NCBI RefSeq assembly: GCF_014640075.1
Contig: NZ_BMGG01000002.1
Location: 372,001 to 436,000 of the forward strand
Origin: Chelatococcus reniformis
Lineage (GTDB): Bacteria > Pseudomonadota > Alphaproteobacteria > Rhizobiales > Beijerinckiaceae
Reading direction: 5' to 3'
Length of the DNA: 64,000 nucleotides
Part shown: one piece after another, positions 1-64,000 of the stretch
How the letters are laid out: each line of letters begins with the position of its first letter
Numbering within the stretch: the first letter of the stretch is position 1
Position numbers and translations under genes: made by a program
The notes under the pieces: model-generated
What the model was told of the DNA's origin: nothing
Seen by the model: the letters and a program-made list of their open reading frames with translations, nothing else
Database searches by the model: none

Positions 1-1
1 T

Positions 2-478
2 TACAACGTCGCCGACGCCCAGCCGCGCGTGACGGCCATGATGACCACCCTGATCGACGAGCTCGGGCTCAGGCTCGACGTGGAGCGCGTCGGCCTCGAC
101 TATCAGATCGGGCCGGCCGGCCGGCTGCTGTCGCAGCCACAGCGCGCTGCGGTTTATCTCGGCCGCTGCCTTGCCAAGCAGCCCGACGTGCTCATCCTGG
201 ACGGCGTGTTCTCGGCTTTCGGTGATACACAGATCAAGCCGATGCTCGAGGCGATCGTGGAGCGTTTCCGCGACAGGTCGATCGTCGCCGTGCTGCGTCG
301 CGAGGATCAGGCCGATCCACGTCACTTCGAGATGCTCGTGCGCTTCGAAGGGACACAGCCGCATATCGTCCGCGGAGGCCGTGCCGGCGCGAACGGGCAG
401 AGCGAGCCCGATGATCAGGACGGGCAGGAGCGGGGGGGCGCCGAGCGCGAGCCCGCCATTGTGGGGAATCGGATATGA
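2..478 (+). CDS. ABC-transporter-like protein, C-terminal end (partial), degenerate ATPase
   Basis: The reading frame is open from the left edge, so the start lies outside the window. The visible part is the last third of an ABC nucleotide-binding domain: a signature-like LSQPQ in place of LSGGQ, then a Walker B strand (DVLILD). The residue after the Walker B aspartate, normally the catalytic glutamate, is glycine (LILDG), and the usual switch histidine is absent (IVAVLRRED). The tail is hydrophilic and probably disordered. The stop overlaps the start of the next gene by four bases (ATGA), so the two are translationally coupled. By family knowledge this is an ABC ATPase domain; weak or no ATP hydrolysis is inferred from the missing residues. 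The transported substrate cannot be told. Confidence 0.75.
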   Translation, partial: YNVADAQPRVTAMMTTLIDELGLRLDVERVGLDYQIGPAGRLLSQPQRAAVYLGRCLAKQPDVLILDGVFSAFGDTQIKPMLEAIVERFRDRSIVAVLRREDQADPRHFEMLVRFEGTQPHIVRGGRAGANGQSEPDDQDGQERGGAEREPAIVGNRI

Positions 479-912
479 CCCTCGAAACGGAAGTGCAGAC
501 GTTGCGTCTGGTGCCGATGTTCAAGGACATCGATGCCGCGCGCCTCAAGCTGCTCGCCTTCACCAGTGAGCGGGTGAACTTCGCCCCGGACCAGCGCTTC
601 TTCTCGCAGGGGGATGCGGGCGATGCCGCCTACGTGATCCTCGACGGTGTCGCGCACGTGCTGCTGGAAACGCCGAACGGTCAGCTCAAGGTGGCCGAGT
701 TCGGCCGCAACGACCTGGTCGGCGAAATGGCGGTGCTGGCCGAAACTCCTCGCTCGGCGACGGTGACGGCCCAGGGCGAGGTCATCGCTTTGCGCATCGA
801 CAAGCACGTCTTCATCGAGCTGCTCAGCCAGTTCCCGCAAATGGCCATCGCCGTGATGCGCGAGCTCGCCAAGCGCCTGGAGCGCACCAACGCCCGCCTG
901 GCGCGGCAGTAG
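475..912 (+). CDS. Cyclic-nucleotide-binding (Crp-type) domain protein, 145 aa
   Basis: A single cNMP-binding beta-barrel domain fills the protein: FFSQGDAGDAAYVILDG in the first half, then the phosphate-binding-cassette region (VGEMAVLAETPRSATVTA) near residues 81-98. The C-terminal helix (FPQMAIAVMRELAKRLERTN) resembles the Crp C-helix. There is no DNA-binding helix-turn-helix after it, so it is not a complete Crp regulator. It starts inside the stop of the ABC gene (four-base overlap). It is therefore probably a ligand-sensing partner or subunit of that transporter. The glutamate and arginine of the cassette are present, so cyclic-nucleotide binding is plausible. Confidence 0.85.
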   Translation: MTLETEVQTLRLVPMFKDIDAARLKLLAFTSERVNFAPDQRFFSQGDAGDAAYVILDGVAHVLLETPNGQLKVAEFGRNDLVGEMAVLAETPRSATVTAQGEVIALRIDKHVFIELLSQFPQMAIAVMRELAKRLERTNARLARQ

Positions 913-1011
913 ACGGCGCCGTCCCCGGTCTGTCCGACTGACGGTGTCGTGCCCGCCCGGTGCGTCCCTCAAATCGAGGGGCTTGATCCGATCGCGACGC
1001 GCACAAGCCGA

Positions 1012-1797
1012 TCAGTCGAGCAGCCCGGCGATCAGCCGATCCGAGGTCTTGCCGACCTCGCGCAGCGTAGCCAGCCCGGAATCGACGAGCGCGCGGGGTG
1101 ACACCGCATCGAAGTTCACCCGGAAGCCGCCGTCGCGGGGGCGCTCCCGCTCGGCGACGGCGAGCGGGCTGGGGATCGGCCGCGGCGGCCTGAGCGCGGC
1201 ATTCGTTCTCCCGAGCGTGATCCGGGTCGGCTCGACTGCCCGCTGCGGCGCCGGCTTACCGGAGCCGATCTGGTCGTCGATCATCGCCAGCATGCGATCG
1301 CTGAAGCTGGTCAGGCTGTCGGGCTCGGGCGCCGGCGGCGATATCGGCGTCCGCTGTGGGGGAAGCGGCGCCAGCGCCGGCGATGAGGCGACGACCGGGG
1401 CCGCAGCAGGCGCCCGCGCCGGCGCGGGCTTGGGGCCCAGTGACACGGCCGCGGCCTCCACAGACCTTCTCGCCACCGCCACCCGCACGGCCTGGGCGGG
1501 AAAATCTCGGCCCCCGAGATCGCCGGCGAAGCTGAACGTGGTCGGTGGCTGGGGCAGGAGGTTCAGGCCCCGCCCCACGTCGAAGGCGAAGGTGCCGTTG
1601 GAGCGGGCCTCGAACTTGCCGTCGGCCGCAACCGAGGTGAACGACGGCAGCGTCCGCGGCGGCTTTCCCGCGCGGGCGAGGTTGTGCTGCACCATGGCGG
1701 CCGCGAACAGCGCCGAGGCGCCGATGAACAGGTGCACGGCAAACCGCGGCGTCTCAACCTGAATTCGGCGTGCCAGTTCGAGCACGGGGCCTCGCAA
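1012..1797 (-). CDS. Hypothetical proline-rich, membrane-anchored protein, 261 aa
   Basis: I do not recognise a family. The N-terminus has one hydrophobic stretch (residues ~19-35, FAVHLFIGASALFAAAM) preceded by basic residues, suggesting a membrane anchor or signal. After ~90 residues of possible beta structure there is a long proline/alanine-rich linker (~120-180), then a short C-terminal region with SLTSFSDRMLAMIDDQI and an acidic end. Codon use is GC-rich at third positions in this frame. A long ORF on the opposite strand (944-1762) lacks any such protein features. The gene is convergent with the cNMP-binding gene. Confidence 0.55.
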   Translation of the reverse strand: MRGPVLELARRIQVETPRFAVHLFIGASALFAAAMVQHNLARAGKPPRTLPSFTSVAADGKFEARSNGTFAFDVGRGLNLLPQPPTTFSFAGDLGGRDFPAQAVRVAVARRSVEAAAVSLGPKPAPARAPAAAPVVASSPALAPLPPQRTPISPPAPEPDSLTSFSDRMLAMIDDQIGSGKPAPQRAVEPTRITLGRTNAALRPPRPIPSPLAVAERERPRDGGFRVNFDAVSPRALVDSGLATLREVGKTSDRLIAGLLD

Positions 1798-1957
1798 GCG
1801 GATACCACGTTGGGTTGTCCGCTACTCTGCCGAGCTTTCAGGCAGAAATCGGGCCTGTCCGAGGCGGCAAGGGGCCATGTGGCGGGCCGTTTCGGGCCTC
1901 TGTCCCGAGCGGCTGCGGCAGGCATCCGCGGCCGCCGTGCCACTGCGGCTCGGCGCG

Positions 1958-2170
1958 TCATCCGTCGCGGTCGGCGCGCTCCATCCAGCGGATGAGCGGC
2001 AGCAGCGGGACGATCCAGATGAGCCCGGCGACGAGGAAGAACGCCGTCTGTGCCAGCTTGGGCGCCTCCTGGATGCGGCCCTGGGCGACCACCATCACGA
2101 CCAGGGCGTAGACCACGACGAAGATGATCATTCCGATCGAGCCGATGAGTTTGCGCTGGCTGCGGGGCAT
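1958..2170 (-). CDS. DUF2842 small inner-membrane protein, 70 aa
   Basis: The protein begins MPRSQRKLIGSIGMIIF and has two hydrophobic segments separated by a short polar loop, ending LPLIRWMERADRDG. This is the pattern of the alphaproteobacterial DUF2842 family, whose function is unknown. The chosen start has a good ribosome-binding site (AGGAG, 6 bases upstream). A longer reading frame to 2266 adds 32 low-complexity residues and is not favoured. The family commonly sits beside ctaA, which is the next gene here, on the opposite strand. Confidence 0.85.
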   Translation of the reverse strand: MPRSQRKLIGSIGMIIFVVVYALVVMVVAQGRIQEAPKLAQTAFFLVAGLIWIVPLLPLIRWMERADRDG

Positions 2171-2283
2171 GGCTTCTCCTGCTGATGCTGCTGGCGCGCC
2201 GGGCCGCTGCCTCGAACCGCTCCGATCCGGCTGCGGCGGTAGCACGCGTTGCCCTGGGTGCGCCACAGACCTAAGTCGGGCGC

Positions 2284-3396
2284 ATGACCATCTCCGCCCT
2301 GTCCCAGCCGCCCGCGGCGCCCGCTGCCGCAGCTCCCGCCGCGGATCGGATGGCGGCGGTGCGCGCCTGGCTTGCCGTGGTGGCGCTGCTCGTGGTCGCC
2401 ATGGTGATCCTCGGTGGGGCGACGCGGCTCACCGGATCAGGCCTGTCGATCACCGAGTGGAAGCCAGTAACCGGCGCCATCCCGCCCTTGTCGGACGCCG
2501 CCTGGGCCGAGGAGTACGCCAAATACCGGGCGACGCCGCAATACAAGCTGCTCAACGCCGGCATGGCCCTGTCCGAGTTCAAGTTCATCTTCCTGTGGGA
2601 GTGGACGCATCGCCTCCTCGGGCGCCTGATCGGGCTGGTCTACATCCTGCCGCTGGTCGTCTTCGCCGTGCGCGGCACGGTTCGCGGCCGACTGCTCTGG
2701 ATTCTGGCTGGTATCGGCATGCTCGGCGGGCTGCAGGGGGCGATCGGCTGGATCATGGTCCATTCGGGCTTGCAGCCCGGCATGACGGCCGTCGCTCCGG
2801 TGAAGCTGATGCTGCACCTCCTCGCCGCCTGCCTGGTGCTCGCCGCGGTGCTGGCGGTGTGGGTCGGACTGCGGCCGCGCGCCGAGCCGGCGGCACCCAC
2901 CCGCCTGCGGGTAACCGCCTGGCTGCTCGTCGGGCTCAGCTTTATCCAGATCGGGCTCGGCGCGCTCGTCGCCGGTCTGCACGCCGGCCTGATCTACAAC
3001 ACCTGGCCGCTGATGGACGGCCAGCTGGTGCCGGGGCCGCAGGTGCTGTGGCCGCTCACCCCTTGGTGGCTGAACCTCTTCGGCACCGTGGCTACGGTAC
3101 AGTTCGACCATCGGGTTGGCGCCTACGCACTGCTGGCCCTGGCGCTTTCCCATGCGGTCGATGCCGCGCGCCACGCCGGCGGCCGGCCGGCGGCTCGCCG
3201 GGCGGCAATGCTCGCCGTGATCGTCGGCCTCCAGGCGGTGCTCGGCATCTTGACGTTGCTGCTCCAAGTGCCGCTCTGGGCCGGGCTCTTGCATCAGCTC
3301 GGCGCCGTGGCGGTGCTGGCGGTGGCGGTGATCCACGCACGCCGCATCGGTCTCGCCGCCGCTCCGCTGCGCGCGTCGGCCGCGCTGGCGCGTTGA
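2284..3396 (+). CDS. ctaA: Heme A synthase (COX15/CtaA)
   Basis: This enzyme oxidises the C-8 methyl of heme O to a formyl group, giving heme A for aa3-type cytochrome oxidase, and acts in the inner membrane. The 370 residues show eight hydrophobic segments and the family landmarks: GGATRLTGSGLSITEW near residue 40, the histidine-containing FLWEWTHRLLGRLIG near residue 105, the central histidines (GWIMVHSGL, LMLHLLAAC), NTWPLMDG, FDHRVGAYAL and LHQLGAVAVL. The length suits the alphaproteobacterial type. No heme O synthase gene is adjacent. It is divergent from the DUF2842 gene. Confidence 0.95.
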   Translation: MTISALSQPPAAPAAAAPAADRMAAVRAWLAVVALLVVAMVILGGATRLTGSGLSITEWKPVTGAIPPLSDAAWAEEYAKYRATPQYKLLNAGMALSEFKFIFLWEWTHRLLGRLIGLVYILPLVVFAVRGTVRGRLLWILAGIGMLGGLQGAIGWIMVHSGLQPGMTAVAPVKLMLHLLAACLVLAAVLAVWVGLRPRAEPAAPTRLRVTAWLLVGLSFIQIGLGALVAGLHAGLIYNTWPLMDGQLVPGPQVLWPLTPWWLNLFGTVATVQFDHRVGAYALLALALSHAVDAARHAGGRPAARRAAMLAVIVGLQAVLGILTLLLQVPLWAGLLHQLGAVAVLAVAVIHARRIGLAAAPLRASAALAR

Positions 3397-3468
3397 AAGG
3401 CGCGCCATTCAGCGTGCGCGGAGCAGCTTGATCCGCGGTTGTGCGCCGGTGGCAGCCTTGACCGTGGC

Positions 3469-3759
3469 TCAGCGGTTGTCCGGGCCGGGCTGACTGAGAT
3501 TGCCGTTGGCATAGCTGTCGGGGCAGACCGTCGTCGGCTCGCCGTAGCCCGCGTAGACGACGCGGACCGGCCTCGTCGGGCAGGGCGCGGAAGCTGCTGT
3601 GCGTTGCACCGTCGCCGGGCCGACGTAGAGCTCGTGCACGGTGGCGACGCGATCGGACGGTCGAATCGGCTGTCCCAGCGCTGATGTCGCGGCGAATGTC
3701 AGCACTGCGGCCGCAGCCAGCCCTCGCCGCGCACCGCGCCGGCTCCATCCATCATGCAT
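3469..3759 (-). CDS. Hypothetical small secreted protein, 96 aa
   Basis: From the ATG at 3759 the protein has an N-terminal twin-arginine-like basic stretch, a hydrophobic core (LAAAAVLTFAATSALG) and a probable cleavage after SALG, so it is likely exported. The mature part is about 65 residues with two cysteines (SAPCPTRPV, TTVCPDSY) that could pair. I do not recognise a family. A longer frame upstream to 4236 is low in protein character, so the short start was chosen; there is only a weak ribosome-binding site (GGGGAT). Confidence 0.5.
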   Translation of the reverse strand: MHDGWSRRGARRGLAAAAVLTFAATSALGQPIRPSDRVATVHELYVGPATVQRTAASAPCPTRPVRVVYAGYGEPTTVCPDSYANGNLSQPGPDNR

Positions 3760-4208
3760 GGTCACGTGTCGATCCCCGCCCATCTGCTCGGCGGTGGCCC
3801 GCTGAGCTTTTCGACCTAGTTCTAACAGTACGGGGAACCTAGAGGAACGCTCCGGCCCTTCGCGTGTGCTCGGACACCGCAACGGGGCCGGCGCGGTGCC
3901 ATCGTTCGGGTGCGTCGGCGGCGGCGCCGGCAAGGGGAGGCCAGGCTTCGAGGAGCCGGCTACACCGAGCTGCAACTGCGCGAGGGCTAGGGTTCGCCTG
4001 AACGCATGTGCTTGGAGCACGTCATGGTAACGATCATCCAGCCGGCTGGCGTTCCGATCGGGGTTGTCGCCACGGCAATCGTGTCGGCGACCGTCGCCCA
4101 GAAATCCTCGCCAGCGGCGGTGCTTCGCCACCTGTTCAAGGCCCCGGCGCAGGAACAGCGTCTGGTGGCGCAAAATCGCCGCCGCGTGTGATCTGCCTGG
4201 AGCTTTGC
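3760..4208. other. Geneless stretch
   Basis: Only short overlapping frames on both strands are present, none with domain-like features or good ribosome-binding sites. One 61-codon frame (4006-4191, plus strand) has a hydrophobic start but no recognisable relatives and no clear ribosome-binding site. I see no supported gene here. Confidence 0.5.
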
Positions 4209-4299
4209 GCCATTGGATAAGACCATCCAATGGCACAGAGATGCTCTAGCTCACTGAATCTCGAGCGCTTCCGAGCGCAAGGGGGTTCCATCCAATCGC
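4209..4299. repeat. Dispersed ~90-bp two-hairpin repeat, copy 1
   Basis: It starts with a perfect inverted repeat, GCCATTGGA (4209-4217) and TCCAATGGC (4226-4234), 8 bases apart. A second short hairpin, GCGCT-TCCG-AGCGC, lies at 4265-4278, and the end is TTCCATCC. The same order of elements appears at 35446-35549 and 39092-39190. It sits in the gap upstream of a geneless stretch and downstream of metY. Confidence 0.65.
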
Positions 4300-4331
4300 G
4301 GGCGACTGAAGGGGAGTTCCCCCGTCGGAGA

Positions 4332-5615
4332 TCAGCCGTCGCTCAGCGCCCGGTCAAGGTCGGCGATGAGGTCGGCGGGCTCTTCCAGGCCGATCGACAA
4401 CCGGACCACGTCGGGGCCGGCGCCTGCGGCGATCTTCTGGGCGTCGGCCAGCTGCCGATGCGTCGTGGACGCGGGATGGATGACCAGCGAGCGGGTGTCG
4501 CCGATGTTGGCGAGGTGGGAGAACAGCTCCAGCGCCCCGACCAGCTTGACCCCGGCGTCGTAGCCACCCTTCAGGCCGAATGTGAACACGGCGCCGGCGC
4601 CCTTGGGCACGTACTTGCGCGCGAGCTCGTGGTAGGCGTCACTGGCGAGGCCGGGATAGCTGACCCAGGACACCGCCGGGTGACGGGCGAGATGCTCGGC
4701 GACGACGAGGGTGGAGTCCGACTGGCGCTGCATACGCAGCGGCAGGGTCTCGATGCCCGTGAGGATCTGGAAGGCGTTGAACGGCGACAGCGCCGGGCCG
4801 AGATCGCGCAACGACAGCACGCGCGTCGCGATCGCGAAGGCGAAGTTGCCGAAGGTCTCGCCCAGGACCATGCCGCCGTACTCCGGACGCGGCTTCGAGA
4901 GCATGGGATAACGGTCGTCGCCGGCCCAATCGAAGGTGCCGCCGTCGACGATCAGGCCGCCGATCGAATTGCCGTGGCCACCGAGGAACTTGGTGGCCGA
5001 ATGGACGACGATGTCGGCGCCGTGCTCGAACGGCCGCCACAGGTAGGGCGTCGCCATGGTATTGTCGACGATGAGCGGCACCTTGGCCTTCTTGGCGATG
5101 ACGGCGATCGCCTCGATGTCGACGATGACGCCGCCCGGGTTGGCGATCGACTCGACGAAGATCGCCTTGGTGCGGGGGCTGAGCGCGCGTTCGAAGGCGG
5201 CCGGATCGTCGGGATCGGCCCACACGACGTTCCAGCCGAAATTCTTGTAGGAGTGGTTGAACTGGTTGATCGAGCCGCCGTAGAGCTTGGTGGCGGCGAT
5301 GAACTCGTCGCCGGGCTGCATCAGCGCGTGCATGGTGAGAAATTCGGCGGCGTGGCCGGAGGCGACGGCGAGCGCCGCGGTGCCGCCCTCCAGCGCCGCC
5401 ACGCGCTCCTCGAGCACGGCATTGGTCGGGTTGCCGATGCGCGTGTAGATGTTGCCGAACGCCTGCAGGCCGAAGAGCGAGGCCGCATGGTCCACATCGT
5501 CGAACACGAACGAGGTGGTCTGGTAGATCGGCGTGGCCCGCGCCCCGGTCGTCGGATCCGGCTGGGCGCCGGCGTGGACTGCGAGCGTGGCGAAGCCCGG
5601 GCCTTGTTGCGACAT
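4332..5615 (-). CDS. metY: O-acetylhomoserine sulfhydrylase (PLP-dependent Cys/Met metabolism enzyme)
   Basis: This cytosolic PLP enzyme makes homocysteine (or methionine) from O-acetylhomoserine and a sulfur donor. The 427 residues show the Cys/Met-metabolism PLP fold: [22 protein letters not shown] near residue 60, the cofactor-stacking region VASGHAAEF, the aspartate [11 protein letters not shown], and the Schiff-base lysine in [13 protein letters not shown] near residue 210. The C-terminal [13 protein letters not shown] and [14 protein letters not shown] are typical of the sulfhydrylase branch. The ATG at 5615 was chosen because GGGAGG lies 7 bases upstream and that sequence would itself be coding in the longer frame. 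The alternative is O-succinylhomoserine sulfhydrylase (MetZ); the length and motifs favour the O-acetyl type. Confidence 0.9.
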
Positions 5616-5793
5616 CTGTGGTCCTCCCATTGCCAGCCGCGGCAGCCGCGTGCCGGAGGCGCCGTCTTAGAGCATCCGGCGCGACGCGGAAACCGGGTTG
5701 TGCCTTGAGCCGGCCGATGCCGGCGAGGGCCTCGCTGTTGATAACGCGGCGCTCCCGCCAGCCCAGGGTGAGGGCGCGAGCGCGTCGGGCACG

Positions 5794-6060
5794 TCAGGCG
5801 TAGCGCGCCCTGGCTTTGGCCCGCGCCTTGGCGGCCTCGGTGGCGCGGTCGCGGGCCGGCTGGGAGGTCTCCAGCGATGCCAGCAGGCGGCGGGCCGCCT
5901 CCGCGACCTCGTCGACGGCGCGGTCGAAGGCCTCTTCGTTGACCCTCGAGGGCCGTGCGAAGCCGCTCAACTTGCGTACGAATTGCAGCGCGGAGGCGCG
6001 GATCTCGTCCTCCGTCGCGCCGGGCTCGAAGTTAAAGAGCGTGCGGATGCTGCGGCACAT
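5794..6060 (-). CDS. DUF2277 family protein, 88 aa
   Basis: The start MCRSIRTLFNFEPGATEDEIRAS and the central LQFVRKLSGF are characteristic of DUF2277, a small cytosolic family found widely in bacteria, often with McrSIk/nucleic-acid-processing-like neighbours but of unknown function. The last 20 residues are an Ala/Arg/Lys-rich tail. It is encoded alone, 180 bases from the start of metY. Confidence 0.85.
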   Translation of the reverse strand: MCRSIRTLFNFEPGATEDEIRASALQFVRKLSGFARPSRVNEEAFDRAVDEVAEAARRLLASLETSQPARDRATEAAKARAKARARYA

Positions 6061-6112
6061 GGTGAGCTCCAGAGACGGCGGCCTCGTTCCACCGACGGCC
6101 GCGTCGGCTACC

Positions 6113-6342
6113 TCATGCGGGGGCCTCGCCGCGCACGACGAGGTCGCCCTCGAGGGTCAGACGCCCAACTCCGCTTGGTGATCCATCCGGTCGGAACGGA
6201 CCGTGCGGAGCCGGGTGCGGATGGCCGAGAAGCCGAACAGGCGCGAGACGGCGCCGCCGAGCTGCTGTCGCCGGGACGCCGCCGTTCGTCGACGGCGCGG
6301 GTAATGGCGGCGTCGATCTCGGTGGTCGGCAGCATGTCCGGT
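6113..6342 (-). pseudogene. Frameshifted remnant of a DUF3320-type helicase C-terminus
   Basis: Three consecutive pieces in different frames read like one domain: TTEIDAAITRAVDE, then LGGAVSRLFGFSAIRTRLRT, then LTLEGDLVVRGE before a stop. Together they resemble the C-terminal DUF3320 domain of large UvrD/DUF4011-type helicases. At least two frame changes separate the pieces and no helicase body is found upstream (6343-6668 has only shadow frames), so this is a decayed 3' end. The family match is from memory of the domain's pattern and should be treated as moderate. Confidence 0.45.
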
Positions 6343-6668
6343 TTGCGGAGCCTTGGCGAGCCCCGAGCCCTGGGCACGACGACCTTCCCGCCCAAGCGTT
6401 CGGTAAAAGGTCGGCTTGCCGTGAGCACGGGGCGCGCTCGCGAAGGCCGCCCGGCATCATCCAACACGGCGGCGCGGCCGGCACTGTCTGGCCGATCTCC
6501 AGCGGGGCCGGCTCAGCAGGCCGTCCGCCTGCGCCGCCCAATCGAGACGCTGGCCTCGCCACCGCCGCCGCAGTACCAGAAGCAGTCAGGACGCCTGGAA
6601 GCGAGGCGGCGGATAACGGCGGACGCCGCCAGCGTGGCCTGGCGGCCCGCATCGCAAGGAGGACGACG

Positions 6669-7232
6669 ATGGTCCACATACTCGGCCTCTCCGGCAGCCT
6701 CCGGCGCCAGTCGTTCAACACCGGCCTGCTGCGGGCGGCCGTACCTCTCGTGCCGGAGGGCTCAAGCCTGTCGGTGCTCACACCCGAGGGCATCCCGCTC
6801 TACAACGCCGATGTCGAGGCAGCCGAAGGCCTGCCGCCGGCGGTCGTGGCGCTGAAGGACGCCGTCGTCGCGGCCGACGGCGTGCTGCTGGCGACGCCGG
6901 AATACAACAATGGCCTGCCCGGCGTGTTCAAGAACATGATCGACTGGGCCTCGCGCCCCGCCGACGACATCGGCCGGGTCTTCGGCGGCAAGCCGGTGGC
7001 AGTGATCGGCGCTTCGCCTGGCGGCTTCGGCACCATACTGGCGCAGGACGCCTGGCTCGGCGTGCTCAGGACCCTCGGCACCCGCCCGTGGTTCGAGGGC
7101 CGGCTGCTCGCCTCGCGGGCCGGCAGCCTGTTCGACCATGACGGGCAACTGACCGACGAGCCGACTCGGGAGCGGCTGCGGGCTTTCCTCGCCGGCTTCC
7201 TGAGCTTCGTCGAAGGCGCGCGGGCAACCTGA
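6669..7232 (+). CDS. NADPH-dependent FMN reductase
   Basis: A flavodoxin-like fold of 187 residues. The FMN phosphate loop is GLSGSLRRQSFNTGLL at the start; the flavin-contacting TPEYNNGLPGVFKNMIDWASR lies near residue 78, followed by GKPVAVIGASPGGFGT. These are the marks of the chromate/azo/FMN reductase family (ChrR, YieF type), which reduces flavins or quinones with NAD(P)H in the cytosol. An AGGA-type ribosome-binding site precedes the ATG. It stands alone, so the physiological substrate is not given by context. Confidence 0.9.
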   Translation: MVHILGLSGSLRRQSFNTGLLRAAVPLVPEGSSLSVLTPEGIPLYNADVEAAEGLPPAVVALKDAVVAADGVLLATPEYNNGLPGVFKNMIDWASRPADDIGRVFGGKPVAVIGASPGGFGTILAQDAWLGVLRTLGTRPWFEGRLLASRAGSLFDHDGQLTDEPTRERLRAFLAGFLSFVEGARAT

Positions 7233-7421
7233 CCCGACCATCCCGGCGGTTCTGGCCGCGGGCGGAAGGGCGGCAGCGGCGGTCTGGCCGCCGGCCTCTG
7301 TCTCTTTGGCGATGATGCGTACGTCTTATGACGGAACGGGGTGCGACCTTTGCGCCCTAGGATGCGGGCCGACCTCATCGAACCATGATGGGATCCAACA
7401 TCGATCGGTAGAGGCGCCGGC

Positions 7422-8273
7422 ATGATCGAAGGGGTCTTGTTCTTCGACGAAGCTTCGATCCTTGTGGACGGCTTCGAGGCGTGGGGAGCAGTCCTCGGCG
7501 GCAGCGTACGGCGCTCCCGCGAGGCATTGAACGTCCAGGTGCGGCGGCTGAAACGTGCCGTGAAGGCGCGGGTGTTGTGGCGTTGGGCGCCGCTCGTCCC
7601 GGAGGACGATTTCACCGCGTGCTGCCGGCAAGCCATCAACGAGCTCAAGCTGCGCGGCTCGGGTCGGATCATCGGCGACTATCTCGAGTTCGGCGTCAGC
7701 CGGGGGACGTCGCTCGCCTGCATGCATCACGCATTGGCGGCGGAACAGCTGGGGGATGTCCGCCTCATCGGCTTCGACTCGTTCGAGGGGCTGCCGCCGG
7801 AGGCAGCCGAGGAGGGCGGCAGCATGTGGGAGCCGGGCGCCTATGGCTCCGCGCTCGGCACCACGCGCACCTATCTCAAGCGCAAGGGTGTCGATCTGCG
7901 CCGGGTCAATTTGGTGAAAGGCTGGTTCAAGGATACGCTCACCGCGCAGACGCGGCGTGCCCTGAAGCTCGAGCAAGCCAGCCTCATCATGGTCGACTGC
8001 GACATCTATTCGGCATCGCGCGACGCCCTGTTCTTCTGCGAACCGCTGATTGGCGATGTCGCCGTCATCTTCTTCGATGACTGGGGATGGCGATCGGACA
8101 TCGGCGAGATCGGCCAGAAAGAGGCGTTCGACGAGTTTCTCGCCGCCTTCCCTGAGCTGTCGGCCACGCCGCTGCCGGCCTACCTGCCGCAGGCGCGGGT
8201 GTTTCTGGTGACGCGCGGCGGGGCGAAGCACGGCGAGAAGCGCGTCACGTCGGCCATGGCGACCCCAGGATGA
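7422..8273 (+). CDS. TylF/MycF-like SAM-dependent O-methyltransferase
   Basis: A class I methyltransferase core of the macrocin-O-methyltransferase (TylF) family. The SAM-binding loop is DYLEFGVSRGTSLACM near residue 87, the acidic residue after beta-2 is in LIGFDSFEGLPP near 115, the metal-binding aspartates are in LIMVDCDIYSASRDAL near 190, and a further aspartate pair is in AVIFFDDWGW near 215. Such enzymes methylate sugar or polyketide hydroxyls; outside antibiotic clusters they are often surface-glycan modifiers. There is no biosynthetic cluster here, so the substrate is unknown. Its 3' end overlaps the HD-domain gene on the other strand by 29 bases. Confidence 0.85.
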   Translation: MIEGVLFFDEASILVDGFEAWGAVLGGSVRRSREALNVQVRRLKRAVKARVLWRWAPLVPEDDFTACCRQAINELKLRGSGRIIGDYLEFGVSRGTSLACMHHALAAEQLGDVRLIGFDSFEGLPPEAAEEGGSMWEPGAYGSALGTTRTYLKRKGVDLRRVNLVKGWFKDTLTAQTRRALKLEQASLIMVDCDIYSASRDALFFCEPLIGDVAVIFFDDWGWRSDIGEIGQKEAFDEFLAAFPELSATPLPAYLPQARVFLVTRGGAKHGEKRVTSAMATPG

Positions 8274-8904
8274 TGTTGCAAAAGTTCATCCGTCTGTAGC
8301 TCGGGTCCTTGAGCGCCAGCACGTCGGCCTTGACGTTGCCGAACGTCGTGAGCGGCTTCTTGATGATGCCGTTCGCGAAGTGATCGATGACGTTCTCCTT
8401 GAAATTGTGCTCGCGCGGGTGGTGGGCGCAGACGTGGTCACGCTGCATCGGCGTGAAGTCGTCATAGGCCATGCCGAGCACGTCCATCTCCACGCCCGCC
8501 GTCAGCAGCGCGACGGTGGGGCGCATGTGCTCGGGTATGCCGGGCGTGGTGTGAAGCGCGATCGCCGCCCACACGTCCTCGATGTCGCGCTCCACCACGC
8601 CATAGCCCGTTAGGAATTGACGGGCCGCGTTGGCGCCGTCGACTTCGAAGCGCAGGTCAGGGCTCGCGTAAGCTTCCGTCAGCCCCATGTCGTGGAACAT
8701 CGCTCCGACATAGAGAAGCTCCGGGTCATAGCTGAGGCCGCGTCGCTCGCCGGCCAGCGCGCCCCACAGGAACACGCGGCGGCTATGGTTGTAGAGCAGA
8801 TCGTCCTCGCTATCGCGGACGAGTTGAGTCGCGGCCCGGGTCAGGGCGCTGTCGGGGACACGTATGCCGGCGATGATCTCGGTCAATTGACGACACTCCT
8901 TCAT
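8245..8904 (-). CDS. HD-domain metal-dependent hydrolase (cyanamide-hydratase-like)
   Basis: From the ATG at 8904 the 219-residue protein has the HD fold: YNHSRRVFLWG (first histidine), then LLYVGAMFHDMGLTEAY with the HD pair, IALHTTPGI with a third histidine, and a distal aspartate. This arrangement is seen in HD proteins annotated as cyanamide hydratase or diguanylate/phosphohydrolase-like enzymes; the actual substrate is not deducible. The longer frame to 9105 adds ~67 residues of Arg/Pro-rich sequence with no family character, so the internal start was chosen, although its ribosome-binding site is weak. Its coding end overlaps the methyltransferase end tail to tail. Confidence 0.8.
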   Translation of the reverse strand: MKECRQLTEIIAGIRVPDSALTRAATQLVRDSEDDLLYNHSRRVFLWGALAGERRGLSYDPELLYVGAMFHDMGLTEAYASPDLRFEVDGANAARQFLTGYGVVERDIEDVWAAIALHTTPGIPEHMRPTVALLTAGVEMDVLGMAYDDFTPMQRDHVCAHHPREHNFKENVIDHFANGIIKKPLTTFGNVKADVLALKDPSYRRMNFCNIILGSPWPT

Positions 8905-9103
8905 TTGGCAAGACGGGGCCGCGGCGTGAATCCACGCGCACGGGGCTGCCGTCGTCCGGGGTTCATCGGCGTCGCGCTCAGGGGACGAAGCTCGATCTGC
9001 CGGTCCTTTTGTGGTTGTTCGCAGCCGCCGTCGCAACGCGGTCTGTCCGCCGGATCGCGCCAACCGCACGGCAATTCGCGCCAGCGGCGGATTGGGGGGT
9101 GGC

Positions 9104-10069
9104 ATGGCGGTTCAGAGAGTGGCGGTCGCGATCCACGAGGGCGTCCAGGCGCTCGACGTGGCTGGTCCGCTCGACGCGTTCGCCGAAGCCAACGCGTTCA
9201 TTGCGCCCGATGACAGGTACGAGACCGTGTTGGTCGGGCCCGGCCGGGAGCCTTTGCGCGCCTCCAACGGCATGCGCATCGCCGCCGATACCAGCTTCGC
9301 GGAGGCGCAGGGCGAATTCGCGATTGTACTGGTCGCCGGAGGCCCCGCCCTTCCGCAGTCGGCGCCGGAGCCGGGGTTGACGCAATGGCTGCGCGGCGCC
9401 CCAACGCGTGCCGGCCTCTACGGCTCCGTCTGCACGGGGGCCTTCGCGCTCGGCGACGCCGGACTGCTGGACGGCCACAGGGTAACCACCCACTGGCAGA
9501 ATGCGCAGCTGCTTGCATCACGGTTTCCTGCCGCCCTGGTGGAGCACGACCGTATCCATATCCGTGACGGCCGGCTGGTGACCTCGGCCGGCATCACCGC
9601 GGGGATCGATCTGGCGCTGGCGCTCATTGGCGAGCGGCATGGGCCGCAGGTCGCCGTCGCCGTGGCCAAGCGGCTGGTCGTCGTCGCCCAGCGGCAGGGC
9701 GGCCAGTCGCAGTTCAGCCCCTACCTGACGGCGCCCGTCCACGGCGAATCCCCGATCGCCCGCGCGCAGGCCTACGTGATGGCCCACGTGGGTGACCGGC
9801 ACACGCTCCGGTCTCTGGCTCGCGAGGTCGGCATGAGCACGCGCAACTTCGCGCGTCACTTCGCGCAGGCCACCGGGGTCACGCCGCACGAGTTCGTGGA
9901 CCGCGCCAGGGTCGACGCGGCGCGGTATCTGCTGGAAGCCAGCGATCAACCGCTCAAGGCCGTGGCCCATGCGTGTGGCTTCGGGTCGGCGGACCGCATG
10001 CGCATCGTATTCGGGGAACGGCTCGGCGTGTCGCCGGCGCAGTACCGCGCCAGCTTCAGGTCAGCCTGA
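9104..10069 (+). CDS. GlxA-family transcriptional regulator (DJ-1/PfpI domain + AraC HTH)
   Basis: The N-terminal ~190 residues form a DJ-1/PfpI-like domain with the nucleophile-elbow cysteine in GSVCTGAFALGDAGLLDG and the following THWQNAQLL. The C-terminal ~100 residues are an AraC DNA-binding domain with two helix-turn-helix units (LRSLAREVGMSTRNFARHF and LKAVAHACGFGSADRMRIVF). The family typically controls catabolic or stress genes by sensing a small molecule through the first domain. The ATG at 9104 is preceded by a G-rich ribosome-binding site; the frame upstream to 9011 is Arg-rich and unlikely. The start is ~200 bases from the divergently transcribed HD-domain gene, a possible target. 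Confidence 0.9.
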   Translation: MAVQRVAVAIHEGVQALDVAGPLDAFAEANAFIAPDDRYETVLVGPGREPLRASNGMRIAADTSFAEAQGEFAIVLVAGGPALPQSAPEPGLTQWLRGAPTRAGLYGSVCTGAFALGDAGLLDGHRVTTHWQNAQLLASRFPAALVEHDRIHIRDGRLVTSAGITAGIDLALALIGERHGPQVAVAVAKRLVVVAQRQGGQSQFSPYLTAPVHGESPIARAQAYVMAHVGDRHTLRSLAREVGMSTRNFARHFAQATGVTPHEFVDRARVDAARYLLEASDQPLKAVAHACGFGSADRMRIVFGERLGVSPAQYRASFRSA

Positions 10070-10096
10070 GGTTGGTGCGAGACCTTCAGCAGATCG

Positions 10097-10132
10097 AGCC
10101 GCCTCCGAGCCGTTCCCGGCCCGGAGGCGGCT
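10097..10132. terminator. Perfect 11-bp hairpin between convergent genes
   Basis: AGCCGCCTCCG (10097-10107) pairs perfectly with CGGAGGCGGCT (10122-10132) across a 14-base loop. It lies between the ends of the GlxA-type regulator and katG, and so is probably a shared terminator, though there is no run of T. Confidence 0.65.
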
Positions 10133-10151
10133 GCTTGACCCCCCGAGCTGG

Positions 10152-12781
<2,630 letters not shown>

Positions 12782-12838
12782 AGCTACAGCATAGCTTCTA
12801 ATTTTACTAATTCAAGATAGCTAGTGACTAAAATTTAG
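12782..12838 (-). promoter_or_regulatory. AT-rich promoter/operator region of furA-katG
   Basis: The 57 bases upstream of the furA start are strikingly AT-rich for this genome and contain TTGAATTAGTAAAATTAG on the coding strand, with imperfect dyad symmetry as expected of a Fur/PerR-type box. This is a position-based inference; no exact consensus match is claimed. Confidence 0.5.
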
Positions 12839-12966
12839 GGCATCCACGGCGCGGACGAAAAGCTTGGCTGGGGTCGGGGAGATGCGGGCGACAGCTTGGC
12901 AGGGGCGAACGACGCCTTCATGAACCTGCGCGCGGCGGGCAGGGCGAGAAACGGCGCGAGCGCGGC

Positions 12967-14557
<1,591 letters not shown>

Positions 14558-14992
14558 CCCCAAGGGCAGGGCCGCGGCGACGGGACGGTCCGCGACGGCG
14601 AGCGAGGTCATCGGGGCGGGTGCCGGTGATGTCGGTTGGGCGAGGCATGCGCGGCGCGCCCAGGCTTCGTCTCGACCTCGGTGCGGCGGGGGACGACCGG
14701 CTTTCGCGCGGCGCGTGGTGGAACGTCACCAGGCGCGTCCGCTGCGCAAGCCATGTTCCGTTCGCAGATTCAGAACGCCGGATTTCCTGGCACCGGGTTG
14801 GGGGCGCGGCGCAAAGCATGCGAGCATCTGGGTGCGCTTTCGCGTGATCGCGCGGCGCTGGACTGAACCGCACGGGATGCCGGCCTCCACATATTCTGCA
14901 TCGCCTCCGCCACCGCGACGGAGGGTTCCGCAAACTGATCAGCGAGGGCCACGCATGGCCCGCCGCGACGTTCATCGAGGAGAAGACAGACC
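14558..14992. other. Intergenic stretch, no supported gene
   Basis: Overlapping short frames exist on both strands but none shows a domain or a good start. The last 20 bases contain the GAGGAGAA ribosome-binding site of the pirin gene. Confidence 0.5.
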
Positions 14993-15955
14993 GTGAGCTG
15001 GAGCCCATGCCCCGACCCCACACTCGGCGATCGCGCGACAGCCGAGGCGGTCGAAATCCTGATCGTGCCGCGCGCCGTCGATCTCGGCGAGATGGAGGTC
15101 CGCCGTGCCCTGCCGTCGATCAAGCGCCAGATGGTCGGACCCTTCATCTTCTTCGATCAGATGGGACCGGCCGAGTTCCTCACCGACCAGGGCATCGATG
15201 TGCGTCCGCATCCGCATATCAATCTGGCGACGCTGACCTACCTCTTCGAGGGCGAGATCTTGCATCGCGACAGCCTTGGCACCGAACAGACGATCCGGCC
15301 CGGCGCGGTCAATTGGATGCGGGCCGGCCGCGGCATCGTCCATTCTGAACGCACGAGCGTTGAGCGCCGGCGAAATGGTCAGCGCCTGTTCGGCATCCAA
15401 ACCTGGATGGCGCTGCCCGAGGATCGCGAGGAAGATGATCCCGCGTTCCTGCATCACGGCGCCGAGTCCCTGCCGCTGATCGAGGCCGACGGGGTGACGG
15501 CGCGTCTGATCGCGGGCAGTGCGCTAGGGGAGACTTCACCGCTGCAGACGGCGTCCGAGACGCTCTATGCCGACGTTCAGTTGGCGCAAGGCCGGTCAAT
15601 GCCGATCGATGCCGTCTACGAAGAACGCGCGCTCTATACCATCTCGGGCGAGATCGATGTGGCGGGCGACAGCTTCGGGGCCGCGCAACTCCTCGTGCTG
15701 CGAGCGGGGGACGCGATCACCGTCAAGGCCCGGTCGGACGCGCGCTTCATGCTGTTCGGCGGCGCGCCGCTGGGCGGCCCGCGCTACATCTGGTGGAACT
15801 TCGTCTCCTCGCGGCGCGAGCGGATCGAGGCCGCCAAGGAGGAATGGGCGCGCGGACGCTTCGATACCGTCCCCGGCGACGAGGCCGAGTTCATACCGCT
15901 GCCCGACAAGAAGGATCCCCCGCAGCGCGCTACGGGAGGTGTGTTCTACCCCTGA
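14993..15955 (+). CDS. Pirin family protein (bicupin)
   Basis: 320 residues with the two-cupin pirin architecture. The N-terminal metal site is given by RPHPHINLATLTYLFEGEILH near residue 68 and by GIVHSERTS near 114. The C-terminal cupin is degenerate. Pirins bind iron or act as quercetin 2,3-dioxygenases, and some act as redox-linked cofactors; the role here is not set by context. The start is GTG at 14993, supported by GAGGAGAA about 10 bases upstream. Confidence 0.9.
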   Translation: MSWSPCPDPTLGDRATAEAVEILIVPRAVDLGEMEVRRALPSIKRQMVGPFIFFDQMGPAEFLTDQGIDVRPHPHINLATLTYLFEGEILHRDSLGTEQTIRPGAVNWMRAGRGIVHSERTSVERRRNGQRLFGIQTWMALPEDREEDDPAFLHHGAESLPLIEADGVTARLIAGSALGETSPLQTASETLYADVQLAQGRSMPIDAVYEERALYTISGEIDVAGDSFGAAQLLVLRAGDAITVKARSDARFMLFGGAPLGGPRYIWWNFVSSRRERIEAAKEEWARGRFDTVPGDEAEFIPLPDKKDPPQRATGGVFYP

Positions 15956-16240
15956 CGCAGGCACGATCAGGGAACTGGCGCCATGCCGGGCGGCCGGGAG
16001 GACCGGCCCTCCTGCGAATATCGCGCCCGCACTGCGCGGGCGCCGCGCCGGGCGAGCGACTGAACGAGCGGCACCGTTCATGCCAGCGAGCCCCAACGCT
16101 GCCAGGGAGAAGCGGAGCTGGAGCGTAACCGCCGCGCCGAATTCAGTCTCTTTAGCAAGTCATCAAGATAAAAGAATTTGACCTGAGCCTAATCCTGTTC
16201 CGATCCGGGTCTACTTCTGGCGGTCGTGCGCTCGGCTGGG

Positions 16241-16271
16241 AGCCCTCCGGAGCCTTCGTCTCCGGAGGGCT
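16241..16271. terminator. Strong 12-bp hairpin at the 3' end of the VOC dioxygenase gene
   Basis: AGCCCTCCGGAG (16241-16252) pairs perfectly with CTCCGGAGGGCT (16260-16271) across a 7-base loop, starting 6 bases beyond the VOC gene's stop. On the plus strand it is followed by TTCGTT, so it may work in both directions. The 285 bases between it and the pirin gene hold no supported gene. Confidence 0.7.
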
Positions 16272-16276
16272 TTCGT

Positions 16277-17224
16277 TCAACTGAGCGGTCGCAGACCTGC
16301 CTCGATGGATGCGCGCCGGTCCTCGAGGAAGGGCGGCAGGGAGAGGCGCTCGCCAAGGGTTTCCAGCGGCTCGTCCACGGCGAAGCCCGGCCCGTCGGTC
16401 GCGATCTCGAACAGGATCCCATTCGGCTCGCGGAAGTAGAGCGAGCGGAAATAATAGCGCTCGACCTCCCCGGAGCTCGGAACGCGGAGCTCCGAAAGCC
16501 GCGCGGCCCAGTTGTGGATCGCCGGCACGTCGGGCGTGCGGAACGCCACATGATGCACGGCGCCTGCGCCTTGGCGCGCCGCCGGCAAGCCCGGCTGGAC
16601 CGCGACATGCAGCTCTGCTGCCGGGCCGCCTTGGCCCATGCTGAAGACGTGCACCTGCCCCTTGCCGTCCGGCGCGGGATAGTCGCGGATCCGTTCCATG
16701 TTGAGGACGGGGGTCAGGATCGCCTCGGTCGGCTTGAGATCCGGCACCGAGATGGTGATGGGGCCGAGACCTCGGATCTGCCGGGCGGAGGGGACGGGAC
16801 TGCGTGCCCAAGGGCGAGCCGCGCCGAACCCGCCGTCGTCCACAAGCCGGAAGCGCTGGCCTTCCGGATCCTCGAAGTCGAGCCCGGCGCGCCCGTCGAC
16901 CACGGCGATCTCGCTCGCCGTCGTTCCGGCTTCCTTGAGACGCGCGGCCCAGTATTCCAGGCTCTCCTCGCCCGAGACCCGCAACCCGGTGCGGCTGATC
17001 GAATGGGTGCCACGCCGCTCCCGCGCCGCCGGCCAATCGAAGAAGGTGAGATCCGTGCCCGGCGTCGCTTCGCCGTCGGCATAGAACAGGTGATAGGCGC
17101 TCGTGTCGTCCTGGTTGACGGTCTTCTTGACGAGCCGAAGGCCCAACGTTTCAGTGTAGAACCGCTTGTTGTCCGGGGCGTTCGCGGTGATTGCCGTCAG
17201 ATGATGGATGCCGGTCAGTTGCAT
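16277..17224 (-). CDS. VOC-superfamily ring-cleaving dioxygenase (glyoxalase fold)
   Basis: About 315 residues with two glyoxalase/VOC modules. The first begins [21 protein letters not shown] (metal histidine in GIHHLT) and contains [15 protein letters not shown]; the second contains [16 protein letters not shown] and ends with the metal glutamate in [13 protein letters not shown]. This pattern is that of the MhqO/MhqA (catechol/hydroquinone dioxygenase) group. The ATG at 17224 was chosen because AAGGAG lies 8 bases upstream; a GTG 9 bases earlier overlaps that site. It is divergent from a LysR gene 138 bases away, which is likely its regulator, probably responding to quinone-like compounds. 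Confidence 0.9.
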
Positions 17225-17362
17225 GGGGACCACTCCTTGTCTCTTCGGGCGAATGTCGTCGACCTCGACGCATGGGGTTAGAGCGGTGCGGCTGGACCTG
17301 GCGTTCGCGATTCTCGAACAGGCGCGTGGTCTTAATTTCGAGCGAACACCATCGGATTTTCC

Positions 17363-18277
17363 ATGAAGTGGACCGTCGAAGAGCTAAGAACCTTCCTCGA
17401 CGTGATGGAGGTTGGCACGGTATCCGCGGCGGCCGCGCGAGCGAATCTGTCGAAATCCGTCGTCAGCAAGCGCATCGCCGATCTCGAGGCGGCCCTCGGG
17501 GCGGCTTTGTTCCAACGCCATGCCGGGCGGATCACGCCGACCGAGACCGCCGCGGAGCTCGCCTCGCGGCTGCGTCCCGCACTGGCCGAGATCACGCACA
17601 CGCTCGAGAGCGCGGCGTGGGGCATGGCGGGCCTGCGTGGCGGCCTTTCAATTTCCGCGCCGATGAGCTTCGGCATCCGCCATTTGAGCCCGGCGATCGC
17701 GGATTTCGCGCGCCGCCATCCGGACCTGGAGATCTTGATCGACTACGATGATCGCTTCATCGACTTGGCCCGCGGCCGTTTCGACCTGGCGGTGCGCATC
17801 GGCCAGATGCCCGATTCCGGCCTCATTGCGCGCAAGCTCTGCGAGGACCCCCGCGTCGTCTGCGCAAGCCCCGAATATGTCGCCCGCCGCGGTGCCCCGA
17901 CCGGCCTCGCCGATCTGACCGAGCATCCCTCGATCGGCTATTTCAACATCCAGTCGGCGCAGCTCTGGCAATTTCTGGACGACAGGGGCGGCGTGGTCGG
18001 TGTGCCCATGCAGGGGCGGATATCCGCCAACAACGGCGAAGCGATGCGCGATATGGCGATCGCCGGTCTGGGCGTGACGATCGTGCCTCTGTTCATCGCC
18101 CATGACGCGCTCGCCGACGGCCGCCTGGTTCGCCTGGTCGACCATCTGACGCCCGTGCCCTTGCCGATCTCGGCCGTCTGGCCCCCGGTGAAGCCGATGC
18201 CGATGAAGCTTCGCGCCATCGTCGACCACCTGGCCGAGACGTTCGGGACCGCGCCGCCATGGCGGGCCGAGCGTTAG
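17363..18277 (+). CDS. LysR-family transcriptional regulator
   Basis: 304 residues. The N-terminal winged helix-turn-helix spans ~1-60 ([20 protein letters not shown], then [20 protein letters not shown]), followed by the substrate-binding-like effector domain ([19 protein letters not shown] onward) with the C-terminal half of two lobes. It belongs to the DsdC/AaeR-like group common in proteobacteria. It is divergent from the VOC dioxygenase gene, the standard arrangement for a LysR regulator and its target. The stop codon lies inside the left end of an intergenic repeat. Confidence 0.92.
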
Positions 18278-18379
18278 AGCATTTCCGCGTTTCTTCGAAT
18301 CGCCGAAATACTCTATCTGTTTGTTTTATCGCGTTTTCTTCACGCGAACCGGCGTCCACTTCGCTCGAAAGCGCCCTAG
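18274..18379. repeat. Rhizobiales-type intergenic repeat (TAGAGCATTTCCGCG...)
   Basis: Begins TTAGAGCATTTCCGCGTTTC, has an AT-rich centre (GTTTTATCGCGTTTTCTTCA) and ends CGAAAGCGCCCTA, with related ends. This is the familiar dispersed repeat of Hyphomicrobiales genomes. It touches the LysR stop codon and may act as its 3' structure. A partial relative is seen at 26697-26746. Confidence 0.7.
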
Positions 18380-18552
18380 GACGGTTCGGTCCGGCATTCC
18401 ACCCGGCCGTCTGCGGTCGCCGGACGGCGCGTGATGCCGCGGTTCGGCGGGCTCGTCGCCCGACACGCCGGGAACGACGACACCCTCCTGAGCTGGCGCA
18501 GCCGCGCGGGGCAACATCACGCGGCGCAGGGGCATCGGCGTGAGCGATCCGA

Positions 18553-18578
18553 CCATTGAAATGGACCACTAAATGGTC
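18553..18578. promoter_or_regulatory. Palindromic operator of the toxin-antitoxin module
   Basis: Two adjoining dyads: CCAT-TGAA-ATGG (18553-18564) and GACCA-CTAAA-TGGTC (18564-18578), the latter with perfect 5-bp arms. They lie 41 bases before the antitoxin start, the usual place for antitoxin autorepression. The sharp AT-rich change from the flanking DNA fits a promoter. Confidence 0.6.
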
Positions 18579-18618
18579 TAAATGTGTGGACGGCGAAAGT
18601 TCAGGCCAAGGCGGTGCG

Positions 18619-18876
18619 ATGCAGATTTCGGTGACCGAAGCGAAGGGCCAACTCACTGAGCTGGTACGACGCGCCGAGGCGGGAGACGAGGTCATCCTCA
18701 CGCGTCACGGTCATCCCGCCGTGAGGCTTGTTCCAGTTAAGCCCGTGGTCGACGCGAAATCCCGCAAGGCGTTGCTCGATGCGGTCCGTGCGTCTGCTGC
18801 GGCGAAGGCGACTGCCGGACCGAGCGCGGCGCGCAGCCAGGATTTCCTCTATGGTGACGACGGCCTTCCCGGATGA
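18619..18876 (+). CDS. Phd/YefM-family antitoxin, 85 aa
   Basis: The N-terminal ~50 residues carry the Phd/YefM pattern: MQISVTEAKGQLTELVRRAE, then GDEVILTRHGHPAVRLVPV. The C-terminal part (residues ~55-85) is the flexible toxin-binding tail ending DFLYGDDGLPG. The ATG at 18619 was chosen as it begins the domain exactly; the longer frame from 18556 would start inside the operator. It overlaps the toxin gene by four bases (ATGA). The protein neutralises the toxin and, with it, represses the operon through the upstream palindromes. Confidence 0.93.
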   Translation: MQISVTEAKGQLTELVRRAEAGDEVILTRHGHPAVRLVPVKPVVDAKSRKALLDAVRASAAAKATAGPSAARSQDFLYGDDGLPG

Positions 18877-19259
18877 TTGCCGTCGACACGTCCGCGCTCA
18901 TGGCGATTGCGCTGAATGACACGGAGGCGGAAGCCTGCGCCGCCGTGCTCGAAGCCGAAGAACGTCTGCTGATCTCCGCCGGCACGGTTGCTGAAGCTCT
19001 GATCGTCGCCCGACGACGTAATGTCGGCGAAGAGGTGGGGCGCCTGGTCGATGGGCTCGGGTTCGAGATCGTCAGTGTGACGCCGGCTTCGGCACGACGC
19101 ATCGCCGATGCCTACGAGAAATGGGGGAAGGGCGTTCACCCGGCGACGCTTAATTTCGGGGACTGCTTCGCCTATGAGGTGGCGAAGGAGCACGGATGTC
19201 CCCTGCTCTATGTGGGAGAGGATTTTAGGCGGACCGACATCGAAAATGCTCTTCGATGA
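18873..19259 (+). CDS. vapC: VapC-type PIN-domain ribonuclease toxin, 128 aa
   Basis: A PIN domain with all four acidic metal ligands: D5 (IAVDTSALM), E41 (TVAEALIV), D97 (NFGDCFAYEVAK) and D117 (YVGEDF). The length and the GDCFAYEVA segment fit VapC toxins, which cut specific tRNAs or rRNA. The partner is of the Phd rather than the VapB type, a common mixed pairing. The four-base overlap makes antitoxin translation precede toxin translation. Confidence 0.93.
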   Translation: MIAVDTSALMAIALNDTEAEACAAVLEAEERLLISAGTVAEALIVARRRNVGEEVGRLVDGLGFEIVSVTPASARRIADAYEKWGKGVHPATLNFGDCFAYEVAKEHGCPLLYVGEDFRRTDIENALR

Positions 19260-19693
19260 GAGCGAAGCAACGCAGCTGGCAGCAGCTAAGCATGGCGCTG
19301 TCCCTCTCACCTCGTCGTGACATGCCGCGAGTGGGCAGATGCCAAGCGCGAGAGCTTTCCCAATCGCTCGGAGCTGACGTGCGTGCGAGCGCCTTGCGGA
19401 GTTTGATGGCCCTATTCACCGCACGACGGGCGGTGAATAGGCTGCCTGAGGAGAATACGCTCGCACGCGTGAGGCGGCATGTCTCCCCTTCGACCTCTGG
19501 AAAAAAGGGGTGCAGCGTCAGCCCCTTATCCAGAAGGGACAATTCGTTTGGCGAGCATCTCGGCCGGTGTCTCGAGCCTTCCACGTCAAGCCCTAAAGTG
19601 GCCTCCTATCGACGTTGCCCGCGAAGCGCCTTCGGTTTGAATTGGTCTCCGTCGGTGACGGAGATGAAGAAGAGCCGGTTCACTCGTTCCTCG
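19260..19693. other. Geneless stretch with a perfect hairpin at 19409-19439
   Basis: No frame here shows a domain. CCTATTCACCGC (19409-19420) and GCGGTGAATAGG (19428-19439) form a perfect 12-bp stem with a 7-base loop and no T run. A weaker dyad lies around 19500-19545 (CCTCTGG...CCAGAAGG). Confidence 0.6.
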
Positions 19694-20377
19694 TCAGGGA
19701 CGGTCCTCCATCTTCCGTAGGCGGATAGCGACCTGCGTGCGGTTCTTGGCGTTGAGCTTCCGCAGAATGTGCTTCACATGCACCTTGACCGTGCCCTCTG
19801 ACATATCGAGCTCGTGGGCGATCAGCTTGTTCGGCAATCCCCGGCTGATGGCGTGCGCCACCTCTAGCTGACGCGGCGAGAGCGACGGGCCCTGTTCAGT
19901 GGCGGTCAGTGCATGGACCTCGTCAGCCGCCGGCGCCGCGGCGAGCGTGCTCGCGGGAATGAAGGTCCCGCCGGCGCGAACGAGTTCCAGGACCTTGGCG
20001 ACGATCTCGATTCCCATGCTGGCTGCTGGCAGGAATGCCCGTGCGCCGCCATTCATCACGTGTGCGATCAGTTCCGCATCCTCGCAGTCGGACATGACCG
20101 CGACCGGAGGCGACCCGGGTCGTTCCACCACCTGCCGCAACCGCTCGCTGAAGACCTCGTCTTGCGGCGCCTTTCCCGAAGCCCACTGCACGAGCAGAGA
20201 CGTCCGCGTGGCGACGTGGCTCTGTGCCCATTCGGGGACGCTCTCGAAGGCCACGAACTCGCGCGTGGGATCGATCGCCTGCAGCGAGGCGAGCACGCAT
20301 TCGCGAAAGAAGGTCCGACTTTCGATCAGAACTGTGCACTCTCCCGACGAACTGGTGCGCTTAGTCACGCCGGGCAT
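19694..20377 (-). CDS. LuxR/NarL-type regulator with an atypical receiver, 227 aa
   Basis: The N-terminal ~125 residues have the layout of a response-regulator receiver (VLIESRTFFRECVLASLQA, then PPVAVMSDCEDAELI, then GARAFLP, LVRAGGTFIP). The acidic pair at the first strand is replaced by E-S, the phospho-acceptor aspartate position reads LLVQWAS, and the switch lysine is missing, so classical phosphorylation is unlikely. The C-terminal LuxR helix-turn-helix (SPRQLEVAHAISRGLPNKLI, then GTVKVHVKHILRKLNAKNRT) is intact. There is no sensor kinase nearby. It is a paralogue of the gene at 51937-52677. Confidence 0.88.
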   Translation of the reverse strand: MPGVTKRTSSSGECTVLIESRTFFRECVLASLQAIDPTREFVAFESVPEWAQSHVATRTSLLVQWASGKAPQDEVFSERLRQVVERPGSPPVAVMSDCEDAELIAHVMNGGARAFLPAASMGIEIVAKVLELVRAGGTFIPASTLAAAPAADEVHALTATEQGPSLSPRQLEVAHAISRGLPNKLIAHELDMSEGTVKVHVKHILRKLNAKNRTQVAIRLRKMEDRP

Positions 20378-20536
20378 CGGCGAGAGGCGTACTTAGAGAT
20401 GTCACCATTCAAACCCGAAAACGGCGGCGGAGCCTGGCGAATTGCGCGGCGCGGCGGCAAGCGCGTTTGCACGCGCGACGGCCCGCTCCCGAGGGAGCAT
20501 TGGGCACCAAGCTAATGCGAGGCCGGGGATTGCACC

Positions 20537-20552
20537 TCCCCCAAACGGGGGA
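20537..20552. promoter_or_regulatory. Palindrome between two LuxR regulator genes
   Basis: TCCCCC-AAAC-GGGGGA is a perfect 6-bp dyad in the 217-base gap between the two leftward LuxR genes, upstream of the first one (19694-20377). It could be an operator; there is no direct support beyond symmetry and position. Confidence 0.35.
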
Positions 20553-20594
20553 TGGGCCGAACGAGTGATACGTTGGGCGCCGGATATCTCCCAG

Positions 20595-21701
20595 TCACAG
20601 ATCCGACGTCTGGGGGCGAGTTGCGCCGATGCCGGCGAGCAGGCCGACGAGCTCGGCTTGTCGCCGCGTGCCGGTCTTGGCCAGTACAGCCTCGAGGTGG
20701 GTCTTCAACGTCTCGCGCGAGACGCCTTGCGCCTGCGCGGCGGAGGTCAGGTTGTGGCCACCGACCAGAGCCCGCGCCAGCTTCGCCTCAGCCGGCGTCA
20801 GGTCGAACAGGCCCGACAGCAAGTTGGAGCCGGGTGCGGCTGGCACTGTGACCGGCGTCGCCACCAGTACGGCCGCACCAAACGTGAAAAGGTCCTGCCC
20901 GGCCCCGCGGATCGGCACCAGGTGCACCACCAGCGCCGGGCTCTCGTCGATTGCCGGAATGCCGATGGAGCGGACGGCGCGGTGGCCGGTCCCTGCTCGA
21001 ATCTCGGCCAAGGCGCTTTGCAGCAGTTCATCGCCTTTCGCGTGGCCGAGCGACAATCGATCGAAGGAGCCGATCCTGATCTGCCGAGGGATCTGCTCGA
21101 GCAGTCCGTTCGCAGCCAGCGCCTTGCCTGACGCGTCGAGCACCACGGCCGGCAGTCCAAGCTGTGCGAGGATCTCTATCCCGGCGAGAACACGCTCCCG
21201 ATTGAGGCGCGCCGTCAGCAGTGCGGCCCGAGCCAGATGCGGACGTAGACCGTCCAGGGCGGCGATGTAACGCGATTCCACGGGGCCGCGCTCAAGGCGA
21301 CGTTCCAGGCTGAAGGCCAGTATGTCACCGTTCGGGATGTCGATGACCGTGCCGGCAACCCAGCCCCAGCCCCGGGGCCGTAAGAGGTCGCGATAGAAGG
21401 GGGAACGGCTCATCTCCTCCCGCGTCAGCAGATCGGCATCGGAGACGAAGCCGGGGTGGCGCAGGGCGAGCGCGGACCGCAAACGGGCGTTGTCCGTGTG
21501 CGACCGGCTGATGATCTCCATCACCTCCCGAAAGGACTCTGACACTGTCCACGCCATGCCGGCGCTTCCGATCGTGAACATCGCCCCGCCGGCCCCTCCC
21601 ATGAACACGGCGAGGTCGTGCAAGAGCTGTGGCCATCGATCCGGGACGATGCTGGCCTCGTACGCTCGGTCGATAAGCTGCTCGGCAGCATCGTCCATCA
21701 C
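20595..21701 (-). CDS. LuxR-family regulator with PAS-like sensor region, 368 aa
   Basis: The C-terminal ~65 residues are a LuxR helix-turn-helix (LTPAEAKLARALVGGHNLTS, then SRETLKTHLEAVLAKTGTRRQAELV). The N-terminal ~290 residues have no receiver; LGLPAVVLDASGKALAANGLL resembles the start of a PAS domain. This is the layout of a stand-alone LuxR regulator frequent in Hyphomicrobiales, with unknown ligand. A methionine doublet at the start leaves a one-residue uncertainty. It is transcribed in the same direction as the atypical-receiver gene but over 200 bases away. Confidence 0.88.
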   Translation of the reverse strand: MMDDAAEQLIDRAYEASIVPDRWPQLLHDLAVFMGGAGGAMFTIGSAGMAWTVSESFREVMEIISRSHTDNARLRSALALRHPGFVSDADLLTREEMSRSPFYRDLLRPRGWGWVAGTVIDIPNGDILAFSLERRLERGPVESRYIAALDGLRPHLARAALLTARLNRERVLAGIEILAQLGLPAVVLDASGKALAANGLLEQIPRQIRIGSFDRLSLGHAKGDELLQSALAEIRAGTGHRAVRSIGIPAIDESPALVVHLVPIRGAGQDLFTFGAAVLVATPVTVPAAPGSNLLSGLFDLTPAEAKLARALVGGHNLTSAAQAQGVSRETLKTHLEAVLAKTGTRRQAELVGLLAGIGATRPQTSDL

Positions 21702-21837
21702 CGCTCCTATTTTTACCGCTCAGGCCCGCTGAAATTTAAACCGGCGCCACTCTTTGGGGGATGCGGCGCGAAGCGCTGGGCGTCAACGGTCTGCCCCATT
21801 GACACGGCGCCGGAGCCCGACGGCTCTCATCGGGCTG

Positions 21838-22400
21838 TCACCCTGTCCTGCGGACGCTGCGCAGCCCCGATTTTATCGGGTTCGTTCGCGCCGGCCATGG
21901 CCGGCCGCGCATGATCGCTGCTCCATCGCCCTCGATGGCCTCGTTCAGCCGGATCCAATCGTGCGTCGCCGGCAGGATCGTGACGAGCGCGTCGCGGCGC
22001 TTGTCGCGCGCCCGGCCCCGCAGGTCGTGCCCGTCCGGGAACAGCAGGTCGAACGCGGCCAGAGGCGCGCTGACGGCGGCCTTGTCGCAAGACCCGCGGC
22101 CGAGAACTTCTTGCAACAGACCCAAATGCGAGATGCCGCTCTCGTCGAGGATCGCCGCCTCGCCGTCGATGATCGCCGTTGCTGATCGGCAGCGCGGCAG
22201 CCGCAGCCGCGATCGACGGGAACCGGTGCGTCCAGTCGTTGCCGTTGCGCGTGCAGACAATGGCGCGACTCTCCTCGACGTCGCCGCCGACCCGATACCC
22301 GTCCCATTTGATCTCGCGCGTCCAACCGACGGCGGACGGCGGGCGGGCGACGAGCGTCGCCAGGCACGGCGGTATCCAGGCGGGGAGGGGCGCCTCAAAC
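21838..22400 (-). pseudogene. Decayed ATP-dependent DNA ligase (LigD ligase-domain type)
   Basis: One frame encodes PLPAWIPPCLATLVARPPSA then WTREIKWDGYRV, which contains the catalytic lysine motif KWDGYR of LigD-type ligases, followed by CTRNGNDWTHRFP. A frameshift near 22183 moves the sequence to another frame with AIIDGEAAILDESG, AAFDLLFPDGHDLRG and KRRDALVTIL. The sequence then diverges after EAIEGDGAAIM, so later ligase motifs (the EGIVSK region) and the OB fold are missing. The gene is therefore both frameshifted and truncated. It lies next to tRNA-Asn. Confidence 0.8.
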
Positions 22401-22641
22401 AGTTCGGGCTGGCGCTTGCCCCGCTTGCAGGGCGCGGCTGCGCGCCGTCACTGCGGCCGGCGCCCTGTTGCGTACGTGGCCGGCGAGGCGGAGCGGCCTT
22501 GGCTGAAGCATGGCACGGCGATGCCAACGGATCGAAGCGTCCGCCGCTCGCCGGCTGGAATGGCAAGAAACGTGCAACATGAGCCGCTCTTCGACGCGCA
22601 ATCGTTGCGCTGGGGGCTCTAATGGAACGTTTTGGGGAAGG

Positions 22642-22716
22642 TGGCTCCTCGGGCCGGATTCGAACCAGCGACCAACCGGTTAACAGCCGGTTGCTCTACC
22701 ACTGAGCTACCGAGGA
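22642..22716 (-). tRNA. tRNA-Asn (anticodon GTT)
   Basis: On the minus strand the gene reads TCCTCGGTAGCTCAGTGGTA at the 5' end, has anticodon loop CTGTTAAC, T-arm GGTTCGAATCC and ends CCGAGGAGCCA with an encoded CCA. All four arms pair. It is the likely landmark of an accessory region lying on its 3' side. Confidence 0.97.
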
Positions 22717-22945
22717 ACAGCGGAGGCCGCGTGTTAGCCCAACCCGATCCGGTGCGCAAGGCCTTTGATGGGGCAGCGCGACAGGGCGTCGGCGGCGGTC
22801 GCGCGGAAGGGGGCATCGCAAGCTTGTTCGCGGCGGGAAACGGCGGCGCCAAGGCGGCTCGCCGCCAAGGCTGTGGGCAGCGTGCGAGAATATCGCGGTG
22901 CATGAGTTGCCCCTGGGCCCCCGCCTGGGCTAAGAACCGCGCCGA

Positions 22946-23019
22946 GGCCTCGTGGCGGAGTGGTTACGCAGAGGACTGCAAATCCTTGTACGGGGGTTCG
23001 ATTCCCTCCGAGGCCTCCA
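22946..23019 (+). tRNA. tRNA-Cys (anticodon GCA)
   Basis: The acceptor stem GGCCTCG pairs with CGAGGCC, the D-arm is GGCGGAGTGGTTACGC, the anticodon loop is ACTGCAAAT, the T-arm is GGGGTTCGATTCCC, then the discriminator T and an encoded CCA. It ends 52 bases before the PCMT gene. Confidence 0.97.
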
Positions 23020-23071
23020 GTTCGCCGGGCTGGTTCCGGCGCCACGCGTCGTCCGAATCGCCGAGGGGTTC

Positions 23072-23740
23072 ATGCTCGATTTCGCCGCGGCTCGCCGCAC
23101 CATGGTCGATCGCCAGGTGCGCACCTTCGACGTGACCAACCTCGCCATCATTGCCGCCTTCGACGAGGCGCCGCGCGAAAAATTCGTGCCCCCGGGCCGC
23201 GAGGCCCTGGCCTACAGCGACGTGGCCGTGCCGCTCGATAGCACGGCGCCCTTCGCCAGGCGCTGCCTGCTGGCGCCGATGATCGTGGCACGGATGCTCC
23301 AGGCGCTCGACCTGAGCGAAGGCGAGGCCGTTCTCGACGCGGGCTGCGCCACCGGCTACACCACCTTGCTGCTGCACCGCCTCGGTGCTCGCGTCACGGG
23401 GCTCGAACCCGATGAGGCGCTGGCCGCGGCGGCGCGCGAGGCGCTCGCCGAATCGGGCGCCGGCGGTGTCGAGATCGCCGTCGGCCCGATCGCCGCTGGC
23501 TATGCCAAGGGGGCGCCTTACGACGCCATTCTGCTCAACAGTGCCTTCGAGGTGCAGCCGCAGGCGCTGCTCGACCAGTTGGTCGACGGCGGTCGCCTCG
23601 TCGGCATCGATGCGACCGAGGCGGTTGCCACCGCTTCGCTCTATGTGAAGCGCGGCACGGCGCTCAGCCGGCAGCCGCTGTTCGGTGCCTCCGCACCCAT
23701 TGTCGACGGGCTCGAGGCGCCGGCCAAGTTCGTGTTCTGA
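23072..23740 (+). CDS. Protein-L-isoaspartate O-methyltransferase family protein
   Basis: 222 residues from the ATG at 23072 (GAGGGG ribosome-binding site). Marks of the PCMT family: MVDRQVRTFDVTN, FDEAPREKFVPPG, LDAGCATGYTTLLLHRLG (SAM loop) and PYDAILLNSAFEVQPQALLDQLVDGGRLVG. It lacks the strict VGTGSGYQ and substrate-loop form of true Pcm enzymes, so it belongs to the alphaproteobacterial PCMT-like branch that is regularly found just before tolC. Repair of isoaspartyl residues is possible but not certain. The longer frame upstream runs through the tRNA-Cys gene and is not coding. Confidence 0.88.
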   Translation: MLDFAAARRTMVDRQVRTFDVTNLAIIAAFDEAPREKFVPPGREALAYSDVAVPLDSTAPFARRCLLAPMIVARMLQALDLSEGEAVLDAGCATGYTTLLLHRLGARVTGLEPDEALAAAAREALAESGAGGVEIAVGPIAAGYAKGAPYDAILLNSAFEVQPQALLDQLVDGGRLVGIDATEAVATASLYVKRGTALSRQPLFGASAPIVDGLEAPAKFVF

Positions 23741-24056
23741 CGCCGTTCCCGAGCGCGCCCCGCGTGCGCTGCCCGGGACAGCGATTTCCCTCTTTCCAGA
23801 CCCGCTCGCCAGGAGCGCCGGCGGCTTGCCGCCGTCTCCGAGGGCTCTTCCCCGGGTTCACTCCCGGAATCAATCGCTTGGGAGGTGCCTAGGGCGATCG
23901 GCCTGTCGCATTTTTACGGCACCTGCGCCGAGAAACGGGTTCAGAGGTGCCGTAGACGTTTTCGCATCCGCCCTCGGTCGCTATCGTGACCGCAGCGGGG
24001 GCCGCTTAACAAAAAGCGATCGGGTCGGCCGTGGGCCCGATCCGGCAGATAGGTGG
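23741..24056. promoter_or_regulatory. tolC upstream region with a 10-bp inverted repeat
   Basis: TACGGCACCT (23915-23924) and AGGTGCCGTA (23945-23954) are perfect inverted arms 20 bases apart, and a further AGGTGCC half-copy lies at 23883. The rest of this 316-base gap holds no gene. The arrangement suggests an operator or an RNA hairpin in the tolC leader. Confidence 0.5.
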
Positions 24057-25448
24057 ATGGTGACTCGATTGTGCAGTTCGCGCCGCGCCAAGCTGCTCGG
24101 TACGGCTGGAGCCCTGGGTTTGGCACTTCTGTGCCCGACCGGGCTTGCGGCCGAGACAATGAATGGAGCCCTCGCAAAAGCTTATCTTGGCAACCCCACT
24201 CTCAATGCACAGCGCGCCGGCGTGCGTGCCACCGACGAAACCGTGCCGATCGCCAAGGCGGGGATGCGGCCTCAAGTCAATGCCACGTCCTCGATCGGCT
24301 ACAGCTACCTCAACAACCAGGGAAACGGCGGCGGTTCGTCCGACCTGTGGCCCGGCAGCATCGGCGTTAGCGTCACGCAGCAGATCTACGATGGCCAGCG
24401 CACCAAGAACTCCGTGCGGCAGGCCGAATCGAACGTGTTCGGCGCGCGCGAGAACCTGCGCAACCAGGAGCAGAACACCCTGCTCAGCGGCGCCACCGCT
24501 TATATGAACGTGTTGCGCGACACGGCGACGGTCAACCTGCAGCGCAACAACGTCGAGGTGCTCCAGGAGCAGCTGCGCCAGACCCAGGATCGCTTCAACG
24601 TCGGCGAGGTGACGCGCACCGACGTCGCCCAGGCCGAGGCCGCCCTGGCGAGCGGGCGCTCGCAGCTCAGCGTTGCCGAGGCCAACCTGAAGACCAGCAT
24701 CGCCCAATACCGTCAGGTGATCGGCATCGAGCCGAGGCAGCTGGCGCCGGGCCGGTCGATCGAGAACCTGCTGCCCAAGACGCTCGACCGCAGCATCGTG
24801 CTCGCGCTGTCCGAGCACCCCGCCATCAACGCGGCGATGCACGGCGTCGACGCGGCGGAGCTGCAGGTGAAGGTGGCGCAGAGCGCCCTGCTTCCTCAGC
24901 TCGGTCTCACCTCCAGCCTCGCGCGGGCCTGGAACTCCTTGACGCCCGGCGATGCGCGCACCAGCGCCAGTGTCGTGGCGCAGCTGACCGTGCCGATCTA
25001 CGAGGGCGGGCAGGTCTATGCCCAGACCCGGCAGGCGAAGGAGACCGCCGGGCAGGCACGCATCAACGTCGACGTCGCGCGCGATCAGGTGCGTCAGGCC
25101 CTGGTCTCGTCCTGGAGCGCGCTCGAGGCGGCGAAGGCCCAGATCGACGCGGCCACGGCCCAGGTGCAGGCCAACGAGATCGCGCTTGCCGGCGTGCGCG
25201 AGGAGGCGAAGGTCGGCCAGCGCACGACCCTCGACGTGTTGAACGCCCAACAGCTGCTGCTCAACTCGCGCGTGCAGCTCGTGTCGGCGCAGCGTGACCG
25301 GGTGGTCAACTCCTACTCGGTGCTGTCGTCGATCGGCAAACTGTCGTCGCGCACGCTGGCGCTCAGCGTCACCCAGTACGACTCGAAGACGCACTACAAG
25401 CAGGTGAAGGACAAGTGGATCGGCCTGGACACGCCGGGCGGCCGGTAA
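24057..25448 (+). CDS. tolC: TolC-family outer-membrane efflux channel
   Basis: 463 residues. The signal peptide is RRAKLLGTAGALGLALLC then PTGLAAET. The mature protein has the two-fold TolC repeat: NPTLNAQRAGVRATDE and GVSVTQQIYDGQRTKNSVRQ in the first half, EHPAINAAMHGVDAAELQVK and VAQLTVPIYEGGQVYAQTRQ in the second, each with long coiled-coil segments rich in Gln and Ala (GEVTRTDVAQAEAALASGRS; GQRTTLDVLNAQQLLLNSRV). It forms the outer-membrane exit duct for type I secretion and RND efflux. The ATG at 24057 precedes the signal peptide; the frame extends further upstream but without protein character. Confidence 0.95.
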   Translation: MVTRLCSSRRAKLLGTAGALGLALLCPTGLAAETMNGALAKAYLGNPTLNAQRAGVRATDETVPIAKAGMRPQVNATSSIGYSYLNNQGNGGGSSDLWPGSIGVSVTQQIYDGQRTKNSVRQAESNVFGARENLRNQEQNTLLSGATAYMNVLRDTATVNLQRNNVEVLQEQLRQTQDRFNVGEVTRTDVAQAEAALASGRSQLSVAEANLKTSIAQYRQVIGIEPRQLAPGRSIENLLPKTLDRSIVLALSEHPAINAAMHGVDAAELQVKVAQSALLPQLGLTSSLARAWNSLTPGDARTSASVVAQLTVPIYEGGQVYAQTRQAKETAGQARINVDVARDQVRQALVSSWSALEAAKAQIDAATAQVQANEIALAGVREEAKVGQRTTLDVLNAQQLLLNSRVQLVSAQRDRVVNSYSVLSSIGKLSSRTLALSVTQYDSKTHYKQVKDKWIGLDTPGGR

Positions 25449-25781
25449 GGCTCGTCCCGAGCAGGTCAATCCTCTGACCGCAGGCGCTCCAACCGTGCGC
25501 ATGTGCGAGCGCGTCGTTCGCGATCGCGAATTCCACCCGATGGCAGGACGGCCCAGTGCGGCCGTCCGGCTGTTTGCGATCGCTGGATCGGCTAGCGGCG
25601 GTCGGGCGGGGGCGCCACGCTCCAGGGGGCGGTAGCGTTAACCATGATTGCCGATCGGCCGTATCGGCTTGGGACAACGCCGTAGAGCGATTGCTCGTGC
25701 GCGCTCACATGAAATACTAACGCGCGAGCGCGTTCTTGATTCGGGTGGCCCGGAATCGGACGGGCCGCATCGGGGGATGTG
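25449..25781. other. Intergenic stretch before popZ
   Basis: No gene is seen. A perfect palindrome ACGCGC-GA-GCGCGT lies at 25720-25733, about 50 bases before the popZ start, within the likely promoter. The popZ ribosome-binding site is the G-run at 25772-25776. Confidence 0.45.
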
Positions 25782-26507
25782 ATGAGCGCTGGCGGCTCCA
25801 GGGCCTATCAGACGAACGGCGCGACAGAGGCCCAGCCGGTCCGCGACCCGGCCATGGACGACATCCTCGCCTCGATCCGGCGCATCATCTCGGATGATCA
25901 GCGCGCCCTCGGCCTGGGGGACCTTCATCCCGCGCGCCCCGCGCCTCGCCGAACGAACGAGGAGTTGCCCCGCCTGCGTCCGTCCATCGATCGCGATCTG
26001 CAGCGCCTCACCTCGATCCGGCCGCGCGTCCCGGACGACGACGAGTTGGCGGAGTCGCAGGCGCCGGTAAGAGCCGTGATGGCGCAAGACGAGCATGAGC
26101 GGGGTGCCCGTGAGCTCGAGCTGGACGACGACCGCGCTGGGCGAGGCGCGGACCATGGCGGGCGTGAGAGCCATCTCGATCAGCGGGACGCCGCCCAACT
26201 GCCGCATGACGTCACGCGCCCGGCTCCGGATCCCCGTCTGCGCTACGCGGAGCCGGCTCCGCTGGCGGCCGGCCGGCCGCCGGACGCGGACCGCTTGACC
26301 TCGCGCAGCGTCGACGCATCGGTCGGCAGCGCCTTCGACGCCTTGACCGCGAGCATCACCCATCGTGCACGCACGATGGAGGAGGTGGTCGCGGAAATGC
26401 TGCGGCCGATGCTGCGTGAGTGGCTCGAGGATAACCTGCCCGACCTCGTCGAGCAGCTCGTGCGCAAAGAGATCGAGCGCGTGGTCCGCGGCGGTCGGCG
26501 CGACTAG
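25782..26507 (+). CDS. popZ: PopZ-type polar organizing protein (DUF2497)
   Basis: 241 residues. A conserved N-terminal helix (MDDILASIRRIISDDQ), a long acidic and proline-rich disordered centre (~45-180) and a C-terminal helical block (RTMEEVVAEMLRPMLREWLE, then DNLPDLVEQLVRKEIERV) define the DUF2497/PopZ family. In Caulobacter the C-terminal helices oligomerise into a polar hub and the N-terminal helix recruits partners including ParB. The tolC-popZ-valS order is typical of alphaproteobacteria. ATG 25782 was chosen over the GTG three bases before. Confidence 0.92.
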   Translation: MSAGGSRAYQTNGATEAQPVRDPAMDDILASIRRIISDDQRALGLGDLHPARPAPRRTNEELPRLRPSIDRDLQRLTSIRPRVPDDDELAESQAPVRAVMAQDEHERGARELELDDDRAGRGADHGGRESHLDQRDAAQLPHDVTRPAPDPRLRYAEPAPLAAGRPPDADRLTSRSVDASVGSAFDALTASITHRARTMEEVVAEMLRPMLREWLEDNLPDLVEQLVRKEIERVVRGGRRD

Positions 26508-26816
26508 ACGGGGCGCGCGGCCGGTACCTGTCTTCGTCCTGCAGCTTGCAGCCGCCTTCCCCACCCGTCGCGCTGCGCTCGCGGCCGGCATGTTCCGGCG
26601 AGCCGCCGCGAGGCCCATGCGAGCCTGACGAGACCTTTGCAGGCGTGACGCCTCTGCCCGCCGAGATGGCCGCCAGGCGCTGGCGTGGCCGTCCGGGTTT
26701 CGGGAATCCGATCAGATGATTACATCCGGGCGGGAAATGCTCTAAGCGAACGCAGCGCTCCCTGCATCTCGCGCAGGCCGATGCAACGATCTCCCAGCCG
26801 ACGGTAAGCAAAGCAC
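26508..26816. other. Intergenic stretch with an intergenic repeat at 26697-26746
   Basis: Read on the minus strand, 26746-26697 is TTAGAGCATTTCCCGCCCGG followed by ATGTAATCATCTGATCGG and ATTCCC, a common Hyphomicrobiales dispersed repeat with a dyad around ATCCG. Otherwise nothing but shadow frames. Confidence 0.6.
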
Positions 26817-29579
26817 ATGGACAAGACCTTCGAGCCCTCCGCGGTGGAGGGACGCATCTCCGACCTCTGGGAGAGCGCGGGCGCGTTCCGCGCCGGCCGG
26901 CCCGAGCGGGCGGGAGCCGAGCCCTATTGCATCGTCATTCCGCCACCCAACGTGACCGGCTCCCTGCACATGGGCCACGCGCTCAACAACACGCTGCAGG
27001 ATATCCTCGTCCGCTTCGAACGCATGCGCGGGCGGGACGTGCTGTGGCAGCCGGGCATGGACCATGCCGGCATCGCCACCCAGATGGTGGTGGAGCGACA
27101 GCTGGCCGAGCGGCAGCAGCCGGGCCGGCGCGAGATGGGGCGGGCCGCCTTCCTGGAACAGGTGTGGGCGTGGAAGGCCGAGTCCGGCTCCACCATCGGC
27201 ACCCAGCTTCGGCGTCTTGGCGCCTCGTGCGACTGGTCGCGCGAGCGCTTCACCATGGACGAGGGGCTGTCGCGCGCCGTGCTCAAGGTGTTCGTCCAGC
27301 TCCATCGCGACGGTCTCATCTACCGGGACAAGCGGCTGGTGAACTGGGATCCGCGGTTCCAGACCGCGATCTCCGACCTCGAGGTCCAGCAGATCGAGAC
27401 CAAGGGTAACCTCTGGCACATCCGCTACCCGCTGGCCGCCGAGCCGGATCGTTTCGTCGTCGTCGCCACCACGCGCCCCGAGACCATGCTCGGCGACGTG
27501 GCCGTCGCCGTGAATCCTGACGACGAGCGCTACCGCGACCTCGTGGGCCGCATGGTGCAGCTCCCGCTGGTGGGCCGCCTCGTGCCGATCGTCGCGGACG
27601 CCTATTCCGATCCCGAGAAGGGTACGGGCGCGGTCAAGATCACGCCGGCGCACGATTTCAACGACTTCGAGGTGGGCAAGCGCCACGGGCTCGGGCTCAT
27701 CAATATCTTCGACGCGGAGGCTCGGCTCGACCTGGCGACCAACGCCGCTTTCCTCGCGGATGCGGAGGGGCCGGATCTCGCCGCGGTGCTGGCACTCCAG
27801 GGCGCGGACCGCTTCGCCGCCCGCAAGGCCATCGTCGGCATGCTGGAGGATCGCGGTGCACTCGTCGCCGTGGAGCCGCATACGCATATGGTGCCTCACG
27901 GCGACCGCTCCGGCGTGGTGATCGAGCCGTGGCTGACCGACCAATGGTACGTCAACGTCAAGCCGCTCGCCGAACGGGCGCTCGAGGCGGTGCGTGACGG
28001 GCGGACCCGGTTCATCCCGGAGAATTGGGAGAAGACCTACTTCCAGTGGCTGGAGAACATCGAGCCCTGGTGCATCTCGCGGCAGCTGTGGTGGGGCCAC
28101 CAGATTCCCGCCTGGTACACGCCGGACGGCGCCGTGTTCGTGGGCGAGAGCCTCGACGAGGTGCTGCCCCAGGCGCTCGCCCATGCGGTCGAGAACGACG
28201 TGCTGAGCGAGGCCGAGGCGGAGGCGTTGGCCTCCGCGCCGGAGAAGGCCGAGGGTTTCCTGGTGCGGGACGAGGATGTCCTCGACACCTGGTTCTCGTC
28301 GGGACTATGGCCGTTCTCGACGCTCGGCTGGCCGGACGAGACGCCGGAATTGAAGCGCTTCTATCCCACCAGCACGCTCGTCACCGGTTTCGACATCATC
28401 TTCTTCTGGGTGGCCCGCATGATGATGCTGGGCCTGCACACGACCGGCGAGGTGCCGTTCCGCGACGTCTACATCCACGCGCTCGTCCGTGACGAGAAGG
28501 GCGCCAAGATGTCGAAGTCGAAGGGCAACGTCATCGATCCGCTCGAGCTGATGGACCGCTACGGCACCGATGCGTTGCGCTTCACGCTAGCCGCCATGGC
28601 TGCCCAGGGGCGCGACATCAAGCTGTCGACCCAGCGCGTCGAAGGCTATCGCAACTTCGCCAGCAAGCTGTGGAATGCGGCCCGCTTCGCCGAGTTGAAC
28701 GAGTGTGCGCTGCCGCCGGGATTCGCACCGGGCGGCGTGCGCGAAACGTTGAACCTGTGGGTGCTCGGCGAGACCGAACGGACCGTCGCCGACGTCACCC
28801 GCGCCATCGAGACCTTCCGCTTCAACGACGCGGCCAATGCGGCCTACCGTTTCGTCTGGAACGTCTTCTGCGACTGGTATGTCGAGCTGACCAAGCCGGT
28901 GCTGCAGGGGGCCGACGGTGCCGCGAAGGACGAGACGCGCGCCACGGTCGCCTTCGTGCTCGACGAGATCTGCAAGATCCTGCATCCGTTCATGCCGTTC
29001 CTGACCGAGGAGCTGTGGCGGACCACCGGGCCCATGCGCGGCGGGCGCTCGACCCTGCTGGCGCTGGCGCCCTGGCCGGCGCCGCTCGGCGTCGCGTCGG
29101 CCCAAGCAGAGACGGAGCTCGGCTGGGTCGTCGACCTCATCTCGGAGATCCGCTCTGCCCGCTCGGAAACCAACGTGCCGGCGGGTGCTCAAGTGCCGCT
29201 GGTGCTGGTCAAGCCCTCCGCCACGGTGCGGGCTCACGCGGCGCGCTGGGGCGACACGATCAAGCGTCTGGCACGGGTGGCGGAGATCTCCGAGGCCGAG
29301 GCGCTCGATCGCGGCTCGATCCAGCTCGTGGTGCGCGGCGAACTCGCAGCCCTGCCGCTGGTGGGTGTGATCGATTTCGAGGCCGAGCGCGCCCGGCTGC
29401 GCAAGGAGATGGACAAGCTCGGCACCGATATCGCCAAGGTCGAGACCAAGCTCGGCAACCCCGACTTCCTGGCCCGCGCGCCCGAAGAGGTCGTCGAGGA
29501 GCAGAAGGAGCGGCTCGCGGAGGCCCGCACGCGCATTGCCAAGATCGAGGAGGCTCTGGAGCGTCTGGGCGCGCCTTGA
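26817..29579 (+). CDS. valS: Valyl-tRNA synthetase
   Basis: 920 residues, full length for the bacterial class I enzyme. The HIGH-type motif is in PPPNVTGSLHMGHALNNTLQ near residue 41, the editing domain (~190-340) contains TTRPETMLGDVAVAVNPDD, the KMSKS loop is GAKMSKSKGNVIDPLE near residue 563, and the anticodon-binding helical domain follows. The last ~65 residues form the charged coiled coil typical of ValRS (FEAERARLRKEMDKLGTDI onward). It charges tRNA-Val in the cytosol. Its stop overlaps the TTG start of the next gene by four bases. Confidence 0.98.
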   Translation: MDKTFEPSAVEGRISDLWESAGAFRAGRPERAGAEPYCIVIPPPNVTGSLHMGHALNNTLQDILVRFERMRGRDVLWQPGMDHAGIATQMVVERQLAERQQPGRREMGRAAFLEQVWAWKAESGSTIGTQLRRLGASCDWSRERFTMDEGLSRAVLKVFVQLHRDGLIYRDKRLVNWDPRFQTAISDLEVQQIETKGNLWHIRYPLAAEPDRFVVVATTRPETMLGDVAVAVNPDDERYRDLVGRMVQLPLVGRLVPIVADAYSDPEKGTGAVKITPAHDFNDFEVGKRHGLGLINIFDAEARLDLATNAAFLADAEGPDLAAVLALQGADRFAARKAIVGMLEDRGALVAVEPHTHMVPHGDRSGVVIEPWLTDQWYVNVKPLAERALEAVRDGRTRFIPENWEKTYFQWLENIEPWCISRQLWWGHQIPAWYTPDGAVFVGESLDEVLPQALAHAVENDVLSEAEAEALASAPEKAEGFLVRDEDVLDTWFSSGLWPFSTLGWPDETPELKRFYPTSTLVTGFDIIFFWVARMMMLGLHTTGEVPFRDVYIHALVRDEKGAKMSKSKGNVIDPLELMDRYGTDALRFTLAAMAAQGRDIKLSTQRVEGYRNFASKLWNAARFAELNECALPPGFAPGGVRETLNLWVLGETERTVADVTRAIETFRFNDAANAAYRFVWNVFCDWYVELTKPVLQGADGAAKDETRATVAFVLDEICKILHPFMPFLTEELWRTTGPMRGGRSTLLALAPWPAPLGVASAQAETELGWVVDLISEIRSARSETNVPAGAQVPLVLVKPSATVRAHAARWGDTIKRLARVAEISEAEALDRGSIQLVVRGELAALPLVGVIDFEAERARLRKEMDKLGTDIAKVETKLGNPDFLARAPEEVVEEQKERLAEARTRIAKIEEALERLGAP

Positions 29580-30328
29580 CGCTCGTCCGCCGGCTTGCGG
29601 CGGCGGCGGCCCTGGTCGGCGCCGGCCTGGTGTTTCTCGGCTGGCTCACGAGCACCCCGGCAAATCCGGCGCTCTATCCGGCGGCCGACGAGCGCGCCGT
29701 CACCATCTACGTCGTCGGGCGCGCCTACCACTCCGGCCTGCTGCTGCCGCGGGCCGCGCTGCTGGAGGCCGCCCGTCACGGCGCCTTTCCGGCCGTGACT
29801 GCGGTGGCAACACGCTTCGCCGCCTATTCCTGGATCGAGGTCGGCTGGGGCGAGGAGCGCTTCTACAGGCAGGTGCCGAGCATCGACCGGCTCGACTGGA
29901 GGCTCGCGCTCAGCGCGCTGCTGCGGCCGGGAAATGCCGCCGTGCTGCATGTGGTCGGCGTGGGTGACGATCCCCGTGCCGCCTTTCCCGACGACGATCT
30001 CGGCGCGCTCACCCTCTCGGCCGAGGGCTTTCTCGGCCTCATCACCGAGCTGGAGCGCTCGTTCGGGCGCGACGCCCAGGGGCAGCCGCTGGCGCTGGGC
30101 GCCGGTGTCTACGGCCCTAGCCTGTTCTTCCGCGCTACGGGCACGTTCAACCTGTTCAACGTGTGCAATCACTGGACCGCCCGCCTCGTCGGAGCCGCGG
30201 GGGTGCCCACCGCACCGCTGCTGGCCATCCTGCCGGCGGGGCTCGCCCTTTATCTGGAGCAGCGCGCCGGCATGCGGCGTCTGCCCGCGATCGCGCTTCG
30301 CGACCGGGTAGAACCGACCAATCGCTGA
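29576..30328 (+). CDS. DUF2459 (TIGR02117) family protein, TTG start
   Basis: 250 residues beginning LTLVRRLAAAAALVGAGLVF, a signal or anchor, followed by YVVGRAYHSGLLLPRAALLE, SWIEVGWGEERFYRQ, and GTFNLFNVCNHWTARLVGAA with the conserved cysteine-histidine (CNHW). This is the DUF2459 family, whose NlpC/P60-like Cys-His layout suggests a periplasmic hydrolase, unproven. No ATG or GTG lies near the beginning; a TTG overlaps the valS stop (TTGA), giving translational coupling. Confidence 0.82.
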   Translation: MTLVRRLAAAAALVGAGLVFLGWLTSTPANPALYPAADERAVTIYVVGRAYHSGLLLPRAALLEAARHGAFPAVTAVATRFAAYSWIEVGWGEERFYRQVPSIDRLDWRLALSALLRPGNAAVLHVVGVGDDPRAAFPDDDLGALTLSAEGFLGLITELERSFGRDAQGQPLALGAGVYGPSLFFRATGTFNLFNVCNHWTARLVGAAGVPTAPLLAILPAGLALYLEQRAGMRRLPAIALRDRVEPTNR

Positions 30329-30391
30329 GAGGCGGCTCCAAGGGCTCCAAGCCGCGGCGCATGTCTACGCCACGGCACGATCGCGATCCGC

Positions 30392-31747
30392 TCAGGTGCC
30401 GAGAACGACATCCACCAGCAGCTTCACGTTCAGCGCGACGATGACGAGGGCGATGGCCCAGGCGACCACCTTGAGCCACGCGGGGATGGCGAGCGCTCCC
30501 ATGAGGCGGCGATCGGACACGAAGGTGACCAGCGGGATAATGGCGAACGGCAACTGCATCGACAGCACGACCTGGCTCAGGATCAGCAGCTTGGCGGTCC
30601 CGCTCTCGCCGTAGAGCGCCGTGACGATGACGACCGGGACGATGGCGATGCCGCGCGTGATCAGGCGGCGCATCCAGTCCGGCAGGCGCAGGTGGAGGAA
30701 GCCCTCCATGACGATCTGGCCGGCGAGGGTGGCGGTGACCGTCGAGTTGAGCCCGGAGGCCAGCAGAGCCACCGCGAACAGGGTCGAGGCGATGCCGACG
30801 CCCAACATCGGTGACAGCAGGGCATGCGCCTGCTCGATCTCCTCCACGTCGGTCCGTCCGTTGTCGTGGAACACGGCGGCGGCGGTGATGAGGATGGCGG
30901 CATTGACGAACAGCGCCAGCATCAGCGCGATGGTGCTGTCGGTCACCGCCCACTTGAGCGCGCCGCGGCGGCCTTGCTCGGTGCGTGGATAGGCGCGCGT
31001 CTGCACGATCGAGGAGTGGAGGTAGAGGTTGTGGGGCATCACCGTCGCGCCGATGATGCCGATCGCGATGTAGAGCGCCAGCGGGTCGGTGACGATCGTC
31101 GAGGACGGAATGAAGCCCTGCAGCACGGCGGCCACCGGCGGCGACGACATGGCGATCTGCGCGGCGAAGCAGACGAAGATGATGACCAGCAGCGCCACCA
31201 CGAACGCCTCCAGGTAGCGGAAGCCGCGCTGCATCAGCAGAAGGATCAGGAAGGCGTCGAGGGCGGTGAGCAGCGCCCCCCACAGCAGCGGAATGCCGAA
31301 CAGCAGCTTGAGGGCGATCGCCGTGCCGATCACCTCGGCCAGATCGCAGGCGATGATCGCCGCTTCACACGCGAGCCAGAGGGCCAAGCTGACTGGGCGC
31401 GAGTAGTAGTCACGGCATGCCTGCGCCAGATCCTTGTCGGTGGCGATGCCCAGGCGCGCCGCCAGCGCCTGCAGCACGATCGCCATCACGTTGGAGATCA
31501 GGATGACGGCGAGCAGGGTGTAGCCGAACTTCGAGCCGCCGCTGATGTCGGTCGCCCAGTTGCCCGGGTCCATGTAGCCGACCGAGACCATGTAGCCCGG
31601 GCCGGCGAAGGCCAGGAAGCGGCGCAGCCAAAGCCCGGCGGGCGGCACGTGGATGCTGGCGTTCAGTGGGCCCAGGCTGCGACGATCATCGATGAGACGG
31701 GACGGCTTGACGGCACCGTCGGTCGCGTCCGCGTGAACCATATCCAT
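30392..31747 (-). CDS. mntH: Nramp-family divalent metal (Mn2+/Fe2+) transporter
   Basis: 451 residues, eleven hydrophobic helices. The metal-site helix 1 is [11 protein letters not shown] (the DPGN motif) near residue 52; helix 6 carries the [13 protein letters not shown] motif (MPHN) near residue 240. These are the Nramp signature residues for proton-coupled Mn2+/Fe2+ uptake across the inner membrane. The ATG at 31747 was chosen; residues before it in the longer frame run through the operator. A Fur/Mur-like palindrome lies 47 bases upstream, so metal repression is likely. Confidence 0.95.
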
Positions 31748-31793
31748 GATCGAGGACCCGTGGGGCTTGAGGGCGCCGGCGCGGCGCGTTACC

Positions 31794-31812
31794 GCAAATG
31801 AGAACGATTTGC
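31794..31812 (-). promoter_or_regulatory. Metal-responsive operator of mntH (Fur/Mur-type box)
   Basis: GCAAAT (31794-31799) and ATTTGC (31807-31812) are perfect inverted arms around GAGAACG. The sequence AAATGAGAACGATTTGCATT closely resembles Fur/Mur boxes, which control mntH in Rhizobiales through manganese-bound Mur. Its position just ahead of the Nramp gene supports the call. Confidence 0.75.
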
Positions 31813-32331
31813 ATTTAACTCTGCCCTCGCTGCACTGCAAGGTCAAGCGACAAAGGCCGCCACGGCACATGCGGCTCTGCCGAGTCTAGCGGGCCGCAAA
31901 GACTGTGGCCCGAAGGTCACAGGAAATTAAGAACAAGTATAAGCCTCACCCCGGGCCACGATGTGCCGCGAAGCCGCCATAAACCGGGATCAGTCAATGA
32001 ACTTGAAGGCAAGCCTTTGAGACCGCTGGCTTTTGCGCATCCCTCATGCAGCGGCGAGGAGGGGCAATGCGCAGCCCGGCGCGCCTGAGGGGCAGTTGCT
32101 TCTTAACCCGTGCGTGGCATGTCCGAGGAGCAGTCAGACATGCCGCTGGGAGCTGGTGGATGAACGTATGCGCGATCAACGGGGCCGAGCTGCCGAGCCG
32201 TCATGGGACGGACCGGTCCCGTCGCGCACCGCGCCGCTCCAGCTGCCCTAGGAGGGGTCTGCCGCGGGCGGTTACCCGGGAGAAGCCCGGGGCTGCGGCC
32301 CGTCCGGTCGGTCCAGGTGAAAAACGACGCG
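31813..32331. other. Intergenic region between mntH and the exoR-like gene
   Basis: Only short shadow frames are seen. The right end must hold the promoter of the exoR-like gene. AT-rich patches at 31918-31945 and 32000-32025 may be promoter elements, but I cannot assign them. Confidence 0.45.
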
Positions 32332-33159
32332 ATGCGGACATTTAGTCTCCTCGCATACGGACTGTGCGCTGGGCTGGCGGGGGGTGGACCCGGCTTCGCG
32401 CTCGATGCATCGCGGCCGCAAAGCGGTGCCGCGGCCGTCACCATCCCCGTGCCCGGGCCCAGCTTCAAGTCGGAACGGGACGCCTTCCGCAGCGGCATCC
32501 GCAACTACAATTCGGGCGACAAGGCCGGCGCGGTACGCGCCCTCGAGTACGCGGCGACGAAGGGCCATTCGCCGGCACTGTGGAAGCTTGGTCGCATGTA
32601 TGCGGACGGTGACGGGGTTGCCCACGACGACCTCAAGGCGTTCGAGTACTTCTCGCGCATCGCCGATGCCCACGCCGACGACGGTCCCGACTCGCCCAAC
32701 GCCCGCTTCGTTTCCAATGCCTTCGTCGTCCTCGGCGGCTACTTCGTGGACGGCATCCCCAACACCTACGTGAAGCCCAACGTCGCTCGGGCGCGCGAGA
32801 TGTTCCAGTATGCGGCGTCGTTCTACGGCGATGCCGACGCGCAGTACAATCTGGCGCGGCTCTACCTCGACGGGCAGGGCGGCGCCAAGGATTCCCGGAC
32901 AGCGGCCCGTTGGCTCAACCTCGCCGCCGAGAAGGGGCATGCGCCCTCGCAGGCGTTGTTGGGGCACCTGCTGGTGAACGGGCAGGGGGTGCCGCGCCAG
33001 GCTGCCCGCGGCCTGATGTGGCTGACGCTGGCGCGTGACGCCGCCGATCCCCAGAAAGAGGGCTGGATCGTCGAGATGCACGACAAGGCGTTCGCGCAAG
33101 TGAGCGACAACGATCGCCAGGTCGCCTTGATCTATCTCGAACAGCATATGCAGCGCTGA
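32332..33159 (+). CDS. exoR: Sel1-repeat periplasmic protein, ExoR-like
   Basis: 275 residues with a signal peptide (FSLLAYGLCAGLAGGGPGFA) and five to six Sel1-like helical repeats: GAVRALEYAATKGHSPALWK, LGRMYADGDGVAHDDLKAFE, VARAREMFQYAASFYGDADA, QYNLARLYLDGQGGAKDSRT, AARWLNLAAEKGHAPSQALL. The order and spacing match Sinorhizobium ExoR, the periplasmic inhibitor of the ExoS-ChvI two-component system that controls exopolysaccharide and motility. Orthology is inferred from the repeat pattern alone. The ATG at 32332 starts the signal peptide; a GTG 15 bases earlier is possible. Confidence 0.8.
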   Translation: MRTFSLLAYGLCAGLAGGGPGFALDASRPQSGAAAVTIPVPGPSFKSERDAFRSGIRNYNSGDKAGAVRALEYAATKGHSPALWKLGRMYADGDGVAHDDLKAFEYFSRIADAHADDGPDSPNARFVSNAFVVLGGYFVDGIPNTYVKPNVARAREMFQYAASFYGDADAQYNLARLYLDGQGGAKDSRTAARWLNLAAEKGHAPSQALLGHLLVNGQGVPRQAARGLMWLTLARDAADPQKEGWIVEMHDKAFAQVSDNDRQVALIYLEQHMQR

Positions 33160-33186
33160 CGCGCCGGCGATCGGTTTCGTAACGCC

Positions 33187-33242
33187 TTAGAGCGGGATGA
33201 TTTTCCTCGAGTCATCGCCCCGCTCTAAGTCTTTGCTTTTTT
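33187..33242 (+). terminator. TTAGAGCGGGATGA hairpin repeat acting as terminator
   Basis: TTAGAGCGGG (33187-33196) pairs with CCCGCTCTAA (33219-33228), with an inner ATGA/TCAT pair, followed by TCTTTGCTTTTTT. This is a common Hyphomicrobiales repeat and here has the T tract of an intrinsic terminator for the exoR-like gene, 28 bases past its stop. Confidence 0.75.
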
Positions 33243-33275
33243 CCTAAAGCTGTAGCCACTTTTGGGGATCAGGCT

Positions 33276-35414
33276 TTAAACCGCATCCAGGATCGTATCG
33301 ACCACGAGCCGCTTGGCCGCCAGCCTGTCCCGCAGCAGCCGGTAGATCACGGCGAACTGCGCCCCCATGGCGTGGCGCTCGCACACGGCGAGCCGGAGCT
33401 CGGCGTCGGCCGAGCCGTCCCGGCACGCCGCCAGCGCCATCTGGTGCAGCGCACGGAAGGCGGTGAACTCAGCCGTGACCGCTGTTTCGTCGCCGAGCAG
33501 GGCGTAGAGGTGCGACGCCCTCTGCTGCCCGCGCAACTGCACCTCGTCGACGGGAAGATAGGCGAAGCCGGGCGCAGCCTCGGTCACCTCCTCCGAGACG
33601 AGGATCGGGATGCCGTAGGTCTTGCACATCGGCTCGATGCGTGCGGCAGTGTTCACCGTGTCTCCGATGGCGGAATAGTCGAAGCGTCTTATCGATCCCA
33701 CGTTGCCGACGCACGCGGGTCCCGTATGCAGACCGATGCCGATGGCTATGGGGTGATGATCTCGCCCGGCTGCGGCGCTCTCCTTGCGGTACTCCTCCTC
33801 GATGATCAGGAGCGCCCTTTGCATGGCGAGGGCGCATCGCAAGCCGGCGCGGACGTGGTCGGGCACGTCGATGGGGGCGTTCCAGAAGGCCATGAGACCG
33901 TCACCGATGAACTTGTCGAGGGTGCCGCCGGACCGCAGCACCTCCTCGGTCATCGGCGCGTGCACCGAGTTCAGGAACCGCAGCACATCCTCGGCGCTGA
34001 GCCGCTCCGAGCGCGCCGTGAAGCCGCGGATGTCGGAGAACAGCACCGTCAGCGGCCTGATCTCACCACCGAGCTTCAGCTTGCTCGGGTCGTCGGCCAG
34101 GGCCTCGACGATGCTCGGCGATAGATAGCGCCCGAAGGCTTCGCGGATCTGCCGTTTGTCGAGATCGGAGCGCCTGAGCGCGCCGACCGCGGCGGCGGCG
34201 AAGGTCCCGACCATGGCGAGCGTCGGCAGCGCCGGATCGATCAGCAGCTCGCGATGGGAGAAGGCGAACCAGCTTCCCCCGACGGTGGCCGAGAGCAGCA
34301 GGATCGTTGCGGCCGCGGCGGGAAAAGGGCCGAGCAGCACGGCCGCGATGCCGACCGCCAGGCACCCCGCGAGGGTCAGCAGCGATTCCAGTCCCGGCCC
34401 ATAGTCCGGGCGGCTGAGCCGGGCTCCAGTCAGCACGTGCTCGACCAATTCGGCATGGACGTCGACGCCCGCCACCACTGCGTCGATTGGCGTGGCGCGG
34501 ATGTCGGCAAGCGCCGCCGCCGCCGCGCCGACGAAGACGATCGTGCCCTCGAGCGCGCTGAGGTCGGTCGTCTCGTCGAGCACGCGCCACGCCGGAAGGT
34601 ACCGTTCGGCGTGGGTGCCGGCGTAGCGCACGCGCACCGAGCCATCGCTCTCGGTGGGGATCTCGAAGGCACCGACCTTGACGGCGATAATACCGGTGTG
34701 CTGCCCGAGGCTGGTCTCGCCGCTGGCGTTCGACGCCTTGATGACCACGCCCGACGCCCGCTGCGCCACCCGTAGCGCTTCGATGGCGAACGAGGGCGCC
34801 AGGTGGCCGCCGACGTTGAAGAACGTCGCTACACGGCGCACGATCAGGTCGCGGTCGGGCACCCAGTTCAAGGCGCCGACGCCCTGCGCGGCCTCCGCCA
34901 GCGCCGGCAGCGGTACGATCGCGCCGGCGAACGGGGGCACGAAGCGAAGCGGATCGTCGCCCGCGAACGCGAGCCCCGCCTTGACCACCGGTGCCGTGCC
35001 GGAATTCGCCAGCGCCTGGCCGATGACCACGGGATAGCGGCCGATGGCCTGCGCCAGCGCCTTGTCGCCCTCGGTGTCGTCGCCGCGCTCCGCCTCCGAA
35101 AAGATCATGTCGAGCGCAACCGTCGCCGCGCCCGCCTCACCCAGGCGGTTCACCAGTTTGGCCACGGTCTCGCGCGGCCATGGCCACTGCCCCACCTTGG
35201 CGAGCGACTCCTCGTCGATCGCGATGACGCGCACCGGCGTCGCCGGCTCGTAGGCGCGCGGAGCGAGCCGCTGGTAATTGTCGAACACCAGGTTGCGCAG
35301 GGCGCGCACCTGCGGCGAGTCGGTCAGGATCAGGGTGATCGCCAGCGCGGCCGCGACGAGCCCCGTCGCGGTGCCGGTGATCAGCTTCTGTCCGAGCCTC
35401 CAGGTTCTCGCCAT
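33276..35414 (-). CDS. CHASE2-domain adenylate/guanylate cyclase
   Basis: 712 residues. An N-terminal transmembrane helix (KLITGTATGLVAAALAITLI) precedes a periplasmic CHASE2 sensor domain (~45-340; VRVIAIDEESLAKVGQWPWP, TVALDMIFSEAERGDD). Two or three helices follow near 345-415. The C-terminal class III cyclase domain (~450-640) has VLFSDIRGFTARSERL, the metal aspartate in DKFIGDGLMAFWNAP and GDTVNTAARIEPMC. It makes cyclic AMP or GMP in the cytosol in response to an outside signal. The ATG at 35414 is preceded by GAGG; the longer frame begins within repeat copy 2. The cyclic-nucleotide-binding protein at 475-912 is a possible distant effector, which is speculative. Confidence 0.93.
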   Translation of the reverse strand: MARTWRLGQKLITGTATGLVAAALAITLILTDSPQVRALRNLVFDNYQRLAPRAYEPATPVRVIAIDEESLAKVGQWPWPRETVAKLVNRLGEAGAATVALDMIFSEAERGDDTEGDKALAQAIGRYPVVIGQALANSGTAPVVKAGLAFAGDDPLRFVPPFAGAIVPLPALAEAAQGVGALNWVPDRDLIVRRVATFFNVGGHLAPSFAIEALRVAQRASGVVIKASNASGETSLGQHTGIIAVKVGAFEIPTESDGSVRVRYAGTHAERYLPAWRVLDETTDLSALEGTIVFVGAAAAALADIRATPIDAVVAGVDVHAELVEHVLTGARLSRPDYGPGLESLLTLAGCLAVGIAAVLLGPFPAAAATILLLSATVGGSWFAFSHRELLIDPALPTLAMVGTFAAAAVGALRRSDLDKRQIREAFGRYLSPSIVEALADDPSKLKLGGEIRPLTVLFSDIRGFTARSERLSAEDVLRFLNSVHAPMTEEVLRSGGTLDKFIGDGLMAFWNAPIDVPDHVRAGLRCALAMQRALLIIEEEYRKESAAAGRDHHPIAIGIGLHTGPACVGNVGSIRRFDYSAIGDTVNTAARIEPMCKTYGIPILVSEEVTEAAPGFAYLPVDEVQLRGQQRASHLYALLGDETAVTAEFTAFRALHQMALAACRDGSADAELRLAVCERHAMGAQFAVIYRLLRDRLAAKRLVVDTILDAV

Positions 35415-35445
35415 CGGCGGCCTCGCCTGCCCAAGAGTATGTCCG

Positions 35446-35549
35446 TGCCATTGGACGAGGGTCATCCCATGGCACGGAAACGCTCATAGCCTTTCGCATC
35501 TGGAGCGCTACGCGAACGGGTGATTCCAGCCGATCGTGTAGCGCTCCAG
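35446..35549. repeat. Dispersed ~100-bp two-hairpin repeat, copy 2
   Basis: TGCCATTGGA (35446-35455) pairs with TCCCATGGCA (35465-35474; one mismatch) and a second stem TGGAGCGCTAC (35500-35510) pairs with GTAGCGCTCCA (35538-35548). The two hairpins and the linking CTCATAGCCTTTCGCATC correspond to copies 1 and 3. It sits in the gap between two divergent or convergent gene ends, upstream of the cyclase. Confidence 0.7.
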
Positions 35550-35597
35550 TGCCCGCATGCTAGCATGCACCACGCATCGCTGGCGCTCGCGGCTCGG

Positions 35598-36380
35598 TCA
35601 AAGGTCGAGATCGGCGGCGACCGGCACGTGGTCGGAGGGCTTGGCCAGAGCCCTGAGGGACTTGTGGACCTCCACGGCACGCAGGCGGTCGGCGGCGCGC
35701 GGCGTGAGCAGCAAGTGGTCGATGCGGATGCCGAAATCGCGCTGCCAGGCACCCGCCTGGTAATCCCAGAAGGTGTAGAGCCCGCCCTCGTCGCGGCAGG
35801 CGCGCAGCGCGTCGGTAAGGCCAAGGTTGAGAAAAGCGCGGTAGAAGGCGCGGCTCTCGGGCTGGAACAGGGCGTCGCCGATCCAGGCCGCCGGGTCCTT
35901 GGCGTCCCGCTCATCGGGGATCACATTGTAGTCGCCGCCGAAGATGGCCGCCTCCTCCAGCGCCAGCAGCGCGCGCATATGCTCGCCGAGCCGCTCCATC
36001 CAGGCCAGCTTATAGGCGAATTTCTCCGTCCCCAGCGGATTGCCGTTAGGCAGGTAGATGGAAGCGACCCTCACCGCGCCCGACGGCACCGAGACCACCG
36101 CCTCGATATATCGCGACTGGTTGTCGCTCTCGTCCCCCGGCAGCCCGCGCCGGACATCCTCAAGGGGGAGGCGGGACAGAAGGGCGACGCCGTTGAAGCC
36201 CTTCTGGCCGTGCACCGCGGCGTTGTAGCCGAGATCGGCCACCTCGGCCGTCGGGAATGCCTCGTCGACGCACTTGATCTCCTGGAGGCAGAGCACATCG
36301 GGCTGAACCTCTTTCAGGAAGCCGGTCAGGTGATCAAGGCGCTGCTTGACCGAATTGACGTTCCAGGTGGCGATGCGCAT
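35598..36380 (-). CDS. xthA: Exodeoxyribonuclease III (AP endonuclease)
   Basis: 260 residues of the EEP nuclease fold. MRIATWNVNSVKQRLDHLTG at the start, then the metal glutamate in LCLQEIKCVDEAFP, YNAAVHGQKGFNGVALLSR, GGDYNVIPDERDAKDP, and at the end RIDHLLLTPRAADR and KPSDHVPVAADLDL with the catalytic aspartate-histidine. It repairs abasic sites and trims 3' ends. The ATG at 36380 was chosen because the family starts exactly there and GGAG lies upstream. It is divergent from the ceramidase-family gene. Confidence 0.95.
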   Translation of the reverse strand: MRIATWNVNSVKQRLDHLTGFLKEVQPDVLCLQEIKCVDEAFPTAEVADLGYNAAVHGQKGFNGVALLSRLPLEDVRRGLPGDESDNQSRYIEAVVSVPSGAVRVASIYLPNGNPLGTEKFAYKLAWMERLGEHMRALLALEEAAIFGGDYNVIPDERDAKDPAAWIGDALFQPESRAFYRAFLNLGLTDALRACRDEGGLYTFWDYQAGAWQRDFGIRIDHLLLTPRAADRLRAVEVHKSLRALAKPSDHVPVAADLDL

Positions 36381-36486
36381 CAAGTCTCGGGGCTCCGGGC
36401 GGCGAGAGCGGGCCAGTCGGTCTCGCTGCGTCGGGCCGCATAGCACCCCAGGGCACGAAACCGAAGCACCGTGGCGGGGAGGGGGC

Positions 36487-37251
36487 ATGGATCCGGGCTG
36501 GTGGACGCCGACCGACGCCTACTGCGAGCGCTGTAGCCCGGATTTCTGGGCCGAGCCATTCAACGCGGCCTCAAACGCGGCCTTTCTGGTCGCCGCAGCC
36601 CTTGTCGCGCGCCGCGCGATCGCCGCGGGAGCGGCCGGCCCCCGGGCTGCGGTCCTCGTCGGGCTGCTGGTGGTCATCGGCATTGGCAGCTTCCTCTTCC
36701 ACACCTTCGCCAATCGCTGGTCGCTGCTAGCCGACGTCATTCCGATCGCCCTGTTCATTCTCGTCTACTTCGCCCTCGCCATGCGCACCTTCTTCGGCCT
36801 CGGCTGGGGCGCCGCGGTGGCGGCAACCCTGCTCTACGAGGCCGTCGCTGCGGGGGTGGGGATGCTGTGGGGCGGCTGGGCGCGGGGGCGAGGTGGCGAT
36901 CCGCTCAACGGCTCGTTCGACTATCTGCCGGCCGCCCTCGCCATGCTGGTCATCGGCTGTCTGCTGATCGCGAGGCCGGCCGCGGCCGCCAGCGGCTACC
37001 GCCTGCTCACGGCCGCTGCCGTCTTTGGCGTATCGCTGGCGTTCCGCACCATCGACCAGGCGGTGTGCGCCACCCTTCCCGTCGGCACCCATTTCCTGTG
37101 GCACGCTCTCAACGCGTTGCTGCTCTACTTGTTGTGCGACGCGCTGTTCCGCCATGCGGCATCCGCGCGGGCCACACACCCGGCGCCCATCCAACCGGCG
37201 GGGGGCACCCGGTCCGAGGGACGCTCCGGGGCGCATCGCGGCCGACACTGA
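36487..37251 (+). CDS. Ceramidase-superfamily (CREST) membrane protein
   Basis: 254 residues with about seven helices. The pattern YCERCSPDFWAEPFNAASNA near the start, GSFLFHTFANRWSLLADVIP in the middle and GTHFLWHALNALLL near the end provides the histidines and aspartate of the zinc site seen in alkaline ceramidases and PAQR-type CREST hydrolases. Bacterial members occur widely with unproven substrates (amide or ester lipids). The ATG at 36487 has a strong GGGGAGG ribosome-binding site. The last ~30 residues are a polar tail. Confidence 0.85.
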   Translation: MDPGWWTPTDAYCERCSPDFWAEPFNAASNAAFLVAAALVARRAIAAGAAGPRAAVLVGLLVVIGIGSFLFHTFANRWSLLADVIPIALFILVYFALAMRTFFGLGWGAAVAATLLYEAVAAGVGMLWGGWARGRGGDPLNGSFDYLPAALAMLVIGCLLIARPAAAASGYRLLTAAAVFGVSLAFRTIDQAVCATLPVGTHFLWHALNALLLYLLCDALFRHAASARATHPAPIQPAGGTRSEGRSGAHRGRH

Positions 37252-37630
37252 CCGTTCTGCCCACGCGGCCGGTCCCCCAGGCGGTACGGCCGAAGATTTG
37301 GATGCGCACCGTGTCTCGAGCGGGCCGCCATGGCATCGCTGCGTCGGTCGGTCGCGCGTGCAGGAACCGGTCGGGCCGATGGCTACGTGGCAACCCGGCT
37401 GCGGGGATTGCCGTGTCCTTTAGGGAGAAGCGGGACAATCCCGCGCACGAGTCGATCTTGCGCCGGAGCCGGTGCCTAGGGGGCCCCCTCAACACCACGG
37501 GCGCGGGGAGTGCGCCAACGCACCGCACAGTTCAAATGACGGAATGGTTAACGCGGCGCATTCTTGCCACATCCCTCCTCCATGGGCCCTGCAACTCAGC
37601 ACGTCGTGAAGTAGCGCGACGCCGCAAGCA
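37252..37630. other. Intergenic stretch upstream of the lytic transglycosylase
   Basis: No gene supported. The right part (37530-37600) is AT-richer with GACGGAATGGTTAACGCGGC and likely contains the promoter of the transglycosylase gene. Confidence 0.4.
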
Positions 37631-38695
37631 GTGGGGTTTCAAGGATTGACGTGGAAGAAGAGTGATGCGGCACTTGCCGCGATCGCCCGCGATGACGATG
37701 ACATCATCTGGCTCGAGGCCAACAAGGGTAAACCTACCAACTCACGACATAAGCGCGAGCGGCGACGCGGCAGGCGACATCCATCGCTGAAGCTGCTGAC
37801 GCTCACCATGGTCTCCATCGGCCTCGCCGCCGGCGTCGGCTCCAGCGCGCCCTCCACGTCGGCCGCCGCCCATGACTCCTACGACGATGCGGCGCCGGGC
37901 CACCATAAGGTCGAGCTCGCGTCCATCATCCGATTGTCGCTTCCGCCATCGGTGCAGGCGATGCTGCCGCTGCCCACAACCGTTGTCGATCAGCCTCTGC
38001 TGGCGCTGCGGTCGCCGCCCGATCCCAGCGAGACATTGCGCTTCGGCTCGGTCGCAGTGCGCCGCGACGTGGTCGAGACCGTCTGGCGCGCCGGGTCGCG
38101 GACCGAGGTCGACCCGGTCTATCTAATGGCGCTTGCCGACAAGGAATCGAGCTTTTCCGCCCATGCCAAGGCGCCGACGTCCAGCGCCGAGGGCATGTTT
38201 CAGTTCATCGACAAGACCTGGTTGAGGGCGGTGAAGGAGTTCGGGCCGATTCACGGACTGGGCGAGGAGGCCGCCAAGATCGAGGTGCTGGACGACAAGA
38301 TCAAGGTCGAACCGGCGGAGCGGGAACGTATCCTGGCCATTCGACGCGATCCGTATCTGTCGGCCGTCATGGCGGCCGAGTTGCTCAAGCGGGACCGGGC
38401 GGACGTGTCGACCAGGATCGGCCGCGACCTGAGCAAGCCCGAGTATTACCTGTGTCATTTTCTCGGTTTCGAGCAAGCGGCACGCTTCATGCAGTTGCTG
38501 AACGACAGCCCCGAAGACAATGCCGCGAAGGCGTTTCCGAGTGCCGCGCGGGCCAACACGAACCTGTTCTATACACGCGAGAAGAAGCGCAAGCTTCGCG
38601 GCAAGACGATTGCCGAAGTGTATCAGAAGCTGATCGATATGATGGATCGTCGCATCGACCGCTACGCCAGCATGACGGACCTCGTAACGCGGTAA
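37631..38695 (+). CDS. Lytic transglycosylase domain protein, membrane-anchored
   Basis: 354 residues. The basic N-terminus is followed by one hydrophobic helix near 55-75 (SLKLLTLTMVSIGLAAGVGS), so the rest is periplasmic. A linker leads to an SLT-type domain near 150-300: VDPVYLMALADKESSFSAHA (with the catalytic glutamate in ADKESSF) and SSAEGMFQFIDKTWLRAVKE. It cuts peptidoglycan glycan strands without hydrolysis, probably for wall remodelling. The start is a GTG with no clear ribosome-binding site and the true start may be slightly different. Confidence 0.85.
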   Translation: MGFQGLTWKKSDAALAAIARDDDDIIWLEANKGKPTNSRHKRERRRGRRHPSLKLLTLTMVSIGLAAGVGSSAPSTSAAAHDSYDDAAPGHHKVELASIIRLSLPPSVQAMLPLPTTVVDQPLLALRSPPDPSETLRFGSVAVRRDVVETVWRAGSRTEVDPVYLMALADKESSFSAHAKAPTSSAEGMFQFIDKTWLRAVKEFGPIHGLGEEAAKIEVLDDKIKVEPAERERILAIRRDPYLSAVMAAELLKRDRADVSTRIGRDLSKPEYYLCHFLGFEQAARFMQLLNDSPEDNAAKAFPSAARANTNLFYTREKKRKLRGKTIAEVYQKLIDMMDRRIDRYASMTDLVTR

Positions 38696-39091
38696 TTTCC
38701 GCCGATCGGCGCGTCCGGCTCCACCGTTCGGTGGACGTCAGCCCTGGTTGCGCCAGGCAGGCTCAGCTCGCTCCAGTGTGACTACCGGGGGAGCCGGCTC
38801 ATGGCGGCCGCGGTCGTGCCCGCGGAACGGGCAGCAGCGGCTCGGTCGGACCGGGCGATGCCGGCGACGACCTCCCAGCCGTCATGCAGGGACGCATGAA
38901 TTCGACCGAGAGCGAGGAAGGCGCATCTATACTGCATCTTCCCTGTTGGATCCGGTGAGTGCGGCCGCCTATTCTCGGCTGTGCCGGCGGAAAGATCGGA
39001 GATCAGATCTATGACGAGGGCCGAGCGCCTCGGCCAAAATGGAATGGCCGGGCAGCGAGCCCGGCCTTCTCGTCCGACACATCGCGCATTT
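38696..39091. other. Intergenic stretch, no supported gene
   Basis: The frames here are Arg-rich shadows without domains. It leads into repeat copy 3. Confidence 0.4.
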
Positions 39092-39190
39092 GGCCATTGG
39101 ACGGAGGCATCCCATGGCGCTGAAATACGCGTAGCCTTTTAAATCGGGCGCGCGTCTCGGCGCTTGGATGGTTCCACCCGAGCGCCGAGC
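39092..39190. repeat. Dispersed ~100-bp two-hairpin repeat, copy 3
   Basis: GGCCATTGGA...TCCCATGGC forms the left stem and CTCGGCGCT...AGCGCCGAG (39157-39189) the right stem, with ATACGCGTAGCCTTTTAAAT between them. Compared with copies 1 and 2 the left stem and the CTAGC/CATAGCC/GTAGCC linker are best conserved, while the right stem keeps pairing but not sequence. Confidence 0.7.
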
Positions 39191-39235
39191 CTCAAGCCCG
39201 TCAGGGCAACGTCGCCGGCGGCGTTGACCTGACGC

Positions 39236-39634
39236 TCAATACCACCAGCCGGGGCCCCACACGCCGTAGTCCCACGTCGCGTCCGCGTTCATCTGAGCGG
39301 CGAGCAGGTCCTGCGAGCTGATACGCTGCTCGAAGTTGAGGCCCTGGAAGGTCTGAAAGGCCTGCTGGCTGCCGTAGTAGAGGCACTTGCAGACGAGCGG
39401 GTCGGCGTAGACGAAGACCGTCTGGCCATTCACGGTGCGCGGAACGAAGGTGTTCGGCGGCAGCTTCTGCAGGTTGGCGAGCTTCTCGGGCGTATCGGCC
39501 AGGCGGATCTTGAAGCCGGCCGCCGCCATCATGTCCTCCTTACGCGTCGTGGTGGACTGGCAGGCGCCCACGGCGAGCGCCGCGACCAGAGCGGCCGCGA
39601 GGGGAAGGGAACTCAAGGAGAACGCAGTTCGCAT
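39236..39634 (-). CDS. Hypothetical lipoprotein, 132 aa
   Basis: A signal peptide ending in a lipobox (ALAVGAC) makes it a probable lipoprotein with the cysteine at residue 25. The mature part has NTFVPRTVNGQTVFVYADPL, then VCKCLYYGSQQAFQTF and a tryptophan/tyrosine-rich end (WDYGVWGPGWWY). No family recognised. GAGG lies 8-9 bases before the ATG. It stands alone. Confidence 0.75.
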   Translation of the reverse strand: MRTAFSLSSLPLAAALVAALAVGACQSTTTRKEDMMAAAGFKIRLADTPEKLANLQKLPPNTFVPRTVNGQTVFVYADPLVCKCLYYGSQQAFQTFQGLNFEQRISSQDLLAAQMNADATWDYGVWGPGWWY

Positions 39635-39818
39635 GACAATTGCCTCGTTGTTGCCTTATGCCCGCGAACCGCGACGACGCCCCAGCTGCGCAGTCCTGTT
39701 GGGCACCGACGCGTAACGTCTTTTCGGAGGCGTCACAAGCCAAGCGCGTGCCGCGGTGCGAGCGAAGATGGCGAGGCTCACTGCGGCCAGGGATCGGCTG
39801 GCGGGGCTGTCACGATTG

Positions 39819-40382
39819 TCAGGCGAAGAGCTCAGGCTCGCGGCGCAGCAGTGCTTGCACCAGGAAGGCCGTCTTCATGTCATCGAGAGCGCCGGAATCG
39901 AGCTGCTGCAGCAGGAGCTTGAGCGGCATCTCGACCACGGTGATATTCTCGTGTTCGTCGGCCAGCCCTCCGCCGGACGCCACCCGGTCGGCCGCGGTCA
40001 CCGGCGCCAGGAAGAGGTGCAGCCGTTCCGTCGAGATGCCGGGCATCGTCCACAGCGTCGACACGGGGACGAGCTCGCCGATGCGCAGCCCCGCCTCCTC
40101 CATGCCCTCACGGCGTGCGCATTCCTCCGGCGACGTGCTCTCGATGCGTCCCGCCGGGGCCTCCAGCAACTCTGCCGGGCCGCCACTGTGCAGGACGGGC
40201 GTCCTGAGCTGCCGCACCAGGATGGCGACGCGCCGCTGCCGGTCATAGGGCAGCACCACCGCCGCGACGCCGTGATCCTCGATTTCGCGGCTGATCAGCG
40301 TGCCATCGGCCAGGCGCACTTGGGCGAGCAGCAGCCGGCCCCAGCCCTGATAGACGGTCTTGATGTCTTCGATTTGGCTCAA
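39819..40382 (-). CDS. Nudix hydrolase, ADP-ribose pyrophosphatase-like
   Basis: 187 residues. The Nudix box is GRIESTSPEECARREGMEEA near residue 85: the REGMEEAG helix keeps its metal glutamates, but the segment between the first glycine and the helix is one residue shorter than the canonical 23-residue box. LLEAPAGRIE and the trailing ISTERLHLFLAPVT fit ADP-ribose pyrophosphatases that hydrolyse ADP-ribose or related nucleotide sugars. The start is TTG, with GGAGCGGA upstream; no ATG or GTG fits the family start. Confidence 0.83.
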   Translation of the reverse strand: MSQIEDIKTVYQGWGRLLLAQVRLADGTLISREIEDHGVAAVVLPYDRQRRVAILVRQLRTPVLHSGGPAELLEAPAGRIESTSPEECARREGMEEAGLRIGELVPVSTLWTMPGISTERLHLFLAPVTAADRVASGGGLADEHENITVVEMPLKLLLQQLDSGALDDMKTAFLVQALLRREPELFA

Positions 40383-40490
40383 CGTCCGCTCCGCTCGGAT
40401 GCCGACGGAGCTATGACATCGAAACCGACGAGCGGCCAGCGTGCCCTGGCGTGGCCGGACGTCTGCGGCTCCCGCAGCCGTGAGCCAGGG

Positions 40491-40739
40491 TCATCCGACC
40501 TGAAGGCGGATGAGATCGCGCTTGGCGAAGGGAGCGCACGAGCTGTACGAGGACTGGTTGTCCCAGGCGGCGAAGACCACGTCTCCGACCACCTTGAGCA
40601 CCACCATTTCCTGGCTGCCGCTGCGCAGCATCACCACGTCGCCGGCGCGCAGGTCCACCTCGGGTGCGGCCAGGCGTCCATCCTCGGCGGCGCCGGCGCT
40701 GGCTGCCATCACAAGTTCGGGAGTTGAAGTGACCATCAT
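40491..40739 (-). CDS. DUF2158-like small protein, 82 aa
   Basis: The C-terminal 50 residues read LRAGDVVMLRSGSQEMVVLK, then VVFAAWDNQSSYSSCAPFAK and DLIRL, a small beta-barrel-like pattern resembling DUF2158 (YodC-type) proteins. The N-terminus is Ala-rich and less certain. GAGGG lies ahead of the start. The function is unknown. Confidence 0.65.
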   Translation of the reverse strand: MMVTSTPELVMAASAGAAEDGRLAAPEVDLRAGDVVMLRSGSQEMVVLKVVGDVVFAAWDNQSSYSSCAPFAKRDLIRLQVG

Positions 40740-40908
40740 CGTCGAGCCCTCAGCGTGTTAAAACATCGTTAAGGATTTATTGTTCCGTCTGAGGTGCTCG
40801 GGCGCACATGGATGATTCGCTGCACTGCGGCGGTCGGGTCTCGGCGCATCTTGCGGCGGAGTGCAAAGGGCACTACCCGTTCCGGATCGCCTTGCTCAGG
40901 AGCCCTGC

Positions 40909-41307
40909 ATGAAGCTCAACCGGTGCCTCGCCCTTGTCACGACGCTGGTTTGTGCAATGGGGGCGACCGCGGCCTCGGCCGATCCGCAATACCGGATCGC
41001 CATCGGCAAGAGTGGCCACAGTGCGATCTACGTCCGCAATCCGGATCCGGTCGGCTATCGCAACTGCACCTTGAAGGTGCAGTTCATCACCGACTTCTTG
41101 ACACCGCAGATGACCACCTACCGCTTCGGGCTGCCGCCCGCCTCCGGCGAGCGGCGCATCACCGATTTCAACTTGCGGCACTACAACACGCGGGTCGAGC
41201 CGGACGTCGACCTGGCGTGCAGCAACTGCGACAGCCAGCTGGAGGCTGCGGTTCGCAGGGACTGTCCGGTCGTCGCCTACCAGCCGCGCCATCGCGTCTA
41301 CAAGTAG
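40909..41307 (+). CDS. Hypothetical secreted protein, 132 aa
   Basis: A signal peptide (CLALVTTLVCAMGATAASA, probable cut before DPQYRIA) is followed by a mature domain of ~105 residues with four cysteines (NCTLK, LACSNCDS, RDCPVV) and a beta-rich look. CAGGAG lies 6 bases before the ATG at 40909. No family recognised. Longer frames upstream are less likely. Confidence 0.75.
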   Translation: MKLNRCLALVTTLVCAMGATAASADPQYRIAIGKSGHSAIYVRNPDPVGYRNCTLKVQFITDFLTPQMTTYRFGLPPASGERRITDFNLRHYNTRVEPDVDLACSNCDSQLEAAVRRDCPVVAYQPRHRVYK

Positions 41308-41437
41308 CGCCGGTCGGCGCCGGGACGGGCGTGCCTCCGATGTCGGCCTGCCGCCGACGCGTTCTCCGTCGGAAGGGGAACATCGATGGCTGGGCGGATC
41401 CGTGATCGCGCGGTGCGGCTGCGGCCGCACCGCGACG

Positions 41438-42895
41438 TCAGCCCAGGCTGCTGACGTATTTGACCTGCTGGAAGGCCTCGAGCCCTTCGATGCCGCCTTC
41501 CCGGCCCATGCCGCTGTCGCGCACGCCGCCGAAGGGGGTCTCGGGCAAGGAGGCCTGCCAGTGGTTGAGGACGACGTTGCCGGCGTCGATCCCCGCCGCC
41601 GCGCGCTCGGCCAGGCGGCTGTCGTGGGTCATGGCATAGGCGGCAAGGCCCACCGGAAGGCGGTTGGCCAAGGCGAGCGCCTCGTCGACATCGTCGAATG
41701 GCTTGAGCAGGGCGAGCGGGCCGAAGGGCTCCTCGTTGGCGGCCAGGCAATCGTCGGGTGCGTCGCGCAGCACGGTCGGTGCATAGAAGAAGCCGTGGTT
41801 GCCGCGCCGCTTGCCGCCGGCTGCGATGGTAACGCCGCGCGCCCGCGCGTCGGCGACCAGCCGGTCCATGGCGTCGATCCGGCGGCTCGTGGCGAGCGGC
41901 CCCATGCGCGTCGCCGGGTCGAAGCCGTCGCCGACGGTGATTGACGCCGCGGCGGCCGCGAACGCATCGGCAAAGCGATCGTAGATCGAGCGGTGCACGT
42001 AAAAGCGCGTCGGCGACGTGCAGATTTGGCCGGCATTGCGGAACTTGGCCGCCGCCGCCGCCCGGGCCGTCGCCTCGGCGTCCACGTCGCCGAAGACGAG
42101 CACCGGCGCATGGCCGCCGAGCTCCATGGTCATCGGCTTGAGGCCGAGCGCAGCCTGGGCGGCGAGCTGCCGGCCGACCGCGGTCGAGCCGGTGAAGGTG
42201 ACGCCGCGGATGATGGGAGAGGCGAGCAGCGTCTCGGAAATGAAGGCGGGATTGCCGAAGACGACGCTCAGGACGCCGGGTGGCAGGCCCGCCTCGTGGA
42301 GGATGCGGGCCATGGCGAGCGCCGTTGCCGGCGTCTCCTCGGCCGGCTTGATGATCACCGAGCAGCCGGCCGCCAAGGCGCTGGAGATCTTGCGCGCCGG
42401 TGTGATCGCCGGGGCGTTCCAGGGCGCGAAGGCGGCGATGGGCCCGAGGGGCTCGCGCAGCGCCAGCTGCCGGATGCCGCTCTGCCGCGCCGGGATGACG
42501 CGGCCGTAGGCGCGCCGGCCCTCCTCGGCGTTCCACTCGAACAGGCCGGCGGCGGTCTCGACCTCCACGCGCGCCTCCCCGAGCGGCTTGCCGAGCTCCA
42601 GCGTGATCAGGGTGGCGATGGCCTCCGCCTGCTCCCGCATCAGGTCCGCGGCCCGACGCAACACGCGCCCGCGCTCCAGCGGGGAGGTTCCCCGCCAGAG
42701 GCGGAAGCCGTCGGCACCCGCCGCCATCGCGGCGGCGAGGTCGTCCGCTGTGGCGTGCGGCAGCGCGCCGAGGACGGCCTCGGTCGCCGGGTTCAGCACC
42801 GGCGTCGTCGCTCGACCGCCGGCGGCGACGAAACGGCCGGCGATGAACAGCGCCAGGGCGGGATAGGCGGCGGCGGGCAATGGCGTGGCTCTCAT
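41438..42895 (-). CDS. NAD(P)-dependent aldehyde dehydrogenase (succinate-semialdehyde type)
   Basis: 485 residues of the ALDH fold. ELGGHAPVLVFGDVDAE carries the general-base glutamate and KFRNAGQICTSPTRFYVH the catalytic cysteine; FAPWNAPAITPARKISSALA is the NAD-binding region. The sequence is closest to NAD(P)-dependent succinate- or glutarate-semialdehyde dehydrogenases, but the family accepts many aldehydes. It is the last gene of the leftward five-gene operon, 17 bases after the alpha/beta-hydrolase stop, so the substrate is probably an aldehyde made in that pathway. Confidence 0.92.
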   Translation of the reverse strand: MRATPLPAAAYPALALFIAGRFVAAGGRATTPVLNPATEAVLGALPHATADDLAAAMAAGADGFRLWRGTSPLERGRVLRRAADLMREQAEAIATLITLELGKPLGEARVEVETAAGLFEWNAEEGRRAYGRVIPARQSGIRQLALREPLGPIAAFAPWNAPAITPARKISSALAAGCSVIIKPAEETPATALAMARILHEAGLPPGVLSVVFGNPAFISETLLASPIIRGVTFTGSTAVGRQLAAQAALGLKPMTMELGGHAPVLVFGDVDAEATARAAAAAKFRNAGQICTSPTRFYVHRSIYDRFADAFAAAAASITVGDGFDPATRMGPLATSRRIDAMDRLVADARARGVTIAAGGKRRGNHGFFYAPTVLRDAPDDCLAANEEPFGPLALLKPFDDVDEALALANRLPVGLAAYAMTHDSRLAERAAAGIDAGNVVLNHWQASLPETPFGGVRDSGMGREGGIEGLEAFQQVKYVSSLG

Positions 42896-42911
42896 GGGAG
42901 GTCCTGCCGCG

Positions 42912-43790
42912 TCACGCGGCGCGCGTGCCGGCCTCGATGCGCTCGAGGACGGGCTTGAGATAGCCGAGGAAGGCGGCCGGGTCCTCGCTCATGGGAAAGT
43001 GGCCGAGGCCCTTCATGATGGTGGCGTCGGCACCCTTGATGCGGGTCACGAGATCGAGCGTGTCGGCCGGCGTGCAGGAATAGTCGTATTCGCCGGTCAA
43101 GAGGTAGAGCGGGCAGCGGCTGGTATCGATGGCGCCGACCCGGCCGCGGATGTCGCCGTCGATCTTGTAGAAGTGCAGATCGCCTTTGAAGATGCCGGGG
43201 CCGCCCTGCATGTAGTGCCACAGGGTCTCCCAGCGCTCCGCCTCGGGCGACGCCGGTCCCATGAGCCCGGAGACGATGGAGGCGCAGACCTCGCCGCCGT
43301 GCACGTCCGGCCGGTGCGCCCAGGTAATATCGTAATAGGGGTCGACGTGGGCGCCGGATTGGAGGCCGATGATGGCGCGGAAGCGCTCGGGGTGGTCGAG
43401 AGCGAGGTTGAGCACCACGCGACCGCCGATCGAGCAGCCCATGACCACCGGCCGGTCCAGCGCGAGCGCGTCGGCCACGGTGAGGATCATCTCGACGTAG
43501 GCCTTGGTGGTCAGCTGGTACTCCTCCTCGTGCCAGCCGGCCGGCGGCGACGACTTGCCGTGCCAGGGCATGTCGAAGGAGATCACCCGGAAGCGCTGGA
43601 GGATGTCGTCGCTGGTCATCAGGCCGCGGTATTGGCGCCCGTCCGAGCCTGCCGTGTGCAGGCAGAGGAGGGGGATGCCCTGGCCGGCCTCCTCCACATA
43701 GATGCGGTGCGGCCGGCCGAAGAGGTCGAGGTTGAGATAGCGGCCGACGATCGGATCGAAGTGCGGGATCATGGCTTGTTGCAAAGTCAT
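42912..43790 (-). CDS. Alpha/beta-fold hydrolase
   Basis: 292 residues. The nucleophile elbow is VVMGCSIGGRVVLNLALDHP, the oxyanion region LLCLHTAGSDGRQ, and the catalytic histidine in GLGHFPMSEDP near the end. The sequence resembles ring-cleavage-product or lactone hydrolases. It begins four bases inside the preceding gene (ATGA) and ends just before the aldehyde dehydrogenase. In context it likely hydrolyses an ester, lactone or C-C bond of the pathway intermediate. Confidence 0.88.
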   Translation of the reverse strand: MTLQQAMIPHFDPIVGRYLNLDLFGRPHRIYVEEAGQGIPLLCLHTAGSDGRQYRGLMTSDDILQRFRVISFDMPWHGKSSPPAGWHEEEYQLTTKAYVEMILTVADALALDRPVVMGCSIGGRVVLNLALDHPERFRAIIGLQSGAHVDPYYDITWAHRPDVHGGEVCASIVSGLMGPASPEAERWETLWHYMQGGPGIFKGDLHFYKIDGDIRGRVGAIDTSRCPLYLLTGEYDYSCTPADTLDLVTRIKGADATIMKGLGHFPMSEDPAAFLGYLKPVLERIEAGTRAA

Positions 43791-44155
43791 GGCTTGGCCT
43801 CCAGCGGCCGGAGGGAGGCGAAGGCCTCCTTGATGTAGCGCAGGTTGGCCATCAGCGGCTGGAGATCGCCCTCGATGCGCAGCAGCCGCTGCTTCAGCAG
43901 CCCGAACAGGTCCTGGTAGCCGGGCGGCGGCACCGGCTGGAAGAATTGCTCCCAGGCCTCCTTCGGCGCGCGGAGCGCGAAGCTCCAGCTCGGCATGACG
44001 AAAGGCCCGCTCGTCACCGCCGCGATGCGCCCCTGCACGACGTCGACCAGGTAGGCCTCGGGCCCCAACTCGACCAGGAAGCGGGTGGTCAGGTAGCGCC
44101 CCCGATGCACCAGGCTCGCCTTGCCGTTCACCGTCTCGACCAATCTGTCGATCAT
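43787..44155 (-). CDS. Small SCP2-like protein, 122 aa
   Basis: 122 residues: LVETVNGKASLVHRGRYLTT, RFLVELGPEAYLVDVVQGRI, GPFVMPSWSFALRAPKEAWE, FQPVPPPGYQDLFGLLKQRL. The alternating beta-strand and helix pattern and hydrophobic content resemble SCP2 sterol-carrier domains, which bind acyl-CoA or lipids. The match is weak. It overlaps both operon neighbours by four bases (ATGA), so it is expected to be made in fixed ratio with the synthetase and hydrolase. Confidence 0.6.
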   Translation of the reverse strand: MIDRLVETVNGKASLVHRGRYLTTRFLVELGPEAYLVDVVQGRIAAVTSGPFVMPSWSFALRAPKEAWEQFFQPVPPPGYQDLFGLLKQRLLRIEGDLQPLMANLRYIKEAFASLRPLEAKP

Positions 44156-46296
44156 CGGTCTCCCTCCTCGTCGCCCCGGGTGGTGGTGTTGTCCTTGAGC
44201 CGAACGACCGCGTCGACGGCCTCCACGCCTTGTCCGACCGGGCCGATCAGCAGCGGATTGACCTCGGCCTCATAGATGCCGGGATCGGCCAGGCCGGCCA
44301 GGTGCGACATGGCGACCAGCACCTGCGCCAGCGCCTCCATGTCGCCGGCCGGCCGGCCGCGATACCCCTCCAGCGCCCGCAGGCCCTTCACCTCGGCAAT
44401 CATCGCCCACGCCGTCTCGGTGTCGATGGGAGCGGCGCGCAGCGACCGGTCGCGGTAGAGCTCCGTCAGCACGCCGCCGGCCGCCAGCATGATGAGCGGG
44501 CCGACCTGCGGATCGACCCGGTAGCCGACCAGCGCTTCGCCGAGGGCCGCGCGCATGGGCTGCACCAACACCCGCTCGGCGCTCACGCCGTGGCGCGCCG
44601 CCGCGGCGGCGATATCGCGGATGGCGCGATCCAGCTCCTCCCGTCCGGTGATGGCGAGGACGACACCGCCGACGTCCGACTTGTGGGTCACGGCGTGCGA
44701 CAGCAGCTTGGCGGCGACAGGGTAGGCGAACGGCAGCTCGGCCGGGACGGGCTCGCCGATGGTCAGCGCGACGGCGGGCGCATGGGGAACGCCCAGGCGG
44801 CCGAGCACGCCGTAGGCCTCGAGCTCGTCGAGGCTCGAGCCGGGGAGGGCCGGCGCCACGGCCGGCCGCGCGATCGCCGTGGGCGGGCGGCGCAGCAGCG
44901 CGGCACCGACCGCATCGGCGCAGCTCTCGGGGGTGCGGAAGGCCGGCACGCCGGCCTCCTCGAGCCGGCGAAGCGCTTCCGGCGCCTCCGGCACGATGAA
45001 GGCGGCGAGCGGCTTGGTGGCGCCGAGGCTGGCGGCGATCGGGGCGACAGCCAGGTCCGGCCGCGAACGCGCCGACGAGCCGACGACGGCAAGCACCAGG
45101 TCGAACTCCGGGGCGGCCAGCAGGGTGTCGAGCGCCGCCTTCATCACCGGCGGCCGGGTGCCGGCCAGCGTCAGGTCGACGATGCGGCCGTGCGCCGCCT
45201 CCACTCCTGCTGCGGCCAGGCGCCGAAACGTCTCCTCGCTCGGGGCCGCAACATCGATGCCGCGCAGGGCCAGCTGGTCGACGGCCATGGCGGCGCCGCC
45301 GCCCGTGGTGGTGACCACGCCCACGGTGGGCACGCGGCTTGCCGCGCGGCGCGGCTGCGTCCGCCGCAGCAGCGCCGGCGCCTCCAGCAGGCCCTCGAAG
45401 GTGTCGACGCGGGCGATGCCGAGGTCCGAGAGGAAGGCGTCGACGGCCGCGTCCTCGCCGGCGAGCGCGCCGGTATGGGACACGGCGAGCTCCGCCGCCG
45501 CGGCCGAGCGCCCGAGCTTGTAGGCCACGATCGGTTTGCCGCGCCGCGCCGCCTCCAGCGCGAAGGCGCGCAGGTCGTCGGCGCGGCGGATGCCCTCGAG
45601 GAACAGCAGGTAGGCGTCGATGCCGGGGTCGTCGAGTGTCGCCGTGCAGATCTCGCCGATGCCGAGGTCGACCTCGCCGCCCACCGACACCAGGCCGGCA
45701 AAGCCGATGCCGCGGGCCTTGCCGCGCGACACCAGGGCGCCGATGAGGCTGCCGCTCTGGGAGGCGACGAAGGTGCCGCCTGCCGGCAGGCCCGGCTCGG
45801 CGAAAGCCGCATTGGCGGTTAGCACCAGGCGGGCGCGCCCGTTGACGACGCCGAGGCTCGACGGCCCCAGGATGCGCAGGCCGGTCTCGGCGGCGATCCG
45901 CGCCAGGCTGGCCTGCCGGGCCTGCCCCTCCGCACCGGCGTCGGAAAAGCCGGCGGCGAGCACGGTGGCGACCTTGACGCCGGCCGCCGCGCACTCGGCT
46001 ACGGCGGCGACCGCCGCATCGGTCGGCGTCAGGATGAAGGCATGCTCGGGCGCCTCCGGCAGATCGGCCAGCGATCGCCAGGCGCGCTCGCCCTGCACGC
46101 TGTCACGCCGGGCGTTCACGGGAAAGATCGTTCCCTCGTAGCCGGCCGCGCGGAGGAATTGCAGCGGCCGGCCGGCCGTCTTGGCCGCTTCGTCCGAGGC
46201 GCCGACGAGGGCGATGCTGCGCGGTGCCAGCAGCGCATCGATGAAGCGACGGCCGCCGGCCTCTGTTCCGACGATGTTAGCCGACCTTTGCGGCAT
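44152..46296 (-). CDS. ADP-forming acyl-CoA synthetase (acetate-CoA ligase family)
   Basis: 714 residues with both halves fused: CoA-binding Rossmann and two succinyl-CoA-ligase-like domains (LAPRSIALVGASDEAAKTAG near residue 25, then SHTGALAGEDAAVDAFLSDL with the phospho-relay histidine near 270) and a C-terminal ATP-grasp domain (~480-700; VAAKLLSHAVTHKSDVGGVV). These enzymes turn an acid plus CoA plus ATP into acyl-CoA, ADP and phosphate, or run in reverse. The acid is unknown. It overlaps the acyl-CoA dehydrogenase by 20 bases and the SCP2-like gene by 4, so it is a core operon member. Confidence 0.9.
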   Translation of the reverse strand: MPQRSANIVGTEAGGRRFIDALLAPRSIALVGASDEAAKTAGRPLQFLRAAGYEGTIFPVNARRDSVQGERAWRSLADLPEAPEHAFILTPTDAAVAAVAECAAAGVKVATVLAAGFSDAGAEGQARQASLARIAAETGLRILGPSSLGVVNGRARLVLTANAAFAEPGLPAGGTFVASQSGSLIGALVSRGKARGIGFAGLVSVGGEVDLGIGEICTATLDDPGIDAYLLFLEGIRRADDLRAFALEAARRGKPIVAYKLGRSAAAAELAVSHTGALAGEDAAVDAFLSDLGIARVDTFEGLLEAPALLRRTQPRRAASRVPTVGVVTTTGGGAAMAVDQLALRGIDVAAPSEETFRRLAAAGVEAAHGRIVDLTLAGTRPPVMKAALDTLLAAPEFDLVLAVVGSSARSRPDLAVAPIAASLGATKPLAAFIVPEAPEALRRLEEAGVPAFRTPESCADAVGAALLRRPPTAIARPAVAPALPGSSLDELEAYGVLGRLGVPHAPAVALTIGEPVPAELPFAYPVAAKLLSHAVTHKSDVGGVVLAITGREELDRAIRDIAAAAARHGVSAERVLVQPMRAALGEALVGYRVDPQVGPLIMLAAGGVLTELYRDRSLRAAPIDTETAWAMIAEVKGLRALEGYRGRPAGDMEALAQVLVAMSHLAGLADPGIYEAEVNPLLIGPVGQGVEAVDAVVRLKDNTTTRGDEEGDR

Positions 46297-47443
46297 GGGG
46301 CGCTCTCTGCTCGAATCGACGATCGAAGATATGCTCCGCGACGCGGTTCTTGAGGATCTCGGTCGAGCCGCCGGCGATCATCCAGCCGCGCGTGCGCCGC
46401 ATGCAGTATTCGGCCAGGGCCTCGGTGCTGTAGCCCATGCCGCCCATCACCTGCACCGCCTCGTTGGCGGCGTCGAAGCCGGCCTGGTTGCAGGCGAGCT
46501 TGGCCATGGTGGTGTCGATCGCCGTGGGCAACTCCCCGGGCGGTGCCGACGCCGCGCGGTAGAGCAGCATCTGCGCTGCCTCCAGCTTCAGATACGCGTC
46601 TGCGAATTTCCATTGCAGCCCCTGGAACTCGCACAGCGGCCGGCCGAACTGCTGCCGCTCGAGAGCGTGCCGGCGGGCCAGCTCGAAGGCGTAGCGGCCG
46701 ACGGCCAGGGCGCGAGAGGCATTGCCGATGCGCTCGACGTTGAAGCCGGCGATCTGCTTCTTGAAGCCGCCGGGCCCGAGCAGGACGTTTTCGGCGGGGA
46801 TGCGACAATCCTCGAAATAGAGCTGCGACCATTCCTCGCCGCTCATGAACGCCGATGGCCGGCCCACCGTGAAGCCGGGCGTGTCGCGCTCCACCAGCAC
46901 CGAGCCGATGCCGCCGACCCCCGGGCCGAAGCGCACATAGATCAGGAACAGCGTGGCGTCCGGGCTATGCGTCGAGAACACCTTGGTGCCGTTGATGACG
47001 TAGCCGGCGCCGTCCTGGCGCGCGCTCGTCTTGAGGTCGGTCGCGGCCGATCCGGCCTCGGGCTCGCTCATGCCGAGGCTGATGACCTTTCGGCCGGCGA
47101 GGAGATCGGGCAGGAAGCGCTGCTTCTGCTCGGGGCTCGCGTATTCGGCGAAGGTGCGGATCGGGCCGAAGTTGCCCGCCTGCACCACGTCGGCGCTGCG
47201 GGGACAGACCGACGCCACCTGCTCGATGGCGATGACGGCATCCATCAGCGTGCCGCCCTGGCCACCGTCCGCCGCCGGCATGGTGATGCCGAGCAGGCCC
47301 TGGGCCCCGAACAGCGCGGCCACGTCGAAGGGGAAGCGGGGATTATGGGCCCGTTCGCGGGCGGCCGCGGCCAGATTGTCGTCCGCCAGCCGCCGCACGG
47401 AGGAGGCGAACAGCCGCTGCTCCTCGTTGAGTGTGAAATCCAT
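46277..47443 (-). CDS. Acyl-CoA dehydrogenase
   Basis: 388 residues, the first gene of the operon. FAD- and substrate-binding marks: GMSEPEAGSAATDLKTSARQ, YVINGTKVFSTHSPDATL, and the C-terminal VMGGMGYSTEALAEYCMRRT, WMIAGGSTEILKNRVAEHIF. The latter contains the catalytic-glutamate-region AGGSTEI, as in CaiA/FadE-type enzymes. It introduces a double bond in an acyl-CoA, giving electrons to ETF. GGAG is upstream of the start. It is divergent from a LysR gene with a palindrome in the shared gap. Confidence 0.93.
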   Translation of the reverse strand: MDFTLNEEQRLFASSVRRLADDNLAAAARERAHNPRFPFDVAALFGAQGLLGITMPAADGGQGGTLMDAVIAIEQVASVCPRSADVVQAGNFGPIRTFAEYASPEQKQRFLPDLLAGRKVISLGMSEPEAGSAATDLKTSARQDGAGYVINGTKVFSTHSPDATLFLIYVRFGPGVGGIGSVLVERDTPGFTVGRPSAFMSGEEWSQLYFEDCRIPAENVLLGPGGFKKQIAGFNVERIGNASRALAVGRYAFELARRHALERQQFGRPLCEFQGLQWKFADAYLKLEAAQMLLYRAASAPPGELPTAIDTTMAKLACNQAGFDAANEAVQVMGGMGYSTEALAEYCMRRTRGWMIAGGSTEILKNRVAEHIFDRRFEQRAPHAAKVG

Positions 47444-47556
47444 CGGCAGACCTGCTCCCGGGCTAAGCCCCTTGATGTCGTTGCATGATTTGCCTGGACG
47501 GTTTGCTGCGCAACCGACCAGATGTTAGCTTTGCATGAGTATTTGTGGGGTCGCAC

Positions 47557-47574
47557 TGCTCATGGCTATGAGCA
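47557..47574. promoter_or_regulatory. Palindrome between the operon and its LysR regulator
   Basis: TGCTCAT-GGCT-ATGAGCA is a perfect dyad with 7-bp arms; a half copy (GCATGAG) lies at 47533-47539. It is between the divergent operon and LysR starts, the normal place for a LysR-type binding site. It would be inside the coding frame if the LysR gene began at 47522, which argues for the later start. Confidence 0.6.
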
Positions 47575-47626
47575 TATGTCGGCCCAAGCGGCCGGCCGGG
47601 CCGCGCAGTCGGAAATGGCCAGGCCC

Positions 47627-48535
47627 ATGTCCAGGCGGATGCCGCCGCTCAACCCCCTGCACGTGTTCGAAGTCGCCGCGCGGCTGGGCGGCTTTACGCG
47701 CGCGGCCGAGGAGCTGAACGTCACCCAGTCTGCCGTGAGCCGGCAGGTGGCGGTGCTGGAGAGCTATTTTGGCCAGCGCCTGTTCCAGCGCGACCGCAGC
47801 GGTGCCAGCCTCACCGAGGCGGGGCGTGCCCTGGCGGTGGAGATCGCCGAACCCTTCGCCAGGCTCGCTGCCGCGGGCGGCCGCTTCGCCGAGCGCGAGA
47901 AGACCGATCCGGTGCGCCTGCGCGCCTACACCACCTTCGCCACCCGCTGGCTCATTCCGCGCCTGCCGGCTTTCCGCCTGCTCAACCCCGGCGTCTCCAT
48001 TTTCGTCAGCAACACGGTGAAGCCCGTCGACTTCGAGCGGGAGAACGTGGATCTGGCGATCCAGCTCGGCAGCGGCGATTGGCCGGGCCTTGCGGCGCAC
48101 CTTCTCTTCGCCGACGAGATCGAGCCGATCTGCAGCCCGGCGCTGCTGCGCAAAGGGCCGCCGCTCGAGAGCATCGAGGACCTTTCGGGGCATACGCTGC
48201 TGCACTCCTACTACCGGCGGCGCGACTGGTCCGACTGGCTCACCGAGGCCGGTCATCCAGAGGTGGAGCATGGCCGCTCGCTCGTCTTCGAGAGCTCGAC
48301 CCTGACCTATCAGGCCGCCGTCGAGGGGCTCGGCGTGGCGATCGGCCAGAACCGCCTGCTGGCCGACGAGTTCGCAGACCGGCGTCTCGTCCGTCCCTTT
48401 GCCCATCCGGTGACCCGCAACCTGGCCTACTACGTCGTCTGGCCAGCCGACCGGGAGCCGTCGCGCAAGATGCGGCTCCTGGTGTCGTGGCTGAAGCAGG
48501 AGGCGGACGGCGCCGGCGCGCCGCCGTCTGCGTAG
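47627..48535 (+). CDS. LysR-family (GcvA-like) transcriptional regulator
   Basis: 302 residues from the ATG at 47627, the usual length. The helix-turn-helix is PLHVFEVAARLGGFTRAAEE then LNVTQSAVSRQVAVLE, and the effector domain begins at PVRLRAYTTFATRWLIPRLP, typical of GcvA-like regulators. The frame is open upstream to 47522, but those residues contain the operator palindrome. It probably controls the divergent five-gene operon, with an acid or CoA-ester intermediate as effector (inferred). Confidence 0.88.
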   Translation: MSRRMPPLNPLHVFEVAARLGGFTRAAEELNVTQSAVSRQVAVLESYFGQRLFQRDRSGASLTEAGRALAVEIAEPFARLAAAGGRFAEREKTDPVRLRAYTTFATRWLIPRLPAFRLLNPGVSIFVSNTVKPVDFERENVDLAIQLGSGDWPGLAAHLLFADEIEPICSPALLRKGPPLESIEDLSGHTLLHSYYRRRDWSDWLTEAGHPEVEHGRSLVFESSTLTYQAAVEGLGVAIGQNRLLADEFADRRLVRPFAHPVTRNLAYYVVWPADREPSRKMRLLVSWLKQEADGAGAPPSA

Positions 48536-48565
48536 GCATGCGCCTCCGCGCCGCGACCCGCCGCG

Positions 48566-49804
48566 TCACTGATCCTTGAGCGCGAGCGCGCAGCCGCCTT
48601 CGGCCAGAGGACGGAAGGCCTTGTCGCCGGGCACCGTCTCCAGGAGCTTGTAGAAGTCCCACGGATACTTCGACTCGTCCGGGCTCTTCACCTGCAGCAG
48701 GTACATGTCGCGAATGACCCGGCCGTCGGCCCGAATCCTGGCGTCGTGGGTGTAGAAGTCGTTGATGGGCAGCTTGCGCATTTCGGCGGTGACGGCGGCG
48801 GCATCGTCGCTCTTGGCCGCTTCGATCGCCTTGAGATAGTGGCTGACGGCGCCATAGACCGCGGCCTGCAGGCTGCCGGGGGCACGGCCGTCGAAGCGCG
48901 CCATGAAGCGCTTGCTCCAGGCGCGGGTCGCGTCGTTCATATCCCAGTAGAAGCTGTCCGCCAGGAGCAGGCCCTGGGCGCTGGCGAGGCCGAGCGCATT
49001 GATGTCGGGCAGGTTGACGAGAAGCGCCGCGATGCTCTGTCCGCCGCCGACGATGCCGAACTCGGCGGCCTGCTTTTGCGCGTTGATCATGTCCGCGCCG
49101 GCGTTGGCGAGACCGATCACCTGGGCGCCCGAGGCCTGTGCCTGCAGCAGGAAGGAGGAGAAGTCGGCGGTGCCGAGCGGCGCGCGGACGGAGCCGAGCA
49201 CGGTGCCGCCGTTGGCCTTGACGACGCGGGCCGCCTGCTCTTCCAGGGCGTGGCCGAAGCTGTAGTCGGCGGTCAGGAAGAACCATTTGCCCAGCCCGCG
49301 ACGCACGACGGCGCCGGCGACCACATTGCCGAGCGCATAGTTGTCGTAGGCCCAGTGCACGCCGTTGGGCGAGCAGGCCTTGCCGGTGAGGTCGGGCGTG
49401 CCGGGCCCGGTCGCCAGGAACACCTTGTTCTTCTCACGGGTGATCTGCTGCACCGACAATGCCACGGCGGACGACACCACCTCGGTGATCATGTCGACCT
49501 TGTCGACGTCGTACCATTTGCGGGCGATGGCGGAGCCGACGTCGGCCTTGTTCTGGTGGTCGGCGGAGACGACCTCGACCGGCACGCCGGCGACCTTGCC
49601 GCCGAAATCCTCGACGGCCATCTGCGCGGCCAGGATGGCGCCCTTGCCCACGTTGTCGGCATAGGGGCCCGACAGGTCCGTCAACACGCCGATGCGGACG
49701 GTGCCGTCGCCAATCTCGGCCCGCGCCGCCTGGGGGGCGGCCAACGCCCCGAACGCCAGCGCGATGCCAGCCGCAATCGTGGTGATGGTGTTGAACACGC
49801 GCAT
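48566..49804 (-). CDS. ABC transporter substrate-binding protein (branched-chain amino-acid/Leu-type family)
   Basis: 412 residues. A signal peptide (TITTIAAGIALAFGALA...ARA) is followed by VRIGVLTDLSGPYADNVGKG, MAVEDFGGKVAGVPVEVVSA, the FFLTADYSFGHALE hinge region and DGRVIRDMYLLQVKSPDESK, the type I periplasmic-binding fold of the LivJ/amide/aromatic-acid family. The ATG at 49804 has GGGAGGAG upstream. No permease or ATPase genes are near; it may supply a transporter encoded elsewhere, or take up the substrate of the adjacent operon. It is on the other side of the LysR gene. Confidence 0.9.
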   Translation of the reverse strand: MRVFNTITTIAAGIALAFGALAAPQAARAEIGDGTVRIGVLTDLSGPYADNVGKGAILAAQMAVEDFGGKVAGVPVEVVSADHQNKADVGSAIARKWYDVDKVDMITEVVSSAVALSVQQITREKNKVFLATGPGTPDLTGKACSPNGVHWAYDNYALGNVVAGAVVRRGLGKWFFLTADYSFGHALEEQAARVVKANGGTVLGSVRAPLGTADFSSFLLQAQASGAQVIGLANAGADMINAQKQAAEFGIVGGGQSIAALLVNLPDINALGLASAQGLLLADSFYWDMNDATRAWSKRFMARFDGRAPGSLQAAVYGAVSHYLKAIEAAKSDDAAAVTAEMRKLPINDFYTHDARIRADGRVIRDMYLLQVKSPDESKYPWDFYKLLETVPGDKAFRPLAEGGCALALKDQ

Positions 49805-49965
49805 GTCTCCTCCCGCGATCGCGCCGGAGGCGTAGGTGCCCCGCGTCGGCGCGCTTGTGGACGGGAAGCTGGCGCGCGGCTCCCGGGCCGGCAAGTTCCG
49901 AATCCTCGGTGCGCCCCGACCTTTTCTCATGGCGGGCTAGCGACGGCTTTGGGCTTTCAAATCGA

Positions 49966-50054
49966 TGGATGGTTGGTCAAGCCCTACCATGACGTTGAGA
50001 ATAAAAGGCCTTCCGTCTTCGCCCCGTCATGGTCGGCCTTGACCCGACCATCCA
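49966..50054. repeat. Long inverted repeat (~29-bp arms)
   Basis: TGGATGGTTGGTCAAGCCCT...GACG (49966-49994) is an imperfect inverted partner of CGTCATGGTCGGCCTTGACC...TCCA (50025-50054), around a 30-base centre. About 25 of 29 positions match. The motif TGACCCGACCATCC and relatives occur as dispersed hairpin repeats in many alphaproteobacteria. It lies between the SBP gene and the secreted protein gene. Confidence 0.7.
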
Positions 50055-50093
50055 TCCGCTCTGAGGGTCAGCTTCACTGGGTCGACCACTCGT

Positions 50094-50582
50094 ATGGAGA
50101 ATGTCATGAGACGGCTGTCTGCCGCGGCCCTTGGCCTAGGTGCGGCGCTGGTTGCGTCCACGGCCTCGGGGCAATCCCCCTTGGACAAACACGTCTCCGA
50201 CGGAGCGGTCAAAGCGGCGCTGAACCTCGCCCTGACGAACATCTCCAGGGCGAAGTGCGAGGATCTCAAGCCATGCGCCGCCCCAACGGCCGATGAGAAG
50301 GCGCACCCGCCCATTTCCATCGCCGAGGCGCGGGCCGCCATGAAGGCGGGAATCGTATCCGGCATCGCCGAGCATTGTGGACTGGACTGGCACCGGCGCA
50401 CGTTCGTTCCGATGATGGTCTATCACCGCAAGGCGGTTCAGATGAATGAGCGGCAAATGGCCCTGATGGGGTTGCTGCACGGCATGCAGCAGGCGAGGGT
50501 CTCACGCGCGCTCGGAGCCTCCGGGACTTGCTCGGCCGATATGAAGGCCAAGGTCAACGCTGGTTTGCCCGCACCCGAGTAA
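50094..50582 (+). CDS. Hypothetical secreted protein, 162 aa
   Basis: Starts with RRLSAAALGLGAALVASTAS, a signal peptide with cleavage likely near SG/QS. The mature part of ~135 residues has a helix-rich composition with three cysteines (AKCEDLKPC, EHCGLDW) and MMVYHRKAVQMNERQMALMG. I do not recognise a family. There are two possible starts (50094 or 50106, just before the signal). It stands alone. Confidence 0.75.
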   Translation: MENVMRRLSAAALGLGAALVASTASGQSPLDKHVSDGAVKAALNLALTNISRAKCEDLKPCAAPTADEKAHPPISIAEARAAMKAGIVSGIAEHCGLDWHRRTFVPMMVYHRKAVQMNERQMALMGLLHGMQQARVSRALGASGTCSADMKAKVNAGLPAPE

Positions 50583-50720
50583 GCCGCGCTGATCGTCGGC
50601 GCGGCCCGCGCGGGCAGGCGTCGGGGGAAAGCCGCTCCCGAGGCCTGCTTCGCTGCTGGATCGCTCCCTTGGCGTGGAGCGTTTCACTTGCTTGGGCCAT
50701 TCCCTCAAACGCAGAGCGCT

Positions 50721-50909
50721 CTAACCCATCCGAGGGCGTTCGTGATCGCCTTCGCCGATGGCGCGCCAGATTTGGCCTGCGTTGTGGATCAGCCAGTCGC
50801 GGACCATCAGCTCGACGGCTTCGGCCCGAGAGACCGCCACGGACTGTTGGTCGATGAACCGGTCCAGTGCTTCGATGAGCGCGGGCGAAAAATCGATCTC
50901 GATACGCAT
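50721..50909 (-). CDS. Small ribbon-helix-helix-like protein, 62 aa
   Basis: MRIEIDFSPALIEALDRFID, then VSRAEAVELMVRDWLIHNAG: one beta strand followed by two helices, the ribbon-helix-helix layout of CopG/Arc-type DNA-binding proteins. No toxin gene is adjacent. A function as a small regulator is inferred and the exact family is not certain. Confidence 0.6.
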   Translation of the reverse strand: MRIEIDFSPALIEALDRFIDQQSVAVSRAEAVELMVRDWLIHNAGQIWRAIGEGDHERPRMG

Positions 50910-51192
50910 GCCATACCCCCAGGGCTGGGACGTATACCGCTACCGGGCCAGCCCTACGAGCGGCGCCGCTCGTCACGCGCGCGATCGTGAGCGATACGGG
51001 GAGGATCATCGCGCAGCTCAGGCCGCGGCGCCGGGGTGTCAGCTGCGCCGCCTCCGGGCTCGATCACGTGGACGCGCCGGACCTGAAATCGGCTCGGTAG
51101 CAAAGGCTTGGAGCTGGGCCATCAGCCTGGGACAAGGAACAGGGCCGTCGTGCCGATGCGATCGACCGGGACATGCCCCGGCGCGCGGCGTC

Positions 51193-51594
51193 TCACGCGG
51201 TTCTGCGCCGTGCCCGGGCGGTCAGGAGTTGGGACGCGTAGGCACGCGTAGTGAGGCCGAGCTTGGAGGCCCTGTCGTCGTCGTCCGTCGTCCACCACAG
51301 CATCTCGATCGCCGAGCGCAGGGGTCTGCCCTCCCAGGCAGCCGCACCATCACCTTCGTAGCTGCGCCGGACCTGCGCGAACCTGATATCGCGGAGATCG
51401 ACCCCGCCGGCGAGCATCTCAAGGGTGCGCTGGCGGCCATCCTGCCACGCACAAGGGGCGATGACCGTCACGGGGCTCTCGCCGTGCGGCGGCGCGTCGG
51501 AATGTTGGATCAGCACCATCGCGCAGCGCTGCCTGGTGCTCGTCGTGAAGGGCCGCACATCGATCGGCCCGATCTGCTCGGTTGTATACGGCAT
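51193..51594 (-). CDS. Hypothetical protein, 133 aa
   Basis: From a plausible ATG at 51594: TTEQIGPIDVRPFTTSTRQR, VTVIAPCAWQDGRQRTLEML, GGVDLRDIRFAQVRRSYEGD, WEGRPLRSAIEMLWWTTDDD. No family recognised; the composition is ordinary for this genome and the frame keeps good third-position GC use. The start is uncertain; the frame extends to 51846. Confidence 0.5.
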   Translation of the reverse strand: MPYTTEQIGPIDVRPFTTSTRQRCAMVLIQHSDAPPHGESPVTVIAPCAWQDGRQRTLEMLAGGVDLRDIRFAQVRRSYEGDGAAAWEGRPLRSAIEMLWWTTDDDDRASKLGLTTRAYASQLLTARARRRTA

Positions 51595-51936
51595 CAGAAC
51601 CCGTCGGCGTCCAATCCAGCGAACAATGGAGCGATCGCCAGTCGAAGAGCCCGGCCCTTCGCCTAGGCGGATCGTCGTCTCCACCCCGGGAGTATGCCGA
51701 AAATTTGGCCAAAGTTGTCCGCCTTCTTTGCCGCATCCCGTTCGGCCCCGCGGAGGGACCCGCGGCCTCACGCGGCATTGGCATCGCCGCGGGCTCCGCG
51801 ATGTACGTTGCGGCGACTGCGGCAGGCGTGGGGGCCCTTCGCGCACGCTGTAGAGGCGCCAAGCGTTAGCCGTGCAGCCGTCGCATCATGCGCGGTGTGA
51901 CGGGTGATCCATCAAGCGCGAAGTGCCCTGAAACTG
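51595..51936. other. Geneless stretch
   Basis: Shadow frames only. The part from 51685 onward becomes lower in GC, leading into the AT-rich LuxR gene. Confidence 0.4.
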
Positions 51937-52677
51937 TTACGTGCACGCGACAGGATCGATCGAGCTCGGTTCCGGGCGAGGTTCGCCATAGCCTCCGTCG
52001 GAAGCTCTCGTTACTGACGCGCCGATGATCTCGTTCGCCAGTATCGCTACTTCCGTCCGATTTTTTGTGCCTAGTTTTTTCATAATATTGCGAATATGAA
52101 CTTTGACTGTGGCTGGGGAAATGTTCAATTCGATTGCAATTCCATTGTTGCTTTTTCCAGAAGCAAGTTTTGATATTATCAATAGCTCCTGGGGTGTGAG
52201 CGCTTTCTGCTCCGGCGCGTGAGCGGCGCGGGAAGATCTTGACTCGGCCGCCAGCGATATGTCCGGGCTCACGAAGGTCCCGCCAGCTGCGACGAACTCC
52301 AGCTCGATGGCGACATTGCTGACATCCGTGTGGTCGGAGATGTATCCGGACACGCCGATGGCAAGCGCTGCGGAGGCTGCTTCCCTGCTTTTCTCTCGCG
52401 TAATAGCTGCGATGCGTGGTGGGCCCTCGACCGATCGGATCAGCTTGATGCTGCGCGCCAGGTCATATGTATTGTAAGGTTGATCCAACAGAACGATCAG
52501 GGACGTCTGCTTCGACAATGCGCTTTTCAGCCAGGCCGAAAGGTTCGGGAAGCCAACGACTTCGCGCCCTTTCGCATCCAAGCATTTTACGATGCATTCA
52601 CGTTGAAATGGGCGCTCCTCGAGGACGGCCCAAAAGGTCTTGGCCGAGGATCTTGCCGGGCCTCCACTCGACGCCAT
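51937..52677 (-). CDS. LuxR/NarL-type regulator with atypical receiver, AT-rich, 246 aa
   Basis: An N-terminal receiver-like region (AVLEERPFQRECIVKCLDAK, TSLIVLLDQPYNTYDLARSI, VAAGGTFVSPDISLAAESRS) in which the usual paired aspartates at strand 1 are E-E. One aspartate is present near the phospho-acceptor position (VLLDQ) and a lysine occurs in ITREKSRE, so phosphorylation is uncertain. The C-terminal helix-turn-helix is complete (LTPQELLIISKLASGKSNNG, SPATVKVHIRNIMKKLGTKN). It is clearly paralogous to the gene at 19694-20377. Its helix-turn-helix DNA is unusually AT-rich for this chromosome, a sign of transfer. Confidence 0.88.
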   Translation of the reverse strand: MASSGGPARSSAKTFWAVLEERPFQRECIVKCLDAKGREVVGFPNLSAWLKSALSKQTSLIVLLDQPYNTYDLARSIKLIRSVEGPPRIAAITREKSREAASAALAIGVSGYISDHTDVSNVAIELEFVAAGGTFVSPDISLAAESRSSRAAHAPEQKALTPQELLIISKLASGKSNNGIAIELNISPATVKVHIRNIMKKLGTKNRTEVAILANEIIGASVTRASDGGYGEPRPEPSSIDPVACT

Positions 52678-53144
52678 AGCACCGCCTTCCCTGCACGCCA
52701 GCTTCTATTTGCCCTGGCTATCCACCCGGAGTAACCGAGCCGCTGGCCGAGCCTAGCGAACTGAGCCTTGAGCGGATTAGATCGTCAACGACAAACAGTT
52801 TGCATACTGCGCGTCGCATGGTCGCTGCCGACGCTGTTCTTATTGCCAAGCACGACTTTCTCGCCGAAGCTACACATTTCGTTTGACTGGCGTATACCTA
52901 AAACGGATGTGGCGGACGGTTGAATTATCCAAAAGTGGTAGAACGGAGCCGTTCTGAGTGTCGGCTGGTAAGGCAAGGGGCTGCGGGAATTTCGATCGTG
53001 GAGACCAGTCTTCGCGAATCCATCCGGTCTCGGGTCAGTCCCCTTTGCGGGTCGGATTGATACCACTCTAGGTGATTAGAACGTCCTGCACGTAGTATCA
53101 TACCGCCAACGGCTTATTGATAATAAACATATAGTCGTATCGAA
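52678..53144. other. AT-rich geneless stretch upstream of the Hint gene
   Basis: No supported gene; a short frame at 52785-53066 (minus) has no domain. The composition is well below the genome's usual GC content, suggesting imported DNA or regulatory sequence. Confidence 0.45.
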
Positions 53145-53183
53145 TTCTAATCCGCGCGACCTAAGTCGTATAATAATTTAGGT
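53145..53183 (+). promoter_or_regulatory. Candidate promoter with ACCTAA/TTAGGT dyad ahead of the Hint gene
   Basis: ACCTAA (53159-53164) and TTAGGT (53178-53183) are perfect inverted arms. A consensus -10 hexamer TATAAT (53169-53174) lies between them, with a weak -35-like TTCTAA 18 bases before. If used, the transcript would have a leader of ~325 bases before the Hint-protein ATG. The 323 bases after it contain no supported gene. Confidence 0.45.
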
Positions 53184-53506
53184 TGATGCACTGCACTATT
53201 TTTGATTAGTCTCCGCTTGCGCGCCGCGTAGATTTGCGGAGGGCGCAGTTTCACGTGGGGATCTGCAAAATTGGCGAGCTCTGATGCCACCGGTCGGCGC
53301 TTCCCGACGAGCCTCGCCCCTGACGAGTTTCGAAAGAAAAACGTTGGGGTGCAAAGGCCACCTTGGGCGCCGGTGAGAGCTCTGTTCCCAGGTGGTTTGC
53401 ACTTCGCAGCTACAATCACCAGACCGCGATAGTGCCGCCGGCTAACTAGCAGGCGGTGGGCGGTCATTCGTCCTGAAATCATCTTTCTGGCAATATGGAG
53501 CGTATT

Positions 53507-54400
53507 ATGGCGGATGTGTCCTACGCGCGTTTTTACACGTACAATGACGGAACGGGCTTGATCACCTCTGAACAAGGCACCGCGGCCGACCCGGCTGTGC
53601 TCGATGCGCCGGAGCCCCCGACCGCGCTGGGCGTCGGCGACTCGGCCGACATCACGTTCCAAGGCACGACGGCTTCCTGGGTCTATCAGGGTATCAGCGC
53701 GACAGGTCAGCCGTTCTTCGAGAGCCAGGACGGCACCACGCATATCTTTCTGTCGCCCGACGGTGCCCTCGATCCGGGCGACCCGGTGCCGCCGTTTGCC
53801 CCCGACGCCTACTGCTTCCTCGCCGGGACGATGATCGCGACGCCGGAAGGTGAGCGCGCGGTCGAGACGCTGGCGGCGGGCGATCTGGTGCTGACCGCCA
53901 GCGGCCAGACCCGGCCGGTGCTGTGGGTCGGCCGACAGACTGTCGCCGCCGTGTTTGCCGACCCGATGCGCAGCTATCCCGTCCGCGTGGCTGCCGGGGC
54001 GCTCGCTGAAGGCGTTCCGACCCGCGACCTCTATGTGTCGCCCGACCACGGGGTCCTCGTGGACGATGTGCTCGTGCAGGCCAGCGCGCTGGTCAACGGC
54101 ACGACCATCACCCGCGTCACCCAGCCGGAGGCGACGTTCACCTACTATCACATCGAACTGGAAGACCACGCTCTGGTGCTCGCCAACGGCACCGCCGCGG
54201 AGACCTTCGTCGACAACGTCAGCCGGCGCCAGTTCGACAACCACGCGGAGTACGATGCGCTGTTCGGCGACAGCCGCGCCCGTATTCCGGAGCTCGACCT
54301 GCCGCGGGTGAAGTCGGCGCGTCAGCTGTCGCGGGTCCTTCGCGATCAACTGGCGGCCCGGGCCGCGGCGTTGGGCTTCCTGGTCGAGGCAGCCGCCTAA
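53507..54400 (+). CDS. Hint-domain (Hedgehog/intein-fold) protein, 297 aa
   Basis: The N-terminal ~100 residues have repeated short beta motifs (VSYARFYTYNDGTGLI, ITFQGTTASWVYQGIS, FFESQDGTTHIFLSPDGALD). A Hint_2 domain follows (~103-230): YCFLAGTMIATPEGERAVET with the leading Cys, LAAGDLVLTASGQTRPVLWV, LYVSPDHGVLVDDVLVQASA and YYHIELEDHALVLANGTAAE. The key Cys of the first strand and the SPDH and HIELEDH histidines are present, so self-processing is possible. The last ~60 residues are charged and helical. No secretion genes or toxins are adjacent. The ATG at 53507 was chosen over 53495. Confidence 0.85.
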   Translation: MADVSYARFYTYNDGTGLITSEQGTAADPAVLDAPEPPTALGVGDSADITFQGTTASWVYQGISATGQPFFESQDGTTHIFLSPDGALDPGDPVPPFAPDAYCFLAGTMIATPEGERAVETLAAGDLVLTASGQTRPVLWVGRQTVAAVFADPMRSYPVRVAAGALAEGVPTRDLYVSPDHGVLVDDVLVQASALVNGTTITRVTQPEATFTYYHIELEDHALVLANGTAAETFVDNVSRRQFDNHAEYDALFGDSRARIPELDLPRVKSARQLSRVLRDQLAARAAALGFLVEAAA

Positions 54401-54415
54401 AGCCTGTATTGCGTT

Positions 54416-54443
54416 GGCCCCGCCGGCTTGTGCCGGCGGGGCC
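54416..54443 (+). terminator. Strong 12-bp GC hairpin after the Hint gene
   Basis: GGCCCCGCCGGC pairs perfectly with GCCGGCGGGGCC around a TTGT loop, 16 bases past the Hint stop, with no T run. It is likely an intrinsic terminator. Confidence 0.75.
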
Positions 54444-54546
54444 TTGATGCACACGATTCGGACCGGGCGGGTCCGCGACATGCCCAAAGCGCCACTGCAA
54501 GCCTTCCGCCTGGGGGCGCGCCCAGGCCTTTTTGGACATCGGCGAG

Positions 54547-54852
54547 CTACAGCGTCGAAACCTGACGGGCTCCCGCTCGTGACAGAGCATGCTCGATGGC
54601 GTCGCGCCCGGGGCCATGACAGTCGACGGACACTTCGATAGCTCCGTTCAACTCCGGCGTCCCGGTCCTTCCAACTCCCGGGTGTCCGCTTTCGGCGTCC
54701 GCGCCTGAGATTTCCGAACCAGCGGAGTTCGCTTCGCCCTTGGCGTGGACGAATATGTCCGTCCGTTCGACGTGGAGCTCCTGGACGAGATGCTCGATCG
54801 CAAGCTCCGCGCTGCGGCGGGTGGAAAACTCACCGGTGATTGTCGATTCCAT
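54547..54852 (-). CDS. Hypothetical small protein, 101 aa
   Basis: From the ATG at 54852 (GGGAGA ribosome-binding site 9 bases upstream): ESTITGEFSTRRSAELAIEH, LVQELHVERTDIFVHAKGEA, then a loop (GSEISGADAESGHPGV) and AIEVSVDCHGPGRDAIEHAL. Two beta-alpha-beta-like halves are visible, as in ferredoxin-like stress proteins. Homologues in Hyphomicrobiales are known to me only as conserved hypothetical. Function unknown. Confidence 0.7.
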   Translation of the reverse strand: MESTITGEFSTRRSAELAIEHLVQELHVERTDIFVHAKGEANSAGSEISGADAESGHPGVGRTGTPELNGAIEVSVDCHGPGRDAIEHALSRAGARQVSTL

Positions 54853-55073
54853 GTCAGTGTCTCCCGTGGCTAGCACCTTGCAGCCCGCGCCGAGACGGCG
54901 GGCTTCGTGTCCGAAGCGGCGGCGTAGCCCGCATCTCCTCGCGCCTGTCGGCCCCTTTCAGGCTCAGCGTCTCATCGGTGGCGCTTTTCGGTCTGGGTTC
55001 ACGCCGCATGTCCGCGCTGACGGCGCGTAGCCCCGCCCAATCTCGCGGTACCGCAATAGACGAGCGCCCCGAG

Positions 55074-55286
55074 CTAGGTGGTCTCCGGGCCCGCGAGACC
55101 GTCGTCCACCAGCGTGCCGAGCAGGCGCATGAACTCACGCCGGGGTGGGCTCTCGTCGTTCAAAAACGCGCCGAGTTCCACACGATGGCGAGCGTCGGCG
55201 GTCCGATGCTCGACGCAAACCTGTCCCGACCGATCCTTCACCAACAGCCATTGGTCACCATCCTGGCTACGGTGGAGCAGGCGCAT
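55074..55286 (-). CDS. Hypothetical small protein, 70 aa
   Basis: MRLLHRSQDGDQWLLVKDRS, GQVCVEHRTADARHRVELGA, then LNDESPPRREFMRLLGTLVD. It has a short beta-rich front and one helix at the end. The start ATG at 55286 has GGAG upstream. The frame extends further but with poor protein character. No family recognised. Confidence 0.6.
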   Translation of the reverse strand: MRLLHRSQDGDQWLLVKDRSGQVCVEHRTADARHRVELGAFLNDESPPRREFMRLLGTLVDDGLAGPETT

Positions 55287-56246
55287 GAGGGAACTCCGAT
55301 CTCTGCGAACTCCTGCTAAACGGAAGGGCGCGGCCGATGTTCCAGCGTTCTCCAAAGCGAATTTCGGACCGAGAAGCTAGCCTGCTTGCCCGCTCGCGCG
55401 CAGCTTTCGGCAGTGCGCAGCTCCTGGCTCGACGATGCGCGACGCGCCACCTCCGCAACGCGCCGCGCAGGACGGATCGGCTCGGCCTGGATCGCCCTGA
55501 TCGCCTTCAGGATCTCCTGGGCGAAAGCGGAGCTCGAGGACCGGTCGTGTCCCGTTGGTGTAGCTCCGCGGTAGCGGAGGCGGTCGCCCGCGCTCTCGTT
55601 GAGAAGGGCTGCAGCGGGTGGCTGGAGGCTCGGACCGGGGCGCCGGGGCTTGAAGCGGTCGCGGCGGCTTAGATAAAGTGGCGAGCCGGGCAGAGGTAAT
55701 GGCAGGCTCTGCCCGGCCCTGACCGACGGGGAAATCGGAAAACCACGTCAGCTTGCGGGCAGGTATTCGCCCGCTACATGATCCGCAAGTGGGGGACCGT
55801 TCCTTCGATCATCGTCCGGGCCACGCACTCCGATAGCGAGCGCCTAAAAGCTTCGCGGCCTTGTCCGCTTCTACGAGGCGATGCTGATCATCAAGTAGGC
55901 AGCCTCCCCGACGTCCGTCGTTTTCGCGTCGGGAAACTGGGATTGATCGGCTCGCCGAGATCGGAACGCATACCGTCCCCCGAGACGAGCCAGAACGCTC
56001 AGCCTTCGTCTCCTTTCTCCGCCTCCAGCCGGGAATACTGCGGCGGCGCGGCCCGCTGTTGGGCTGCGAGTCTGGGAGGAGCTGTCATGGCGGGAGCATG
56101 GCACGGCGCTGTCAACGAGCCTTCGCTCCGACCTCAGGCGGAACGGCCCAGGAACGGGGTTTGGCGATCGCGGCGTCGACCTTGGGGACCGCCAAGCCGG
56201 CCGGGCGGCGGACATTTCCACTCAAGCATTGGCTTTCTGGAAATCT
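55287..56246. other. Geneless stretch of ~960 bases with a perfect hairpin
   Basis: No frame shows a domain. GCCGGGCAGAG (55685-55695) and CTCTGCCCGGC (55707-55717) form a perfect 11-bp stem with an 11-base loop. A short in-frame tail LRGLVRFYEAMLIIK before a stop near 55896 could be a gene remnant, not assigned. The stretch ends at tRNA-Lys. Confidence 0.55.
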
Positions 56247-56322
56247 TGGTGAGCGCGCAGGGACTCGAACCCTGGACCTACTGATTAAAAGTCAGTTGCT
56301 CTACCGGCTGAGCTACGCGCTC
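56247..56322 (-). tRNA. tRNA-Lys (anticodon TTT)
   Basis: On the minus strand: acceptor GAGCGCG, D-arm TAGCTCAGCCGGTAGAGCA, anticodon loop CTTTTAA, T-arm GGTTCGAGTCC, ending CGCGCTCACCA with encoded CCA. All arms pair. The geneless and accessory stretch lies on its 3' side. Confidence 0.97.
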
Positions 56323-56373
56323 GCTCCGCGGCTTGATAGGCGCTGGGGGCTGCCGGGTCAACTGGTGCGTCCA

Positions 56374-56407
56374 TGGCGCGGTCAGCCGGCTGGCGCGGTC
56401 AGCCGGC
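56374..56407. repeat. Two tandem 17-bp copies
   Basis: TGGCGCGGTCAGCCGGC occurs twice end to end between tRNA-Lys and the SBP gene. It may be a small tandem repeat or the relic of a slipped copy. Confidence 0.6.
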
Positions 56408-56583
56408 TGGGCGGCATCGACGCTTGGCGCGGCGGCCGCGCCGCACGGGCCGAGAGTGTCGCCAACTTGACAGTTTACGCCGTCGCCGCGTGCACAATGA
56501 TCGCAACGGAGGTGCACGGCGGCGGCCGGCGCAAGCGCGCCGGTGCTGCCGCAGCGCCTGCACAACGATAGCGGGGGGCACTC

Positions 56584-57822
56584 ATGGGGCGAGGATACTT
56601 GGGGCGAGGACACTTGGGGCGAGGGCCCTTGGGGCGAAGGCCCTTGGGCATCGGCTTGGCGCTGGTGGCCGGCATCGGCCTGGCAGCAGGTCCGGCGTTT
56701 CCTGCCTCGGCGGCGCAAGAAGCCATCAAGATCGGCCAGTCGTCGGTCTACAGCGGGCCCGCTTCGGCCTTCTCGACCATTCCCCGATTGCAGGCGGCAT
56801 ACGTGCGGATGCTCAACCAGCAGGGTGGAATCGGCGGCAAGGCGATCGAGTTCATTTCGCTCGACGACGCATTCACGCCCGCCAAGGCGGTCGAGAACAC
56901 GCGCAAGCTCGTTGAGGGCGACGGCGTGCTGTTCATGTTCTCCTATTTCGGCTCGTCGCAGGGCCTCGCCACCCGCAAGTACCTCAACAGCAAGGGCATT
57001 CCGCAGCTGTTCGTGTCCAGCGGCGCCGCGGCCTTCGGCGATTACAAGGAATTTCCGTGGACCATCGGCTGGCCGCCGACGATCGTCTCGGAGGGACGCG
57101 CCGTCGGGACCTACATCGCCGAGAACCTCAAGGGCCAGAAGATCGGCATCCTGTCGGAGAACGCCGAATACGGCCGCGACTACATCAGGGGCTTGAAACA
57201 GTCGCTCGGTCCGGCTGCGGCCGACATCGTGAGGGAAATGACCTACGAGGTCGGAGACCCGACGATCGATTCCCAGATCATATCGTTGAAGGCCGCCGAC
57301 GTGTCGGTCCTGGTCGACATCAGCACGCCGAAATACGCCGCCCAGGCGATCAGGAAGCTCGATTCCCTGGGGTGGAAGCCCGCCCATTTCATCTATTCCG
57401 CGTCGGCCTCGATCGGCGCGACGATCACGCCGGTCGGGGCGGACAAGGCCGTCGGTGTGATGTCGGCCACCTTCTTCAAGGATCCGAACGACCCTCAGTG
57501 GGCCGGCGACCCGGCGCTGAAGGCGTGGACGCATTTCATGGAGACCTATTTCCCGGAAGGGGATCGGCGGGAGATCTACAACGTCATCTCTTACCTGCAG
57601 GGCGAGACGTTGAAGAAGGTGCTCGAGCAGTGTGACGGGGATTTCTCTCGCGCCAATATCATGAAGCAGGCCACCAACCTGGATTTTCAGCCGGGGATGC
57701 TGCTGCCGGGTATCCGCATCAAGACGGCGCCCGATGACTATTATCCCATCGAGCAGCTTCAGATGACCCGGTTCGATGGAACGCGGTTCGTGCCGTTCGG
57801 TGGTCTGATCAGCGGCAAGTGA
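56584..57822 (+). CDS. ABC transporter substrate-binding protein with N-terminal LGRGx repeats
   Basis: 412 residues. Before the signal peptide (LGIGLALVAGIGLAAGPAFP) there are four copies of a 15-base unit coding GRGYL, GRGHL, GRGPL, GRRPL. The mature protein has the type I periplasmic-binding fold: AIKIGQSSVYSGPASAFSTI, GGIGGKAIEFISLDDAFTPA, GILSENAEYGRDYIRGLKQS, VSVLVDISTPKYAAQAIRKL. This is the LivK/amide-binding family. A GGGGGG ribosome-binding site precedes the ATG. It starts the cluster with the BKACE and dehalogenase genes, 64 bases before the former. No permease is encoded nearby. Confidence 0.9.
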   Translation: MGRGYLGRGHLGRGPLGRRPLGIGLALVAGIGLAAGPAFPASAAQEAIKIGQSSVYSGPASAFSTIPRLQAAYVRMLNQQGGIGGKAIEFISLDDAFTPAKAVENTRKLVEGDGVLFMFSYFGSSQGLATRKYLNSKGIPQLFVSSGAAAFGDYKEFPWTIGWPPTIVSEGRAVGTYIAENLKGQKIGILSENAEYGRDYIRGLKQSLGPAAADIVREMTYEVGDPTIDSQIISLKAADVSVLVDISTPKYAAQAIRKLDSLGWKPAHFIYSASASIGATITPVGADKAVGVMSATFFKDPNDPQWAGDPALKAWTHFMETYFPEGDRREIYNVISYLQGETLKKVLEQCDGDFSRANIMKQATNLDFQPGMLLPGIRIKTAPDDYYPIEQLQMTRFDGTRFVPFGGLISGK

Positions 57823-57886
57823 CTATGATCGAGCGCAAATAGGCGTGCTGCCGCGGACGTGGCGCAACCGGCGGGGAGGGACGGCG

Positions 57887-58756
57887 TTGTCGCAGCCGGT
57901 ATGGTTGGAAGTGGCGCTCAACGGTCCGTGGGGGCGGGGGCTTCAGCCGCTGGCCCCCGTGTCCGTCGACGCCATCGTCGGGGAGGCGGTGGCCTGCGTG
58001 CAGGCTGGCGCGGCCATCGTGCACCTTCACGCCTACGACGCGGAAGGTCGCCAGCAGGTCGATTGCGCCGACACCTATGCCCGAATCATCGAGGCAATCC
58101 GCGAGCGGGCCGGAGCCATCGTCTACCCGACGATCGCGTCCGGCGACGACCGCTATGCGATCATCGAGCAACTGGCCGCCAGAGGCCTGCTGGAGTGGGC
58201 GGTCGTCGACCCCGGCAGCGTCAACATCGAGCCGCTTCATCCGGGCGAGGCCGGCCTGCCCAGCTTCACCTACGTCAACACGCCGGCCAATTTGGAGCGC
58301 GGGTTCGATCTCGCCGCGCGGCACGGCTTTCATCCGGCCTTCGCCTGCTACGAGCCCGGCTTCGTGCGCGCCGGCGCCGCTTACTGCCGGCGCCAGCCCG
58401 CTGTGCCGCGGCCGGTCTATCGCCTGATGTTCTCCTCCACCTTCAGCTTCGGCTTTCCGCCCGGGCCCCAGGGGCTGCGCGCCTACAAGGCGCTGCTCGA
58501 CGAGGTCGCGCCGGGCGAGCCGTTCATGGTGAGCGGCCTCGGCGTCGACGTGCGGCCCCTGGCCCGCGACGCGGTCGCCCTGGGCGGCCATGTGCGGGTC
58601 GGGCTGGAGGATGCGCCGCTGGGAAGCCCGCACACGAACCTCGAGCTCGTCGAGGAGATGGCGGGCCTCATCCGCGACGCCGGGCGGCAGCTCGCGACCG
58701 CGGACGAGGTCCGCCGGCAATTGGCGGCGCGCTTGCCGCGGGAGGTCGTGCGTTGA
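57887..58756 (+). CDS. 3-keto-5-aminohexanoate cleavage enzyme family (BKACE, DUF849)
   Basis: 289 residues of the beta-keto acid cleavage TIM barrel: EVALNGPWG at the start, the zinc-type motif AAIVHLHAYDAEG near residue 45, VYPTIASGDDRY, SVNIEPLHPGEAG, FACYEPGFVRAGA, FMVSGLGVDVRPLARDAVAL and GHVRVGLEDAPLGSPH. BKACEs cleave a 3-oxo acid with acetyl-CoA as acceptor; the substrate side chain varies. The start is a TTG with GGGGAGGG 6 bases upstream; a GTG at 57845 is an alternative. It overlaps the dehalogenase gene by four bases. Confidence 0.87.
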   Translation: MSQPVWLEVALNGPWGRGLQPLAPVSVDAIVGEAVACVQAGAAIVHLHAYDAEGRQQVDCADTYARIIEAIRERAGAIVYPTIASGDDRYAIIEQLAARGLLEWAVVDPGSVNIEPLHPGEAGLPSFTYVNTPANLERGFDLAARHGFHPAFACYEPGFVRAGAAYCRRQPAVPRPVYRLMFSSTFSFGFPPGPQGLRAYKALLDEVAPGEPFMVSGLGVDVRPLARDAVALGGHVRVGLEDAPLGSPHTNLELVEEMAGLIRDAGRQLATADEVRRQLAARLPREVVR

Positions 58757-59478
58757 CGGCAAAACTGGAAGCATTCGTGTTCGACGTGTTCGGCACAGTG
58801 GTGGATTGGCGCTCCGGCATCGCCCAGGAGGTGACGGCCAGCGGCCTCATCGGGCCCGACGCGGAACGCGCCTTCGAGTTCGCCGATGCCTGGCGGCGCC
58901 GGTACGTGCCGTCGTTCATCGAGGTCAACAGCGGCCGGCGCCCGTTCGCAAAGCTGGACGCGCTGCACTTCGAGAATCTCCTGGAGACCCTGCTCGAATT
59001 CGGCGTCGACCCGCTCGCACTGCCCGAGGCTGCGCTCACGGAACTGAACCACGCCTGGCACCGGTTGCCGCCATGGCCCGACTCGGTCCGGGGCTTGGCG
59101 CTCCTCAAATCGAGATTTGTCATCGCACCGCATTCCAACGGCAATCTCCGCTTGCTCCTCGATATGGCCAAGCACGGCGGCCTGCCATGGGACGCGATCC
59201 TGGGCGCGGAGGTGGTCGGCGCCTACAAGCCCGTGCCGCAATCCTACCTTCGCACCGCGGAGCTGCTGTCGCTGCGGCCCGACCAGGTGTGCATGGTGGC
59301 CGCCCACAACGACGATCTCGCTGCCGCCAGGGCCTGCGGCTTGCGCACGGCGTTCGTGCTCCGCCCGCACGAACATGGCCCCCGGCAGACCACCGATCTG
59401 GCGCCCACTCAGGATTGGGACTTCGTGGTGAACTCGATCGCCGAGCTCGGCGAGATCGCTTGCGCATCACCGGGCTGA
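58753..59478 (+). CDS. HAD type II haloacid-dehalogenase-like hydrolase
   Basis: 241 residues. The HAD motif I is AFVFDVFGTVVDW with the nucleophile aspartate; motif II serine region FVIAPHSNGNLRLLLDMAKH; motif III lysine in GAEVVGAYKPVPQSYLRTAE; motif IV is VCMVAAHNDDLAAARACG. This matches the L-2-haloacid dehalogenase group (HAD-II), which removes halogen from 2-haloacids or acts on related acids. The start TTG overlaps the BKACE stop (TTGA). The coupling with BKACE and an SBP suggests a small acid-degradation unit. Confidence 0.88.
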   Translation: MTAKLEAFVFDVFGTVVDWRSGIAQEVTASGLIGPDAERAFEFADAWRRRYVPSFIEVNSGRRPFAKLDALHFENLLETLLEFGVDPLALPEAALTELNHAWHRLPPWPDSVRGLALLKSRFVIAPHSNGNLRLLLDMAKHGGLPWDAILGAEVVGAYKPVPQSYLRTAELLSLRPDQVCMVAAHNDDLAAARACGLRTAFVLRPHEHGPRQTTDLAPTQDWDFVVNSIAELGEIACASPG

Positions 59479-59554
59479 TGACGAGCGCGGGATCGTCGCA
59501 CCGACAGACGGGCGCCGGAGCCGCACGCCCGGCACGCCGGCGCTCCGCGGCCAG

Positions 59555-59722
59555 CTATTCCGTCACATAGCCGTCGAGGGCGCAGACAACTGCCGTACCG
59601 GCGAAGGCGGCCAGCAGCATCACCGCGCCGTCGCCCATCGCGATGAATGGCACCACGCCCGTCAGCGCGGCAGCCGTCAACAGCGCCAGAACGGCGCAGG
59701 ACCAGAGCAAGGGGGCCAACAT
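59555..59722 (-). CDS. Small two-helix membrane protein, 55 aa
   Basis: A short frame with two hydrophobic segments, LLWSCAVLALLTAAALTGVV and AVMLLAAFAGTAVVCAL, separated by a short polar loop (PFIAMGDG), ending DGYVTE. A strong ribosome-binding site (GGAGGAG) lies 7 bases before the ATG. No family recognised. Position between the dehalogenase and opgH, same strand as opgH. Confidence 0.65.
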   Translation of the reverse strand: MLAPLLWSCAVLALLTAAALTGVVPFIAMGDGAVMLLAAFAGTAVVCALDGYVTE

Positions 59723-59922
59723 CTGACGCTCCTCCGCGGCTCCGCGCCTGCGGAACCTCGGCCGGCCATCTTCGAACCGACCTCTCTATAGCTTCAGCCG
59801 TGTTGTGCTCGAGTGCGGGCGTGCCGCTTCATCCCCCAAGGGACCCACCACTCCCGCGCTAAACGCGATCCCCATCGCTTTGTTCCGATCGGAACGGCGT
59901 TCGGCGACGCCGGTTCTCGCCG

Positions 59923-62106
59923 TCAGCTCGCCGGCTGATGCGGCAGCGGCAGGCGCGACAGTCGGCCGATCAGCGACCGATCCTGCAGCACGATCATGCG
60001 CTCGCGCGGCTGCAGCCACGTCAGCGCATCGTCGATCGTCTCCGCGTCGGCCAGCTTTGCTTCGGCCACCGCCCGGTCGGGATCGATCTGGCCACGCCGC
60101 CGCTCCGCAGCGGCGGGCAACAAGCCTTCGTGCAGCTCGCGCACGCCGGGCTCGCGGTGGATCACGCGCAACGCGTCGGCGTCGTCGAAGCCCGCGAGTG
60201 CGAACTCGCCCTGAAGGGCGTTGGCCCGCGGCAGGATCGACGGCGGTTGCCTCTCCTCGGGCGTCAGCAGCAGACCGAGCTTGCGCAACGCCAGGCCGAC
60301 CGCCCGCTGCCCGCTCATCCATGAGATCGGGATGGCCAGCATCAGGCCGACGATGGTGGGCGACATCCACAGGAACAGCGAGGTGGCGATCAGGAAGGCG
60401 GTGAGGCCGGCGACGAAACCGAGTGCCATGTGCGGCCAGTGCCGCCGCACGATGTCGCCAAAGGAGATCGAACCGTCGTCGCGGCGCTGCGGGTTCCAGC
60501 CGGTGTCGCGGCCGAGCAGGATCTGAAACACCGCGCCGGACTGGATCACCATCAGGATGGGAGCGAGCAGCGCCGACAGGATCACTTCGAAAATGGTCGA
60601 CGCGATCAGGCGCAGGGCGCCGCCGCACTGCCTGCGGAGCGGGCCGCGCACCAGCGCGAGAATGAGCCCGAATGCCTTGGGTGCCAGCAGGATGCCCATG
60701 GTGAGGATAAACAGCGCGAGCGCGCGCTCGGGATCGAAGCGCGGCCACACCGGGAACAGAGAGAATTCCTTGCTGAAGTACTCGGGCCTCACGTAGCTCG
60801 TCTGCAGCACCAGCATGATGCCGATGATCAACTGGCAGAGCCACAGGGGCGAGGCGATGTAGGAGAAGATGCCGGTGGCAAAATGCTGGCGCGTCGGCCA
60901 CTTGAATCCGGACGAGCCAATGACGCGGATGTGCTGGAGGTTGCCCTGGCACCAGCGCCGGTCGCGCGTCGCCAGATCGATCAGTGACGGCGGGCTCTCC
61001 TCGTAGCTGCCGGGCAGGTCGGGCAGCATGTAGACCGACCAGCCGGCCCGGCGCATCAGCGCCGCCTCGACGAAGTCGTGAGATAGGATGTGACCGCCGA
61101 ACGGCGGCTTACCGGCGAGGTCGGGCATGCCGCAATGGGCGGCGAAGGCCGCGGTGCGAATGACGGCGTTGTGGCCCCAGTAGTTGCCGTCATGGCCCAT
61201 CCAGACTGCGAGGCCCTTGGCGATGATCGGGCCATAGATGCGAGCGGCGAACTGCTGCACGCGCGCAAACAACGTGTTGCGGTTCACGATCAGGGGCAGG
61301 CTCTGGACGATGCCTGCGTCCGGATCGGCCTCCATGGCCGCAGTGAGCCTGACCACGCAGTCGCCAGTCATCAGGCTATCGGCGTCGAGCACCAGCATGT
61401 GCTCGTAGGCGCCTCCCCAGCGGGTCACGAAATCGGCGATGTTGCCGGCCTTGCGGTGCGTATTCTTGGCGCGATGCCGGTAGTAGAGCCGTGCGTTGGG
61501 ACCGATGCGGCTGCGCATGGCGTCGAAGGCGCGCTCCTCCGCCACCCAGGCGTCCGGCCTCGTGCTGTCGGAGAGGACGAAATAGTCGAAGGCGGCGCCC
61601 TGGCCGGTTGCCTCGATGCTCTCGCGGATGGCGTAGAGGGCGGCGAAGACGCGGGCCGTCTCCTCGTTGTAGACCGGCATCACCACGGCGGTGCGCGAGG
61701 TCAGCGGCCCCGGCATGGGGGAGGGCCGTCGCGACGCGAACAGCAGCGCGAAGAAGCCGACCAGCGCACTGGTGAAGGCGATCGCGATCCAGGAAAAGTT
61801 GATCGTGAACAGGACAAGGAGGGCCCACTGGAGCACGGTGGTGCGGCTCACCGACACGACCGCATACATCTCGCGCGCGCCATAGGCGGTGAGCGCGATG
61901 CCGCCGCCGAACACGATGGCGCGGGCCAGGTACATGCCGAGCGACCGCCGGGACCCCGCCGGGCTGCGCTCATGGCGCGTTTCCCAGTGCCGCAGGGACT
62001 GCACCGGCATGTCGAGGCGCGATTCCGGCGGCGTCGCCGGTTCGGCCCCGGCGGGGGCGCCGCGGTCGGGCTTGGGCAGGTCTAGGGCGTCCATCGATAG
62101 AGCCAT
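59923..62106 (-). CDS. opgH: Glucans biosynthesis glucosyltransferase H
   Basis: 727 residues. A family-2 glycosyltransferase embedded in a membrane protein with about eight helices. The GT2 core has AVVMPVYNEETARVFAALYA, the DxD-type LVLDADSLMTGDCVV, the third aspartate in the HDFVEAAL region and the RRWCQGNLQH (QxxRW-like) motif. It polymerises the beta-1,2 or related backbone of periplasmic glucans from UDP-glucose at the inner membrane. It overlaps the opgG/D gene by 25 bases, so the two are co-translated. ATG at 62106. Confidence 0.95.
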   Translation of the reverse strand: MALSMDALDLPKPDRGAPAGAEPATPPESRLDMPVQSLRHWETRHERSPAGSRRSLGMYLARAIVFGGGIALTAYGAREMYAVVSVSRTTVLQWALLVLFTINFSWIAIAFTSALVGFFALLFASRRPSPMPGPLTSRTAVVMPVYNEETARVFAALYAIRESIEATGQGAAFDYFVLSDSTRPDAWVAEERAFDAMRSRIGPNARLYYRHRAKNTHRKAGNIADFVTRWGGAYEHMLVLDADSLMTGDCVVRLTAAMEADPDAGIVQSLPLIVNRNTLFARVQQFAARIYGPIIAKGLAVWMGHDGNYWGHNAVIRTAAFAAHCGMPDLAGKPPFGGHILSHDFVEAALMRRAGWSVYMLPDLPGSYEESPPSLIDLATRDRRWCQGNLQHIRVIGSSGFKWPTRQHFATGIFSYIASPLWLCQLIIGIMLVLQTSYVRPEYFSKEFSLFPVWPRFDPERALALFILTMGILLAPKAFGLILALVRGPLRRQCGGALRLIASTIFEVILSALLAPILMVIQSGAVFQILLGRDTGWNPQRRDDGSISFGDIVRRHWPHMALGFVAGLTAFLIATSLFLWMSPTIVGLMLAIPISWMSGQRAVGLALRKLGLLLTPEERQPPSILPRANALQGEFALAGFDDADALRVIHREPGVRELHEGLLPAAAERRRGQIDPDRAVAEAKLADAETIDDALTWLQPRERMIVLQDRSLIGRLSRLPLPHQPAS

Positions 62107-63638
62107 GTCTCGCTCAAGGGTTTGCCGCCCGCCTCCAAGACGAGACGCAACTCGCTGTTCTGTTCATTGCCCGGGTCGAGCTCGAAACCGACGCGGAGGG
62201 CCTTTCGTTCCGGATAGGGCCAGACGCGCACATTGGAGAGCGTGCCGGTGGCGGCGGAGAGAGCGGGCTTGATCTCCACCAGCGTGCGCGCGTCGCCAAG
62301 GACATCTCCCACGAACTCGACGAGAAACTTGCGGCGCCGTCCGCCGCCTCCGCGTCCGCTGCGCGTCTGCACCACCATGGCGAGCGGCGGCTGGTCCGGC
62401 ACCTTCCAGCACCAGAACTGGCGGTAGACGTACGAGGTCTCGCTGCCCGCGGGCAGGGCCTGCCGCGGCCGCCAATAAGCGATGACGTTGTCGTTGACCT
62501 CCGAATCGGTCGGAATCTCGATGAGTTGCACCGAGCCGTCGCCCCAGTCCCCCAGCGGCTCGACCCACAGGCTCGGCCGGCGCTCGTAGTTCTGGTCGTC
62601 GTCCTGAAAGATGGCAGCGTCGCGGTCGCGCTGGAGCAGGCCGAAGCCACGCGGGTTGGTGTCGACGAAGGCGGAGATCTGCAGTGCCTGGGGATTGCTG
62701 ATCGGCCGCCAGAGCCACTCCTGCTTGCCGTTGTACATCTGCAAGCCGTTGGTGTCGTAGACGGCGGCGCGCACGTCGTCGGTGTTGCGCCGGCTGCTGG
62801 CACCGAAGACGTAGGTCGCGGCCATGCCGCCCCAGCCGACGTGGTCGAGGTTGACGCGCGCGAACAGCGTCACCTCGACGTCGATGATGGTGACGTCGCC
62901 GGGCCGCACAGTGAACCGCACCGCGCCCGACGCGCTCTCCGAATCCATCAGCGCATGGATCGTCAGCGTATCGGCCGCCGGGGCGGGCTGCTCGATCCAG
63001 AAGGCGCGGAAGGCCGGAATCTCCTCGCCTCGCGTCTCTCCGGGCCGCAATGTCAGCGTCCGTGCCACGACGCCCATGGTCTGGCCTCGCGCGATGGCGC
63101 GGAAAAACGTCGCGCCCTGAAAGATGGCGACCTCATAGGGGCGCTCGCTGCCACTGAAGACGCGAAAGCCCGAGAAGCCGATGTCCTGGGTGGGCGGCTG
63201 GACCGACAGCCGGCCGAAGTCGAAGGCGGCCGCATCGTAGCCGAGCCGTCGCACGATGCCCTCTTCGACGATGTAGAGCACCACCTGGTCGCGGAACAGC
63301 GAGCCGCGGTGCAGCGGCTCGATGACGAAGCCGCGGTTCGCGTTGGACCAGAGCAGGCCGTTGGGCCGCGCCCGGATGCCGACATACTGCTCGTAGCTCA
63401 GGGACGAGAACGCATCCGGAAGGTCGTTGGCCGGCTGGGCGAAGGGCCGCTTGGCGAGCTGACGGGCGAGCTCGGTCACCTGAGAGGCCTCGAAGCGCGG
63501 CTTCTCGGCCCGCGCGTCCGCCGGCGCGGCACCGGGGGCGGGGGCGGGGGCCGGCGTGTCCTGGGCCGCCGCCCGGGTGGTCGTCCCCAGCACCGCCGTC
63601 GCCGCACCGGTGCGCAGCAGCTGTCTGCGGTCCATCAT
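62082..63638 (-). CDS. opgG: Glucan biosynthesis protein (OpgG/OpgD family), Tat-type signal
   Basis: 518 residues. The N-terminus MMDRRQLLRTGAATAVLG has a twin-arginine-like DRRQLL motif then a hydrophobic stretch and AAAQDT, so Tat export is likely. The body has the OpgG marks: FDFGRLSVQPPTQDIGFSGF, FLGASFFRA-like FQGATFFRAIARG, RAVVYDT-like RAAVYDTNGLQMYNGKQEWL, and DNVIAYWRPRQALPAGSETS. OpgG/OpgD proteins act in periplasmic glucan branching or release; the Tat-like start is closer to OpgD. It is upstream of and overlapping opgH. Confidence 0.92.
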   Translation of the reverse strand: MMDRRQLLRTGAATAVLGTTTRAAAQDTPAPAPAPGAAPADARAEKPRFEASQVTELARQLAKRPFAQPANDLPDAFSSLSYEQYVGIRARPNGLLWSNANRGFVIEPLHRGSLFRDQVVLYIVEEGIVRRLGYDAAAFDFGRLSVQPPTQDIGFSGFRVFSGSERPYEVAIFQGATFFRAIARGQTMGVVARTLTLRPGETRGEEIPAFRAFWIEQPAPAADTLTIHALMDSESASGAVRFTVRPGDVTIIDVEVTLFARVNLDHVGWGGMAATYVFGASSRRNTDDVRAAVYDTNGLQMYNGKQEWLWRPISNPQALQISAFVDTNPRGFGLLQRDRDAAIFQDDDQNYERRPSLWVEPLGDWGDGSVQLIEIPTDSEVNDNVIAYWRPRQALPAGSETSYVYRQFWCWKVPDQPPLAMVVQTRSGRGGGGRRRKFLVEFVGDVLGDARTLVEIKPALSAATGTLSNVRVWPYPERKALRVGFELDPGNEQNSELRLVLEAGGKPLSETWLYRWTP

Positions 63639-63905
63639 GGCCGCACCGGCCCCACGGGGCATGCGAGGGGCGAGACGGCGAGGCGGACGGCAGACGATGA
63701 GTGAACGCGGGGCAAGGCCATCGAAGCAGGTTGTCTGGTGAGAGGAATGAGCATGACTAGCACGGCCCGGTGCCGTGATGGGAGGCCATCGGGGTCTGGA
63801 AGCGCGAACGACGGATAAAAGCCGCACCGACTTTGACAGGCGCATGGTTTTGAGGTGGTTAGCCCGTGGCCGCGGGTCGGCCGGCCATCGTGGGCACGGG
63901 CAGCA

Positions 63906-64000
63906 ATGGGCAGCGCCATGACAGAGCAGTCATCCGAGGATCGGCAAGCGTTCAAGGCCGTCGTCCTGGCGGCAGGCGAGGGCACGCGGATGCGCTCCGC
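63906..64000 (+). CDS. glmU: Start of bifunctional GlmU (partial)
   Basis: The frame from ATG 63906 (or 63918) leads into FKAVVLAAGEGTRMRS, the nucleotide-binding loop of the uridylyltransferase domain of GlmU, which makes UDP-N-acetylglucosamine. Only the first ~31 residues are in the window, so the assignment to GlmU rather than a related sugar nucleotidyltransferase rests on this loop. Confidence 0.75.
   Translation, partial: MGSAMTEQSSEDRQAFKAVVLAAGEGTRMRS

Follow-up and report, generated by a model that had tools for sequence, protein, structure and literature searches.

What does a 122-residue SCP2-like protein do between an acyl-CoA synthetase and an alpha/beta hydrolase, and which of the two is its partner? 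The question is raised by a catabolic locus in the window, the 64,000-nucleotide stretch of Chelatococcus reniformis DNA analysed here, for which an earlier note had proposed an unusual operon serving an acyl substrate. Our preferred answer, to which we give a probability of about 0.6, is that the small protein (SCP2L) and the Ser-His-Asp hydrolase (ABH) make up a two-part hydrolase that probably opens an unsaturated lactone, a chemistry that we infer from the evidence below.

The seven genes named by the earlier note are all present. On the minus strand, the operon starts with an acyl-CoA dehydrogenase family protein (ACAD; 46277..47443, 388 aa), followed by an NDP(ADP)-forming acyl-CoA synthetase (ACS; 44152..46296, 714 aa), SCP2L (43787..44155), ABH (42912..43790, 292 aa) and a succinate-semialdehyde-dehydrogenase-like aldehyde dehydrogenase (ALDH; 41438..42895, 485 aa). 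The genes were said to be fused by overlaps of 4–20 bases, which applies to ACAD/ACS (20 bp), ACS/SCP2L (4 bp) and SCP2L/ABH (4 bp) but not to ABH and ALDH, which are separated by a 16-bp gap. A GcvA-like LysR-type regulator diverges from the operon on the plus strand (47522..48535); its reading frame opens at 47522, and the real start is probably downstream of this position. Beside it, on the minus strand, lies a periplasmic substrate-binding protein of the branched-chain-amino-acid type (48566..49804), whose open reading frame spans 48566–49930 with an ATG at 49804.

With the exception of SCP2L, each of these proteins exceeds a Pfam cut-off: ACAD with Acyl-CoA_dh_1/N/M, ABH with Abhydrolase_1 (PF00561, 64.4 bits), ALDH with Aldedh (505 bits), LysR with HTH_1 and LysR_substrate, the binding protein with Peripla_BP_6 (359.6 bits), and ACS with CoA_binding_2, Succ_CoA_lig and ATP-grasp_5, the domain set of an NDP-forming acyl-CoA synthetase. 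The more specific NCBIfam models were matched below their cut-offs. The best match of ACAD was 3-sulfinopropanoyl-CoA desulfinase (274 bits, cut-off 600), with acryloyl-CoA reductase models also among the nearest. ACS reached 283 and 274 bits with the acetate-CoA and 4-hydroxybutyrate-CoA ligase models; as 283 bits compares with 567 for TIGR02717, we assign it no named substrate. For ALDH, the succinate-semialdehyde dehydrogenase (SSADH) model TIGR01780 was the best of 44 matched models (453.5 bits, cut-off 646.35), and LysR scored 277.6 bits with the GcvA subfamily model (cut-off 288).

The palindrome with 7-bp arms reported at the LysR gene is present near its start (TGCTCAT-N4-ATGAGCA, 47557..47574). 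It was not found in the intergenic regions of the five relatives for which this region was obtained (L005, L082, L084, L086 and L106; L083 and L089 yielded none), and we ruled it out as an operator on this ground. We estimate that a 260-bp region would contain about 0.5 such dyads by chance alone; the palindrome is therefore no evidence for an operator.

The small protein had been described as obligately coupled to both the synthetase and the hydrolase. For the hydrolase, the coupling was confirmed and is almost universal: among 80 relatives obtained in a search with ABH, SCP2L is adjacent or fused in 78 (directly upstream in 76, fused in 2). One of the two unpaired copies (L103) lies at a contig edge where an apparent SCP2L end is visible, and the other (L123) is without SCP2L. 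Coupling to the synthetase did not hold. ACAD and ACS are found just upstream on the same strand in 9 of the 80 relatives, a count in which one locus (L105) ends at a contig edge, and we therefore rejected the synthetase as an obligate partner; ABH relatives without ACAD and ACS have other neighbourhoods, many of which look catabolic. In a wider set of 165 ABH copies, many of which were picked because SCP2L was present, the small protein is adjacent in 150, fused in 13 and absent in 2, and the fused forms are spread over seven clades of one tree. The SCP2L and ABH distance matrices are correlated (r 0.87, 162 pairs, 0 of 1,000 permutations as high), which shared descent also explains. A model of a fused form (pLDDT 80.4, pTM 0.62) did not place the two domains against each other with confidence. 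Together, these results provide good support for ABH, rather than the synthetase, as the fixed partner of SCP2L.

ABH itself has a GxSxG serine, S120, which is invariant in 17 aligned relatives together with D236 and H264; we assign these residues from the alignment as the putative catalytic triad. Its best NCBIfam models are PcaD-type, although it reaches only 63.1 of the 255.85 bits required by TIGR02427. Lactonases among the matches of a fold search were unspecific for the alpha/beta hydrolase fold.

SCP2L matched no Pfam or NCBIfam model, and the SCP2 family model PF02036 gave nothing even at E values up to 10. Its predicted structure (AlphaFold2, pLDDT 95.3) nevertheless has the SCP2 fold, common to SCP2 family members such as 1wfr, 2cx7 and UbiJ (6h6o). 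All of the 39 best PDB matches from Foldseek belong to SCP2 proteins or to enzymes of the alkylsulfatase type (E from 8e-7, TM up to 0.74, 10–20% identity), and the homologous N-terminal domain of one fused protein (L043) passes PF02036 (23.9 bits, cut-off 21.3); the description of the small protein as SCP2-like is thus borne out. PF02036 also matched one of the eight members of set A1 (E 0.009), and found no match at E up to 0.1 in the SCP2L proteins of L170 and L237, which belong to the cat type described below. A PDB sequence search with the SCP2L profile gave no match. A search of the source genome for SCP2 returned one further match, on contig 3. SCP2L is set apart from the SCP2 family by being tied almost obligately to a single hydrolase family, which to our knowledge has been described for no SCP2 protein.

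The alkylsulfatases SdsA1 and Pisa1, which are among the structural matches, carry an SCP2-like domain within a hydrolase that acts on a hydrophobic substrate; their catalytic domain is metallo-beta-lactamase-like, whereas the partner here is an alpha/beta hydrolase. This likeness, the SCP2 fold and the diversity of genomic contexts would all agree with SCP2L being a subunit without catalysis of its own, similar to a lipid carrier, that keeps a hydrophobic ester or thioester in place for ABH without isomerising it, the substrates differing between clades; the carrier role suggested by the earlier note is of this kind. We consider this explanation rather unlikely. Polar residues are conserved in SCP2L (of 160 sequences, not counting gaps, D82 in 143, K109 in 136 and R116 in 153), and the cat type has S, K and K of its own at positions 52, 54 and 103 in the numbering of the window protein; these residues suggest a polar ligand or catalysis, and an isomerase is required where CatC is missing.

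The order of the whole set, including LysR and the binding protein, is conserved in Agrobacterium larrymoorei and Enterovirga. LysR and the binding protein take the equivalent positions in L005 and L106, with identities of 75% and 79% for the binding protein. In a limited search of one library, no described pathway with this gene set was among the papers listed, in agreement with the earlier note. In Agrobacterium, the set is followed by genes for a 3-hydroxyacyl-CoA dehydrogenase and a PaaI thioesterase. Such an arrangement, with an ACAD closest to the desulfinase and reductase models, albeit far under their cut-offs, could reflect a route through CoA esters whose substrate is a branched or sulfur-containing acid, in which ABH is a thioesterase or ester hydrolase and no lactone occurs. 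We regard this as unlikely, for in Rhodococcus and Peribacillus an SSADH-like ALDH adjoins the SCP2L–ABH pair with neither ACAD nor ACS nearby, which points to the pair itself as the source of the aldehyde. Some pairs are also neighboured by metallo-beta-lactamase-fold genes, one of them annotated as AttM lactonase; together with the SSADH-like neighbours, these would fit lactone and 4-oxo acid chemistry.

Benzoate clusters of Rhodobacteraceae likewise suggest a lactone, rather than an acyl-CoA, as the substrate of the pair. The cat-type SCP2L was found in 28 of 395 Rhodobacteraceae genomes, and the cat-type ABHs form a single clade (38 of 38, support 1.0). In 26 of the 28 genomes, an intradiol dioxygenase lies within 5 kb of the pair and a muconate cycloisomerase is above cut-off; the other two (G547 and G448) have the pair but no dioxygenase nearby and no cycloisomerase. 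CatC (PF02426) is absent from 24 of these 26 genomes and present in G560 and G651. We use the name intradiol dioxygenase because the cluster enzymes fall far under the NCBIfam catechol 1,2-dioxygenase cut-off, which is passed in 2 of the 395 genomes; the enzyme of Sulfitobacter D7 does carry the catechol-dioxygenase N-terminal Pfam domain.

Plain presence and absence over the 395 genomes was discarded as a comparison: CatC occurs in 20 genomes and SCP2L in 28, and their overlap of 2 is close to the roughly 1.4 expected by chance. We therefore conditioned the comparison on muconate cycloisomerase, searched for in 108 genomes, namely the 28 cat-type-positive ones and 80 controls (18 with CatC and 62 with a strong intradiol match and neither CatC nor cat-type SCP2L). 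The cycloisomerase was above cut-off in 30 genomes, of which 26 have SCP2L (with CatC as well in 2 cases), 2 have CatC only and 2 have neither. The last two (G767 and G761) carry a GST gene after catB, and their lack of both proteins means that other routes exist.

On a conjugative Roseivivax plasmid, one island holds the cycloisomerase, benABCD, a five-gene transporter, LysR, the dioxygenase, SCP2L, ABH, benE, CoA-transferase A/B and pcaF, and no CatC-like sequence was found in the stretches searched. A Xanthobacter plasmid with a cat-type pair has no cycloisomerase. In Sulfitobacter D7, the pair lies beside ben genes on a plasmid; according to PMC9873259, this strain grows on benzoate and all catechol-branch genes were reported except CatC. 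Apart from that paper, we saw nothing relevant to a described SCP2–hydrolase pair or a CatC substitute among the papers listed, although papers that write 'alpha/beta' may have been missed. These observations point to the pair standing in place of a missing benzoate-breakdown enzyme in some marine bacteria.

In G809 and G569, the gene directly after catB is that of SCP2L, whereas in G560 and G463 CatC sits between catB and catA. The two small proteins thus share an equivalent place in the operon but showed no sequence relation: PF02426 (MIase) matched neither the window SCP2L nor the eight A1 members nor the SCP2L of L170 and L237; the CatC fold also differs from the SCP2 fold. PcaD (2xua), in turn, has the fold of ABH and its place in the catechol pathway would suit the cat clade, but the window protein differs in its score (63 against 256 bits) and in its adjoining SCP2L. 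A separate PcaD above cut-off is encoded on 2 of 12 cat-type plasmids (D7 and Limimaricola), where ABH therefore need not be the enol-lactonase; a Sagittula cat-type plasmid has a PcaD-like protein at 229 against 256 bits, and the pair-associated ABHs on plasmids score 37–68 bits. It is improbable that SCP2L acts by itself as the isomerase, replacing CatC without being its orthologue, with ABH as an ordinary enol-lactonase analogous to PcaD and a mere genomic neighbour, as the operon positions and PcaD-type best models might suggest, because the same hydrolase family is linked to SCP2L outside catechol clusters as well, forms a single protein with it in 13 of 165 copies and is kept on the two plasmids that have their own PcaD.

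In the two-part hydrolase that we propose, SCP2L, the near-obligate partner of ABH and presumably in physical complex with it, would hold and perhaps isomerise the lactone, which ABH would then hydrolyse, so that butenolides and their enol-lactone isomers are opened to 4-oxo acids. In the Rhodobacteraceae benzoate clusters, it would convert muconolactone to 3-oxoadipate, taking over from CatC and possibly from PcaD. Because the window pair lies outside the cat clade, the chemistry of that clade does not reveal its substrate; the window pair may yield a 4-oxo acid or semialdehyde that ALDH could oxidise, with ACS and ACAD serving the CoA-bound stage of that route and LysR as the regulator, the substrate and the order of steps being our suggestion. 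Tentatively, we go further and suggest a so far unrecognised two-component butenolide hydrolase in which the SCP2 fold is itself catalytic (2-en-4-olide to enol lactone), replaces CatC and perhaps PcaD in the cat clade, and in the window clade feeds the ACS/ACAD route through a 4-oxo acid semialdehyde. If confirmed, the two-part hydrolase would explain what a widespread 'hypothetical protein' does and would account for the step left without CatC when the alga-associated Sulfitobacter D7 degrades benzoate; it might also prove to be an SCP2 fold put to catalytic use. SCP2L was not found in phage records; it is spread over Proteobacteria, Rhodococcus and Peribacillus and, by organism count only, plasmids of Halalkalicoccus.

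Gene calls bore out the seven genes where the earlier note had placed them (41438–49804). The Pfam cut-off was exceeded for each except the gene of the 122-aa SCP2-like protein (SCP2L), which had no match in Pfam or NCBIfam. Of the overlaps claimed between operon genes, three of the four junctions stood (20, 4 and 4 bp), but the α/β hydrolase (ABH) and aldehyde dehydrogenase (ALDH) genes are separated by a 16-bp gap; the palindrome near the LysR start is present in the window but not kept in the five relatives with an extractable region. The full layout of binding protein, divergent LysR, acyl-CoA dehydrogenase (ACAD), NDP-forming acyl-CoA synthetase (ACS), SCP2L, ABH and ALDH recurs at 55–80% identity, gene by gene, on a plasmid of Agrobacterium larrymoorei (L005) and likewise in Enterovirga rhinocerotis (L106), so the gene order is conserved elsewhere. 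Separately, the window encodes a Hint_2-domain protein (53495–54400), and G+C falls to 58% in that part (52–54 kb).

Scanning the named genomes with a 17-sequence ABH alignment (A2) matched at least 593 stretches, 584 of which code for an ABH relative, and the best 80 loci, picked by ABH match independently of the small gene, were retained. Coupling of SCP2L to both synthetase and hydrolase had been called obligate; this held for the hydrolase, as an SCP2L domain is present in 78 of these 80 loci (76 adjacent, 2 fused), but not for the synthetase. ACAD and ACS lie directly upstream on the same strand in nine (L082, L083, L084, L086, L089, L098, L106, L109 and L136), with L105 truncated by a contig end in this tally and both genes close by on the opposite strand in L094, L111 and L119; the gene set is therefore conserved, not obligate. 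Among all 165 ABH copies collected, many of them picked because SCP2L was present, 150 are SCP2L-adjacent, 13 are fused, in seven clades of a midpoint-rooted FastTree tree of ABH copies, and two (L103 and L123) lack SCP2L. L103 starts close to the ABH start, with an SCP2L-like end visible in another frame, and the L123 ABH follows a different gene, perhaps owing to binning or rearrangement; the SCP2L copy of L117 is broken by an apparent frameshift. In the first set, all of which except the window were selected for SCP2L presence, ABH was adjacent or fused in 48 of 48 loci. The fixed partner of SCP2L is the hydrolase. The window's own genome holds a second, fused copy with an adjoining ALDH (L042:5101–6468 on contig 7, 455 aa). 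The SCP2L profile matched 37 of 385 genomes of the class, counting fusions and this genome, and a single-protein search of 60 close relatives matched four, this genome among them. L123:6464–7324 is the sole clear ABH without SCP2L, and the gene end upstream was read as a CoxL-like molybdenum hydroxylase. A Hyphomicrobiales metagenome-assembled genome (L084) carries a second pair (17172–17552) about 8 kb from the first, 3′ of an MmgE/PrpD gene, and in L118, L125, L132, L057, L061 and L063 the pair is accompanied by one protein with a FAD_binding_2 match and another resembling 3-hydroxyisobutyrate dehydrogenase.

Among plasmids, one tight SCP2L clade (cat-type; 208–235 bits for profile-building members versus at most 108 bits for other loci then available) has benzoate and catechol genes as neighbours in Sulfitobacter CB2047 and D7, Limimaricola, Marinibacterium, Phaeobacter (two units), Ruegeria and Roseivivax, and adjoins muconate cycloisomerase (catB) in Thioclava, Alloyangia and Sagittula. 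The Leisingera locus has genes for BKACE, a transporter and a LysR regulator close by, and the Xanthobacter stretch contains no annotated catechol gene. On the conjugative Roseivivax plasmid (NZ_CP045320.1, 30000–55137; L237 and L238) cycloisomerase is followed by a Rieske protein gene (benA, judged by its position), benB, benC and benD, then by a block of five transporter genes, LysR, the dioxygenase, SCP2L and ABH; after one further short gene come benE, IclR, both CoA-transferase subunits (A, then B) and pcaF. Together these resemble a complete, uninterrupted island leading from benzoate to central metabolism. Cycloisomerase exceeded the cut-off on 11 of 12 cat-type plasmids and the enol-lactonase PcaD on 2 of 12, with a further, Sagittula copy just below it at 229 of 256 bits; muconolactone isomerase (CatC, PF02426) was found on none of the ten searched whole. 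With three CatC proteins, tblastn gave no match in the pair-bearing stretches searched, L236–L238 included, and matches were confined to L230, L231 and L234. A published gap is linked here: an eLife 2023 study (PMC9873259) reported all catechol-branch genes except CatC in benzoate-growing Sulfitobacter D7, and on the D7 plasmid the SCP2L–ABH pair adjoins ben genes.

Cat-type SCP2L occurs in 28 of 395 Rhodobacteraceae genomes (at least 172 bits; seven further matches are weak, at most 59 bits) and CatC exceeds the cut-off in 20. An intradiol dioxygenase lies within 5 kb of SCP2L in 26 of the 28, and none was found in the stretches fetched around it in G547 and G448, which are also the exceptions to cycloisomerase being over the cut-off (26 of 28; search covering 108 of the 395 genomes). 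CatC is missing from 24 of the 26 cat-type genomes having cycloisomerase; G560 has an additional, separate catB–catC–catA operon, and in G651 CatC is on a different contig from the pair. G651 apparently holds the 128,223-base plasmid of L165, so plasmid and genome evidence partly overlap. In G809 and G569 SCP2L follows catB, with match ends at most about 35 bp apart. ORF families in at least 22 of the 28 mapped stretches comprise SCP2L, ABH, dioxygenase, LysR and several others, which were interpreted as ORFs on the antisense strand or in another frame; 16 of the stretches contain BKACE.

An AlphaFold2 model of SCP2L (43 sequences; pLDDT 95.3, pTM 0.86) had SCP2 proteins or alkylsulfatase-type enzymes as its 39 top Foldseek matches, and the N-terminal part of another fusion (L043) passed the Pfam SCP2 cut-off. 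Modelling a naturally fused protein encoded by a metagenome-assembled genome (L109) gave both domains, but with uncertain packing (pLDDT 80.4, pTM 0.62); the predicted fold matched many α/β hydrolases, among them enol-lactonase 2xua, zearalenone lactonase and AidH, so these lactonase matches are not specific. We propose that SCP2L and ABH form a putative two-part enzyme jointly processing a γ-butenolide: SCP2L would bind the butenolide and may shift its double bond, and ABH would open the ring of the enol lactone, yielding a 4-oxo acid. The conserved residues D82, K109 and R116, and S52, K54 and K103 of the cat clade (window numbering), could bind carboxylate. This mechanism fits with the lactonase-like neighbours (AttM in Martelella; MBL-fold genes) and, in Rhodococcus and Peribacillus, with neighbours resembling succinate-semialdehyde dehydrogenase (SSADH). 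For the window pair, which falls outside the cat clade, ALDH would oxidize the 4-oxo product and ACS and ACAD may act on a CoA-linked acid, before or after.

Last, among 80 control genomes (18 CatC-positive, and 62 with a strong intradiol match and neither CatC nor cat-type SCP2L), cycloisomerase was present in four, two with CatC and two (G767 and G761) with neither CatC nor cat-type SCP2L. The latter two also have a catechol-type dioxygenase, and behind catB a GST-family gene (L232:8997–9632 in G767, by likeness; L233:9231–9929 in G761, by Pfam), perhaps yet another CatC substitute, with a distant α/β hydrolase close by.
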